From Sodiomyces alkalinus F11 (Eukaryota > Ascomycota > Sordariomycetes > Glomerellales > Plectosphaerellaceae), in contig NW_021167084.1 in assembly GCF_003711515.1 (NCBI RefSeq), forward strand, positions 2,335,932-2,399,931: a stretch of DNA of 64,000 nucleotides. Direction: 5' to 3'. Position 1 is the stretch's first letter. The number at the start of each line of letters is the position of its first letter. A model generated the notes under the pieces. The model saw nothing but the letters and a program-made list of their open reading frames with translations. It did no database searches and had not been told where the DNA came from. The translations under genes and the position numbers were made by a program. Of this stretch, positions 1-64,000 are shown piece by piece.

Positions 1-895
1 CGGAGACCAAACCGACGGAGGAGAAGGACGGCGACAAGGCGAAGGATCTGGGTTCTTCGGCTGTGAATCCCCCGTTTGTCGCGGAACCAAAGCCGGAACC
101 AAAGCAGGAACCAAAGCCGGAACCGGAATCGGAACCCAAACGAGAACAAAGCCCTGAGGAGAAACCCGTTGCTGCAACTGAATCTAAGCCCAGCACAGAC
201 ACCTCGATTGTTCCGCCGGCTGGGCCTGAGGTCCCAGCGCCCCTCTTTTCCGACTCTTCTGCACCCGCCGTTCAGTCGCACGAGGATGAGAAAAGTACGG
301 ACAAGAAGACACCTACGCCGATGGCGGTCGATACCCCCGACGTCTCCCAGACGACACCAGAGGCCCCGGGCAGCAATTGGCTCCCTGTGGTCCACGAAGC
401 TCCGAAGGCGGCAGAAGCCTCAGTGACCGCTGAGCCTTCTGCGATCTCTGGAGCCCCGAAGACACAGGAAGCCTCAGCCAGCACCGAGTCTCCTGCGGTC
501 CCCGGAGCCCGCACAGTCCCGGAAATTCAGCCCGTCTCCCAGGGATCGGACGCTCCTCAAGTCCCTGAAGTGCCTGAAGTGCCTGAGGTTTCATTTGTTC
601 CTGAAGCCCCCGAGGTGCCTGCCGCACCCGAGCTACCCGAGGCACCCGAGGCACCTGAGGTGCCTGAGGCGCCTGAGCCCCCTCGAATGACTTCCAAGGA
701 TGGCGAAGATGCTGCAGTATTTTCTGGTCCTCTTCCATTGGCCCCCGAGGTACCGGAGGCACCAGATGTACCGGAAGTCCCGCATGCTCCTCCGGCTCCT
801 CATCCTCCTCCCGCAGTGGTGGGTGATTACTTGAAGATGCAGTTTGTGGAATACAACGTAGTCCCAATTATTCTTGTACGTTCAACCGACTCGGT

Positions 896-937
<42 letters not shown>

Positions 938-2702
938 CCCGTCTCCCTTTTATTTGGCGTGGATGAGCGTGTCCTAACAATCTGATCAGTCCTTCTTCTT
1001 CGCCTACCCCTGGAACAACTTCCTGCACAATGTGGTCTATGATATCGTCCAGCAGGTGTTTAACGGGCCCATGGACAGAGGATTCAATCCGACCCTGGCA
1101 GTATCTTTGTTCGAATCGGCGGACATCACAAAGGCTATAATCGATGGGCAGCTGGCGAGCGACGAATCGCAGGCCAAGAGGAAGACACGCATGGGATACA
1201 TGGGCCACTTGACGCTGATTGCCGAAGAGGTGGTCAAATTCACGGAGCGCCACCCGCCCGAGCTGCTCTCGGAGACGGTCCTCGACCGGGTTATGGACCA
1301 GAGCTGGATCAACTACGTCGAAGGCGCGCTGGCAGAGACGAGGGAGCGGGATAATGCCATCCTCGGCGGGGTCCGGCCCGAGGTCGCTCTCGGCGGGCGC
1401 GCAGCTGCCATGCCCGGCGGGGGTGGCCTCCCGTCAGCCGGGTTCTCCGGTCTGGGCCCATCGTTTGGCGGGAGCTCTCAGGGCGGTGGTGGCTCCAGTG
1501 CGCTTGCCGAGGCGGGTCTCAACGGTGGCATGGACCTGCCGGAGAATAGCGGCAATGGCAATGGTGGGATCGGGCCTTTCGCTATCAGTGCCGGCACGTT
1601 GATGTCTGGGTTTGGCAGTTCGAGCGACGAAGATGACGACGACACGGAAGACAACGAAGAGGATGTGAACAATGAGGTGAGTAGCGCATGTCCCCTCACG
1701 TTCCTTCCTTCCCATCTTCCTGTTTTTGCCGTTTTGCCGAGCGTGGTCCGGATCAACTGACACACTATCCAGTTCCGAGCATACACCGAGCCTCTCAACA
1801 ACCAATCTTCGTCGACTTCCATGAACCCGCCGTCCATCCCTCCGCCGCCGCCGCCTCCTCCACCTCCACTGAACATCCCCCCCTCCCGTGCTCGCATGCA
1901 GCTTGCGGCGCGACTGGCGCTGCACCAGAAGAATCAGCATCATGCTAGTGGCGGCGATGCCCAGGGAGGCAACAGCGGGGGGGCCGGAGATGATAACCGG
2001 AGGCCGGGGTCCCGGGAGGCTGCTCGGGAACGGCTCCGGAACCCGTTCGCAGACGACGACGACGGCGACGACGACATGGACAGCGATGACGAGGGCGAGG
2101 GCGAGGGTGCCGGCGGACCGTGGCGTTCGTCGGTCCGCGGCTCGTGGTGGCGCGGCGTGGTCCGGCGGCGTCAGACCGATCGGTTCGGAGGAGGGGGCGA
2201 CTCGGACTCGGACCAGGATGACGCGGAGGACGAGGACGACGAGTTTGGCGACTTCACCATGCCGGAAGCCGAGCCGGCGCCTGGCACGGACCCGACCGAG
2301 AAGGTGTTGTTCAGGCCGCTTGCCGTGCATCCGCCGGCGGCGGGGTCTTCGTCGGGGTACCCCAAGACGTTTACGGGGCTGTGGCCGTTCGGCCCTAAGG
2401 AGGAGAAGACGGAGGCACAGGTGAAGGATGAGGATGAGGATAAGGGCAAGGGCAAGGGCAGGGACAATGGGAAGGGGAAGGAAACGGAAGGCGGCAATGG
2501 CGGGGAGGAGGAGGAGGAGGAGGAGGAGAAGAAGAAGCGCGCGGAAGAAGAAGATAAGAGTAGTAGTAGTGTGAGCGCCCCCGCTGCTTCTCCCGGAGCG
2601 GAAGAAGAGGGCGACGAGAAAGTGCAGGCTGCGGTGGAGGCGAAGCGGCGGACGAGCATCGAGGATCCGGAGGAGGACGAAATTGTGGTGCAGAAACCGT
2701 AG
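1..2702 (+). CDS. SIT4 phosphatase-associated (SAPS) family protein, 5'-truncated by the window
   Basis: This is the C-terminal part of a SAPS-domain protein (yeast Sap155/185/190, S. pombe Ekc1), a regulatory partner of the PP2A-like phosphatase Sit4/Ppe1. I read three exons in one frame: up to 875, 990-1676 and 1773-2702, with introns 876-989 (GTACGT, branch CTAAC, CAG) and 1677-1772 (GTGAGT to CAG). Recognition rests on YLKMQFVEYNVVP joined across intron 1 to YPWNNFLHNVVYDIVQQV, then the helical block around GYMGHLTLIAEEVVKF. Upstream of it is a long Pro/Glu/Ala/Val linker with repeats such as VPEVPEVPEAPE. Downstream the tail is acidic and disordered, with poly-Pro, a D/E-rich block with a DFT motif, and a Lys/Glu-rich end. 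The N-terminal SAPS region lies outside the window. Family assignment is strong, but the exact partner phosphatase is inferred. Confidence 0.88.
899..936. repeat. (CT)n microsatellite inside SAPS intron 1
   Basis: A nearly pure CT dinucleotide run of over 30 bases follows a T-run just after the 5' splice site of intron 1. It sits wholly in the intron, upstream of the branch site CTAAC at 973-977, so length changes would not alter the protein. Confidence 0.9.
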
Positions 2703-4848
2703 GGGTTGAAAAAAAAATGCTGGGCCTGGCCCGGCCCGAACCGAACCGGCAGCAGCGCTTTTTCTTCCAGGAAACGGGGCACATGACTTGCAATGAACAG
2801 ACACGTTGGGATGGACTTTGGGTGAGGGGGATTGGATTCAGGGGCTGTTATGAAATGGGAGGGTTCGGGAGGTCTTTCTTGTATGGATTCACGAGGGAGA
2901 GTTTTGCAATTTGTATTATATATGTGTGTACTCTCGATTTTTCTTTCGTTTTCTTTCTTCTCGGTTCCTTGGATTATCGTGTCCCTGGTTAGAGAGGGAC
3001 GGGGAGAGGGGTCATGTAACAGTAACGAATGAGTTGAAATTAGATTCGTGAACGTGTTGTGTTGTTTTGTGTTGTTTTGCTGATCAAATACCGAGTATCA
3101 TGGCCATGTCCTGGTTGCCCTTGGGCTGCAAGGACTTGGTGGGTGTCTATAAGTAATCCGCACGCCTTCCCCATACCCTGGTGTCGTGGTTGTAAATAAT
3201 CCAAATTACAAGCTGACATGCCTAATTATAAGGGGCCTTTTTTTTTTTTATTTACAAAGAAGAAGGACAAGTCAGGGTTGTTGCACTGGTTGTTTGTGTT
3301 CTTATTCTGCTGGAGAGGCTCGAGTCGGAGACGATTTGTTGAGCTTTTTCTACCCCTGAATATCAGACTCGTCTATGTAGGACCTAATAGCGCTCTGTCT
3401 GCCCCTTTTGACTCTACTTGAAGGCTTTATAATGGAGTACGGACGCTACCGTTCAGATCCGTCGAATCCGACTCAGCTGCTCTTGTCTTCACCTATCCAA
3501 TGCGTGGTTCAATGTTGTTTTTGAGTACCATAGGACCGGCTTCAAGTGCATTCCGAGATGGACGTTGTTTATCCCCCGACACTGGGAGCCTTTTAGAAGA
3601 AACAAGAGACAAGAGACAAGAGACAAAAGACAAAAGACAAAAGACAAAAGACAAAAGACCGACAGTAATTACACCGTACTCCGAGATCCCTTCCTCCCCA
3701 ATTAGCGGTCCCCGTTGGCGGCCGGCGAGCAGGTGCCAATCAAACGACGTGCATCAGGAGAATGGAGCACTGTAAGGCGGATAAGATTGCTTGACGGGCA
3801 CCTTGCACTTGGCGGGGTGCGTCGTCGTCATCCTTTTCTTTCGTTGCTTCTAATTTGGGATCTGTGGATATTAAAGATAAGAGTGAGGCAAGGATCGGTC
3901 AGGGGGGGGGGGCCAGAAAGCCAGAAAGGAGACGGATAGGATCAGGTTGCGGTTGGTAGGACAAGGTAGAAGACAAAGTTGACGAATAAATAAATATAAT
4001 AGTGAACGAATGAAGATTAAAAGTCCTTGGATGGTTTCACTGCCATGATGCTGAGCCACTGTTCTGAACGCAGCGAGCCGTTGCGCTGCGTTCTCACCCC
4101 TTCGTCTTGATGAGGATGATGCGTGTTAGGAGGATTGGCCTACTTGGCCCGCCCATACGTGTAAAGCTCAGTGCCGAATAAGAAAGCTCGCCGCGAGACT
4201 TGTCTTTATTTTCGGCATGAATCTTGTTCAGCGTCACATTTCTGACAGTTGAGCTGTTGGCGGCGAAGATCGGAGAAGACAACACTGAGCACGACGACGA
4301 CGACGACGACAGCGACGGATGGACAGGCAGATTCCCAGTCAGACCCTGAACTCAGCCATTCGGCACTCAAATTTTTTTTTTCTTTTTTTCCTACGCTGTA
4401 GACGCCCTCCAGTCCCCTTCTCCATCCTCATGCGGCCCTGCAGGGGTCTCACGGCGTACACTCCTCCGTTGGACTCGGCAGACTGCGTGGCAGGGCAGCA
4501 GTGCATGTCTCTGAAAATGATTTAAATAACAGCTTTGTGCCAACCGGATGGCTTCCTGTATGTCGTACCCCTTCGCCAACGCCCAGGGTCTTGTCTTCCG
4601 TTGGCTGTCGTCCTACTCCAACCCCTTGCTGCTCATATTATTATGATTATTAATTTTTTTCTTCCTCTTTTTTCCTCTGCCCTGCCGTGTTGTGTTCCTC
4701 TCTTCTCAACTCCTTTCTCCCCTTTCCTCCCACCATCTCCCACACTCAGCCCATCCCGTCGAGCCAACAACCAGCTAGCTAGCTTGCCTCGTCTTGTTTG
4801 TTCCCTCAACACACCCGCTCCTCTTCCTCTCCCAACCCCCCTCCAACC
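2703..4848. other. Intergenic region, no gene supported
   Basis: This stretch holds the 3' UTR of the SAPS gene and the promoter of the LITAF gene. Open frames here are short and lack conserved residues or splice context. It contains a 7-mer tandem array at 3601-3660, poly-G and poly-T runs, copies of the TACGGAGTAC-type motif common in fungal intergenic DNA (near 3433 and 3672), and a pyrimidine-rich tract (4640-4848) right before the LITAF start, typical of fungal promoters and 5' UTRs. Confidence 0.6.
3601..3660. repeat. Tandem 7-bp array (AAGAGAC / AAAAGAC)
   Basis: About eight copies of a 7-base unit are present, first as AAGAGAC and then as AAAAGAC. It looks like a simple satellite that expanded after a point change. 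No gene covers it. Confidence 0.85.
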
Positions 4849-5535
4849 ATGTCCAGCGATACCAAAGCCGCCGCCGCCGCCCGAGCCAGCCAGCCCTATC
4901 CCGCCGAGGCTCCTCCCCCCGCCTACGCCGCGGGCCCATCCGACGCCAACGCGCCCCCCATTGCTCAAGAGCCGCTACAACAAGACCGGTCCGCCCCCGC
5001 TCCAGGTCCGCATCCCGCTTATGCTCCCGGTCCGGCACATGGCGGCTCCTACCCCATGCAGCCGTACGGCCAGCAGCAGCCCAGGGGTACACCGCTGCAT
5101 TCCCTGACGGACCAGCAGACCGACGTCGTGTGCCCGGCCTGCAACCACTACGGCGTGACCGTCATCGACTTCCAGGCCGGAGGCTTCACCCACGGCCTCG
5201 CCGCCATCATCTGCTTCCTCTCCTGCCTGGGCTGCATCCCCTACCTCTTTGCCCGTCTCAAGGACGTGACGCACAAGTGCGCAAAGGTAGGTCGATATCG
5301 GCGGCTCACTATTACCCGCTTCCCATGGGAGGAGGCGCTGTAGGAATACGTGGCCTCCTCGTTTTCCTTTCCCTTTTCCCCTTTTACCCTTTTTCTTTTT
5401 TCCCTTGGGACACCTTTGTCTGGTTGAAAACAGCGCGGAAAGCTAATGTGAAATGTTTCCTTCTCGTTTTCCCAGTGCGACACCCTGCTCGCCACCTACC
5501 ATCGCAGTGGCAGGACCGTGGTTCACGTCAAGTAA
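4849..5535 (+). CDS. LITAF-domain (LPS-induced TNF-alpha factor-like) zinc-ribbon membrane protein
   Basis: Two exons, 4849-5286 and 5476-5535, encode 165 residues. The intron 5287-5475 (GTAGGT to CAG) is in phase 0 and falls inside the second metal-binding knuckle. The N-terminal 85 residues are Pro/Ala/Gln-rich and include a PPxY motif (PPAY, residues 23-26), the usual docking site for Nedd4/Rsp5 ubiquitin ligases. The LITAF domain follows: CPAC at 95-98, a hydrophobic membrane-inserting segment around AAIICFLSCLGCIPYLF, then HKCAKC at 142-147 supplying the second half of the zinc site. Family members are monotopic proteins on the cytosolic face of endosome, lysosome or plasma membranes that act in trafficking. 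The start ATG follows a pyrimidine-rich leader. Domain call is firm; cellular role is by family only. Confidence 0.9.
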
Positions 5536-6317
5536 GGCGTCGATACCATTCCATGGCGCTGCTCGTTTTTCGTCTTTTGCTACGGAAATCGACAATCGGC
5601 TTGGACGGCTTTGAAGACGGCATGACTGAAGAGAAGCCCTTGTTCGAAGCATCAAGGGTGTGCGAAAAAAAAGAGAAGGCCATCGGATGGTGGAGTAATA
5701 ACCACGTACGTTTGTATCATGACTTGTTGTTTTTGTTGACGGGCCATACTCTGAGGCGAAAGCACCACGCCGAGTGAGAGCTTTCTGATAACTTTGGATT
5801 GGTGAAAAATATAGAGACGGGGAGGGGAGAGGGAAGCAGAAGCAGAAGCAGACGGGGATACCCAGGACAGAGATGGCCAAGACCAGCGTTTTTTTTTTCC
5901 CTTCCTTTCCCTTCCTTTTTTTTCTGCTGTATGATCGTCTTCTGAAGGCTTCCAGGTGGTCCTTGTGTCCCCATTGCTTCTTCTATCGGGACTAACTTCA
6001 TGAAAAACCCTCGACTCCATCGGTATCACTAGGCGACGTTCATTGACTTGGTCACGGATACTCGTCCAAGGGTTTAAAAACTCGGGAAACGCGAAAAGTT
6101 GGCATAATAGGGTATGCGGGTATCTATTCCGTCATGTAACAGCCGCGGACGCCGCTTGTAAATCTATATCATCATCGTCAATCCAGCCCTCGCTCTCCTT
6201 TTCTTGTCGCCGAGAGAGGCGGCCATCATTACCTGGCTTTTGTAGCAACAGTGGCGTAGCTGGAGCACACGGCATCTGTTCCAAATTTCGAACTCTGTCT
6301 CCCTTCGCTCGACTCGT
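5536..6317. other. Convergent intergenic region between LITAF and PAC1
   Basis: Both flanking genes end here, so this is shared 3' UTR and terminator space of about 780 bp. It contains T-rich tracts (5890-5932) and no conserved reading frame. Confidence 0.6.
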
Positions 6318-7921
6318 CTAGTTCGCAAAGATGCGCACTTTCATATCCACACTTCCCGTGGCGATGACACAGCGCATCTGTTCCGTCGTCTTGGCCGCCG
6401 CCGCCGCCGCCGCACTACTCTTGCTCGGCGTCCCATTCACCCCATTGGGCCCGTCGCCGCCACCACCACCACCACCACCGCCGTTCGCCGCCACCTCCCC
6501 GCGCACGATGCCCGGCGCCCAGCGAAGACAGGAGACAAAGTGGCCGTGGACGCCCGACAAAGTCTTGACGCACCTGCCGTCCTGCGTGAGGTCCCAGCAC
6601 CGCACGGTGTAGTCGTCCGACGCGCTGAGGAGGTACTTGCCGCCCGGGTGGAAGACGAGGGCGCGCACCCAGTTGTCGTGGCCGACCAGGGTCTTGACGC
6701 AGTTGCCGCGGGCGTCCCACAGCTTGATCGTCTTGTCGCGGCCGCCCGTGGCCATGAACTCGGCGGCGCTCGACGCCGGTGGCGGCCTGGTCAGGCCGGC
6801 CAGCGGCGCGAGGTGCGGGTACGAGGCCGGCGGGGCCAGGGCGCAGCAGAGGAGGACGTGCTCGTGGCCGACGAGGGTCAGCTTGGTTTCCGGGTTGGCG
6901 GCGCTGATGTCCCACAGCCGGCCTACCCTGTCGTCGCCGACCGAGAGGAGGAAGCGGCCGTCCGGGGACGGGCAGACTTCCCGCACCCAGTCGACGTGGC
7001 CCTTGAGGGTCCTGAGGCAGTAGCCCGTCGACACGTCCCATATCCTCAGGGTCTTGTCTCGGCTGGCCGACACGAGGAGGTTCCCCGAGCTGGGTGCGCC
7101 GGCGGCGCCGCTGGGGATGAACCGCACGCCGCTCACGCTGTGGTCGTGGCCGGGTAGGGTCCGGATGTTCTTGTAGCCGTCGGAGGGGTCCCAGAGCTTG
7201 ATGGTCAGGTCGTTGGAGCAGGACGCCAGCAGGGTGCCGCCCCTCGGACCGCCAAAGTCCAGGTCGAGGACGGTGTTGGTGTGGCCCTTGATTGTCCGTT
7301 CCAGCTCGCCCAGCTCCCAGTCCCAGATCTTGATGGTATAGTCGTCGGAGCCCGAGGCGAGCGAGGAAAAGACGGGGTGGAATGCTACGCATGTGACGGC
7401 TTCGCGGTGGGATTCAAGAGTATGGCGGGCGGGTGACCTCGGTAGCCAGCTGGTGGGGTCTTGGTTTCGGCGGGAGAGAGATGTCGGGGTAGCACTGTCA
7501 AGTTCGGATTGTAACGAGGCCACTCGGGACTCCAGTTCCATGATCTACCCCAAAGCCGAAGCGAAGCTGTGTCAATTGCAAATGACCCGGTGGGCGGGGC
7601 GGGAAGGAAAAAAAAGGTAGTGCCGCACCTTTTTCTGTAATCTCACAACGCTGGTCCATTTCTTCTCTAGTAGGCCCTCGTATTTCTTGGTGGTGGCTTC
7701 ATCGAAGGAATCGCCCATGTTGAGTTCCTCGCGGAGCGTGCTAGCCGTCTTTTGCAGGTTGGTCGAGGTGAGGTAGGCGATGATGGCTTTGTGCCTGTAT
7801 GAGCGAGTTGGGTTAGAGAAAGAAGCGGTGACAAAACAGGTGCAGGGAGATGGGCCGTTGGGGGGGGGGGGAGGAAGACGTGCAGCTCATCAGCTTGCCG
7901 GGGCGTCAAGATTTGGCTCAT
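6318..7921 (-). CDS. PAC1: Nuclear distribution protein PAC1 (LIS1 orthologue), dynein regulator
   Basis: Three exons on the minus strand, 7921-7884, 7794-7629 and 7544-6318, give 476 residues. The N-terminus [15 protein letters not shown] opens a LisH dimerisation motif, followed by a coiled coil ([11 protein letters not shown], then [15 protein letters not shown]) and seven WD40 repeats with clear WD ends (IKIWDWE, IKLWDPS, LRIWDVS, GRLWDIS, IKLWDAR, VRCWDLT). LIS1/PAC1 binds the dynein motor and drives nuclear migration along microtubules. Intron 2 (7628-7545) is GT-AG. Intron 1 (7883-7795) fits the conserved protein only if it starts with GC: CT/GCACGT to ACAG/G restores DELHK in frame, while the nearby GT would break it. 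The WD part has a Gly/Ala-rich insert near the C-terminus (poly-Gly, poly-Ala). It is divergent from the Stu2 orthologue. Confidence 0.93.
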
Positions 7922-9778
7922 GCTGGCCGCCGGTCGAGCGAGCAGGAGAGCAGGAGAGCCAAGAGAGGGGATTCAGTCAGTGGTGGAGGAAGATATGGGG
8001 CCCGAATGGGTGTCGAATTTTGTTTGGTGGATTTGCTCCTATGGTCGTTCGTTTATTTGTTCCTGCAATCTCTATATCGGTTGGGGTCACGATATGGCGG
8101 AAAGAAGGAAGAAAAATAAAATAAAAAGCTGCCGAGTTTCGTGGGTCGGGGACTCGATTCGGGGAAAAGGAGACTCCGACTTGAACAGGGGAGGCTATCG
8201 GCAGTCGAGGTGACGAGGAGCGCAAACAGGTCCAAGATGAACTGAAATGCAATGGCCGTGTCGTGTGGTTGAGGTCCAAGTCGAATCGAAGCTGGTCGGT
8301 AAATTGGTGTGTCCGGTCCTACGGCGCAAGCACCCAGGGCAACAAAAATTCCCGAGTGCGACAGGGGAAGAGGCGACAGGGGAAGAGGCGACAGGGGAAG
8401 AGGCGACAAGATGATATTAAGTTGACGAAGCGAAAATACTGGTAGGTAGTTGTAGTCGTAATGTCATGACGTTCAAGTGCATATTCTGAACGCTGGATTG
8501 CGAAACGATGCAAAGAAGAGGTTGAGAAAGGCAAAAAAAAGGCAGCAAAAGGCAAAAAGGGCAAAAAAGGCGTGTTGGGTCAGACTGAAGATGGAAAGAA
8601 AGGGTTGGTTGGGTTGCTTAGGGGGTGATTTTGTCGATGCCCCGCCATTAAGGTCGACTCGACGACTGGAGTGCTGGAAGACACAGGGGGAGAAAAAAAG
8701 GGGGGGAGACTTCGTGTGGTCGTCAGAGCTTCAGTACCTGAAAACTCGCTAAAACAGGCATCGCTTCAGGTGAAACCCCACTGAACCAACCACACACCAA
8801 CCGCTAGAACGGCGGGCGGGGCACACTCAGGTAGCTAGCCCCCATGGTAGTGTACCTTTAGGTAAGGTAAGGTACTGAAGTGAGGTACCTATCTTATCCG
8901 TATCTTATCTGTATCTTATCAGTCAAGGTTGTTGATCGGGGCAACCACGACCGACCTGGACCACTTCACCTGCCAACACCGGTCAACACGGTCAAAGTCC
9001 AAACCCCACACCGTCTCTCGACTTTTTGGCAGCCCGACGTTCACTGTTCGTTGACTCTACCTTAGACCACGACCATTATTGGCCCAGACCTCAGACTCAG
9101 ACCTTCCTCCTATTATCCATCGTCTGTCGTCCATCACGAATGCCTTCGCTGCCTCCCTCTTCTACAAGCTTCGACAAGTCTTCTACCCAGAAAGAAGAAA
9201 CCCGCATCACCGCATCACCGCATTGCTCTTTGTCGCCGCCTGCAACGCCTAGAGCCATAACCAGAACCAGAACCATTCCGCCTGGAGGTCGACGAGATTC
9301 ACAGGTTACAGGTTACAGGGTCTACCGCCAACCTGACCACTAGACCTCTGTGATCGACCGATTTCTCTGTTGGGTCTTCTTTCTCTGCCAGGCGCGTCTT
9401 CTGTCCCACTGGTATGCTATATGCTCTCTCTGGCGTTGCCGCTGTCGCTGTCGCTGTCGCTGCCGTTACCGTTACCAATACCACTACCACTACCACTACC
9501 CCCCTCCCTCACACACTCCGTCATGATTCTTGTGGTGCTTGGCCTTGATTCTCCCAAAAATGCGTCGCCGTCAAGTTGGCAGCACATTCCGCCTTTGCTT
9601 TTCGTCGCTTTGCCGGCTAATCAAGAAACCAGCCTTCGAACGCCAACAGTTCTGCGACGACGACCAGAGCGCCCACACCCGCAACCGCAACCGCAACCGC
9701 AACCACACCCCTCCCCCTCCTCTCCTCTCTCGATTCCGCTTTAAAACACGCCGTCCCTTCCTTGGGAATACCGCCCAG
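7922..9778. other. Divergent promoter region between PAC1 and the Stu2 orthologue
   Basis: About 1.86 kb separates the two divergent starts. It has a 15-bp tandem repeat (8359-8408), a cluster of GGTAAGG/GGTACCT and TATCTTATC motifs (8850-8920), and pyrimidine-rich, CTGTCG/TACCAC-repeat leader sequence before 9779. I see no convincing coding exon. Confidence 0.55.
8359..8408. repeat. Three tandem copies of a 15-bp unit
   Basis: The unit GCGACAGGGGAAGAG occurs three times head to tail without mismatch, followed by a partial fourth copy. It lies in the PAC1 upstream region. Confidence 0.9.
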
Positions 9779-12700
9779 ATGGGTGACGAGCCGGACTTTA
9801 GCTCCTTGCCCCTGACCGACCGGTGGGTGCACAAGGTATGTATCCTGGCTTCCATGCTGTTCTGTACCCCTTCCACCTTGCGTCCTCCCCCGCCCCCGCC
9901 CCCCTTCCCCCCCATCTCCCCCCCCCCACGCTGTGTGCCCTCCCAATCTCCCTGCCGGAAAAAGACGGTCCCTCACCAAACATCTTCTCTCTCAGGTATG
10001 GAAAGTTCGCAAAGAAGCCTACGAAGATGGCGCCAAGCAGTTCGCTGCCACCGCCGACCAATACGCTGAAGTTTTCCGACCTTTCCTACAAGACTCCAGC
10101 CTATGGAAAGGCGCCGTTGCAGATTCCAACGTCGCCGCTCAACAAGAGGGTCTCGCCGCCTACTGCGCCTTCCTCGAGTTCGGAGGCAAGGAACATGGGA
10201 CGAGGACGCGAAACCAAACCGTCGTTCCCCTCGTCGAGAAGGGCTTACCGTCGACGCGCGCCGCAGCCAAGGAGTCCGCTCTGAAGGCCCTCCTCCTCCT
10301 GATCGACGTCGACGCACCGGGTCCCGTCATCGAAGAGTTGCTCCCCGCCCTGTCGAACAAGCAGCCCAAGGTCGTGGCCGCCACCCTCAACGCCCTCGTC
10401 ACCATCTACCACAGCTACGGTTGCAAGACGGCCGATCCGAAACCCGTGCTCAAGGCCTTGCCGAAAGCCTTTGGCCACGCCGACAAGAACGTGCGAGCCG
10501 CTGCCCAGAGCCTTGCCGTCGAGTTCTACCGATGGCTTCGCGACGCCATGAAGCCCATGTTCTGGGGAGACCTGAAGCCCACCCAGCAGTCCGACCTCGA
10601 AGCCCAGTTTGAAAAGGTCAAGGCCGAGCCCGCGCCGAAGCAGGAGCGCTTCCTCCGCTCCCAACAAGAAGCCATGGCCCGGGCCCCTCCCCCTGCCGAA
10701 GGGGAAGCCGAAGGAGCCGGCCCCGAGGGGGGGGACGAGGAGCCGGCCGAGGTCGACGCCTTTGATCTGGCCGAACCCCAAGACGTCACTGCCAAGATCC
10801 CCCCCAATTTCCACGACAACCTGGCTTCCTCCAAGTGGAAGGACCGCAAAGAGGCCCTCGAAGGTCTATACGCCGCCCTGAACGTGCCGCGTATCAAGGA
10901 CGGCGATTTCAACGAGATCAACCGAGGCCTGGCCAAGTCTATGAAGGATGCCAACGTCGCCGTCGTCACCCAGGCCGCCCAATGTATCCAAGTGCTCGCC
11001 AAGGGCCTGCGTAGTGCCTACGGCAAACACCGGTCCGTCGTCATGGGCCCCGTCATGGAGCGTCTGAAGGAGAAGAAGCAGACGGTGGCCGAGGCACTCG
11101 GCGCTGCCTTGGACCAGGTTTTCCTCGCCACCAGCCTGTCGGAATGCTTGGAGGATATCACCTCGTTCCTCGGCCACAAGAACCCTCAGGTCAAGGAGGG
11201 GACCATGAAGTTCCTCATCCGATGTCTTCGGGCCACCCGCACCGTGCCCAGCAAAGCCGAGATTGGCTCCATCGTCGAGTCGGGCAAGAAGCTCTTGTCC
11301 GAGGGGAGCGAGGGTCTGCGATCCGGTGGCGCCGAAATCCTCGGCACCGTCATGAAGATTGTCGGAGACCGGGCCATGAACCCGCATCTGGAAGGGCTCG
11401 ACGACATTCGCAAGAACAAAATCAAGGAATTCTTCGACACCGCCGAGGTCAAGGCCAAAGAGAAGCCGAAGCCGCCCCCTCCCGCAGCCAGGCCTCCCCC
11501 TGCCGCCGGTGGTCCGAAGAGGGCGGTCGGAGGAGCGAGGAAGCCAGCCGGCGGCCCGAAGAAACCCATCATGCCCCCCTCGAGTCCGAGCCCGCCTGTT
11601 GCTGCGCAAGAGAGTGCGCCCCTCGCGCCACAGCCGACGTCGAGATCGGCGCCGGGGGGGGCAGGCAAACTCGGAATGCCGAAATCGTCCGGTCTTGCCG
11701 GACTGAAGGCGCCCCAGAAGCGCCTTGCGGGCCCAGGCGCCGCATCACCCCGCCGACCGATCATGCCAGACGACGATCCGGCCCCTGCAGCCGCCGCCGC
11801 CGCCGCCCCGCCATTAGCTCAACCCCGTCTCGGACTCGGTCGCGGCGGTCTGGCCGGCCGGTCACTAGCCAAACCGACCCCTGCGCCGGTACAAATGCCC
11901 CCCGCCTCGCCCCCGCCGTCCAGCGGGCTCACGGCCGTGGAAAGGGCCGAGCTGGAGGAGCTGCGCGCCGCGAACGAGCGGCTGACCCGGCAGGTGGAGG
12001 AGATGCGACACGAGCGGAACAAGTTCCTCTCGGAAATCCAGGAGCTCAAGAACCAGAACGCCGGCCTGATCGAGGACCACACGCGCGACGTCCTGAGCAT
12101 CAAGGCCAAGGAGACGCAGCTGGTCCGGGCGAGGAGCGATGCCGAGGCGACCGAGCAGGTCAATGAGCGGCTGAGGCGCGAGCTGGACAGGTTGAAGAGG
12201 GCGCTTAATAATGCTGAGGGCCTGGCTTCCAGGGCTGGCATGACAAGTCCAAGTAAGCAGCAGTCTTTTTTCTTTTTTTCTTTTTTCTTTTTTTCCTTTT
12301 TTTCCTTTTTTGTTTCTTTTCTTTTCTTTTCGTTTTTTCTTCTTTTTTTCCCCTTTTTTTCCCCTCCTTGATTCGTTCAGCGATGCGCATACCCCCCCTC
12401 GCTTTATCTGCTAACCGTGACGATCAGGCATCTCGTCGCCGACTCATGACGACGTGGGCATTTATAGGGATCATTCCTACGGGGCCTCCGGTAGTCGGAA
12501 CCGCATGAGTTTCGCCAGCACGCTCTCCGAGGAGAAGGAGAACGGGGAAGGTCATTACCACCGGTCGAAGCTCAGCCCCGACCTCCGTTATGGGGGGGCG
12601 TCGGGACGGGGCAGTCCGGCTAGGGGATTCCGGAGTGCCGTGGCCACCCCCGTCGACGACAACATGCGGGAGCCGTCTCACACGGCAGTCAGCTCGGGGT

Positions 12701-12971
12701 CAAGCGGCGCCGGCTACAACGGCGGTGTTGGCGGTGGGGGCGCTGCGGCGGCTGCTGCTGCTGCTGGGGGGGTGGAAAGCTGGAAGCGGGCTGCTGAGGT
12801 GACGAGTCAGCTGAAGGCACGGATTGAGCAGATGAAGGTGAGAATATTCCGACCTTTTTATGTCTCCCTCTGCCGTGGGTTCTGTTTCGACCATGTCGAT
12901 CATGTTTTTGCTTTATTTTTTGTCATTGTACTGACAACTCTCAGGCCAAGCAAGGGTTCGCTCGACCGTAA
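9779..12971 (+). CDS. TOG-domain microtubule polymerase (Stu2/Alp14/XMAP215 family)
   Basis: Four exons, 9779-9835, 9996-12252, 12428-12837 and 12945-12971, encode 916 residues; all three introns are GT-AG. Two TOG arrays of HEAT-like helices are visible: TOG1 from the start (DRWVHKVWKVRKEAYEDGAK) to about residue 225, and TOG2 at about 275-510 (SKWKDRKEALEGLYAALN). An acidic linker separates them. A Pro/Ala/Lys-rich basic linker follows, then a coiled coil (ERAELEELRAANERLTRQVE) at about 650-740 and a Ser/Gly-rich tail. Yeast-type members work as coiled-coil dimers with two TOG domains, as here, binding tubulin and speeding plus-end growth. The last exon has only eight codons. The tail lacks any third TOG, as expected for fungi. 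Confidence 0.92.
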
Positions 12972-13581
12972 TAAGGGGGAAGAAAACGAAGGGCCGAGGA
13001 GAGGAGAAGCCGTCGATCATATGCGATGGCTCAAAAGAGCCCAGCAGTTTATACCAGGCTTCTTTCGCGGGAAACTCGGCGGCCCCGTTGGGGGGAGACC
13101 GGAGTTGCATAAGGCCGGCGTCGGACTGCATACCCATATCTCAACATGAATTGAACTGAACTATTTACGCAGGGGAGAGGAAGTGTCGACTGAGCGTTCT
13201 CGAGTGCTCGACATGGGTTATGGACATGGAAACGTTTCTGATGCGGCGTCGGAGGAGGGATTCCGGCCGTGACGTTGTAGATACCGTCTTTATTAATGCA
13301 CGATTGTTATGACGCTGAGGTGAGAGAGAGAGGAAGAGGGCATGAACGAGAAAGTCTACTAACACAACATCACCAGGGTAGTCGAGCCAGGATGAGTGAG
13401 TGAGCTAACTGAATCTGTGTTGTTGAGATTATCTGGAATCTTGTCCCGTCTCTGGCAAGTCGCCCCCTTTTCATCCACCCCTTAACAATCTCAACCCTCT
13501 TGCAAATTCACTTCAAGGATTCCTTGGATAGAAGCGGAGAAAAATCACGTCGACGGACAATCTGACCACCGTTCATGCTGA
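12972..13581. other. Convergent intergenic region, no gene seen
   Basis: This is the shared 3' space of the Stu2 orthologue (+) and the orphan gene at 13582-15648 (-). I see no conserved frame or repeat in it. Confidence 0.55.
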
Positions 13582-15648
13582 TTACAAAATCATAGCGTCG
13601 AGACCACCACCACCGACCGGGACAGAGGGACGGTGTTCGTCGTCCCCGATCCTAGTCGGTCCGGCGTTGGTCTTAGACACCTTCAGTTCCCTCCTCCGTC
13701 GCGCCGGGGCGCTGCTGCATGGCCTCGGCCTCGGCTCGGGCGCCCTCCCGGCCTCCTTCATGCGCTTCTTCTCATTCTTGACCCTGACGCACTCCTGCTC
13801 AACGTCGTCGAAATAGTCCAGATAGTCCCTCTCGGCGGCGTTGAGATAGTCCAGATAGTCCCTCTCGACGGCCTCGAGATACGCCTGCTTCTCCTTCTGG
13901 GCAGCAGCCTCGGCGTCCTCCTCCTCCTTCTTGGCCCTCTTCTTCTCCTCCTCCTTCTTAGCAGCCTCGGCGCACTGCTTCTCCTTCTCGTCAGCAGCCT
14001 CGGCGCACTTCTTCTGCTCCTCCTTGGCAGCCTCGGTGCACTTTTTCTTCTCCTTCTCCTTCTCCTTCTCCTTCTCCTTCTCCTTCTCCTTAGCCTCGGT
14101 GCCATCGCACTTCTTCTCCTTCTCGGCCGCCTCGGCGCGCTCCTTTTCCTTCTTCCTGGCCTCCTCTTTCTTCGCAATCTCCGCGAACCGTCTCATCTGC
14201 GCCCTCTCGTGCAGGATGAGCTTCAGCTTCGACCAGGCAGCGTCGTATCTGTCCGCTGCAGCCTTGCCTTTCTCGATGTACCTAGTCTTGTCCCCCTGAC
14301 TTGTCCCGGTACGCTTCCTCTCTAGCCGGGCCTCCTTCACGCCCCACTGCTCCGGTACCGTTAAGCCCTGCTCCAATACCTGTCTCTCCTCTGGAGTAAG
14401 ACAGGGCTCCTTGTACTGCATGAGGTCCTTGGAGTATTGTTGCTTCTTGTCCTTCCACTTCCACCCGTAATGGGGGTGATCGTCCTCCCCATAAAACCGT
14501 GGAGGGCGGAAGTCAGCACGCTTGACCCGCCGGACTTTGGCCCCGGCGCGCGTCGTTCCTGCGTCGCCCTGGTCGTCGGTTTTGCTGGCGGCGGCCTCGG
14601 TGCGCTCCTGGGCCCCCGCCGCCGCCTCAAGACGCTGGTCGGGGCGCCTGAGCAGCCGGTACCTGACCAGCTCGTGGGGGCGCTTGTCCTTGGGCTTGTG
14701 CCGCTTCCCCGCCGGTCTGTTGTTCTCCGTTTCCGGTTTCTCGTTGTCGTCGTACTGGGCCAACGCCTTGAACGCGTCCTGCATGCGTTTCTCGTCCACG
14801 CTGTTCCTCACGGCGGTAACGTTGTAGTTGGGGGGGCACTTTGGGCATGGTTGGTCCATGTGGCCCGGCTTGCCGTTGGCCAACCAGGCGGCGAACGCGT
14901 CCCTGGACCACTTGGCCTTGCCGACCTGCTCCTCCTGCGGGGCCTTGTCCGTCTTTCGTGTATCCCGCTCCTCCTTGGCCTTGGTATCCTTCGGGATCCC
15001 GTGGATCTTCCACTGTTCCTCGTTGGGAATTAAATAATAGTTGAACCTTCCATATTGGCCATCCGTAGTCTCCTCTTTCTTGTTGTCCTTCTTCCCGTTG
15101 GCTTTGTTGTCCTCCTCCCCGTTGGCCTCGTTGACAACTTTTCCTGTGTAGGGCGGCGGCAGTAGCATGGGCATCTCTTCATCCGCAACCTCCCTCTTCT
15201 CCATAGCCTTCTCCTCGTTGGCCTTCTGTCTCTTCTCTATAGCCTTCTTCTTCTTGGCGAAATGTTGCTTCTTCATGCGCCCGATCCAGTCGGCCCATTT
15301 TCGCCATGCTTTCTGCACTATCGAGGTTAACCCGCGTGGTTCGTTTTTCGTCTTCTCCTTGACCTCTTGCTTTTCCCCGGCCTCCTTCTTGTCCCCGGCC
15401 TCCTCTTTCTCCGTGCGGTCTCCGAGGTCGGCAACAGAATCCTGCTCGCGGAACCGAGGCTCGTTGTCGGGACGGGTCTTAAGCATCGCAGCATGGGGCG
15501 GGAGGATCCCCCCGAGTTCGTTGGGGTCGCGGCACCTGGGAACGCCCGCGGCCTTCGCGCCGGTGCAGTCGCGAACAATGGGTACGACGGCCGGAGCGGC
15601 CGCTGCGAGGCCGGCGAAGACGCCGACGATGGTAACGTCGAAACGCAT
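13582..15648 (-). CDS. Orphan Lys/Glu-rich protein with N-terminal signal sequence
   Basis: I do not recognise this 688-residue intronless frame. It begins with a plausible signal peptide (MRFDVTIVGVFAGLAAAAPA, cleavage near residue 18-20), so entry to the secretory pathway is inferred. The rest is highly charged and mostly disordered or coiled coil: alternating Lys/Glu blocks (EKEKEKEKEKEK), repeats of the type CAEAAKEE, KKCAEAADEKEK and KQCAEAAKKEEE, and a tandem duplication around ERDYLDYLNAAERDYLDYFD near residues 600-625. A small pocket has a CPKCPPN motif. A proline-rich PPPYTG motif lies near residue 170. Length, the single ATG and the sustained codon bias against stops argue that it is real, although such low-complexity frames can be over-predicted. 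A lineage-specific secreted protein is the best guess. Confidence 0.6.
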   Translation of the reverse strand: MRFDVTIVGVFAGLAAAAPAVVPIVRDCTGAKAAGVPRCRDPNELGGILPPHAAMLKTRPDNEPRFREQDSVADLGDRTEKEEAGDKKEAGEKQEVKEKTKNEPRGLTSIVQKAWRKWADWIGRMKKQHFAKKKKAIEKRQKANEEKAMEKREVADEEMPMLLPPPYTGKVVNEANGEEDNKANGKKDNKKEETTDGQYGRFNYYLIPNEEQWKIHGIPKDTKAKEERDTRKTDKAPQEEQVGKAKWSRDAFAAWLANGKPGHMDQPCPKCPPNYNVTAVRNSVDEKRMQDAFKALAQYDDNEKPETENNRPAGKRHKPKDKRPHELVRYRLLRRPDQRLEAAAGAQERTEAAASKTDDQGDAGTTRAGAKVRRVKRADFRPPRFYGEDDHPHYGWKWKDKKQQYSKDLMQYKEPCLTPEERQVLEQGLTVPEQWGVKEARLERKRTGTSQGDKTRYIEKGKAAADRYDAAWSKLKLILHERAQMRRFAEIAKKEEARKKEKERAEAAEKEKKCDGTEAKEKEKEKEKEKEKEKKKCTEAAKEEQKKCAEAADEKEKQCAEAAKKEEEKKRAKKEEEDAEAAAQKEKQAYLEAVERDYLDYLNAAERDYLDYFDDVEQECVRVKNEKKRMKEAGRAPEPRPRPCSSAPARRRRELKVSKTNAGPTRIGDDEHRPSVPVGGGGLDAMIL

Positions 15649-16366
15649 TCTTTCGGAAGTGCGTGTGTGTGTGTGTGTGTGTGTGGGTTGTTCGGTTGAA
15701 TGAGTTTGCCTGGTAAGCGCTGTCGTTACGCTGGGTTCTCGTGCTGTAACGGGGTGGTCAGAGGCGTGCCATGAGTAAAAGGGGCGAAAAAGGGAGAAAA
15801 GGGGAGAAAAAGGGGGGGCTTCGAGTGCGCCCTCCTTTATAGAACGACCAACATATTCCCGCCGGCAACATCAAGGTTCGGCAAAAAGGTTAAGATAGAG
15901 GGTTTGTCGTGTAAGAGACCTGGGCGCCATCGGGGGCTGGATTTTGGGATATATCGTTTAGCCACGTCAAGCCTCACAGTTGAGATAGATATACGAGGCT
16001 TTCTCATCAAGCTCAATGGTACTCCGTATAACCTCGTACGGACTAATTCAAATCTTACTTCGTATATTCAGTAGTCCGTCAGGTTCTGCCTCCATAGTTC
16101 AGCTTAGGGGGGCAAACATCCCAACGCGAATGTTCAAGTTCTTCAAGTTACGAGAATCATTATTCCGACTAGGGCTTGTTTATTTCAACGTAAATAGTAG
16201 TAAATATTGGATGTGTGTCTGATTATCAAATTCGAAGCTCTTACACTATTCATCTGACCCCCCCTACCGGGAACATTATTCTGGAGTAGTGCTCCGTCCA
16301 TCCGAAAGCAAGCAGGCTTCTCGCTGTCCGTGATTCCAGAACACAAAATTAAAAAGAGGGGTCATG
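15649..16366. other. Intergenic region with a GT microsatellite and TACGGAGT motifs
   Basis: This is the upstream region of the orphan minus-strand gene and the 3' side of the dehydrogenase. A (GT)n tract at 15662-15685 sits about 15 bp upstream of the orphan start codon. G/A-rich runs at 15775-15815 and two TACTCCGTA/TACGGA-type motifs near 16018-16040 follow. No gene is supported. Confidence 0.55.
15662..15685. repeat. (GT)n microsatellite
   Basis: This is a pure GT run of about 12 units immediately upstream of the ATG at 15648 on the minus strand, probably within its 5' leader. Confidence 0.9.
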
Positions 16367-17507
16367 TCAGTCTCGTTTCCGCGCCTTCATCTCGGCCAGA
16401 ATGTTCTTGACGTCGGCAAAGCTGAGAGCCTCCAGAGTCTCATCCCACAATTTCCGGGTTGCCTCTTTACAGTGAGGGGTGTAGAAGAATTCCCCGTAGC
16501 TGGCAGTCGTTAGTAAGACGTGGAGATCAAATCATCGGGGCAATGACAAAAGGAAAAGGAAAAGGAAAAGGGAAAAAAGAAAGAAAGAAAAAGACGCACG
16601 GGAAAATCCTCCAATCCATCACGTAGCTTCCGTGGCTTTCCTTGCCCTTGATCACAGCCGCATCGATATACGTCGCGGCACCGGCTTCGAGAGACCTGCC
16701 AGTAAGAGACTTCACAGAAGCAATGATAATCTTGACCACGCCAGACGCATTCCGATGCAGATCCGTCCCCTTGCAGAACCCCGGGTCGACCAGATTGACG
16801 ACAACGTCGTCGGCGCTGACAAAGTCCGCAAGCCTGTAAGCCCAGAGGTGCTGTAGGAGCTTCGTAGTGGCGTAGCGCTCCATGGGATCGAAGCCGGCCT
16901 GCTTGCCGAAAGCCGGGAACAAGGGATCGGCCGCGTGCTCGGCAAACTTGGCGTGCATGGACAGACCCGAGCTGACGACGGTCAGCCGGCCGGGGGCGCC
17001 CTGCGGGGCCTTCTCGGCGAGCACGGGGAGGAGGAGCATGGACAGGAAAACGGTGGAGAGGTAGTTCACCTGGAACATCTCCTCGTGGCCGGTGGGGGCC
17101 AGCTCGAAGGTCGGGTTGACGAGGCCGGCGTTGAGGATGACCAGGTCGAGGCGGGGCAGCGTGCCGCAACGGCGCGCGAAGTCCTGGATGGACGGGTAGG
17201 AGGCCATGTCGAGGGCCCAGACTTCGACTTCTACGGTGGCTTGGGGGTGGTTTTCGCGGAGGGACTTGGCGGCGGCGTTCCCGCGCTCGAGGGACCGGCT
17301 GGCCAGGATGAGGTGGGAGAGCTTCAGGTCCAGGAGCAAACGGGCGCATTGGAGGCCGAGGCCGGCGTTGGCGCCGGAGATGATGGCGGTTTGCCCTGAG
17401 AGGTCAGTATCCTTGGGTGGGAACTGGGGCTTTGTGCATTGTGAGCTGCGGAATAGACTCAGATAGCCTTGGGGGAGACGAGGGAGGCTGGAGGAAGCGG
17501 TCGTCAT
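16367..17507 (-). CDS. Short-chain dehydrogenase/reductase (classical-type SDR)
   Basis: Two exons, 17507-16600 and 16499-16367, encode 346 residues; the intron 16599-16500 (GTGCGT to CCAG) is in phase 2. The Rossmann nucleotide site is SGANAGLG at 44-51 with an Arg-containing SRSLERG segment after beta-2 (residues 70-76), which suggests NADP preference. NAG is at 126-128. The catalytic set is visible as Asn148, Ser180 (VVSSGLS), Tyr212 and Lys216 (YATTK). The arrangement resembles fungal retinol-dehydrogenase or WW-oxidoreductase-like SDRs acting on an unknown substrate. The second exon supplies the conserved YGEFFYTPHCKEAT tail, which supports the splice model. I see no secondary-metabolite partners nearby, so a pathway cannot be named. 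Confidence 0.87.
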
Positions 17508-18540
17508 GGTGCAAGGCTCAGTGAAGTACGGGCCCTACGGGGTGATGCACCAAAGTCGGACCGGGGGTATCGAAGAGTATTGTAGTTGCTGATGTGATAT
17601 CAGGAACCCATCCCAGAAGAATCAAGAGAGGGCTCTCGATGGGCTTTATAGCAACGATAGATGAGTCGTCTGTCGCGCGGCCGCGCCATACTGAGAGCCT
17701 TGGGTTGCACTGCACAGCTCACACAAGCATGCCATATAAGTGGCCATAAGCCGAACAGGCACCAATATGGCCGCATTGTCGCATTTCCCCCTGGAGTCAG
17801 AACGGAGTCCCGGGAAAGAATCAGATGAACGCGGTGCACGCAGCCCGGCACGAGGTCGAAGATGTCTTGCCAAGACTTCGACTGATGACCTAAAGGGGAA
17901 ACGACCAATGTCCCTTTTAGTTAAGCAATCGTGGCTTGGCTTGTGGCTAACCCACAGTCCGGTACGTACTTAGGTACCTAAGGTATGTAACGCCGAGCCC
18001 GCTATGGGGAGCGACCCACTACCAGTGCTGCCTAAACGATGCCTAGACCCCTCGCCGCTTGGCCCTAATCCCGATAAGGTTTATGATCTAGTTCTTGGCG
18101 GCACAAGTCCACCTATCACCTATCACTCGACTGACGGGCTGGATTAGATAATCAAACCGCTCAGTGACAAGTGACAAGCGACAGGGCTGATGGCTGTTTG
18201 GGTTCTTTTGCCCACCTTCGAACTTGTCATTCCCTGTTGATCTTTTCCTGCTACCTTGGATACTCTCTAATTACACTACACCGTCTTCTTGGTTTACTCT
18301 GCATAGTACTGTCTAGCTGACTACCCTACCTGCATACGGCAGATACGACAGACACGACGGCATTACTCCCCAGAGCGCCCAGCTTTATCCCGCGTCTTCT
18401 CCCTCCTCCCACATCTCCATCAAGCCCACTCTGTTGACCTTGCCCGTCCGCCGCCCGTTGCCCAATTATTACGAGAAGTAGCAATTAATTTGAAGCATTA
18501 TTGACGTGGCCAAGATCCACGTCCCAGTAGAACGAGCCAC
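17508..18540. other. Divergent promoter region between the SDR and the regulator gene
   Basis: About 1 kb lies between two divergent starts. It includes a small GTACGTACTTAGGTACCTAAGG palindromic-like patch near 17960-17985 and T/C-rich leader sequence at 18240-18440. I see no coding exon. Confidence 0.55.
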
Positions 18541-20466
18541 ATGGCCACTGGCAACCGGCCCGGCCGGCCTGCCGGTATGACATCGCATCCTCCCGGTGCC
18601 AGTGCCCTGCCGCGGTCTATCCAGAGACCTACAACCACAACCACAACCACAACCACAACCACAACCACAGAGCCGAAAACCAAAACCCAGTTTGCTTTCG
18701 TCGTGGCCGGCCCGAAGGGAACCCCAACAGCAGCCGACAGGAAACTCATCCGCAGCCATGTCATGCGAGGGAAGAATACCCGCAGGAGACCGCATGCCGA
18801 GCTCCCCGACTCGTGGATCTCCTGTTCCACTGGTCCTGATTCTGTCCCGGCCTTGCCTACACCGTCACCGTCCTCCTGTGATTCCGGTGCCACGGATGTA
18901 ACAGAGGACAGCACGGCCAGCAGTCTCTCGTCAGATGAAGCAACAACTTCATCCACCGACATCGACCTCCTACCCAGGCATTCCCGCCTCCTTCCTTACT
19001 CTCTGAACGATCTCAATACCGTCAAATTTGCCGAAGAGCTCGACTCTTCCTCCCTCCGTGTGCTCACCGACTGTAAGTGGGACCTCCACTCTCGTCTAGC
19101 TGTCTTCCACGTCGTCCTCTCCTTTTCAAGCTTTCTCTCTGCCCACTCTCCTAACCCATGACGCCTGTCACACCCATCCGCCTTTAGTCTTCGGAACCAT
19201 CAAGGAGGTAATGTATCCCATGGAGCTGTGCTGCCATTTCGACGTCACCAGGACCCACTGGTTCTACTGGATGCTCGAAGACGCCGCCTACCTGCACTCC
19301 GTCCTGTACACCGTCTACAGCTTCTACGACGCCCTGGCCGGCCGTCCGCCCGACAAGATGACCAGCTACCATGTCCTCAAGACCATCAAGCTCCTCAATG
19401 CGCGGCTCGCCGACAAGGAGCTGGCCCTGGCCGACTCCACCGCCGCCGTTATCATGAGCATGGCCATGCTGGGGGAGGCCATGGGCGACAGTGCCGCCGC
19501 GCAGGCTCATGCGGCTGGGCTCCAGCAGATCGTCAAGCTGCGCGGGGGGATTCAGTCTTTTAACCACAACCAGCAACTTCAGGTCAAGATTTGTCGGTGA
19601 GTTGCCTCGACTAGTGAAGCCATGCATTTTGGGGGGGGGTTCCTTTTTCTTTTCCTTTTCCTTTTCCTTTTCCTTTTCCTTTTCCTTTTCCTTTTCCTTT
19701 TCCTTTTCCTTTTTTTCCTTTTTTTCTTCTTTTCCCCTCTTACTAACACGTAAACGAATACAGAGTAGACTTGGGCATCGCCATCTGCGAAGGATCCAAG
19801 CCGCGCTTCTTCGAGGACACCATCTCCTGGGACTCCTTCTTCGACTCGTCCCCCGCCCTGGCCCGCCTACGACCCGACCTCCCCGGCCCCAGCCACCAGG
19901 TCCGCCGTCTGGTCAAGCCGCTCGACCTGAAGCTGTACAACATCCTGCGCGACCTGCAGGACTTCTCCCAGCTCTCCAACTTCCTCTTCCAATCCGGCCA
20001 GAAAATGGACCCCCGCGTCTTCCAGGACCTCCTCACCTCCATCCAGTACCGCCTCCTCCTCCGCGAATTCCCCCCCGACCAGCCGCCCCTGCTCGAGCTC
20101 CTCCGCCTCGCCCTGCTGGCCTACATGACCATCCTCCTCCTGCGCATCCCCTACGTGAAGATGCGGTACCCGCACCTCGCCTCGCAGCTGCGCGCCGCCT
20201 GCCTGGCCTTCGAGCCGGCCCACGACGACGAGAACCACGTGTTCGCCTGGGTCCTCGTCATCGGCTTCATCTCCGTCTTCGACCCGGACGGCGACGAGGA
20301 GCTGGCGGCGAGGCTGTCTGGCTTGGCGCCGCCGTATCTCGGCTCGTCGTGGGACCAGGCGAAGAAGCGGCTGAGGAGGATCATGTGGATCGATTTTGTC
20401 CACGATGGGCTTGGTGAAGAGGCGTTCCACCGGTATCCGACGCGAGCCGAGGGCGCCGGTGAGTGA
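18541..20466 (+). CDS. Fungal_trans_2-like regulator lacking a visible Zn2Cys6 cluster
   Basis: Three exons, 18541-19072, 19188-19596 and 19764-20466, encode 547 residues; introns are 19073-19187 (GTAAGT to TTAG) and 19597-19763 (GTGAGT to ACAG). The N-terminus has a poly-Thr run (residues 31-43) from an ACAACC repeat, then FAFVVAGPKG and RKLIRSHVMRGKNTRRR (about 67-83), an N-terminal signature I know from fungal proteins that carry a Fungal_trans_2 (PF11951) domain without a DNA-binding zinc cluster. The remaining 350 residues are helical with the expected blocks (MLEDAAYLHSVLYTVYSFYD, AHAAGLQQIVKLRGG, FAWVLVIGFISVFD). No CxxC pattern occurs near the start, so direct DNA binding is doubtful. 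Function is unknown; a nuclear co-regulator is inferred. Confidence 0.8.
19641..19712. repeat. (CCTTTT)n hexamer tract inside intron 2 of the regulator gene
   Basis: About twelve head-to-tail CCTTTT units form a long pyrimidine tract upstream of the 3' splice site at 19763. It follows a ten-base poly-G run. The intron stays spliceable in principle because the branch-like TACTAAC lies downstream at 19741. Confidence 0.85.
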
Positions 20467-21144
20467 GGACGGCGGCCCAGTCGCCGATACCTGGCTGGAG
20501 ACGAACCACCTTTCCCCCCTCTTATCTTTTTTTTTTTTTTTCTTTTTTTTTTTGGCCGGCATGGAAACTGTTACGTGCTGACCATAATCCCACGAAGATA
20601 TGCATCAAGGAGGTTATCCGGTATAACTGCAGGGGCCCGACCGTGGGGGGCATGGGGAACTGAACGCGCCCGGCTGGAAAGGATTGAAGGTCAAAAGATA
20701 TGCTCAGTGACGGTGTGTGAGTACGAGGTGGCATGGCCATATAGCATATATCCCACAAATCCTTTTGTTTTGCTCGGGAATACAGGTAACAAGCTGTGAG
20801 GGGAGGGAGGTGAATGATGCCTCCCATCCACCGCCCTTTTCTACTCCCCGTAGATTCCCCCTGTTTTTGGCCCCCTCCTCTGCACCACCGCCAAGTATCA
20901 TGTTTTCGTGGTCCCGAACCGTCATGTCATGGTCGCGAAGCCGCCTCACCTTGTGATACAATAAAAGTAGAAATGATTGGACAATTTCCCCCGCTCCTAG
21001 CCAACGCCAGTATCACAGCGCAATAAGAAAAAAAGAAGAAGAACATGAAAAAGAAAATAGAAACGAAGGTGGGGGAAAGCGCATCACGAGAAGTCGCTGG
21101 TAACGAATGTTCCTCATCTCCCAACCTCCCAACTTTTTTAACTT
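20467..21144. other. Convergent intergenic region, no gene seen
   Basis: This is the shared 3' space of the regulator (+) and bZIP (-) genes. It contains poly-T runs (20527-20555) and A-rich sequence (21025-21060) and no conserved frame. Confidence 0.55.
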
Positions 21145-22752
21145 TTAAGCAGTGGCGGTCAATCGTGGAACGGTAGGATCCGTCGACATGCGCATGTCGT
21201 TGTCGCCCACGCCCACACCATCATGACGCGCGTCTCCCTCCCCCTGTCCGACGGCGAGGTAGCCGAAACCCATGTCGCCGTCGCCGCCACCGGCCCAGGC
21301 ACCGCCGGTGGAGAAGCCATCCTCAACCTCAACAATCGCATTGGCATCGGCAGAAGCACTAGCACTAGCACTAGCACTATCGTGCGGCCGGCGCATAATA
21401 GCCGCGGTTGACTTGCCGCCGTCGTCGTCTTCTCGTGGGAAGTCGCCGGGGGAAGAGTAGCCAGGAGACGAAGCGACAGAGGAGAGGGACGAGGCGAATG
21501 ATGCCCCGTCAGGAGGACCGGCGGTCGTAATGACACTTCCGGTACTATACTTGCGCAGCCTCTTGTTCTGCTCCTGCTGCTGTTGCTGCTGCTGCTGCTG
21601 TTGTTGTTCGTGCTGTTGCTGGGTGGCCGTCAATTTGGCGGCAGAACTACTAATGTAGTCCTGAATGAATGGGCAGTCGCAGCTCCCGTGCTGCAGGATC
21701 ATGGACTTGAGCATCAATACCTCGCCGCGCAGCATGGACGCCTCGTTGGCGAGAGCCTGGTGGATGGCCTCGGCGGCCGCCTCCTGGGTCTGCAAGTCGG
21801 CGATGCTGCGCTGCTTGCGGAGGCGGCATTTGTGGGCGGCCTGGCGGTTGCGGAGGCGGAGACGGGCCTTCTTCTCCTCCCTGGTGCTGGCGGCTTCTTC
21901 GGCGGGCGAGTCTGGAGGCGTCGTCTCGCCAGGCCTGTTGTTGTTGTTGTTGCTGCTGCTGCTGGTGGTGGTTGCCGTCGAGGTGCTGGCGTTGGAGGAA
22001 CGACGAGGAGCATCATCGGGCGACGAAGCCCGCCGCTTATGTTGACTGTGGTCTTTGGGGGCCAGGGGCTTGGGCCCGTGGCTTGCCGTGTTCTGGGTGG
22101 TGGAGGCGGTGGAGGCGGTGGAGGTGGTGGAGGTGGTGGAGGGCGGCGGGGAGGATACTTTCCGAGGTCGACCCCGGCGGCTGGAGGATTGTTGTCGTCC
22201 CCTGGCGGGCGGTGGCGGCGGCGCGGCAGGTGGACCTTCGTGATCCAGAGCAGTGGCGTCGATGGGGGTCGAGGTCGGAGCTGACGAGGTACTCAAGTTG
22301 ATTTGGTCGGCACCCTGGTGATGTGGAAAGGTGTACTCGTGAGCATTGCTGTTGCTGTTGTTGCCGTTGCTGTTACCGTTGCCGTTGCCGTTGCCGCTGC
22401 CGCTGCCGCTGCCGCTACGCCGGTCCGGCCGTCTCTTCTTTTTCTGCGGGCGGTGCTGATGGTGCTGCTGGTGATGGCGATGCTGATGGTTGGCACGGCT
22501 GCTTTCCTGTGTCCCAGTCTCGTGGGTATAAGTGTTGCCTTGGGGGAAATGGTGCGGGTTCGCGTGGGGGTGGGCGTAGTTGAGCAAGGCCTGAGCCATG
22601 TAGTCGCCCATTTGCCATTCCCCGGGGCCCGACTCGGGCCCAGGATACAAGGAGAAGGCTGAGTGATGTTGGGCGCCGGACTGGCGAAGTATATGAGGGT
22701 CCACGGCGCCATAGGGCTGCCCGGCCTGACGCACATGTGCGAATTCAGCCAT
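21145..22752 (-). CDS. bZIP transcription factor of ATF/CREB-like type
   Basis: This single exon encodes 535 residues from the first true ATG at 22752 (MAEFAHVRQAGQPYG); the open frame extends upstream only through non-ATG codons. The basic region is RLRLRNRQAAHKCRLRKQ (about residues 295-315), with the Asn and Arg of the N-x7-R signature (NRQAAHKCR). A leucine zipper follows (ADLQTQEAAAEAIHQALANE and on to LRGEVLMLKSMIL). Immediately after comes HGSCDCPFIQDYI, the Cys-containing extension seen in fungal Atf1/Atf21-like factors. Flanking regions are low complexity: Asn/Gly/Ser runs, poly-Pro, poly-Ser/Thr and a poly-Gln tract near residues 380-395 made by CAG/CAA repeats. It should act in the nucleus as a dimer on CRE-like sites; target pathways (stress, development) are inferred from the family only. 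Confidence 0.88.
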   Translation of the reverse strand: MAEFAHVRQAGQPYGAVDPHILRQSGAQHHSAFSLYPGPESGPGEWQMGDYMAQALLNYAHPHANPHHFPQGNTYTHETGTQESSRANHQHRHHQQHHQHRPQKKKRRPDRRSGSGSGSGNGNGNGNSNGNNSNSNAHEYTFPHHQGADQINLSTSSAPTSTPIDATALDHEGPPAAPPPPPARGRQQSSSRRGRPRKVSSPPPSTTSTTSTASTASTTQNTASHGPKPLAPKDHSQHKRRASSPDDAPRRSSNASTSTATTTSSSSNNNNNRPGETTPPDSPAEEAASTREEKKARLRLRNRQAAHKCRLRKQRSIADLQTQEAAAEAIHQALANEASMLRGEVLMLKSMILQHGSCDCPFIQDYISSSAAKLTATQQQHEQQQQQQQQQQQEQNKRLRKYSTGSVITTAGPPDGASFASSLSSVASSPGYSSPGDFPREDDDGGKSTAAIMRRPHDSASASASASADANAIVEVEDGFSTGGAWAGGGDGDMGFGYLAVGQGEGDARHDGVGVGDNDMRMSTDPTVPRLTATA

Positions 22753-23506
22753 CAAAGCGCAGGTTTGGGAATTGGCTTCCCAAGTTAAAAGAGGCGGCAA
22801 GAAGACGGCCTATGGGTGCTACTTTGAAATGCTCAAAAGAGACGACAATTGTGTGTGATACGAAGGACCAAGGTAGAGAAGGGAGCGATGGTCGTCGAAA
22901 TGGATCGGGATTGCCCAAGAGAGTTGGGCTTGGTTCGACGCTCCTGATGTTGATACAAGAATCAAGGATGGGCTGATGGAGGAGTATGAGAATAAGGTGC
23001 AAGATGGAGAAGAGAGAAACAAAAACGCAGGAGGGATGTATTTTTGATAGATGGGTACGGAGGGAGGTATGCGACCAAGATTGATCAAGACCAGGGTCTG
23101 AAAGGTGAATAGTAGAAGTTCGGAAAGATTAGTATGGGCAACTATTGAGGGAGAGGATGACAGCAGTAGTGTAAATGGAGAGATGGGAAACAAGGATAGA
23201 ATAATGGCACGAGCAGGCCGTTTTCTCTGTCCGAACAGCATCGAGGTTCTCTGGGATCCTTAATATCCATCAAGGCTCAAGTCCAGCAAAGCCATCTACC
23301 AAGGCCAAGGGCCAAGCCAGTCAAAAGCCAACCCACAGGGATCTTCGAGGTAGCGCGCTTGATGTAGAGGTTCCCCGGTCTTGCTACCATTCGGTCGGCC
23401 TTTTCAGATCGCGTAGGCCAAGGGTAAGGTTGGGATGAGGGTGGGAAGGAGGGGACCACATATGAAGACGGGGGGGAGGGATGGATGGAGGGATGGAGGG
23501 ATTGTG

Positions 23507-23781
23507 NNNNNNNNNNNNNNNNNNNNNNNNNNNNNNNNNNNNNNNNNNNNNNNNNNNNNNNNNNNNNNNNNNNNNNNNNNNNNNNNNNNNNNNNNNNNNN
23601 NNNNNNNNNNNNNNNNNNNNNNNNNNNNNNNNNNNNNNNNNNNNNNNNNNNNNNNNNNNNNNNNNNNNNNNNNNNNNNNNNNNNNNNNNNNNNNNNNNNN
23701 NNNNNNNNNNNNNNNNNNNNNNNNNNNNNNNNNNNNNNNNNNNNNNNNNNNNNNNNNNNNNNNNNNNNNNNNNNNNNNNNN
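23507..23781. other. Assembly gap (275 N)
   Basis: All bases are N. The left edge ends in GGATGGAGGGATGGAGGGATTGTG-like purine repeats, so a collapsed tandem repeat is a likely cause. The true length is unknown. Confidence 0.99.
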
Positions 23782-24938
23782 TCAGTCTTCTCTTCAGGTG
23801 GCTAATAGCTGATAGCTGGAGCCTGTCATCCCCGTCAGAGCTATCCAAAAAAGGGCATTGATTGCTGGTCCCAGGCCATGGCATAGCATGGCATGGCATG
23901 GCATGCATGTTGCCGACTCTCCGCAAGCCATGCATGAAAGGGCAGCCAACCGCAGGGCCGAAGACAGTTTTCTTACTCTGTGGTCCGGATGCGACCCCCA
24001 ATGATAGCTCGTCGGTCACCGGTAACCCATGTGGGAATGGGAAGGGCTCGCCATCCGTTTGGTTCCGTTTGCCCGTTTGCCTGTTTGTCCTTGTGTTCAG
24101 TAGGAGGGCATTTCAGGTTAGGTCGGTGAGCAAAGTCCACGAGGCGGGGAACGTGAATGGACAATTCCCATCGGTACGTACTGTGACCGCAACCAATAAT
24201 CGATGACGATAGAGCCCTCCAGAGATGATTCCGGTAAGGTACCTACCTACACTACCTACCTTATTACGTACATACCCTACCTTATTACCTACCTTACCTT
24301 AACGTACACTACAATACTGTGGCCCCATATCTGCTTCCAACTTTGGCTTGTCCGTCTATTCCCTTTCCGGGGGAGCCGAATGACGGCGATCTGGCGAGAC
24401 TTGTCAAATAGAGTTATAACTTGGGGGACCGGACATTGACCGCAAAAGGTATTGACGAGTTTGCATGGCATATGGAACAGAATTGACTCGATTTAGCCTT
24501 TTACTTCGTTGAATAGAAGAAGAAAAAAGAAAGAAAAAAAGAAAGAAAAAACCCCTTGACGTAACACAAGAGGCTCGAAGGAACATTGTCCGGGGACGGG
24601 ACGGGTTCCGGGCTATCGTTGTTTGACTACTGGTCCATGTAGCCTTCCCACTTCTTTCCAAAGCGACCCGACCCCCTATACGGTTATGCCCGAGATCTCG
24701 ATTCACTGGCTATGATCCTCTTCCCACGCTCTTGGTTTGGAGGGTGGCGACGGTAATCCTTCTTATAAGGTAGCAGTTAAAGAATTACGGTACAAGCAAA
24801 GATAAGCAGGGCAAGAGCCAAATTAGGGCGCCTGCGGGCGCAACCTCAGTATGGAGTACGTGTAGAAACCATGACGATGCATCTTACGTATGTGTACAAC
24901 GGTACGGCGTCTGGAAGACTCGTACCAAGTTACCAAGT

Positions 24939-25100
24939 TACCTACCCGGGTTTGGCTGGTTATAGGTCAGAGCTCGATGGACTGGTCAGATGTCCGAAGT
25001 CTTAGAACATTATGTTGACAGCGATATCTCTGTCCTGGCTCTGGTCAGTGCAAAATTCTCTGTTCGAGCTCTGACCTATACCCACCCCTACCCGGGTAGG
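24939..25100. mobile_element. Small MITE-like inverted-repeat element with 8-bp flanking direct repeats
   Basis: The arms 24941-24977 and 25064-25100 are inverted copies matching at 33 of 37 positions: they share CCTACCCGGGT at the outer end and TATAGGTCAGAGCTCGA at the inner end. The direct repeat TACCAAGT stands on both sides (24931-24938 and 25101-25108), which fits an 8-bp target-site duplication of the kind made by hAT-type transposases. The element is about 162 bp and has no coding capacity. The right outer arm is itself a perfect palindrome (CCTACCCGGGTAGG). The superfamily assignment is an inference from TSD length. Confidence 0.65.
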
Positions 25101-25952
25101 TACCAAGTAACCATATGACTAAGGTAATAACGTACATTGCTCGCAACCCATTATATCCGTACTGCGTAAGGTACTTCGTACTTCGTACACCGAAAAGCGG
25201 CAGTTCGCAACTTTTAACCCCAACTGGCGCTGTTTGTCTCCACATCTCTCCAACCACCCTTATCGATAGCGATACCTATCCGTTCTTAACGAACGATTAC
25301 TTCTCCCGACACGCGACGTGCAAGCCTCTAACCCTGCAAATGATACCAACGCCGTCGAGGAGAAGACCAATTACGATCACGATGTGCTTATTTCTAGGCT
25401 TAGAGCCTGCTAACCGATAGCATCATAGTGAATCGAGGGGGACATACGTCGGGTGCACGGTGACCCCGGGAACCAGGAATACGAGGCACACAAATGGGTG
25501 GTCAGCTCTCTCTACCTCGTTGTTCCTCGTCGTTCTCACTAACCACCACAGCCCCCCTGCCCCTGTCTCTGGGCCTGGCCCTGGCCTTTTGATTACCCCT
25601 CACTAAGACCCTTTGTCGGTCCAGAAGAAATAGACTTGTGAGGTGCTGCGGAGGGTTGCGACATAAGAGAGAGAGGGGGAGGAGGACTGCCAGGACGAGC
25701 GAGCTAGACATATATCCATCATGCATCAAGCTGTTCTCACACCACGTAGTCGCTATCATCATGTTCATGGGAATATGATGTTCTATCGAGGTCAATTTCA
25801 ACTGGTCCCTCAATATCTAGTGTCTATGTGCGTAAAATAGTATCAGCGAGACATCTACTCCAGTAAACACCGGCATATAATATAGTACAATGACCAACCC
25901 TCGAAACGCAAAGCAAAGCAAAGCGAACCAAACCAAACCAAACCAAATACCA

Positions 25953-27904
25953 TTAGACGAGTTTGTACAGAAGGCGTCTCCAAGCCGGAAGCGACCGCAC
26001 ATGCGCTCTATGCGCGTTAATCGCCTCCCAGTCCACCTGTCGCCGTCCCGTGTCCACATCCATCTGGTGCGTGCGCAGCCATCCCGTCCGCTTCCACAGG
26101 AACCCGCAAAGCCAGAACAGGAGCACGATCGGCAGCGCAAGATACGACTTGAAGAACCCCCTCACGTCGTTGAGCCCCGACTGCCCCGTCGGCGCCGCGA
26201 TGGCCGTGTAGAACTGCGCCGCCAAGACGACGAAGCACAGAGCCAGCCCCAGCCACGACCCGTACACGCCGCCCGCCGCCTGGAACGGGATCTCGTCCAA
26301 CGTGTGGCCGTGGTGGGCCCAGGCCCTGCGGAACCGGATGTGCGCCAGGCAGATGGACCCCCACGTGAAGATGGCCGCCAGGCCCGACAGCGCGAGCAGC
26401 CAGGAGAACACCTCGGGCCCCGACGCGCTGAGGTTGATGTACGCGAGCGGGCCGCACAGTATGATGGCGATCACCGACGGGAGGGGCCGGCCGGAGCGGT
26501 CGATGTACGTGAACAGCTTGGGCGCGTAGCCTTGCTGCGCCAGGCCCGTCAGCGTCCGCGAGCCGCCGTACACCCCGCTCACGCCGATGGAGAGGACCGA
26601 GACCAGGATGACGACGTTCATGAAGTGGTCGAACCCGTTCAGCCCGGCGTACAGGCCCACCAGCACGAAGGGGGACGCGTTGACGTCCGAGTACGCATTG
26701 GACGCGATGAGCCGCGGGTCGTTCGAAGGGATCAGCAAGCCGACGAAGGACAGGCCCAGGATGTAGAACAATGTGATCCGCCAGAACACCTGCTTGATGG
26801 CGCCGGGAAGCGACTTGGCCGGGTTTTTGCTCTCGGCGGCCGCGAGCCCCACGAGTTCTGTTCCCGAGAAGGAGAACGCCGCCGTTACGAAAACGGAGCA
26901 GAACCCCTTAAAGCCGTACCGGAACGCTCCTGGCTCGTACCATAGCCGGGCTCCCCAGTACTCGTCGTACTGCCCGCTCGATGGACCGCCGCCGCACACC
27001 AGGACGAGAGCGATGACCATGAAGATGACCGTGGCCGACAGCTTGAGCATGGACGACCAAAACTCCTCCTCGGCGTATCCGATGCTGCCGAAGATATTGA
27101 CGATAATGATGGCCAGCCAGAATACCGTGATCCAGACGCCCACGCTGATTTGATCGGTCCAGTATTCGATCACCAGGCCGCACACGGTCAATTCCAGCGG
27201 TAATACGATCCCCCACTGGAAGACGTAATTCCAGCCCATGGCGAAGCCCCACGACGGGTCGATGAAGCGAGTCGAGTACGTGTAGAAGCCTCCGGATACG
27301 GGGTACATGACGGCCAGTTCACCGAGGGCAAAGACTTGACGGGATGCGTTAGATTTTTCCTTTTCTCCCTTTTTTTTCGTCTTCATTGGACCAAAAGGAA
27401 TGTAAAGAGGCGCGACTAACCGACGTTGAACATCATGACACCCACGATGGCGAAGCAGATGAGGAGTGATGCAGGACCCTGCAATGGAACGACTTGTCAG
27501 CTTGTATTCATTTTTTCCCTTTTTCTCCCCCCCCCTTTTTTCCTTTTCCCTTTCTAGCATTGCCTCGACACCCCTTCTTTCGCCCCATGGACGGAATCGG
27601 GACTTACACCTGTGGCAAGAGCACCGCCCGAACCGACGAAAAACCCGGCACCGATAGAACCGCCAATCGCAATCATGTGAAGATGGCGGGTCTTCATCGC
27701 CCGGTCGAGCTCGACAATCCCGCGGCCATATTCGCGCCTCTTGAACGACGTCAAGTTGAGGCCATTCCGCGTGAAGAAGCTCTCCTGCTGGGTGGTTTCG
27801 GCAGCCTCCTTCGAGCGGCCCGTGTTGTTGTAGCCAGGCAAAGGGGCCGCCTTCTCGGGCACCGCATCCGCCTGGACGACGTCTGCTTTGGGCGGTGTGT
27901 CCAT
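25953..27904 (-). CDS. Amino acid permease of the yeast amino acid transporter (YAT) family
   Basis: Three exons, 27904-27608, 27478-27421 and 27334-25953, encode 578 residues; introns 27607-27479 (GTAAGT to GCAG) and 27420-27335 (GTTAGT to CAAG) are in phases 0 and 1. The cytosolic N-terminus leads into TM1 with IGGSIGAGFFVGSGGALATG, the unwound substrate-binding helix of APC transporters. Later landmarks are FALGELAVMYPVSGG, FIDPSWGFAMGWNY and FSFSGTELVGLAAAESKNP. About twelve membrane helices are evident, and the C-terminal tail is short and basic. The protein imports amino acids by proton symport across the plasma membrane; the exact substrate range cannot be read from sequence. The small middle exon (58 nt) is needed to join ATGGPASLLI to NVVFALGEL. 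Confidence 0.9.
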
Positions 27905-29466
27905 GATATGAAGGAAGTTTCGAATGGGAAAGGTGTTGGACAGAAGTGACCTTCGCGGTGGCGAAGTTGAAATGGACGACGATGCGTCTCAAGACAGCGA
28001 TGGGGGTTCGTAGGAACCGAGACTGAAAAGTAGAAGGAACAAAAGAAAAAGAAGAAGAAAAAGAAGAAGAAAAAGAAGAAAAAAAGGAAGGAAAGGTTAA
28101 GAAAAACAACTAGAGAGCCAGTGCGAAAGGGGGCGACTCCACTGATTTTATGAGACGACTCCCGGCCGAAAGGCAGATCGTAGTCTATGGGCTAGTCAGG
28201 GGAGGCTTTGCAAGTTGAAAGGGGAAACGAGGACGCAAAGAATGTTCAGAGAGTCATCACTTTTGTACGGCCAGGATGGGGAGACCGTGATCGCCGAATC
28301 AGGCCGAACTGGCGCCACGGATCCAAGGAAGTCCACTGCGCCATGATTCTGGGGTAACTAGCTTAGTCCTGGAGCTAACGTAGGGTTGACGATGGAGGCG
28401 GTTTTTTTTTTTGTTAACCCTCGAACGTACGAATGCGGAGGTGACGTTGACCCTGCTGACCCTGTACCTACTCTCACTTCCATTGCATAATCCAGTGTTT
28501 TGGATTGGAGGAACCGCAAAACAATAGATAAGGCTTGTGACGGCAAAAGCATGCGGCCAGTCCCGGTTCTGAGAGGGCACAATACTTGGGATCGGTGCGA
28601 CCGAAGCTTGTACTCGGTAGATCATCACACCACGAGGACGAACTAAGGGCGGGCCACGCAAATACGGTTGTTGTTATAGAAGGTAACCTAAGCCAACTCC
28701 TCGGACCGAATCCTTATCAGATAAAGGAAGAACGTGTGTAGCCCTTGACGAGGATTCGAAGCTCATGGCCAAGTTTCGCCGTCGATTCAGTGTGTGGTGG
28801 ATTTTCGGTTTTCGGTGTGAGAAACGACGACATGAATTGATGGCTTTGGATGCCGGGCTGCCGGACTGCCGGACAAACCGGGGATTGCCCCATGCGTACG
28901 GAGCTAAACGACGTCGTCCGATAATTCTCTCCTTGAGATCATTGGACGAGACGGGAGGAATGTGAGAGCTTGATAGAGCATTCCACAAGGGGGGGGGGGG
29001 GCGGATGGCGTAGTCGAGCAGTTAGGCACTACGCTGTACCCATCGTTATTACGAGTGAAAAACTCGTTAGCTCCACGATTGTTCCATCAACCGTTGTCGC
29101 ATTGGCCCTTAGTGATATCGATCCAAGTTGGGCAAAACTAAAACCTGGGTCAGGAATGGACAGCTGGAAACCGACGTCGGAGGGGTTTCTATGCGAAGGG
29201 CTCCGACCCTGGGTGAAGTTCATTCTTGCTGACAGAATGAATGAATATACTCGCTGAGATACCGTACAATGGACGCGTGTAGTCGAGGCAATGCAGCCTC
29301 GGCGTAGAAACGACGTATGTAATCCATGCGGCTCAAATCAGTCCAGGGTTTGGGTAGTCTTGGAAGTCTTGGAAGTCTTGGCCTTTAAGATTGTGCGGAA
29401 AGTTGCGGAAGACAGGGGGGACCCGTCGCCAAGATGATTCCTCCTCCCTTCTCCGTTCCATTGACC
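27905..29466. other. Permease upstream region up to the transposon complex
   Basis: This holds the A/G-rich (GAAAAA repeats at 28040-28090) leader and promoter of the permease and about 1.2 kb of ordinary single-copy DNA. I see no gene. Base composition changes abruptly at 29.5 kb. Confidence 0.55.
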
Positions 29467-29471
29467 CTCCC
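29467..29471. repeat. Target-site duplication of the outer element, left copy (CTCCC)
   Basis: CTCCC lies immediately outside the left inverted repeat and is repeated exactly outside the right one at 51720-51724. Confidence 0.75.
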
Positions 29472-29512
29472 TACGGTAAGCGGCAGGACGGTCTGTTTTA
29501 ACTTCCAAAAAT
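29472..29512. repeat. Left terminal inverted repeat of the outer element
   Basis: It begins TACGGTAAGCGGCAGGACGG and ends AACTTCCAAAAAT. Compared with the inverted right end it differs at positions 6, 11, 28 and 35. The RIP-type AT shift starts only beyond it, so the tip itself has largely escaped mutation. Confidence 0.85.
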
Positions 29513-30159
29513 CCCAAAAAAAATCATAGATAGACGCCCGTACAGGGGTGTATAGACTCGTATATAGTGGTACGCTAGTAGCACGTAGAGCACCTTAGTA
29601 GTATAGCCCTAGGCCAGCTATCTAATTAGAAGCCTAGAATTTTTTTCGTGCCCCTACACTACTATAACGCCACGCCTACACTAATCTTATTTTCCTCTCT
29701 AGATAACTAATAACGAGTCAGGTAAGTAAACCTATATACACTCTTATATAGAGCTATAGCATTAAATCAGATATCGGGATTCGATTCTATAGGGTTAGAT
29801 CTACTAGTATCCTTATCTTTAAAGCTGTTTTGCAAGTTACGGTTATACGACTTATTACTAGATAGTTAGCTAACGATGGCGATATACCATATAGGTAATT
29901 ATAAATCCATATAGATAAATATAAGGATAATTCGTAATATAGCCGCTATTACGCGTCGCGTGTAGTGGCTAAATACGATTACTAGCGATAAACTCCCTCC
30001 CGCGCCCGTAGTATAGCCCTCTAGTATAGAGGGGAAGTAACTAACCGTATATATACTAGACTATACGTATCTATATGTCTTTATAGTATTAGGACTAAGC
30101 TAATAGATCGATAGTAATTAAGAATAGATACTCGAGAGATATTACTAGGTATATAGTAA

Positions 30160-30311
30160 AGAAAACGCCGGAGGTATATTACTCTATACCCCTATATAGC
30201 ACTGTATACTTATATATAAAATAGATCCGGCGCGGAATCGTACTCTAGCTTAAGTATAAAAAGGCGGGTGAAATGAAATTACCTGATTTCGATATAAAAC
30301 GCCCGTAGGCT
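30160..30311 (+). pseudogene. Left fragment of an outer-element reading frame, cut by chromovirus A
   Basis: A plus-strand frame reads about 50 codons (KKTPEVYYSIPLYS, then KKAGEMKLPDFDIKRP) with only TAG stops, the kind RIP makes from CAG or TGG. It stops at the AGGCT duplication of element A and resumes in the same frame after that element at 37650. I do not recognise the protein. Confidence 0.4.
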
Positions 30312-30847
30312 TATTACGACGGCTTCCGGTCCTCTATAGTATAGCGGACGATAGGGGACTGGCGTCGAGGTTTTAGTTTAAAATAAGAAGAGGATATTAA
30401 CTAAAGAGCAGTAACTGTTATTCGTAGTGTCTAGTCGTAGTTACGTCGTAAAGACTAGGCGTCTTCTTTATAAGGTAGAGTTAGGCGTAGACTAATAGTC
30501 TAGGTGAAGACTTAGATTAATCGATATCTTATTCTCTAGTAGAAGTAAGACCTAGGATATTCTGGTTTATATAGTGATAGTGCCTCCTTACCCGTAGTGA
30601 CTATTCCTTACGTGGTCGCTATGCCCGGGTGATTCTATTATGACCGATTACTTATTAGTCACTTCGTCGGAGTAATCGACCCCGGTCCGTCCCGGACGGT
30701 ATACTAAGTACCTCCGTACCTAGTAACACGTGACTTAGCATATAACTCCCTAAGTTATCCTATACTACCCCCCGTTTAGAGCCGTCCCGTGGGATATACA
30801 CTAGTATACCTATAGGGTTAGTCTATATTAGGCGGCCGGCCGTAATA
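30312..30847 (-). repeat. 3' LTR of chromovirus A (536 bp)
   Basis: It starts TATTACGACGG and ends CCGGCCGTAATA, giving a 7-bp inverted terminus (TATTACG/CGTAATA); a TG...CA form before RIP is likely. It is collinear with the right LTR, with differences that are almost all C/T or G/A. Confidence 0.92.
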
Positions 30848-30950
30848 TTACCTTCCTCCTTTTAAGCGCTATCCTAGCGGTCGTATAAGTAGGTCGCTTT
30901 TCCCTAGTTAGTATTCCTTAGGTTTTCCTTCTTTTTTATTACTAACTATT

Positions 30951-31581
30951 ATATCCGACCGTGTCCAGAAGTCGTCTTATCCTAAATCTCGTTCCGCCAA
31001 AAACCGATCGACCGTTTCTGCCCTTATCGCTGATTAAGGCTACGAGGTCGTCCCCTGCACCCGTTATGCCTTTAAGAACGTACCGTGCTTCGTTCTGGAC
31101 GATATCGCTCGCTATTACGCGTGTTTCCGCTTAGGTCGTTCTTATAATAGTGCTAGAATCCTAATATCTTCTAGTACGCTCCTGCCCTCGCCTTCCCGCT
31201 TAGCCTCTATTTACTTACCCCCTCGCCTTCCTAGCGGGTCGTATAAACGAAGAGCTAAAGCGCCTTAAATAAGAGGAGGAACGGACCGAGGAGATACTCT
31301 ATAAGGCGCTCGCCCGCTTATCCCGCCTTCGCCGAACTCGTCGCCTGCTACGGAAGAAGGGGGTGGAAATAGTTCGTAAGGACCTTACCGATATAGAGGA
31401 GCTCGAGAAGGTGGAGAAGGAGGAAAAAAAGGCCTATCGGGCCGAGTTAGAGGCGGTGGCCACTATATAAGCTACCGGTGCTGTTAACGTGATTAATTAG
31501 AACTAGGTAATAGCGCAGGATATAGGTGAATTCTCGGATATTAATTTTATACAGACCGCGGCGTCTGGTTCTAGGTCCTGA
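30951..31581 (+). pseudogene. Antisense accessory gene of chromovirus A: Zn2Cys6-like cluster plus coiled coil, two exons
   Basis: On the strand opposite to pol, exon 1 (30951-31173) and exon 2 (31235-31581) join in phase 1 across a 61-nt intron (GTACGC to CTAG). Exon 1 reads VPCTRYAFKNVPCFVLDD then RYYACFRLGRSY. Counting Tyr as lost Cys gives C-x2-C-x6-C-x8-C-x2-C-x6-C, the spacing of a fungal Zn2Cys6 cluster. Exon 2 is a charged coiled coil (NEELKRLK, then LARLSRLRRTRRLLRKKGVE, then DIEELEKVEKEEKK). The start codon is ATA where ATG is expected, and the internal stops are TAA/TAG. All are G-to-A or C-to-T changes. The frame ends 28 bp before the convergent pol stop at 31610. Nuclear DNA binding is inferred from the cluster; it is now dead. 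Confidence 0.7.
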
Positions 31582-31609
31582 TAGTGTTCTATCGGTACTG
31601 CTTTAGGAG

Positions 31610-34600
31610 TTACTTATAATTAATCAGGTTATCTTTTAGTTCCTATATATTATCGCTATAATCGTAGTTTTTCTATTTTATAAAATATTCGGTGCCGTCT
31701 AGCGTCTCTTAGTGGTTAAGGATTCATTCTGCTTCATACACATCACTAGTATCGACCACCATCATATCTTATATTATTTTTACGTTTTTCGGTGCTAGTT
31801 TAAGTAGTGAAATATAGAAATTATTATATATCCTTATTATCGGAGGTAGTAATAGAATATAGTTCATATCTAACTTTTTCTCTAGGATTTTAAACGGTCC
31901 TAATTTTTTAAAATCCAATTTATCGCTTAGTCGTTATGTCTTGATATTTTTGCGAATAAGGTAGACGTGGTCCCCCCTTAAAAGGGTTAGTCCCTTAATC
32001 CTTAATTAATTCGCGTACCTGCTTATTCGTGTTCTGACTATCTCTAGGTCGGTTCGTAGTTCTTCGTGTAGTTTTTTCATGCTTTTAACTATTTTTATCG
32101 CTCTTAGTACGTCTAGTCCTTCTAAAGGTTTTCTAAATACTATCAGGGTATATCCGTAATTTACTTCGAACGGTGTTTTCTTTATTAACTCGTTTAACGA
32201 GCTATTATATATAAACTATATAAGTGGCAGGTACTACACCTAATTATCTTATTCGTACCCTATGTAGTATCGTAGGTACTATTCCAGGACTTAGTTTATA
32301 ATTTCGGTTTATCCGTCCGTTATAGGGTGAAACGCTATCGAATACTTATATTTCGTTCCTAGCTAGCTTATAACTACTTTCCAGAAGTTACTAGTAAAGA
32401 GCTTATCTCTGTCCGTGATGATTTTATTCGGTGCGCCGTGATCCCTGATTAGGCGGTCGATAAAGATACTTACTAGTTCTTCTGCTATAGTGTTTTTGAT
32501 ATATAGAATATAAAGAGTGTATTTTATGAATCGGTCGACGATCACGAATATACTATTATAGGCGGTTCCTGTTACTGGATCTTTGGATACTGGAAATCCT
32601 GTCACGAAGTCTATTATAATCGATTTCTATAGTCCGTCTATTACTAGCAGTGGCTTTAGTAGTCCGTAAGGTTTATATCGGCTGCTCTTTACTTTCTAGT
32701 AAATATCGTAGTTACGAATAAAGTCCCTGACTCGTTCTTTAGTTCCTGTATAGCCGTATTATTATCGTAATCGGTGGTATATTTTATAAACTCCTTGATA
32801 TCTATATATCGGCGAGGCGTGTGCTTCTTTAAATATAGTGTCGGTTATCCGATTAATGCTATTTACCTCTTTATCCTTTAGTGTAAGAGCTTCTCCTTCC
32901 TATTAAAGTATAGCTTACGGTTTAGGTGATTTATTAGGTGTCCCTAGTCGGCTAAGTGCGTCTACACGACTATTTTCGCTCCCTTTTATATACTAGATAT
33001 AGAAGTTGAATTCGGCTAGGAATTCTGCCTATCGGATGTATCATTTATTAAGAACCTTAGCAGTGGTGAATTACGCGAGGTTCTTATAATCCGTGTAGAC
33101 TTATACCGGGTGTTTTATCCCTAACAGATACGGTCTCTATTCTTTAAGGGCTTCGATAATAGCTATTAGCTCTTTATCGTAGATTTAATAGTTAAGTTCT
33201 GGTCCACTGAGTTTCTTGGATATAAAGGCTATAGGGTGTAGTCTTCCTTCTACGTCGCGCTATCCGAGTTATGCTCCTAGAGCCTAGTCAGATACGTCTA
33301 TTTCGAGTTCGTATTTTTTATTAGGGTCTGGCATTGCTAAGATAGGTTCGCTGGTAACCCTTCCTTTAAGAGCTTAGAATGCTTCTTCTATTCTTTCGTT
33401 CCATTCGAAGTTAAGCCCCTTTTTAGTTACTTTAGTTAAGGGAATAGTAATCTTACTATAGTCCTTAATAAATCGTTAATAGTAGTTAATAAGTCCGAGA
33501 AAGGACTGAATATCACGAATATTCTGGGGTCGTGGCTATTTAGAGACGTATTAGACTTTCGCCTTATCTATACAGATCTCGTTAGGTCGTATCGTATAAC
33601 CTAAAAAGTTGACTTCTTACGTGTGGAATTAAACTTTTTCTGGTTCGACTAATAGGTCGGCGTTTTATAGGAGTTATAGGATCGTGTGAATATATTATCG
33701 GTGTTCTTCAAGTGTTTTAGAGAAGATTAGGATATTATCTAGGTATACTATAACGAAGTAGTCTAGATACTTCCTTAGGACGTCGTTAATAAGTGTTTAG
33801 AACGATACCGGCGTATTTATTAGTCTAAAAGGTATAACGAGGTACTCGAAATATCCTCGCTTTATCCGAAACGCTATCTTTTACTCTTCTCCTTCCTTAA
33901 TCCTAATTAAGTTATAGGCTCCTTTTAAGTCGAGTGCCGTAAACTATTACGCTCTAACTAGCTAATCTTATATCTCCGAGATAAAAGGTAATAGGTAGCG
34001 GTTCTTAATAGTTATATCGTTAAGTTATCGATAATCGATATATAGTCGTAGTTTACCGTTTTTCTTTAGTATAAATAGGATCGGGTATCCTGCTAGTAAT
34101 TAGGATACTCTGATATAGCCTTTTACTAATATCTTTTCGAGATATTCTTCTAAGGTATCTGATTCCTTCTGGTTTAGCCCGTAAATTAGAAAGAATTTTA
34201 GGTGTATCCCTTCCTTCAGGGGTATCTCGTGATTATAGTGCCGGTGTTTCGGTAATCCGGTCTCTAGATTTTCGGTAAATAGCTTTCTGTATTTACGGTA
34301 TTCTGGTAATACCTTAGCGAGTCTATTATAATCGCTTATTACTAGTCCTTTTTCTGCTTAGACGATCTGGTAGATTCCTTTAATAATATTAGTTACGCGT
34401 TAGTGGTTATACCGTCGCTGCTATCTTAAAGTCTTTTATACTTCCTTCGCCTTAGTCCCTGACTTCTGGCGGTTATCTAAGTCTCCCTAAGGCTCCTTTA
34501 TCGGTAAGTCTTTCTGCTATTTTCGACGGATATCGGGATCGGGTAAGGTTTCCTTCGTGGTCTCCTACTTACTCTCTAATCTCCACCAGAGCTAGCTAAG

Positions 34601-36879
34601 CTTTTAGTCTATATCGGGATTCTATTCGTTAAACCATAGTTCACTAAGGATAACGTCCTTATAACCTATATCGTATATATCGAACTTTATTATTCTAGTC
34701 TTATTCTGGATTTTAACCTAAAGGTGTATAGTCTCCTAGTTAATAATGACTTCTTCGTGGGACTGGTTCTTTCCCGTATACGGAGTAATCTTATACTCCT
34801 CTTCTAGGTGTTTTCTAACCCAGGGAATAGAGAACTTTCTCACGGCTACCGGTAAGATAAAGTTTCCTGCTACGCCTATATCTAATAGTGCGTTTATCTC
34901 GTATTCGTTAAGTCGTATTCTGATATAATAGTGCCCTATACTACTACGTGTTATAGAGTATATCTATCGAGTACCTTTTATATACTCCTAGCGATAGTAT
35001 ACTCCTAGTTTTTTGCCTATTTAGCTCGGTGTTCGAGGGATATTTCCTTATCTAAGAACCCGTACTGGATTAAAAGTTATTCTATCCGTCGTAGACGTTC
35101 GTCAAGGGCCTAGAAGCGTGATTCCTAAGCTTCTTAGTCTTATCCTAGTTATCGGATTTTCTTAGAAGCGTGTGTTACGTAGCTAGTAGTATCGTATTCG
35201 TTTAACCGGTACTTATAGTAATTATGCCTAGGTAGTTAATCGTCCGATCCTCGTAGGCTCGCTGCCCGGTCGGTAAGAGTGTCCCGGTCCTCCTAAGCGT
35301 GGTAAGGTCGCTAATATATAGCTCGTTACTACCCCCCGCTAGTATTTATCGGTACTATACGGTAGGCTTTACTAAGGTTAGGTTTAGTAAAACGGACTTA
35401 GTGGGTTTATCCTAGTAGTTCTTCTGCGAGCTAGTCGAGTACCCGTAGCTAAATAGCTTCTTCCTCGACTAGGTCGGCTACTTCTATAGGTTAATACTAG
35501 AAGTTCGTGTTATTATCCGGGATTCTGTCGGACTCCGTTTCCTAATCTTACTCTTCGAGCTTAGCGATTCTCTTTCGGGCACGATCTTCTCCCTCCTAGA
35601 TTTCTAAGATCTACTTCTATCCCTTAGCTTCTTCTTTCGTCTATCCGTATTTTTAAAGGATTTCTGCGATAGTTTATAAAGCTAGTTTATCCTTATCCTA
35701 GTCGGGGATCTTAAGGCTATAGTCGTTATCGTACTTATTACTAGATACTATAGCGAGTATCTTCTAGGGTCTCTTAGGGTAGTACCTAGCTCCGTCTTTC
35801 CCTAATTAGTGTGCTAGATAATAGTTATCGTAGCAGGTTACCTAATAGAGGTTAACGTGTGGTATTTTATCCCTATGAATTTCTAGGTGTTTAATAGCGT
35901 TAATTTCCTTCTAGGGTCTTCCTTTCTCGATCGTATTTGCTTATCGTTATAGTCGTTCTTTCTTAGGCTTATAATAGTCGCGTGCGTAGTGACCTGGCCT
36001 GTTATAGTTATAACACTTAACTTTCGTTATATCCCTTTTACCCTACTTATCGCTTTATCGGTTAATATTATCGAGCTTTATAGGTCCACTATAGTATCTA
36101 TATAAGGTGTTTCCGAACTAGCGTGGGTATAATTATTTCTTCTTCGAATTAGCCGTGTAGAACAGAACGCTTATTTAATACTTTTTCTAACAGCGTTATT
36201 TATAGTTCCGGTTATCGATACGAATTACTATCGCGGTATATTCGCTAAACGTCTTAGGTTAGTCTAATTAATATAGTTTATCCTTCACTTCTTCCTTAAG
36301 TCCTTAGTAGTACTAATCTATAAGGGGCTTATCCGGGTAGCTAAGCTTTAACGAGATTTACTAGAATCTCGTAGTATAGTCCGTAGCTAACTTAGTCTAA
36401 TATAGCTAGCTTAGTCGTTCGGCCGTGACTCTTTCCTTATCGGGCTAGCCGAAGATAGCGTTAAGTCTCTCGACGAATACGTCGAAGTTCTCGAAGATTG
36501 CCGTGGTCCCGGGCTTCCTTAGGATCTTTATTCCTATATTCTCCAGGTAATCTCTATAGATAGACTCGAACTATTCGTGCGTATCTCCCGTAAGGAGTGC
36601 CGCGGTATAGAGTACCTTAGTTTCTTCCGTACGGATACTATCCTAGTAGAATAGGAGATAGCCTCTAAGCTAAGTAATAAAGCTCTAAAGCTATCCTCGA
36701 GTCCTGTCGTACTTAGGGGGTGTAGGGTATCTATACTTAGCCCCGATTCTAGGATGGTTTAGCTAAGCTCTTAGGGTCGTATTCTCCCCCTAAAGCTAAG
36801 TAATTATATCGCGAATCTACTAAAGGTCGTTACTTCCTCTAGTAGTAGTGGTAGGCGTCGCGGTGCTTATAGCGTTCAT
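31610..36879 (-). pseudogene. Degenerate gag-pol of chromovirus A
   Basis: Gag begins at a surviving ATG (36879, MNAISTATPTTTTRG) and reads through many TAG/TAA stops. The zinc knuckle near 35970-36017 reads CYNYNRPGHYARDY, with two of its three Cys changed to Tyr. Protease is near 34640-34930, ending in VILSELWF. The reverse transcriptase box at 33734-33745 is YLDN instead of YLDD. The integrase core includes an open 80-codon stretch (32605-32363) with FVIVDRFIKY and IITDRDKLFTSNFW. A chromodomain (ETLDGTEYFIK, then KNY) near 31640-31740 closes the polyprotein. Every key loss fits G-to-A on this strand. The enzyme functions are lost. Confidence 0.85.
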
Positions 36880-37104
36880 AGTACGGTTTTATTATTCGAT
36901 ATATTAGAAGAGTGATTACTAGCTACTTCGTCGTCTTATTAAGTTTGTTCTGGTCCTTCCTCTTTATCGGAGGAGCTGGATTCTTCAGACGATGATTCTT
37001 CTTCAGATAAAGTGACTTCTTTTTCCTTAGGCGAAGTAGCTTCTGCTTCGGGTGTACTGCTTATTAGCTATTAAGGTTAGCTTACCGAATAGGATCGATT
37101 AAAA

Positions 37105-37644
37105 TATTACGACGGCTTCCGGTCCTCTATAGTATAGCGGACGATAGGGGACTAGCGTTAAGGTTTTAGTTTAAAATAAGAAGAGGATATTAACTAAAGA
37201 GTAGTAACTATTATTCGTAGTGTTTAGTCGTAGTTACGTCGTAAAGACTAGGCGTCTTCTTTATAAGGTAGAGTTAGGCATAGACTAATAGTCTAGGTGA
37301 AGACTTAGATTAATCGATATCTTATTCTCTAGTAGAAGTAAGACCTAGGATATTCTGGTTTATATAGTGATAGTGCCTCCTTACCTGTAGTAACTATTCC
37401 TTACGTGGTCGCTATGCCCGGGTGATTCTATTATGACCGATCACTAATATATTAGTCACTTCGTCGGAGTAATCGACCCCGGTCCGTCCCGGACGGTATA
37501 CTAAGTACCTCCGTACCTGGTGACACGTGACTTGGCACGTGACTCCCCAAGTCATCCTATGCTGCCCCCCGTCTAGGGCCGTCCCGTGGGATATACACCA
37601 GTGTACCTATAGGGTTAGTCTATGTTAGGCGGCCGGCCGTAATA
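37105..37644 (-). repeat. 5' LTR of chromovirus A (540 bp)
   Basis: This partner of 30312-30847 keeps more CA and TG dinucleotides in its last 130 bp (37510-37644), for example GACACGTGACTTGGCACGTG where the other LTR has TA instead of CA/TG. It is therefore less mutated at this outer end. Confidence 0.92.
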
Positions 37645-37649
37645 AGGCT

Positions 37650-37834
37650 ATTACGGGGTTTTTTATTTAGCTATTTAGCCAGGAGCAGTTTAACGATAAC
37701 CGCTACGAAAAGTGCTAGGATAAGCGCGGTAATTTAGAGGGCTATATTACCTTAGACGGCTTCGGGAACGGAGCCTACGGTAATTACTATAGCGGCTTAG
37801 AAGGAGCTAAGTATTCGCTATACTATAAGATACC
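37650..37834 (+). pseudogene. Middle fragment of the interrupted outer-element reading frame
   Basis: This 185-bp island of outer-element DNA lies between the two chromoviruses, bounded by AGGCT and ATACC. Its plus-strand frame continues that of 30160-30311: SQEQFNDNRYEKC, then DKRGNLEGYITLDGFGNGAY, then SGLEGAKYSLYYKIP. It carries only RIP-type stops and runs on past element B at 44971. The protein is unknown to me; the low-complexity Gly/Tyr segment is the only visible trait. Confidence 0.45.
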
Positions 37835-38316
37835 TGTTATGACCTGGGTTCCTGGACACTAAGTCTGGGGTCCCTAGCTAGGGTTATCGTGAGTTTGTAT
37901 TCACGAGGTAAGAGGGGGTTATAAGCTAAGCGTAATTCTTTCGTAACTTCCCGTAGGCGGTCGTAAGGCAAGTCTGCCTCTTCACTATAATACTTAAGGA
38001 GGTTCCTAATAAAGACTTAGATTAAACACTGTCTTGTTCTCTAGTAGAAGCAAGACCTAGGATACTTTAGTATATATATCTAGCTATTTATATTCCCCTA
38101 GGTAAACTCTCCTTCCCTATTCACGATAGCTCGAGTAAACTTAAGGCCGAGTTCACTTCCCTCTAGGTGAATATCCTGCTTTATTCACGGCTACCTCAGT
38201 AAATAACCCTTATTCTATTATATAACCTGTATATATAGTATATATATACCTTCTAATAACATTATCCCTTTATTATATAGTTAGCTTCCTTAATAGCCTA
38301 TTCTTTAGCCGTAATA
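37835..38316 (-). repeat. 3' LTR of chromovirus B (482 bp)
   Basis: It starts TGTTATGACC and ends GCCGTAATA. An internal block around AAGACTTAGATTAA and GACCTAGGATA is shared with the LTRs of element A. Confidence 0.92.
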
Positions 38317-38425
38317 TTATCTCCCTCCTTTATAACGTTATCCTAACGTTTTTTTTTCCTTCTTATTATATTAGTAAGTCCTCCTAGTTTTCTTTCTTCC
38401 TCTATATTTCCTACTTCTAATTACT

Positions 38426-39087
38426 ATAACGCGAGTAGAGAAAACTCCTTTAGCGAAATCGCGTTCGACTAAAAATCGTTCCCTGGTCTCGGCGCTTATC
38501 TCCGGGCAGGGTTACGAGGTTATCCCTTATACTCGTTACTTCGATAAGTCCTTTAGTTATTTCGTTCTTAACGATATCGGTTATTATTCTACTTATTACC
38601 TCGCCGGTTATTCTTACGATTCTTCCCGAGTTCCTATATTATCGAGTAAGTTATTTCGTAATCTTTTCTCCTTCCTTTACTTATAGTTCTTTCCCTTTTC
38701 CTAGTTAGCCGTATCCACGAGGAGCTTCGCCGTCTTAAGCGAGAAGAGGAGTAGGCAGAAAAGGCCCTACTTACTCGCCGTCGTTAACTCGAAAAAGAGG
38801 TAGATAAGGCCCTTGCTCGGCTCCTGTATCTAAGAAAGATACGCCGTAGTCTACGTAAACGGGGTATCGAAATAGTGCGGAAGGATTTAGTAAATCTCGA
38901 GGAACTAGAGGAATCCGAACGTCGTGAAAAAGCTCGCCTCGAGGAGTTCCGGCGGGTGGAGTCCGAAGTTATAGTGGCGACTTAATCTGCTAACGTTATC
39001 GATAAGATTAATTAGGATACGGTATTAGGTAATATAGCTTCTTCCGGTACTAGTACAGAAGTTATTAGCAGTTCGTTAAGTTCTTAA
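38426..39087 (+). pseudogene. Antisense accessory gene of chromovirus B: Zn2Cys6-like cluster plus coiled coil, two exons
   Basis: Exon 1 (38426-38645) and exon 2 (38705-39087) join in phase 1 across a 59-nt intron with a canonical GTAAGT donor and CTAG acceptor, at the same place as in element A. Exon 1 shares VSALISGQGYEVIPYTRY with A (VSALIAD, GYEVVPCTRY). Here all six cluster positions are Tyr, keeping the x2-x6-x8-x2-x6 spacing, as expected if every TGY codon became TAY. Exon 2 gives HEELRRLKREEE, then ARLLYLRKIRRSLRKRGIEI, then LEELEESERREK. The start is ATA, and the last stop overlaps the convergent pol end by about 23 bp. Conservation of frame, intron and spacing across diverged elements is the main evidence that it was once a real gene. 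Confidence 0.7.
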
Positions 39088-42000
39088 TTAGTTTCTATAT
39101 ATTTTCTTCGTCTTTATAGTTTTTCCACTTAATAAAATATTCTATACCGTTTAGCGTCTCTTAGTGGTTAAGGATTCGTTTAACTTCGTATTCTTCGTTA
39201 TTCTCGATTTCGATAGGGTCTCTTATGTATAACCCCTATAATACTAGTTCTAATAATAAGACGTGAAAGACTAGGTGTATTTTTATAGTCTTAGGTAATA
39301 AAAGGTAGTAGTTAGTATCCGAGATTTTCTTTAAAATTTTAAAAGGTCCGATCTTCTTAAAATCCAATTTATCGCTTAGTCGCTTAGTTTTAATATTTCG
39401 CCGTACAAGGTAGGCACTATCCCCCTCTTTAAAGATTGGTCCCTTTAACCTTATCTTATCGGCGTATGTTTTTATTCTAATCCTAACTATCTCTAGGTCT
39501 TGCCGTAGTTGATCGTGGATGTCCTTGATTTCTTCGGCTTTCTTAGTGGCTCTGGGCGCTTCTCGCGCTTCTCTGGGTTCTCCGTAAGCCGTAGGTGTGA
39601 ATCTATAGTTAGCGTAGAATAGTGTAATTTTACTAGATTCGTTTAGTGCACTATTATATATAAACTATTCTAGTGGTAGTAGTTTAACCTAGTTATCCTG
39701 CTTATAGTTAATATAGTATCTAAGATATTATTCGAGGGTTTAGTTCGTTCTTTCCGTTTATCTATCGGTCTATAAGTAAAACGCTATTAATAGTCGGTAG
39801 TCTATCCCTAGTTATACGACTAGAGATTTCTAAAATTTACTAGTAAATAGTTTATCTTAATCCGTGACTAGTTATTTCGGTATTTTATAGTTTCCTATAA
39901 TATATCTTAGGAAAGTGTATACGAGTTATTCGGTAGTAGTCGTAGTGTCGAATAGTAAAAAGTACGCGTACTTAGTTAATCGGTCCACGATTACTTATAC
40001 GCTATTATACTTTTTCCTAGTAGTTAGATTTTTTAACTTAGGTAATCCCGTAATAAAGTCTATATATACTAACTCCTATACCGCTTCTAGAATTAGTAGT
40101 AGTTATAGTAGTCTATAGGGCTTATGCCTTAATCCTTTCGCTTTATTATACATTTCGCACTTCTTAATATAGTCTTATACTTATTATTTGGTTCCTCGAT
40201 ATCCGTAGTGTTATCGTAGTCGTTAATACGTCTTAGTCACTCCCTAATAACCGTGCGCTAGTAGATTATACGCTTATCGAATAATATCTTAGTTAATTCT
40301 TTCGATCGGTGTAAGTTCCCGGAACTTATTAATTAATTTCTTATTCTGCTATTAGAGTATAGCGTGTTACTCTTCGTTTACTTATTCTAGTAGCTATTAG
40401 CGACTTAGTGCGTCTACTCTTTTATTTTCTAATCCTTTTCGATACTAGATCTTAAAGTTAAATTCTAATAAGAATTCTGCCTATCTAACTTATCGTTTAT
40501 TCAGCACTTTGCTTATAGTAAAATAAGTCAGGTTCTTATAATCAGTGTAGACCTTAATAGGGTACTCTATCCTAGATAGGTACGGTCTCTATTTCTTAAA
40601 TACTTCGATAATTACTATTAACTCTTTATCGTGGATCGGGTAGTTAAGTTCTAGTCCGTGGAGTTTCTTCGAGAAGAAGGCTACCGGATATAGGCGTCCC
40701 TCCTCGTCTCTTTATCCTAGCTATCCTCCTAAAGCGTAGTCGGAGGCGTCGGTCTCCACTTCGTATAGCTTTATAGGGTCTAGTATTCGTAGTATTAGTC
40801 TGCTAAGAATTCTTTTTCTGATTTCCTATAAGGCTGCTTTAGCCTTATCGGTCTATTCGAATTTCTGATCTTTCTTAGTTATTCCTGTTAAGGGCGTTAC
40901 GATCTTTCCGTAATCCTTTATAAATTATCGGTAAAAGTTAGCGAAGCCTAAAAACGCTTAAATATCGCGAATACTTATAGGCGTAGGCTATTCTATAACG
41001 GCTTAGACTTTCGATTCTTCTATATAGATCTCTCCTAGCTTAATAGTGAATCCGAGGAAGTTAACTTCCTTCTTATAGAACTAACTCTTCTTAGGCTTAA
41101 CCAGTAGCTTCGCTTCCTAGAGCTTACCTAGAATCTTATAAATATATCCTTTATATTCTTTAAGGGTCTCCGAGAAGATAAGGATATCGTTAAGGTATAT
41201 AACCACGAAGTCGTTTAGGTACTCTTATAGTATATTATTAATTATAGACTAAAAGGTAGTAGGCGTATTAGTTAGTCTAAAAGGCATAACGAGGTACTCG
41301 AAGTATCCTTCTTACGTCCGAAACGCAGTTTTCTATTCTTCCCCCTCCTTAATTCTAATAAGGTTATAAGCTCTTTTTAGGTCAAGTGCTATAAACTATT
41401 ACGCTCCCTATAAGCGATCTTATAATTCGCTAATAACTAGTAAAGGGTAGCGATTTTTAATAGTGATATTATTAAGCTATCGGTAGTTTATATTAAGTCG
41501 TAGTTTATTATTCTTTTTTAGTATAAATAGAATAGGGTATCCTACTAGTAACGTTAAAGGTCTAATATATCCTTTCTAGAGATATTCTCGGATATACTCG
41601 CGTAAGGCGTCTCTCTCCTTCTAGTTAAGGCTATAGATCTTATAGAACTTAGGGTTAGTTCCTAGCTTTAACGGGATTTTATAATTATAGTGCCTATATT
41701 TAGGTAAACCGGTTTCTAACTCTTCCCGGAAGAGTTTCTTATACTATTAGTATTCTTTGGGTATTTATACTAATCGTTCGTTATCCTTTTAAGCTATCTT
41801 AATAAATATAAGTATAAGTTTCCGTTCTTATTTCACTTATTACTTAGTCTAGTCCCGGCTAAACACTATCTTTCGCGGTGTCTTTTCCTTTTTTACTCGT
41901 TTCTTTCGTTTCTTCGTTTTCTCTTCGTGCGTGCCCGTTAAGGGTCTTTCTTCGGGGTCGTTTAAGGGATCGCTCCTAGATCTCTCCTTAGTAACTGACT

Positions 42001-44430
42001 CCCACTAAAGGTGGCTAAGTCTCTAGTCTATACAAGGGTTCTATTCTTGTAGCCACGGGATCCTAAGTAGTATATCTTATTTCCCTATATCGGTTATATC
42101 GAAGGTTATCGTTCCTTTTTTCCCCTAGATAACGACTTAGAGTAGTACCGTCTCCTTATCAACGATACTATTACTATAAGATATAGCTTATCCCTCTACG
42201 TTTCGTATTTCGTACTCGTTTTATAGTTACTTTTATTACCACGGTATTCCTTACTCGTTAAGGAATCTTAGAGATACGTAATTCCCTTATACTCCGCTAT
42301 TAATTATTACGCGCGTATTAATATCATAAATCCGGATATCGGTATATAGGTAATCCCTAATCCCTATAAAGTAAATCTTAAAGGCTTCTCGTATATACTC
42401 CTTATACGGAAGTGCTCCTAGTTTTTTATTATATCGTAAGGTCGGTTCCTCTTAAATTTTTTTTTTAGCCCTTAGCAGTCGGGTCCGTCGATTAATACGT
42501 TAAGCTTCCTAGCTCGTTCTTCTAATATTATATTCTAGATTTATCGTCGTAGGCCTTTATTATACTATTCTATTTATAGCCTTCCAGTACCTATAACGTC
42601 CGCTATTCCCTGGCCTTTAATTCGTAGTGTGTTTTATAGGCGTCCCTAGTATATATCGAATAAGGTATATTACCTATAATATACCCCGTGGGTCGGGTTC
42701 GATCTAGCTATAGAATTACTAGTCCGTTCTAGTAGTATTATTAGGTAACGATCTATCCTATCTTTTCTCGTGCTATCCTAATTATAGTTCTAGTACGTTC
42801 TCCTTTCCTAGGCTAAAAGCTATTCGTATACTTTTAGTACTTATAGAGATTATATCCGTTAAGAGTATAGTTTACCTATTATACTTATAGGTGCTAGCTA
42901 TATCCCGGTTCTAGCTATAGGTAGTCGTTAATCTTTAGACTATAATTCGAATACTATCGCTATTATCGGGTGGTTAATCCTTTACGGATCTCTTATAGTT
43001 TCTATCGATACCCCTTATACTATTCTTCCGTGAGTCGCTATAATACTTCTTCAGTATTATCGCTATCCTAGCCCTACTCTACTACGCGTATTAGTATACT
43101 AATATAGTTCTTATTATCCGTAGGTGGTTCTTCGCTACTATATTATACTAGCTAAGATATTCTTATAGTTAGCTTATTTTATCTATTCACCTACTCCTAG
43201 GTTCTATTAGTCTTCTATACCTAGTCCTATACCTATAGTTCTAGTAAAGTGTCTATATCTTCGTTATCTTTAAGCGCCTTATTTATCTAGTCGTTATCTT
43301 CTTCGTTATATACTCCTAATATAACTGCTAAGGTTCGTTAAGGTCGCTTAGGGTACTATCCTATATTATCTTTACTAGACTTATATATAGTATAGTTATC
43401 GTTAAAGTAGGTTATCCACGAGAGTAAGGTATAGGGTACTTCGGGCTATACTTCTATTATATTAGTCTCTTTTACTTCTCGTTCTCGCTTTAGTTAATAA
43501 TATTCTCGGGCGAAGTATCCTTTCTTATTATAATTATAGCAGGTTATTTCCTTCCTTTATTAAATACCCCTTTAAGTGTTTTCCTGATAGTTAGTATTAT
43601 TAATTTCTATAGGTTCTTCGTGGTGCCCCCACAAAGTGTTTTCTTATCGTTATCTAGGATTCGGTTATCTTCGACTAGTATTAACCTTATATAAAGGCGG
43701 GTTATTCTTTTTCCGTTCCTGCCTTCTTTCCTAGTTTTTATTATCGATTTCCACGGCTATAGCCATATACGTCGCGAAGTCGTCGGGTCTCTTTATCTTA
43801 TACAGGTCGTCCTTAACTTCTTCCTTAAGGCCTCGGTAGTAGGCTACTATTAAGGGTTTATTATCCTAGTAAAGGTGCGAGATAATCTGCTAGAATTTAG
43901 CCGTGTAGTCGGAAGCTAATCATTTCTGCTTAAGCCCTTCGAGCTGTTAAATAGCGGCTCGCGCTTTATCAGGATCTCTAAAGACCCCCTTTAGCTTCTT
44001 CTCGAACTGGCCGTAACTGCTAAAGAGTCTTTAAGTATCCGAGTCTTAGTCCTTAACGTTATCGTTTTCCAGGAAATCTCGATAGAATAGTTTAAACTAG
44101 TTAGCTACGTTTCCTCGAAGGTACGAGGCCGTGCAGATAACCTTATCTTCGTTATTAACCAGAGTATTAGAATAATAACAAAGATAGGCCCTGGCCTACG
44201 TTAAGAATCGTCGAAGTTATCCTCATATACTATCGAATAGTTCCGGTTCAGGGAATTTAAACGTCCTGGCTTTTCCTCTAGCCTAAAGCTATTCTTAAAG
44301 AGTGTTATTTTCGTTCCTGAGTTACGTGACTACTTCTCGGAGCTTAGCCATAGACTTAGCTAGCTCTTAATTATTCGAAGCCGGTCCTGCGGTAGTCGAT
44401 CCGGTAGGCGTTTAAGGTGCTATTATCCTA
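39065..44430 (-). pseudogene. Degenerate gag-pol of chromovirus B
   Basis: The gag frame is readable from about 44430, with ATA at the likely start. Its zinc knuckle near 43500-43545 reads CYNYNKKGYFAREY, with Cys and His positions changed to Tyr. Protease is near 42000-42250 (ITFDITDIGK, then ILLRIPWL). The reverse transcriptase box at 41186-41197 is YLND, so here the first Asp is lost. The integrase core is near 39830-40010 (VIVDRLTKYAYF, then KLFTSKF). The chromodomain (EEYEVKRILNH, then ETLNGIEYFIKWKNYKDEEN) ends the frame at 39065. It is inactive by multiple stops and lost active-site residues. Confidence 0.85.
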
Positions 44431-44483
44431 GATAGGTTAACGCTTAGTTCGTAAGGTCCACTTACTAAACGGAGTGTTTAAAA

Positions 44484-44965
44484 TGTTATGACCTAGGTTT
44501 CTAGACACTAAGTCTAGGATCCCTAGCTGGGGTTATCGTGAGTTTATATTTATGAGGTAAGAGGAGGTTATAAGCTAAGCGTAATTCTTTCGTAACTTCC
44601 CGTAGGCGGTCGTAAGATAAGTCTGCCTTTTTATTATAATACTTAAGGAGGTTCCTAATAAAGACTTAGATTAAACACTGTCTTATTCTCTAGTAGAAGC
44701 CAGACCTAGGATACTCTAGTATATATATCTAGCTGTTTATATTCCTCTGGGTGAACTCTCCTCCCCTGTTCACGATGGCTCGAGTGAACTTAAGGCCGAG
44801 TTCACTTCCCTCCAGGTAAATATCCTGCTTTATTCACGGCTACCTCAGTGAATAACCCTTATCCTGTCATATGACCTGTATATATAGTACACACATGTCT
44901 TCTGATGATATTATCCCTTTATTATACAGTTGGCTTCCTTGATAGCCTATTCTTTGGCCGTAATA
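44484..44965 (-). repeat. 5' LTR of chromovirus B (482 bp)
   Basis: This equal-length partner of 37835-38316 is followed by ATACC. Its outer 250 bp keeps more CA/TG (for example GTACACACATGTCTTCTGAT), so it is the less mutated copy. Confidence 0.92.
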
Positions 44966-44970
44966 ATACC

Positions 44971-45178
44971 CTATAGCTCTCTATAACTCTGTATAGAACT
45001 ATACTAATTAGATTTATAGTCGCGAAGAATAAGAAGCGCCGCGCCTCTATTATAGAGGATACTAACGATACTGATAGCTCGGATATATCGCCCCGTAGCC
45101 TTCGGGAGATAGCGCGATGGCTTAAGAATAAGGCGGACCGTAGTAAGTTACTATTCTTACCCGTATAGAGCTTTACAG
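44971..45178 (+). pseudogene. Right-hand coding scrap of the outer element
   Basis: After element B a plus-strand frame reads VAKNKKRRASIIEDTNDTDS, then SPRSLREIARWLKNKADRSK, ending in TAG at 45176. It is in a different frame from the fragment that crosses the insertions, so an intron or a second gene is possible. The basic patch followed by an acidic Ser/Asp stretch is the only trait I can name. Confidence 0.4.
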
Positions 45179-45631
45179 ATATATACTAACCTGTACGTTA
45201 AGAGGAAAATAAGTAATTATTTTTAGTTTTTGTTTTAAAAAAAAACCACCTTTTCTTTAGCTTTTGTGTGGTAAATAATAATACCTATTTTAATTTTTGA
45301 AAATAAGCTTTAATAATATAAAAAATATATATATATAAGGTAAATAGTATAATACCTTATTTATTATATTATATTATTTATTATATATTTAAATAATAAA
45401 AGATAACTTATATTTAACTATATACTTATTCTTATATTTATTTCTGAATTTATTCTTATATAACGTATAGTATTACTTATGACTAGTACTATAAGTAGCC
45501 TTAGTAGTATTAGATATCTTATAAGTTATATTATAAAAGATAGTTAGAGCTACTAATATTATAAGTAATATAGTTAACTAATTATTACTTATTATACTAC
45601 CCTATTTAAGAGGCTTTTGATTAGTAAAAAG

Positions 45632-45662
<31 letters not shown>

Positions 45663-48600
45663 TACTTAAGTATATAATATAAGGTACTTATAAGATAATA
45701 AAGTAACCTTACTTTAAATTATTATTATTATTATTATCGATCTTACTCCGCTATCCTAACTAATCTATAGGAGCCTTTCTAGGCTATACGCTCCTTCTCG
45801 GGTGGCTATAGAGGGGAAAACCCAGGTAAAACCCGGGGAAAACCTCTATACCTTACTTTAAATAAAAGTAATTAATCTTACTAAGACTCTAAAAAGTATA
45901 AAACTATAGAACTAAGGCTATATAGCTTCTATATTTTATACTATTATAAAAAGCGTCTTACTCTTACTATACTCGTTCTAAGTTATATACTATATCCTTT
46001 AATATTTAAAGAGGTTTACTCCTATTAGTCTAGCTATTAGTCTAATTATATAAATAATAGGTATAATAGAGTTATTAGCCTCTCTTAGTACTATTTAGGT
46101 TAAGTACTATTATATTAAATATAGGTTTAGACCTAGGAAATATCCTTAATATATATAGAATAAAGCTATTAATATAATATACTTAAATATCTTAGTTTTA
46201 GTATTCTTTTTACTATTCCGAATTAAGGGTATATAATTAACTTATTATTAGTTTGGACGCCGTGAAATGAAGTAATTAGTAATTAATTAATTGAATTAAT
46301 ATAGCTATCCCTGTTAGTAAATATCTAAGAGTAAGGCTAGTCACAGATTATATATTACCTATTAGATTATAATACTCTTATTTATACTACTCTTACTCTT
46401 AAACTACTTATAGTAACTAGACCTTAATAGAGCTAGATCTTTAGACTCTTAATAGCTTTAAGCATTATTAGTAATATCCTTTATTGCTAGCTTATTAAAG
46501 CTAGCTTTACTAGGCTAAACGTCCTTTTATAGTCTATTACTATCGCTAGTAGTATAAAGATATTATAAGCTAGCTAACTAAGCGATAAGAAGGCCTTTTA
46601 TTAATATAACTACTACTTAATTAGGTCCTTAACGCCTTAGATATCTAGGCGTAGATATCTCTTAACCTCCGAGTCTTTATTAGCCGCTACGCACTCAGCG
46701 CTATCCGAAACCTATTATATATAGTAGCTATTATCTTCTAGCGTTACTATCGCTACCTAAACTGCTATAGTTATTATTACCCTGCTTTATAGGTTACTAG
46801 TAGCGATTCTACCTCTTTTAGTACTTAGTAGGCTCTTTTTTAGTATTACTAAGGTTATTAGTATTCTATAGTCTAATACTCTTCTAACTAAGTAAGGCTA
46901 AGTCTCGGATATAGTATTATAGCCGTAGTATAAAGAAATAAGTCTTTTAGGTTAGTATAATAATCGTTAGCTTTTACTATATAGTTATTATAAAGAGTCT
47001 AAAATATATCCTTAAACTAGTTACTAAAGCCTTGTAGCTATTCTATATATAACCTCCTTAGATAGATATTAATTAAGAGGCTTAGGAGACTTAAAAGGCT
47101 TAGCTCCTCGAGATAGTAATTATCCTAGAAGGTTATTATATATTTTATAGACTATTAGAATTAATAGAGCCTATAGTCTTACTAGAATCGTTGGATAGAA
47201 ATATAGAATACCTATTATAGAGGTAGTCTTATAGATAAGGCCTTAAATAGCCTTACGAAACTACCTTGTTAATTATAATAGTAGTAAACCTAAGAGTAGT
47301 TCTTATACGAAGTATTATAATAAACCTTATTAACGAATATTCTATAGTTCTTGATCTAGTAAGTCCTTTCTTTAGATCTCTTTATATAAACTTAATCGGT
47401 ATAAGTAAACTCCCTATTATGCTATATTATAATAGGCGGGGTATTAGATCTATATTCGTTAAACTATAACTTAAGAGGTATAGGGGGACGGGCTTTAAAT
47501 ACCGTATGGCTAATAATAGGTAATTAAGGTAGCAGAAAAGGGTAGTAAACTATATATTAAGGAGGATAGTAGATACTTTAGATTAATATACGAGGCAGAT
47601 ACTATAAATTAAATAGTTTCCTACTACTATTATTAGCTCCTAGATAGAAACTATTATACTAGTCACTATAGTAGTTATTATAAAGGTATATAGGAATACG
47701 ATATATATTATATAATTATAAGCTATAGGCTATATATTATAATAGTATACTACTAACTATTATAGTTAGACGTTATACGTTCGGTTCCTGTTATAGGCGT
47801 TAGTTAGTAGCTTATGCTTTTCTTTAAAAATATAGCTATAATTTTGTTTCTATTTTTCCTGAATTTCTATTCGTCTAGAACCGGACTAATACTACGCTAA
47901 CTAATATTAGAGAATTAACCAATTCACTAAACCGGGGATATAAATTAACTATTTAAATTAATTTAATAGTAATGCTAATTACTAGTTATGAATAATATAT
48001 TATTCTAATAATCTCTAACTAGAAATATAAAGTAGATACTTCCTTATAACCTTATGGTTCAATATATTAAGGTCTTTAAAAATATAATACTCTAATTATT
48101 TAAGTCTACCTTTAGTACTTCATTACTCACAAGAGTCTTATTATAAATAGTCTTTTAGATATACTATATATTATATAAAGACTATAAATATACTTTATTA
48201 TTACTCTTAGACTTAGTATTTATCTAATAACTTACTTATATAATAATATAAACTAATATATAGAAAACGTGATATATTAAGATATATAATAGCTAGTATA
48301 CGACTTTATAATAGTAAATATAGTATATTATAATATATAATAGGCTATAAAATACCTTTTATGCCTTATATAATACGAATAAAATAATAACGAAAATATA
48401 ATACTATAAAAGCAAAATATACTAATAATAGTTGTTAATTTCCCTTATTTTTATACTTCTATTTATATACTTTTACTTATATCTATATATATATATATAT
48501 ATATAAATATGTTATTAGTAACACTTATACAGTATATTTATACTTATATATATATAACACTTACTAGTCTTCCTTTAAGTAAAATATAATTACCCTTATT

Positions 48601-48717
48601 ATATTTCTCTGCTTATTTAATCTAACTAAGCCTTACTAGAAAGGTTTTCAGTGCCTTCCTGCCTCCTACCTCTCCGTATAGCTCTATACATAACACCACC
48701 GATATATAAGGCAAATA
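45179..48717. other. Very AT-rich inner part of the outer element, nothing recognisable
   Basis: About 3.5 kb of extreme AT content holds only short open stretches, a (TA)n run near 45637-45661 and poly-A/T tracts. The 67-codon open stretch at 47266-47469 shows no family trait. RIP may have erased coding content. Confidence 0.5.
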
Positions 48718-50335
48718 ACAGGACCTTAAACCTCTTCGCGAGGAGATCTACCGCCGCTACGAAGCGGGCTTTTCTGACGACTTTATTTACGACTATATAC
48801 GACAGTAAACAGGAATAACGATTAGCTATACCTTACTATAGCGCCGGTGTAAGGCCTACGGCCTCTCGCGCCAAACACGTATAGTTATATTAACGGATCT
48901 TATTCGACGCGTATATAAGCTTTTTTACAATAACCTCGACGATACCGAACTACTATAATAGCTATAGACCGAGGGCTTCCGGATATCGAAGTTCGGACTC
49001 GAAGGTATCCGAAAACGTAATAAGTTATAGCGATAGCAGGATATGCCACAGATCGAGGAGGCAAAAGCAAAAGCCAAAGAGTTCTTTAAGGGTAATAATC
49101 CTAATATATCCTTTACGCGGGGGCTCGGTGCTATATAGCTCTATATATTTATACGGTAGAAGGGCTTTATAATTAGCCGCGATACTCTTTACTATACCTT
49201 CTTAGAACTATTCCTAGAAGAGGTTACGGCCTGTATAAAGGAGATACGACACCGTAGAAAGGGCTGGATAATGCCCGGGCCGAATTTTATTTAGTCTATT
49301 AATACGTACGATAAGCTACTTCCCTTCGGCTTCGAGATCTACATCGGTATCGACGCCTACGCCCGATTTATAACTTAGTTCTACGTTAGAGTATCGGCGT
49401 ATACTGCTAGGAACGTCCTTACGTAGTATATCCACGTTATACGTTAGACTGAATTTCTCCCGCGGTTTATTTGGTTAGATTGGGGTAAAGAGATAATACT
49501 CTTCGCCGGCGTATACTAGTATATATCTGTATAGTCGCGTATAAAGAAGAACATAGCCGGTAAGGATATTCCGATTAAGTTTAAAGACTACTGGATATTT
49601 AGGAAGAGTATCTATAATTAACGTATTAAGGTATAGTAGAATAGACTCTATTAGTCCTGTTTGGTATATTAAAGCGTAAGTAATTATTATACTACTGCTT
49701 TATTAGTATTATATTCCTTTACTAATATATATTTAGGAGTATTTTATTTATCTCTCCGAAAATAGCCTTTTCGATAACCGTTCGATTACCGACCGTATTA
49801 CGCTACTTTACGTATATATACTACTTATACGTACCGACTTTATATAATTTATACGGGTCTATACTAGCCATCGTATCCGCGTATAGCGTTCTTGGCCGTA
49901 TATTATTACTAGTAAGCCTTAGGTGCTTTATTACTAGGCTAAACGGGACTTCCGGGTATAGCCGGATCCTATATAGCTTTGTATACTAGAAAACGCCCTT
50001 ATAGAAGATCTTTAATAGCTTAATATATATCTGCCTACGGATATTATAGTAGTATACTTAGCGCTTAAGTCTACCACGGGCAGCCTCTAAGAGATACTGA
50101 CTATAAACGGTAAAGAGTATCCTGCGCTTTCTCTGTATAGTTATATACGTAATAGTCTAAATATATATATAGCCGCGAAGACCGAACCCTAGCTTTTATT
50201 ATTACCCGCGCCTCGTGGTAATATCGCGGCTATAAAGGACTTACTTAAAAAGGAGGGCTTAGATATAGAATAGGCTATAATAGGAACTAATAAGACTGAT
50301 TTAGCCTTTTCGGATATAAAAAGCGAGGGTAGTAA
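48718..50335 (+). pseudogene. Degenerate integrase-core (DDE, rve-like) transposase of the outer element
   Basis: One plus-strand frame is readable from LKPLREEIYRRYEAGFSDDF through a helix-turn-helix-like N-terminus (ITISYTLL, RRCKAYGLSRQT) to a catalytic core. Catalytic landmarks are SINTYDKLLPFGFEI followed by IGIDAYARFIT (about 49290-49375), which supplies the first Asp, and PRFIWLDWGKEIILFAG (about 49460-49510), which has the D-x-G-x-E pattern. Most interruptions are TAG/TAA/TGA stops explained by C-to-T or G-to-A change. The IDxYxRxI pattern is typical of eukaryotic integrase-core transposases outside retroelements. It would cut and join the 41-bp ends; now it is dead. Confidence 0.65.
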
Positions 50336-50359
50336 TTAATTCTAATCTAAGGAATTAAT

Positions 50360-51484
50360 TCTAATCTAAGGCTCCGTGTCGGAAGTTATTGAAAATATAC
50401 GCTTCCGGCCGCGAAGATCTATTATTAACGGTGGCACCTTACTTTTACCCGCCTTCTATTCCTTTATACCGTGTTCCTCCGTGCCGTGATCCTCCTCTTC
50501 TGTATAAGCCTACGCGTAGGTGTCCGGTGCTATCTCGGTCTTAACCACCTACGGCTCGGTCTTAACCTACAGTTTAGTCTTTACTATTACCTTTACGGCT
50601 TATTTCCCTTTCCCCTTTCCGGTCTGCTTATTCGCACGGGTCCCCTTTCCGACTTCCTTCTTTATAGCGATCGGCACCTCCTTATCGTCGTTATTTCCTT
50701 TTATATTATTCCGTTTACCCGAGGTTAGCTTTACCGGGGCGGGTACCTTAGTCTTTCGGAGGAAGGTAAGATAATATTCTTTTATAAGACCGAGACTAGA
50801 TTCGCGCAGAAACGCACGGAGCGTTATAGTGTTATACGCCTTATTACGGAAGAAGATAACGGTTTTCGGGTTCTTCTAATCGTATAGAAAGACCGTAAGA
50901 TCCTAGTTAAATTAGTATTTATCGGATATAAACTGGCTTATAAGGTAGCGTATAAAGTCTTAGTGGTTCGGAAAAGTCTAGTCTAGTATAATCGAAACGC
51001 GGCCGGTAATTTTTTATCCTTTAATCTTTATAAACTTTAAGATATCCATGCCGCCGATATCTTAAACGTAGTACTCGCCGCTATATAGGCTAATACTAAT
51101 CTCCTTTATAGCCTACGGCTGCTTTTCTTTCTATATTAATTAGATACTAGCCCTACGCTACGCTTTACCAGTTCGAAACGCAGTTAAAAGCACTCTACCC
51201 TATACTTACGCCTACGCGACGGCGCCGGGTGTATAAAGCGCCTTCGGTTCCGTATCTTCGCGCTTTAAGCGGGGAGGAGTATCTACGGTTAAGTCGATAA
51301 CCGTGTCGTTGTCGTTAATAGGAGGTATTAATTCGTTCTTAAGAAGTATAGTTTCGAACCGGCCTATACCGTATTTAGCGTATACTAACTAATCGGGATT
51401 AGTATCGAAAAGAATAGTATAATAGACCTTAATATTAGGGTAAATAAGTATAGTTAGGGGCGTTATTATGCAGACTATTATATA
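50360..51484 (-). pseudogene. Convergent degenerate reading frame of the outer element, function unknown
   Basis: On the minus strand a frame is readable from about 51484: VCIITPLTILIYPNIKVYYT, LVYAKYGIGRFETILLKNEL, then RAFLRESSLGLIKEYYLTFL and a Lys-rich tail (KTKVPAPVKLTSGKRNN, KKEVGKGTRANKQTGKGKGK). Nearly all stops are TAG/TAA at places fitting CAG, CAA or TGG. It converges on the transposase end near 50340. I do not recognise it; the C-terminal basic, disordered tail would suit a nucleic-acid-binding accessory protein, which is only a guess. Confidence 0.45.
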
Positions 51485-51678
51485 ACTGTTAGCGTAGATG
51501 CCTCTTCTAAATAGACCCTGCGATAGTTATATAGATATATATAGGGCTGTATAGATTAGGTTTTTATATGTGTGCCCTATAACCCTGCTTAATTATATCT
51601 GTATACGCCTATATATAAATCGTACTACTAGGTAGAAGACTTCTACGGCCCGGGTAAACCTATTAATTAATTGTTACT

Positions 51679-51719
51679 ATTTTTAGAAGTTGAAACAGAC
51701 CGTCCTGCAGCTTGCCGTA
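51679..51719. repeat. Right terminal inverted repeat of the outer element
   Basis: Read on the minus strand it begins TACGGCAAGCTGCAGGACGG and ends AACTTCTAAAAAT, the inverted mate of 29472-29512. CTCCC follows at 51720-51724. Confidence 0.85.
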
Positions 51720-54070
51720 CTCCCCTTTCGATCGCTAAAGAGCCGCTCAGAGATCGCTCCCGCACCTGCACCGTATGGCTCTCCAGGAGGGAATATATCT
51801 GAACCACAGTAACGGTTCCCGAAAGAAAAGAAAAAAAAACTCGCAACGGCCGATATTTTCTTCATTTTTATTTTTTTTATTTTTTTTTATTTTTTTTTTG
51901 TATCGCGAGGTTAGATGAATGCATGGCCGACTCGAACTGCGTGTCATCGTCCTTTCTGCATGTTGGCCCTGGAAGTTTCTGTCTCCCAAAGGTCAGGGAC
52001 GCTGCAATTCGCCGCCGAGGTGATACAAGTTAATGCAAGTAAGGATCAAGTGACCGGCTTTCATCCGGCACTACCTTACTCATCGTTGTATTGTACGAAG
52101 TACACCGCAGGAAGCCATTCAAGTCATTCCAGCGATGCACTCGGTACACAGCCCCGACCCGTCGCGACTCGTTGGCGGTCCTAGACATTCTTCAGACATT
52201 CTAGCGTCATCTCCGCCGAACGCAACCCTGGGGCAGTTTTAGTCTGTCCTGTGAAAGCGGGGTGAAGAGCGAAGTGCTTCGAGTTCGGTCAAGCACCCGG
52301 TTACGGGACGCGCCATCCAGACCTACGAGCGGGAGAAAATCGAGGATTTGAAGGTCTAGAGCACAACGGCAGTGAACCATCTTCGTAACCGAGAGTCGAT
52401 ACGTCGAAAAATGAGATGGATTTGTAGCAAGCTAGAGGTCCAATTGATGCAAAGTCTCTATATTCGATCGTGCGGTGCGATGAAGCGTGACTCGTGTCGA
52501 AGCTGATTGCAGGCAGGACTGGTCTGACGTAATTACGTCCCAAGCGGCGTTCGTCGAAATGTCTTCAGATGTCACTCTATCACGTGACCAAACCTCATGT
52601 CCCAGACACGGCACGTCGACCAGCTTCGGTCCTGCTAGCACTACCGACCCATTGAGATACAAAAAACATAAGGTACCCACGTCCCACGTCGCTACTGATG
52701 CCCATGATGACCCTCGACACGAATGCCAGGTTCGCCACGATTTGGCTGTGTGCCATGTCAACGGTAAACGATTGGAAGTTAGTGAGGTATTGCAGTTCAT
52801 GATGATACCATCGTGAAGAGATTCCGAGACGGGCTTCCACGTTCTTTCATCCGTTCGAGTACCAAGTCTGTCGGCGAGGCGAATCGCCCTGCCCCGGATT
52901 CTCGCACTGCTGTCTCAATCATTCTATGCCTCCTGCTTTGGTTCTTGAAGATAGGGCCCTTCGGCATTTGTTGAACTATATAACATCAAAAAGTACCTAC
53001 GTCAAGTAGAGGATTCTCTTTTGGTGGAGTGGTACATTTTTGAGTGTGACACCATTGACCTACGGAGTAGCAAACGAGTTCCGAAAGTATGCAGGCATGC
53101 TGCTAGCACGATTGCATTTTACGTGGTCGCTTAGCAGGACTTAGGGCCCCTGACCCCAATTAAGCTTGCCTACCTCTCCGTAGGTACGATGATATGGCAT
53201 GGGCCCATTGATCGCGCGTCTGCCCGGTAGACAGAACCACGCTCGGGGTCCGCCCCCTAGCCGCGGCCCCGTCCTCAATCCTCTGAAATGGTTTAAACTT
53301 GGCAGGACGATAAGCTTTGGTTGGAAGCGTTTGAGCGACGCGGATCCCACGATCCTTGCAAAGACGTTGCCAGAGACGTCAAACGGCCTCGAGCTACTTA
53401 GAGGGCCTAGGTGGCTCGTTGCCCCCGACGCTGCCTCCGTATGGGCGTGTTTCCCCGCGAAAACGTCCAAAGATGATATACTTTCGCGAGCCGATGCTGG
53501 CCGGTAACACTAATTACTTAGGTGCAATGTATGAGACGGTGTGGCGATGTTGCCGATCTTCTCGAGGTACCTACCGCTCGAGTTTACCTGATAGTTGTAG
53601 GCAAACCTATGTGCGCGTCCGGCAACCGTCTAACGGCCCTCATTGGACCTGCGGGCTGCTTGTACCAAGCCCGAGCGAGCGTAGAAATCAAATTTAGGCC
53701 GGCGGATCGCTAACTTGATTAGAGGACGTTCGAAGAGGCGTCAGGACCAGAGCTTAAAGATGTTAAGAATAGATTCAAGCTGAGACGGGGAAAGCGGTAG
53801 AGTATGGGTAGAACCCTAACTAGCTTCAACATCGTGCACAGAGCTTGGGCGCTGCTGAAAGAATGGACCGCAATCTAGGCTCAAAGGACGACGTTAAGTA
53901 GCGCTCATTAAGATGGCCTAGGACGTACGTACTTCCCATCATGATATAAACTCCCACAACAGAAAACGATTTTTGGCAAGTCAAAAGGTGAGACAACTCG
54001 ACCCCCAAATCCGTGCCACGACATCAGCTAACGTACACCGGAACCTATTTGCCTTTCTTCTTAAATAAAA
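51720..54070. other. Intergenic region right of the transposon complex
   Basis: Composition returns at once to ordinary genomic DNA with normal CA/TG content. About 2.35 kb holds short frames on both strands, none with conserved features. It ends as 3' sequence of the Mn-SOD gene. Confidence 0.55.
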
Positions 54071-55013
54071 TTACTTCTCGAACCGGCTCGCAACCGTCTT
54101 CCAGTTGATAACGTTCCAGATGGCCTCAAAGTACTCCGCCTTGCGGTTCTCGTACTGCAGGTAGTAGGCGTGCTCCCAGGCGTCGATGCCGAGCAGGGGC
54201 TGCAGGTTGCCGGTGACCGGGTCCTGGTTGGCGCGGGTCACGAGGCCGATGGTACCGCTCGTCTTGTCCTGGACGAGCCACGCCCAGCCGCTGCCTTGGA
54301 TACCGGCCAAGGCTGTGTTGGTCTGCTTCCGGAAGGTGTCGAAAGAGCCAAAGTCCCTCTTGATGGCGTCCTATACATTTGGGATGTGTCGTTAGTATAA
54401 TGATCGGGCTCGGGAAGAGGAGAAATTCAAAAAAAGGTTCGAGATGAATCCGAACGGAACTGATCAACGACGGTCAAGCGGAGGGAGAAACATACGGCTA
54501 GGGATCCCGAAGGCTCACCACCGCCTTCCTTGCTGGCGGGGGCAAGGTTTTCCCAGAAGAGGCTGTGGTTCAAGTGGCCACCGCCATGGAAGTTGATGAG
54601 AGGCGCCTGGGCCGCAGCCTTGGTGAAGTCGCCTTTCTCCTTGGCCTCCTCGACCGTCTCGAGAGCTGTGTTGAGGCCGTTGACGTAGGTCTGGTGGTGC
54701 TTGGAGTGGTGCAGCTCCATGATCTTGCCCGAGATATAAGGCTCGAGGGCGCTGTAGTCATCTAAACATGGTTCGCGAGAAGATCGATCCGTCAGCGAGG
54801 GCATCGGAGTGGGGAGGGGGAGGGCGAAGGAACATTGCGGACGAGTCTGGAATTGACTCGACTATGTAAAAGAGGCTACTTACACGGAAGGTCAGGCAGG
54901 GTGGCCTTGCTACGGACAAAGCTGGTGCCGAACAGGGCGGCGGCTGGCTTTGCGGCCGGAGTACGCAGAGCCGCACGGATGGCGGGAGTAGTGCGAAGGA
55001 GAGTGGAAGCCAT
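54071..55013 (-). CDS. sod2: Mitochondrial manganese superoxide dismutase
   Basis: Three exons, 55013-54884, 54761-54496 and 54370-54071, encode 231 residues; introns 54883-54762 (GTAAGT to TTTAG) and 54495-54371 (GTATGT to ATAG) are in phases 1 and 0. The first 30 or so residues are Arg/Ala/Thr-rich without acidic residues (MASTLLRTTPAIRAALRTPA), a mitochondrial presequence. The Fe/Mn-SOD fold follows with HHSKHHQTYVNGLN, HGGGHLNHSLFWENLAP, QGSGWAWLV and the metal-site signature DAWEHAYYLQY, where Asp195 and His199 bind the metal. The enzyme dismutes superoxide in the matrix. Preference for Mn rather than Fe follows from family resemblance. It is divergent from PSF3 with 625 bp between starts. 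Confidence 0.93.
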
Positions 55014-55638
55014 GGTTACTGGTTCACTGCTGATATCCCAAGCGAGTCAGTCAATGGACGGTTCTTGTTGATTATTGACACCGTTGGGGCGGTAACAACT
55101 CGGCAACGGCAACGGTCTGGGCTGCCGCATTCGAGAACAGAAACTCTTACCAGTTCGATTTTCTTGGTGATTAAAGGGAAACGCGAATCGGGCGGATGAA
55201 TTCGAGGGAAATAACTGACGGTAGAAATACAATTGGGCTTATGAACAGTCGCGTGTTGTGTCGTCTTTGAGAGTGGTGAATCAGCAAGTCGAGACGGAGG
55301 ACTGGCGCTGGAGTTGAGTAGAGGACTTGGAATTTCGCAGAACATAACCGAGCTTCGTTCGGTTGAGCGTACTCTGGCGTCATAGGAGAATTGAGGAGCA
55401 AGCAAAAAGGACGACTAGAGGTGGTCCTAGCTCCATCTCTGGACAAATACAGGTACGAGGAACCCGCCAAGAATTCTTACCTAACACCGCCAAGGGTTTA
55501 TTGACCATCGCGGGGTATCGTCAACAAAGACGCGTTCTTCGAAGAAAGCTATCAACATATTCATTCCTTCCGTTATATACCAATCGATCAAACTGGAGCT
55601 CGTTCGGGCTGCTTACCTGAAGCTGTGCTGCATAGATC
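55014..55638. promoter_or_regulatory. Shared divergent promoter region of Mn-SOD and PSF3
   Basis: This 625-bp interval must hold both 5' leaders and promoters. I see no strong TATA box at either start and no coding frame worth keeping. The 5' side of Mn-SOD may contain a leader intron, which I cannot prove. Confidence 0.5.
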
Positions 55639-56309
55639 ATGTCATATTACGACATTGACTCCATCCTCACCGATGCAGAGGTACCATCTTCTCTCTTTCC
55701 TCATAACACCCTTGGCCTGTTCCTCTACCTTTGTCGAGTCTCGCCGACAAAAACTTTGTCAGGTCCGCCAAACAAGACGATGCTGACTATTCCGTCCAGA
55801 AAGTTCCCTGCAAGTTCGAGCTTGACCTCCCCGACCTGGGCTACCTCGACAACAACCCATCCCACGCTCTCAAAGCCGGGACGCAGCTCGCCCTCCCTCT
55901 ATGGCTCGCCGAGATGCTGGCCCTGGCCAACACCGGCACATCCGAAGATTCGCGCGCCCCGGTAACGCTCAACCTACCCGAGGCGCTTTCGGAACGAGTC
56001 ATCGGCGCCCTGAAGGCCGACCCCCGCTCCGTCCCGTTGCGCGACCGGAGCGCTCACTTTTACGGGCTCGGCACCCACATGCTCGACCTCTTCGAGGAAC
56101 GCGAGCTGAGCGCCATCCTCCGTCGGACGTTCGTCACGCGCGCTGCCGATATTGCGCTCCATGCGAGGAAGGCTGGCGACGACGGTGTTGGTGGGTCTAG
56201 CGAGGACTTCCTGAGAGGCTTGGACGAGTGGGAGCGAAGTCTTTTCCGGAAGGCACACGAGGGGACCAAGTCGACGAAGGAATGGATGGACAAGGTCAAG
56301 AAACGATGA
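55639..56309 (+). CDS. psf3: GINS complex subunit PSF3
   Basis: Two exons, 55639-55680 and 55800-56309, encode 183 residues; the intron 55681-55799 (GTACCA to CCAG) is in phase 0. The N-terminus MSYYDIDSILTDAEKVPCKF joined across the intron is the typical Psf3 start, followed by DLGYLDNNPS, ALPLWLAEMLAL and the GINS A-domain helices to a Lys-rich end (EWMDKVKKR). GINS joins Cdc45 and Mcm2-7 to form the replicative CMG helicase in the nucleus. Length agrees with fungal Psf3 (about 180-200). Confidence 0.9.
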
Positions 56310-59300
56310 GGCTGAAGTCAAAGGCCATTTCTACCAATTGACGAGATACGCGTCAAGGCGATCCACCATGCAGTCGCCAATCGCGCCAAGCCGGCGGCGA
56401 CATGCGCGGACAGGGTCAAGGTCAGAGCTTATGGAATATTGCAGCCCCGCAATGGCAGACGGGTCGCAGTGCTCCCGAACGGCAGTACCATTGTCCTGCG
56501 TCGACGGGCGTGGGCTGCTGGATCGGGCAAAAGATGGAGTCACCTGCCGCAGGTTGCCCTTGGCTCCAGGTTGAACGAGATCGAAGATCGAACAGCGAGT
56601 CGTTGCCAGAGGAGGCCTTGCTCGTCTCTACTTCTTCCCGGAAAAATAGGCTTACGACGGCCAACAAGCCTCTTTCTCTGGAGGCCATGCCGAGAGATGA
56701 TGGAGGGTCCCGCGACCAGCTGCAGCGATTGGTTGCGAACATGACGTTCGGGAACCCGGTCTACAATGAAACTACCTATGCCTTTTTCTCAACACGAGCA
56801 ATATGAATAGACGATCCGCCACATCGAGTCACGAGTCAGAGGCAGGATAGAACCATGCCGCGACCCGTGTGCGATGCCCAACACGATCCCTTTGGAACCT
56901 CGGCGAGGGGCATCATGGTGGTCGCTATCCGCGATCAGTAACGAGTGTATCCGGCAAGTCCAAGACAGTGGCGCATTGTGTTGATGACCAGGCCGAATGA
57001 TTCTGTCACGTCCCACTCTCAGCATTCTCAACCCCGGACTGGCTGCTTTTTGCCGTGGGTTGTTCGGCCAGATTCACAAATGTCCGCCCAGACCAAATGT
57101 GTATCTTTGCTGCGAAACTCGAGGGGCCAAGGTCAAGACATCAAGCACTCGGGTTGACAATCGGGATACTGCAAAAAGCGAGGTGACCGGGTACACTACG
57201 ACGTTGCTTCCGAGGATCTGGGGATGGCTGTTAAGGTGATGAAGCTGTCAAAACAGTTACCATAGGGTTGGGCTTCAGGAGCGGGGCAAACGCAGCAATT
57301 GTGCAAGTCGAATCGAGTCTAAGGTACCTTACATATAGATACCAGGTAAGGTAGCTAAGGTAGGGAGTACACAATATCAGACCCGAGTATCAAGCCCATA
57401 AGGTAGGTACCTATATGGGTTGAGTTACGGAGTAGGTACGCATAACTGCCTCATGAATAGAGCCATGTCCGCCAACTACCTCACCTTACCTGGGCACCCC
57501 AAGGGAAGGTGTAGCCGACGAATATGACGAAGTATATCCTTTTGATTCTCTCTTAAGGTAGGCAGGCAGGAGAAATGTCCACCGAACTCATCCATGGATA
57601 CATTCCGGCGTTTCCCTTTTGGTCAAGGACCTGTTTGGGGGGGCAGTACTACCTGTAGGTACCTTAGAGATCGAGGCTCAGACAGTAATTGATACTTCGT
57701 AATTACCTATTGTCGGTCTTGTGGGTACATCGAATGTGCAACATGAGTGTACCTTATTAGGTACCTATAGGTATCCGTACATATATACTCCGTAAGATAT
57801 ATGCCTAATTATCGTGAGGAAGCGACGACCACGGCTGCGCTCCCAAAAAAGGTACCTACCTTACCTTAGCCAACATTCTCTTCTTTTGCATCTTATCAGA
57901 CTGGGGCTCATTTCCCCTCTTTTCCTTTCTTTTTTCTTTTCTTTCTTTTTTCTTTTCTTTCTTTCTTCCCCTTCAGCCAACAAATCAACCAAGCCAGACT
58001 AATCTATCATGCCGCCACGATAGAGGCGAGACGAACGCTGGGGAAGAGAGTGGTCGCCGATACTGTCGAAATTGGGTCTAGCCGTCTCCCACTTTCTCGC
58101 CCCCAGACAGGCTTCCGGAAGGGCGTCCTAATCTATCAAGAAACACCTACCAGAGCCTAACGGTCTCCGGTCCCAAGTCCATGGGAGAGATTGATATCGC
58201 AAAGATACCAAATAAGGCCCTTCTTGAACGTGGGGACTTCATCTCGGCCAGACTGGTCCAATGGTCCAGCATTGCCATGTGGAAGATGCCATGATTGTTT
58301 GCCACTCTTCCTGCACAAAGAACCAATATGAAGATGGGTATTGATTAGCCATGTGGCGCTGGTTGCTGGATCCTGCTGCGCTGCATCTCACCCGCAAGGG
58401 TCGCGTGCAGGGGCTTTTGATAACGCAGACATCCTCCAGATTACCAGTTCCAACAACAGATATCCGACGTCGGGTCGCATTGGCTGTCAGTTGTCAGTGG
58501 ATAGATAAGTCCCAGCCAACGACGTTTGGTGTGGACGGGTTGGTAAACGAAGGGTACGGATGCTGAGTACGGATACTGACGAAACAACAAAAATTATCGG
58601 ACCCGACCGATGCATGAGACCCCCTTCAGAAAGTTCCTGGGAAGATCAAGGGATTCAGAGCTGCGCTCGCCAGTACCGTTGTACAATGTAGGTCGTTTCC
58701 TATGGTTGTGGCTTGCTGAGGCGAGGGGTTCAAGTTCAAGCCAACGGGAGCACGCGCCTCCCATCCGAATAAGGTAGGCAATCCCTCCAACCGCCGTGCG
58801 TTGAATTGAACCATCCTGGCTGGCTCTGCTGGCATGTGATGGGGTCCCCGGGCCCCCCTTTGTGTCCCTACTGGGCATGAAAGTTGTCGATGGTTGACTG
58901 GCGACGAACCGGAGCAGAGGTCTCTTTCGCGTCACAAAGCATGCTGACGATTTGCCTCCTCATGACGATCCGTTGTCGAGCATCATCTTTCGTCATTAAT
59001 GGCTACTTCCTTTCCACTTCGCATGCTCGAAGTCGAGTGTTCTGCTCGTTCGTCACTCGACTTTAACTTGGTCAAAAGCAAGCAGTTAATTCAGCCAACC
59101 CGAGAAACAGAACACAGAACGCCTCGGGCGAGTCCGAGATTATTGATTCGTGCAGCAGCAGCATCGCACACACCATGTTGTGCTTTGCCAAGTTAGCTCA
59201 GCAGGATCCTTGTCAGCGTTACCCGTCGAGCCAGGATTTGATGAAAGTCGCCATCATCCTCGTACCAACGTGGTGAGCCGACAACGATTGGTCCAAATCC

Positions 59301-60816
59301 ATGTTCGGCCAGGACCAGCCATCTAATGAGGTTCCACATCGGCATCTGAACCCATGATTTCTTCTATCAACCTTCCAGAAGCGGAAGCGCCTTCTCGGCC
59401 TCTTTTTTAGTTCCCCACTGTAGTGTACTGGCGTTGTTGTCACCCCGGAGTCCCCAGCCAAAGAGAGTCCAAGGAATGCCCGCCGCAAAATCCACAGAAG
59501 GAAAATATGAGCGTGATAGGGTTGGTCGGCTCGGGGATAAGCCAGGGCCCGCGAAGCCAACCGACTCTTATCTCTTGTGGATGCAAGCCACAGCGGGGGC
59601 TGTTCGGACAACACCAAACCCAAAACCACAGAGTACAGGGTCAGTACTTCTGTCTGGCGGCGATGCTCCCTTTGCGACTGAGTCGATGACGAGTCGTTTC
59701 CTAGTACCTCTTGGTTCTCACCTTATAGCTTATTTTGCGCCACCTAGACACTGGCTCCGGTAGACGCCCGCCGGGGAAGGCTTTTCCTTCCTAGCTTTTG
59801 TGGCTTGTGCCCCATCCCGCGACGGCGTCCTTTCGCTGGCTCTCCCGCTTCTCCATTGTTCTCCACCCACCCACAGTCCGTCAACTGATATGCCGTTCGC
59901 AGCATTTTCTTTGTCGTCCAGGTACCTGACGTTGAGAGTCGTTCGCTAGCCGTCTTGCTATAGTCGAGAAGAAGAGAGAAACCCGGGACGAAGAAAAGAA
60001 AAGGGAGCAGAAAACCCCAGCCGGGGTGCCATGACAGTCACTCACCTCTACCAAGTCGGGAAGGCGTGAGAAAGAGGGGAGGAAATAAGCAGAGAGAAGA
60101 CGACCAACCGACAGGGTTAAGCGATCACTGACGGGAGACGAGTGGGCGCGAGCGACCGGCCTCTCCACATGGAAACGGCGAAACTGAATCCTCTCCAGGC
60201 TTGGCTACTGATAAGCTCCATCCAGTGTCGTGAGTCGTCCTGTGTACAACGTAAGGGCCTGCGTAAAGGGGACTTGGGGGTGACTTTTGGGATGGGAGAA
60301 CTCGTCCAAAACTTGGGTCGCTCCTCTTCCCACCCCCTTTTCAACCCGGACTCTCGGCTCAAGCTAAAGATACCCACAGCTCTTGCCCCTTGGCGGTCTC
60401 TCCATTCTCTCCTCGACGGATCGACAGCCCATACCTGGTCTGTGAGTGGCGGCCAAGTAAAACGCGACCGATGGAGAAGGGAGACGAACCCTTTTAAAAG
60501 CGACCTCGGCCCTCCTACCAACAATTCTCTGTGTGCCCTTCGCCCTGGGACGTCGCGAAGCTCTCTTCCGCCCCTTCGCATACCCTTTCCCGCTTCACCT
60601 CAACACCACCTTCGGGTCCTTGGGTGCGTATGAAACCGGAAGACTCCTTCATCCCCTCTGGTGATTGCAGATCAATGCAATAATCTGAACTGCATCATCT
60701 CTTTCTCTTTGCTGTAGTGGGATTGTAGATCGACGCAAGCTGACATTAAACTGTCACAGGATCGGTCAGCAAGGGTTACTTCAACATTTGAACATCTCCC
60801 CGTGTCTTTCGCGACC
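56310..60816. other. Long intergenic region, no supportable gene
   Basis: About 4.5 kb lacks conserved frames. Dense GGTACCTTA/TAGGTACC motif clusters occur at 57320-57440 and 57650-57870, with several palindromic patches (for example CCCATAAGGTAGGTACCTAT near 57397) and TACGGAGTA copies. A T/C-rich tract at 57915-57970 precedes a run of ATG codons that close quickly. The last kilobase is probably promoter and leader of the nucleoside transporter. A noncoding transcript or gene-poor divergence zone is possible. Confidence 0.5.
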
Positions 60817-62918
60817 ATGGCATCACCCGTCCCGGCCGACAAGGAGGTCGGAAGCTCCCCCCCTCCTCGAACACCCGAGCGGCCCGTTTCACCACTCGGT
60901 TTGCGCCGCAACTCGGACCCGGTTCTTGACCCGGCGAACCAGCACCTTCACCCGCACCGGCATCATGCGCCTGGCGTGGGCGACGACAACATTGTCTATG
61001 CCAAGGGAGGCAACAGCCCGATGATCGTACCCGAGCAAAGTTCGCTGCATCGCCACGACCACGACCACCACCACCATCACGCTTCGCGAGTGAGCAGCGA
61101 GAACGACGTCGAGAAGCAGAAATTCGGCACTGGACCCCCGGACTACGTCGATGGCGGCGAAAAGGTTGGCGTCGTTGCCCGCGGCGACGAGGAGGCGTCC
61201 TCGGAGGGGCAGTTGCAGCCAGAGCCGAAATGGAAGCGCCTCTTGCGCCGCCACCGCCGTCCAATGACCCACCTCGCCGTCTTGGTGGTCATGACCGGGT
61301 GGTGGATCGCCTCGCTCGTCCTGTACGCTGGTAGAAGGAACTGGGTCATCCCGTTCCTCGTCTGGCTCACCATCGTGCTTCGACTCGTCTTCTTCTACGT
61401 CCGCAGTTCTCGCGTCTCTGGGCCCATCAAGTGGGTATGGCAGCGCACGGCCGTCGTGGTCTACGACCGCCTGCCTCCCAAGTCGCGCACCCCTCTGGGC
61501 GCCGCCGTCGTCATTGCTGTCATGATCGTGGGGTCGTTCGCCTCGGAGGAGTTCGCCGACAACACGCGCGAGAACCGCGCCGTGTCGCTCTTCGGCCTTG
61601 CCTTCACCATCTTCATCTTTTGGCTCACCTCGCGTAATCGGCGCATGGTCAACTGGCGGCCCGTCATCGGCGGCATGCTGTGCCAGTATATCATCGCGCT
61701 CTTCGTGCTTCGTACCGGCGTCGGCTACGACATCTTCCGCTTCATCGCCGACCGCGCCGGCGACCTCCTCGGCTTTGCCGGAGACGGCACCCGATTCCTC
61801 CTCAGCAACACGTTCACCGATGCCGCGTACGGACAGGGCGTCTTCATCGTCCTCGTCATCCCGCCCATCATCTTCTTCGTCGCCATCGTCCAGGTCCTCT
61901 ACTACATCGGCTTCCTACAGTGGTTCATCGGCAAGTTCGCCACCTTCATCTTCTGGCTCCTCCAGGTGTCCGGCGCCGAGGCCGTCGTCGCTGCCGCCAC
62001 GCCGTTCATCGGCCAGGGCGAGTCGGCCCTGCTCGTTCGCCCGTTCGTCCCGCACATGACCCGCGCCGAGCTGCATCAGGTTATGACCTGCGGTTTCGCC
62101 ACCATCTCGGGCTCCGTACTGGTCGCCTACATCAACCTCGGCCTGAACGCCCAGGCCATGGTCTCGTCGTGCGTCATGTCCATCCCGGCATCGCTGGCCA
62201 TCTCGAAGCTCCGCTATCCCGAGACCGAGGAGACCCTGACGGCCGGTCGCGTCGTCCTGCCGGATGACGAGGAGCACAGGGCCCAAAACGCCATCCACGC
62301 CTTTGCTAACGGTGCCTGGCTCGGAATCAAGATCGCCGGCAGCATCATCGCCTCCCTGCTCTGTATCCTCGCCTTTGTCGGTCTCGTTGACGGCCTCCTC
62401 ACCTGGTGGGGCAGCTACCTCACCATCAACGGACTCACCCTGAACCTCATCTTCGGATACATCTTCTACCCTGTCGCCTTCCTGTTGGGCGTTCCTCGCA
62501 ATGAGGATCTCCTGCGCGTCTCTCGTCTGATCAGCGAGAAGGTCATTATTGTAAGTTTGCACCCTTCTTTTTGGTCTCCTCTGCCCTCTGCCCCTTTGCC
62601 CCTCGAATCGAGGTTGATGTCAATGGATTCAAAATAACTGACCCCTGATACTTTTAGAATGAATACGCTGCCTTCACTATGATGAGCGAGGCCCCTTATA
62701 ACCAAATGTCGCCGCGGTCCGAGATGATTGCGACCTACGCCCTCTGCGGCTTCGGCAACATTGGTTCCCTCGGTATTCAGATCGGTATCCTGTCCCAGCT
62801 GGCGCCCAGCCGCAGCGGCGACGTTGCGCAGCTGGCCGTCAGCGCCCTCATTTCGGGTGTCGTCTCCACCTTGACCTCCGCTGCTGTTGCCGGCCTCGTC
62901 ATCCAGAACGAGGTCTAA
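60817..62918 (+). CDS. Concentrative nucleoside transporter (CNT, SLC28 type)
   Basis: Two exons, 60817-62550 and 62658-62918, encode 664 residues; the intron 62551-62657 (GTAAGT to TTTAG) is in phase 0. The ATG at 60817 sits in a good context (GCGACCATGG). A cytosolic N-terminal tail of about 150 residues is disordered and has a His/Asp-rich run (HRHDHDHHHHHASR). About ten to twelve membrane helices follow. CNT landmarks include GAEAVVAAATPFIGQGESAL (helical hairpin with the substrate-binding Gln and Glu), ATISGSVLVAYINLG and, in exon 2, CGFGNIGSLGIQIG. The protein moves nucleosides inward by cation symport at the plasma membrane. The substrate range is not readable here. Confidence 0.92.
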
Positions 62919-63877
62919 ACGGAAACGGTCGAGTTGGGTTTGTTGTTGTTGGTGGTGTCTGTCTGTACGCTCGTATGCCGTGTTCCATATGATCGATCGA
63001 TGCGCCGGTTGGATATAAAGCACCACTGTGTGGTGAGGCATGCAGGCCGGAGAGTCGTGCGAAGCCATTCATGTCGTCTGGGTTATAATTTTGACCTGTC
63101 TTGGTCTTGTGTTTTTCCACCCAAGAGAATACCCACCTGCGTCTCGCCGACGTAGACATTTACTCATTTTCGTCCACGCTTCGACCCTAAACGTAAGGGT
63201 CTTCCCCCATTTCCGAACATGGTGAGTAAAAGGTCTCGGGGAGAGCTGCTTTGAAATCATCAGCATGACCCTAGACGACGACAGCGCGGCTAGCATATAG
63301 TCGTGCTGCATACATACAGTGGGTGGACTTAGGGGCTCTTCCCACGCGTCTATTTGGCTTCGAAACCTTTGCGGACTCTACTGTAGTCGCACAAGGGACC
63401 CTGTCTGTCCTCGGTGTATCGGCAAGTTATTAACGCCATAGGCACCTGGACTACTGCTCCGCCTCCCCCTTTTGCCGAGTCGTTTCTTGGCCGGGTGAGC
63501 CACCCCCGAAATATCAGGACATGGAGGCATTGGGATGGATGTGACATTTCCATTCTCGACCGGCAAGACGAAGAAGCCGACTTTGTTATGAATACAACAG
63601 TTTCCTAGAGGCTATAGTATAGGACCTCTCCCTCTATACCGGGGGAACAGACGTGAAAAGAAGCAAGGTGCATTGAAGCTGTCTAGGGGTCACAATGAGC
63701 ATTGGGCGTATGTTACTATACTACTCGTGCCATGAATCCCAACGCCAATACTAATCCGTATTTCTCTTTTTTGCTCTTCCGTCCTGCCATCTCTAACAGT
63801 TCTCTTGCTGCTCGTCGATCATTCTAACACCCCCCATCAAGTCATTTACCACTCCCTTGTCCCATGCCCCCTCGTCA
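62919..63877. other. Convergent intergenic region, no gene seen
   Basis: This holds the 3' UTR of the nucleoside transporter (+) and probably that of the partial minus-strand gene at the window edge. I see no conserved frame. Confidence 0.5.
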
Positions 63878-64000
63878 CTACAAGCCCCGGAACCGCCTAT
63901 TGAACTCCTCCACGGCCACAGCCACCATTTTGTATATATACGTCCTCCCGCTCTCGTCGCCTATGGGTATAAACGGTCCGTTGGTGCCGCCTCGCAACGT
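63878..64000 (-). CDS. C-terminal 40 codons of an unidentified gene, cut by the window edge
   Basis: From the window edge the minus strand reads TNGPFIPIGDESGRTYIYKM, then AVEEFNRRFRGL and a TAG stop at 63878-63880, without interruption. The balanced residue use and amphipathic end look coding, while the other two minus frames are stop-bound or Arg-rich. I do not recognise the family. It could also be a chance frame, since only 123 nt are visible. Confidence 0.4.
   Translation of the reverse strand, partial: TLRGGTNGPFIPIGDESGRTYIYKMVAVAVEEFNRRFRGL

Follow-up and report, generated by a model that had tools for sequence, protein, structure and literature searches.

Two chromoviruses with a convergent antisense gene

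The window analysed here, a 64,000-nt stretch of Sodiomyces alkalinus F11 (NW_021167084.1, 2,335,932-2,399,931, forward strand; all positions are those of the window), contains two LTR retroelements, A and B, with gag-pol on the minus strand and, in the interval from pol to the 3' LTR, a plus-strand antisense gene (Table 1). The two belong to a large clade of chromoviruses in this fungus, whose antisense gene has about 200 codons and is usually spliced. Scanning of the pol ends identified in both elements a chromodomain after the integrase C-terminal domain, the arrangement characteristic of chromoviruses: in B the SH3_Tf2-1 match, at 55 bits, and the Chromo match, at 30 bits against a cut-off of 25.1, are both above cut-off, and in A SH3_Tf2-1 is too (43.5 bits) while Chromo, at 21.8, falls below its 25.1. 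The antisense genes occupy 30951-31581 and 38426-39087, where the first-pass annotation had placed them, and we confirmed its two-exon layout, with a phase-1 intron at the same codon and the donors and CTAG acceptors of Table 1. Both elements also bear the RIP signature proposed for them, with a TA/AT ratio of 1.67 in A and B against 0.37-0.48 in three host stretches.

Table 1. Features of elements A and B, in window positions
Feature	Positions	Strand	Remarks
A, 3' LTR	30312..30847	-	U3 probably on the antisense-gene side, R/U5 at low coordinates
A, operator-like inverted repeat, U3 of 3' LTR	30657..30677		AGTCAC-N9-GTAATC
A, polypurine-tract-like stretch	30851..30863	-	Adjoins 3' LTR; putative, read from sequence
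A, antisense exon 1	30951..31173	+	Six-Cys cluster, 3/6 Cys left; start ATA; one in-frame stop
A, antisense intron	31174..31234	+	61 nt, phase 1, GTACGC...CTAG
A, antisense exon 2	31235..31581	+	Coiled coil, C-tail; in-frame stops
A, pol end	31619..32083	-	Integrase C-terminal SH3_Tf2-1 and chromodomain; convergent with antisense gene
A, 5' LTR	37105..37644	-	
A, same site, U3 of 5' LTR	37454..37474		
B, 3' LTR	37835..38319	-	
B, three operator-like sites, U3 of 3' LTR	38119..38204		(A/G)TTCAC-N10-GT(G/A)AA(C/T); starts 38119, 38151, 38183; 32 bp apart
B, antisense exon 1	38426..38645	+	Tyr at all six Cys places; start ATA
B, antisense intron	38646..38704	+	59 nt, phase 1, GTAAGT...CTAG
B, antisense exon 2	38705..39087	+	Coiled coil, tail; in-frame stops
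B, pol end	39068..39538	-	SH3_Tf2-1 and Chromo; tail-to-tail overlap with antisense stop, ~20 bases
B, 5' LTR	44484..44968	-	
B, same three sites, U3 of 5' LTR	44768..44853		Starts 44768, 44800, 44832

A pattern search across the 57 copies with an exon-2 match located the donor at the same codon and in phase 1 in 54 and found no donor in three (L011, L013 and L063); the acceptor is TAG in 53 copies and CAG in four, and a CTAAC/CTGAC-type branch site is present in 30 of the 57 and absent from all 27 class A and class B copies. Beyond the earlier observation, one lineage of the gene (L094) is intronless. In the host genome, 91 of the 92 antisense-gene matches scored face an opposite-strand pol end, all of them convergently, and the 92nd sits in an unrelated, apparently host frame. 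For the reverse comparison 150 of 322 candidate pol-end matches were scored and the 110 best taken (our own cut, E 3e-16 or better): the antisense gene is present at 90 of these, eight more gain it with query P0032, and two more with query P0026 (E 2e-4 and 0.2). Named relatives of the protein come from Verticillium, Trichoderma and Bionectria, with no Botrytis name among the matches listed, and the frame, which the first-pass annotation expected to persist in relatives, is intact in Verticillium and Trichoderma records.

Transversions between A and B in exon 2 number 21/7/41 at codon positions 1/2/3 (chi-square p 3e-6), and position 3 is highest in all 15 pairs of class representatives (p < 0.05 in 12); no such bias was detected in exon 1 (A-B 11/8/13, p 0.55; p < 0.05 in none of the 14 pairs tested). 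The selection anticipated for a functional gene is therefore visible as constraint on exon 2 but is not demonstrable in exon 1 outside the cysteines.

The encoded protein and its likeness to Zn2Cys6 regulators

Counting tyrosine as RIP-converted cysteine, the earlier reading had recognized a Gal4-type cluster in exon 1 with three of six cysteines left in A and none in B, and these counts hold. Across 61 copies, all 366 cells of the six proposed columns contain Cys (91) or Tyr (275), each column includes both, and the pattern used to place the columns would equally have admitted Arg, His, Ser or a stop at each of them. As predicted for less mutated copies and relatives, all six cysteines are kept in three host copies, two of which (L049 and L093) match the cluster spacing exactly and the third (L092) with a 9-residue loop, and in 15 of the 16 fungal homologues that span the cluster, the exception (P0002) having four Cys and Tyr at the fifth and sixth positions. 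Fungal Zn2Cys6 clusters range over C-x2-C-x6-C-x5..12-C-x2-C-x6..8-C, and the homologues have this type of spacing: most show x2-x6-x8-x2-x6, with variants off by one in the second gap (P0008, P0009), with an x9 middle gap (P0026) or with a last gap of x8 or x7 (P0031, P0032, P0035).

The curated PF00172 (Zn_clus) cut-off of 21 bits is reached by none of the 10 homologues scanned (best 18.1 bits); the family is listed below cut-off in six of them (best E 0.0028), unrelated families appear at similar strength in the same 10 (e.g. DUF2514, E 0.0082), and PF00172 is missing from the Pfam lists of three genome copies translated with read-through. What stands of the Gal4-type cluster is thus a real and conserved six-Cys spacing but not a Pfam assignment, so that "works like" a Zn2Cys6 protein is better supported than "is a" Zn2Cys6 protein. 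Zn2Cys6 clusters feature basic residues in the Cys 2-Cys 3 interval; here that interval is basic in some homologues (CQRKGWKC) and has few basic residues in others (CLGKRPC, CFDTSNRC), with no constant basic pattern across the homologues compared. Ten of 12 PDB profile matches are Gal4-type factors (E 0.16-9.4), and Pho7-DNA is the first Foldseek match (E 0.51); the AF2 model (pLDDT 80, pTM 0.44) features helices at residues 47-52, 66-71 and 82-140, the long one spanning 59 residues. The C-terminal tail carries a charge of -2 to -8 in all 29 sequences reaching it, and the N-terminus ahead of the cluster ranges from neutral to basic, six homologues inspected having net charges there of 0 to +5. 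Overall, the six-Cys cluster, coiled coil and acidic tail look like a small Gal4-like layout, membership in Zn_clus aside.

Inverted repeats and joint variation of U3 and antisense gene

The U3 regions feature iterated inverted repeats, TYAC-N9/10/11-GTRA, beside the sense TATA box, and in distal U3 the spacing of 9, 10 or 11 is fixed per gene class and backbone. In 14 U3s there are 27 sites at spacing 9-11, against a mean of 2.6 and a maximum of 9 in 200 shuffles, for a motif spotted by eye in the same data and counted over same-class copies that are not independent; the same search found one site in R/U5 and none in the gene or the pol end. All 42 inter-site gaps measure 32, 33, 43, 44 or 55 bp, close to integral numbers of helical turns. 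When six arm bases are required to match, a site is lacking in 10 of 57 copies (L002, L004, L005 and L006 of class A; L017, L022, L024, L030, L063 and L065 of C2, a class divided by gene similarity and backbone), and with a shorter core five of 57 have none in distal U3. In C2, copy L021 shows a match of spacing 11 closer to the gene. L019 and L025 encode nearly the same protein bar an exon 2 gap, yet one backbone shows spacing 10 and the other 11.

Over the 57 copies, U3 correlates with the gene at r 0.92 and with pol at 0.43, the gene with pol at 0.30, and U5 with pol at 0.85; the partial correlation between U3 and gene is 0.91, a value reached by none of 999 permutations. Near-identical pol ends and R/U5 are combined with very different antisense alleles, and in five pairs with L001 pol-end transversions amount to 0.001-0.021 and exon 1 differences to 0.21-0.29. 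This co-variation is new relative to the earlier observation, and U3 and antisense gene appear to form a single module that can be exchanged on a shared R/U5-pol backbone.

As U3 and the antisense gene are neighbors, their co-variation may be linkage, and we weighed an account, which we regard as unlikely, where the U3 repeats are UAS elements for a host transcription factor and the contiguous U3 and gene co-vary as an adjacent recombining block, for example if templates are switched in R and close to the exon 2 end. CACGTG, the typical site of host bHLH factors, is present in U3 of 40 of the 57 copies (two copies of it 12 bp apart in 19), consistent with such a factor. Moreover, among 63 pairs of similar genes (12-mer similarity > 0.4) on different pol backbones, the gene-nearer part of U3 follows the gene better (0.48 vs 0.12-0.22) than the distal, site-bearing part, which follows weakly (0.15 vs 0.07-0.08). 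Over all pairs, however, the distal part tracks the gene no less closely than the nearer one (r 0.89 vs 0.85), and one host factor is hard to square with spacings of 9, 10 and 11 bp.

Candidate roles and known counterparts

The cluster, coiled coil and acidic tail, the co-variation of alleles with U3 and the iterated repeats lead us to a model where the antisense gene of this chromovirus clade probably encodes a Gal4-like regulator that, through binding to its element's U3, controls gag-pol transcription within its class. The gene would be transcribed from beside the 3' LTR, the N-terminal six-Cys cluster of its product, which ends in a short acidic tail, would contact DNA and the coiled coil would dimerise; the dimer would bind TCAC-N9/10/11-GTGA (TYAC...GTRA after RIP) iterated in U3, and once bound would control its class's gag-pol promoter, more likely as an activator than as a repressor given the acidic tail and the UAS-like site position upstream of the sense TATA box. 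In this model zinc binding, DNA binding, transcription, activation and cognate pairing are inferred. Of the element-borne, fungal-style DNA-binding regulator put forward in the first-pass annotation, the Gal4-type layout and the co-variation of alleles with repeat-bearing U3s are thereby borne out, but the Zn_clus cut-off is missed, and binding, transcription and direction of control are presumed. An antisense gene that changes together with repeated mirror-image sites in the promoter of its element hints at retroelements that come equipped with a control system of their own.

More tentatively, though quite possibly, each class has its own regulator and matching, helically phased U3 operators as a recognition cassette swapped between backbones by recombination, and classes sharing replication machinery would be regulated independently. 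If so, the cassette would be to retrotransposons what immunity regions are to phages or incompatibility is to plasmids. In lambdoid phage immunity regions, the regulator gene varies and moves along with its operators on a backbone that is shared; the likeness is one of analogy, the module here consisting of U3 and a retroelement antisense gene.

The same protein and sites could instead serve repression of gag-pol by the dimer, in the manner of HBZ or the lambda repressor, with control of copy number and a superinfection immunity specific to each class, an outcome that would favor new alleles and cassette swapping. The deep gene and U3 divergence on near-identical backbones is as negative frequency dependence would give, and HBZ is described as lowering Tax-driven 5' LTR activity (PMC3736048), but the acidic C-tail and the sites just upstream of the sense TATA box suit an activator better, and we hold repression to be rather improbable. 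Less probable still is an accessory protein acting in nuclear import, chromatin targeting or gag assembly without U3 binding: the charge of the pre-cluster N-terminus would fit, and plant antisense proteins such as Grande GENE23 are reported as nuclear (PMC7264820), yet such a role predicts neither U3 co-variation nor fixed-spacing inverted repeats. Finally, an antisense transcript acting as RNA (double-stranded RNA, silencing), as proposed for such regions (PMC7264820), or a host-captured passenger frame is highly improbable and largely contradicted by the conserved cysteines of the homologues, the exon 2 third-position excess, the shared splice site and the frames intact in other genera.

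Genes in this antisense position, between pol and the 3' LTR, have already been described from plants and Botrytis; to these the present data add a layout, named relatives and a candidate target. The source paper on brtn is reportedly Zhao et al. 2011, Virology 417:248. This gene, which Boty-like Ty3/gypsy elements carry antisense in Botrytis cinerea, is presented in papers citing it (PMC7264820, PMC8365987, PMC4227169, PMC5987419), whose relevant passages make no mention of a zinc cluster, of splicing, of U3 sites or of allele swapping, a comparison by description and not by sequence. Plant Ty3/gypsy aORFs (Retand TRP28, Grande gene23, RIRE2), for which passages in PMC11963269 and PMC7264820 suggest a nuclear or DNA-binding role and which their authors liken to HBZ or retroviral antisense genes, share place, orientation and presence in most copies with the gene described here. 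They are a different protein, the Retand elements are not chromoviruses, and TRP28 (PF04195) is absent from the hmmscan lists (E up to 10) of 17 proteins (4, 3 and 10).

HBZ of HTLV-1 is described as an antisense, spliced gene that starts at the 3' LTR and whose protein acts on the 5' LTR promoter (PMC3736048). HBZ, and APH-2 of HTLV-2, thus resemble the present gene in being spliced, antisense and starting beside the 3' LTR, which here is read from DNA position and intron signals. HBZ, however, is a bZIP protein acting through CREB and Jun partners, in contrast to a six-Cys cluster with coiled coil and candidate direct U3 sites; no homology to HBZ was seen, and no bZIP family appears in the Pfam lists of three genome copies and 10 homologues. 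In layout the protein resembles the fungal Zn2Cys6 regulators Gal4, Put3, Hap1 and Pho7, in which a coiled coil follows six Cys, spaced typically as C-x2-C-x6-C-x8-C-x2-C-x6-C, and inverted half-sites stand at fixed spacing, as in the Gal4 site CGG-N11-CCG. Here the candidate half-site is TCAC and not CGG, the protein is retrotransposon-encoded and below the Pfam cut-off, and the Cys 2-Cys 3 basic pattern is not constant. The candidate U3 target makes the role of such antisense genes directly testable by a binding experiment. Furthermore, some hypothetical Cys-plus-coiled-coil proteins in ascomycete annotations could be retrotransposon genes rather than host regulators, among them homologue P0016, which one source labels a Zn(2)-C6 protein.

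Structure and distribution of the antisense gene

Elements A and B are minus-strand chromoviruses whose pol ends encode an integrase C-terminal SH3_Tf2-1 domain and a chromodomain (that of A below cut-off), and both are heavily RIP-marked, with a TA/AT ratio of 1.67 versus 0.37-0.48 in three host stretches. Each carries a two-exon plus-strand gene, a candidate Gal4-like regulator with a six-Cys cluster, a coiled coil and an acidic tail, that starts about 100 bases inside of the 3' LTR and heads toward the pol end; its stop lies about 37 bases short of the pol match in A, and gene and pol match overlap by about 20 bases in B. The LTRs of A share with those of B a 67-bp stretch ending in a TATA box, 85-87 percent identical, and are diverged elsewhere. 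To the right of element B, positions 45000-49000 of the window are very AT-rich, at 27 percent GC, and show strong RIP indices.

LTRs and shared TATA-box stretches of the two chromoviruses (window positions)
Feature	Positions	Strand
Element A, LTRs	30312-30847 and 37105-37644	minus
Element B, LTRs	37835-38319 and 44484-44968	minus
67-bp TATA-box stretch	30507-30573, 37300-37366, 38012-38078, 44661-44727	

A search of the host genome (43.4 Mb, 22 contigs) with protein queries from B returned 88 exon-1 and 88 exon-2 matches. We scored 92 gene matches up to E 0.1 (the 88 of exon 1 plus 4 of exon 2 alone), and 91 of them have an opposite-strand pol-end match within 1.7 kb, convergent in every case, which together with the existence of intact homologues led us to reject chance or artefact; the 92nd (C7:812408) sits in an unrelated, apparently host frame. 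Conversely, 150 of 322 pol-end candidates were scored, and in the 110 best, as delimited by our own cut at E 3e-16, the gene is found near the pol end in 90, a diverged version resembling the database protein P0032 at 8 more, and the gene as picked up by a query with homologue P0026 at another 2 (E 2e-4 and E 0.2). Queries from this antisense gene family found no gene at 36 of the 40 lower-ranked matches among those 150. By these counts, one chromovirus clade of this genome carries the antisense gene as a regular component. The lower-ranked pol matches belong mostly to another chromovirus clade, whose pol end shows about 40 percent identity. The one copy read of the P0032-like version (L094, C3:3275100-3275800) represents a diverged, intronless lineage with cluster and coiled coil in one frame.

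Among 59 distinct gene copies read, 57 have an exon-2 match, and all 57 have the pol end on the opposite strand. The phase-1 donor falls at the same codon in 54 of these 57, a branch-site-like motif of the CTAAC or CTGAC type is present in 30, and the intron acceptor is TAG in 53 and CAG in 4. The start codon is ATA in 43 copies and ATG in 10, and was read as ATA in the four class B copies, where the start search pattern is inapplicable. RIP on the antisense-gene strand, converting TG to TA, would produce both the ATA starts and the Cys-to-Tyr changes, and conversion of CA to TA would produce the TAG acceptors. L092 and L093, two copies whose RIP indices lie below those of A and B, read as this account expects, with an ATG start, all six Cys, the donor GTGGGT, a CTGAC or CTAAC branch site and a CAG acceptor.

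Cysteine cluster, homologues and coding constraint

The six cysteine columns contain only Cys or Tyr in 61 of 61 copies, with both residues at every column (91 Cys and 275 Tyr in 366 cells), and all six Cys are kept in a single one of the 61, L049, as well as in the later-read L092 and L093. The single RIP-damaged peptide of element B gave zero matches in the protein database, and homologues were reached only with a profile built from ten damaged copies; the resulting lists comprise the matches among 7991 and 7995 scored candidates, and the named ones among the matches listed come from Verticillium, Trichoderma and Bionectria. The cluster is spanned by 16 of the 35 listed homologues and is complete in 15 of these 16, P0002 having four Cys with Tyr at the fifth and sixth positions. 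Our 13-row alignments hold 13 of the 35 homologues, the 22 left out being mostly short, and in the full-homologue alignment the sole invariant residues before the coiled coil are the six Cys and a Pro that closely precedes them. Of the homologues left out, P0016 and P0025 also carry six Cys, and the full cluster is absent from P0004 and the others. Four metagenome homologues (P0013, P0015, P0018 and P0021) bear source names, such as maltooligosyltrehalose synthase, at odds with their sequence. A Pfam scan of the damaged exons gave no useful match, and an IMG/VR scan with homologue P0003 gave none. The VIA ranking placed the long-helix matches 9dtr and Vipp1 above Hap1 and Put3, and we treated these two as coiled-coil noise.

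As RIP makes only transitions, coding constraint was assessed from transversions alone, with a statistic that treats sites as independent. In exon 2, A and B differ by 21, 7 and 41 transversions at codon positions 1, 2 and 3 (p 3e-6), and the third position has the most in each of 15 pairs of class representatives, with p under 0.05 in 12 of the 15. The corresponding exon 1 counts for A and B are 11, 8 and 13 (p 0.55), and 0 of 14 pairs tested reach 0.05, so that constraint on exon 1 outside its cysteines is not demonstrated. Constraint imposed by an overlapping sense pol frame was dismissed, since pol does not run beyond the antisense stop and the antisense exons thus do not lie inside it.

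Covariation of the gene with U3 and its operator-like sites

To compare the 57 copies we used 12-mer similarity in a purine/pyrimidine alphabet, which is unaffected by RIP, over all pairs. U3, the promoter part of the LTR, tracks the gene closely (r 0.92), as against 0.43 for U3 with pol, 0.85 for U5 with pol and 0.30 for gene with pol, the last showing that the expected gene-pol co-divergence is weak; controlled for pol and U5, U3 and gene keep a partial correlation of 0.91, a value equalled in 0 of 999 permutations. Five pairs involving copy L001 are near-identical in transversions at the pol end (0.001-0.021) and in R/U5 (0.008-0.019), and differ by 0.21-0.29 in exon 1 and 0.19-0.32 in U3. 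L001 and L008 (C1:2703442) form the reverse case, with a class A gene and U3 in common and differing pol ends (0.276); L008 is probably a rearranged copy, since its pol is matched only in part. Similar genes (similarity over 0.4) occur on differing pol backbones in 63 pairs, in which U3 similarity is 0.36, versus 0.13-0.14 for other genes on differing backbones, and U5 similarity is at background (0.07 versus 0.10-0.11). The gene-proximal part of U3 follows the gene well in these pairs (0.48) and the distal part only weakly (0.15 versus 0.07-0.08), from which we conclude that element lineages have swapped the gene together with a portion of U3. Such exchange may have proceeded by two template switches, one in R or U3 and the other near the end of exon 2. 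The exon-2 end, encoding the C-terminal tail, and the bases beyond it vary far less among classes A, C, D and E than the gene does elsewhere, and this region is a likely recombination border.

The U3s contain inverted repeats of the form NNTYAC-Nd-GTRANN, which constitute candidate operators. With six-base arms matching and d of 9-11, the U3s of 14 class representatives hold 27 sites, where 200 shuffles yield 2.6 on average and at most 9, and the same search finds 1 in R/U5 and 0 in both gene and pol end. U3 repeats at spacings 2, 12, 20 and 21 also beat nearly all shuffles, as do pol-end repeats at 23, and some of these other-spacing repeats stem from palindrome runs such as CTAGTATA. Within the distal U3 of all 57 copies (from 450 to 290 bases ahead of the reference codon), the core TYAC-Nd-GTRA has spacing 9 in class A (21 sites) and class C1 (10), spacing 10 in classes B, E and D and in two C2 groups (49 sites in total), and spacing 11 in the C2 group that sits on the B backbone (8 sites), C2 having been subdivided by us on gene similarity and backbone. 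Over d 9-11, spacing in this distal region is never mixed inside a group, and one or more sites are present in 52 of the 57 copies; spacings beyond these, in the range 5 to 15, comprise 12 at 5 in A, 4 in C1, and 7 at 14 and 4 at 15 in the two C2y groups. Requiring six matching arm bases leaves zero sites in 10 of 57 copies, and L021 has an 11-spaced match closer to the gene. The interval between consecutive sites is 32, 33, 43, 44 or 55 bp in all 42 gaps, near 3, 4 and 5 helical turns, and in 52 of 57 copies the start of the first site is 11-89 bp away from a TATATA box of the sense promoter. Element B has three sites in each LTR, with differing spacer sequences.

A candidate ligand of the U3 sites and earlier reports

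Dimeric Gal4-type proteins such as Gal4 and Put3 bind inverted half-sites at fixed spacing. Encoded beside the U3 sites and co-varying with them, the coiled-coil six-Cys protein is most simply read, from sequence, as their candidate ligand. The main rival holds that gene and U3 are merely linked as neighbours and that a host factor acts at the sites. What speaks most strongly against tight gene-site pairing is a gene class whose sites are spaced by 10 on one backbone and by 11 on the other. If the antisense protein is the ligand, its acidic tail and the place of the sites beside the TATA box favour activation, and the allele diversity would fit repression or immunity as well.

Plant elements are described as carrying additional antisense ORFs in the interval from pol to the 3' LTR (PMC11963269 and PMC7264820), with a regulatory role proposed by analogy with retroviral antisense genes; facts on HBZ come from PMC3736048. 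In Botrytis, brtn is an antisense ORF of Boty (Zhao 2011, as cited in PMC7264820, PMC8365987, PMC4227169 and PMC5987419). A figure legend in PMC2864245 mentions some elements with an additional ORF of unknown function. The matched passages of PMC3248453 and PMC3441728 contain no antisense gene of this kind. None of the titles and abstracts listed by the literature searches, which covered few subscription papers and not Zhao 2011, reports that fungal chromoviruses carry an antisense gene with a zinc cluster or that such a gene covaries with U3. The antisense ORF is therefore known as a kind, and we have not seen the zinc-cluster layout and U3 module reported among those titles and abstracts.

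Two further features of the copies were observed. The same element end occurs twice about 2 kb apart, at C9:1144859 and C9:1146898, with identical exon-1 peptides, as after local duplication. At least one CACGTG is present in the U3 of 40 of 57 copies, and 19 of 57, including L019, L025, L027, L038, L049 and L059, have two set 12 bp apart start to start, a pair that is possibly a host-factor site.
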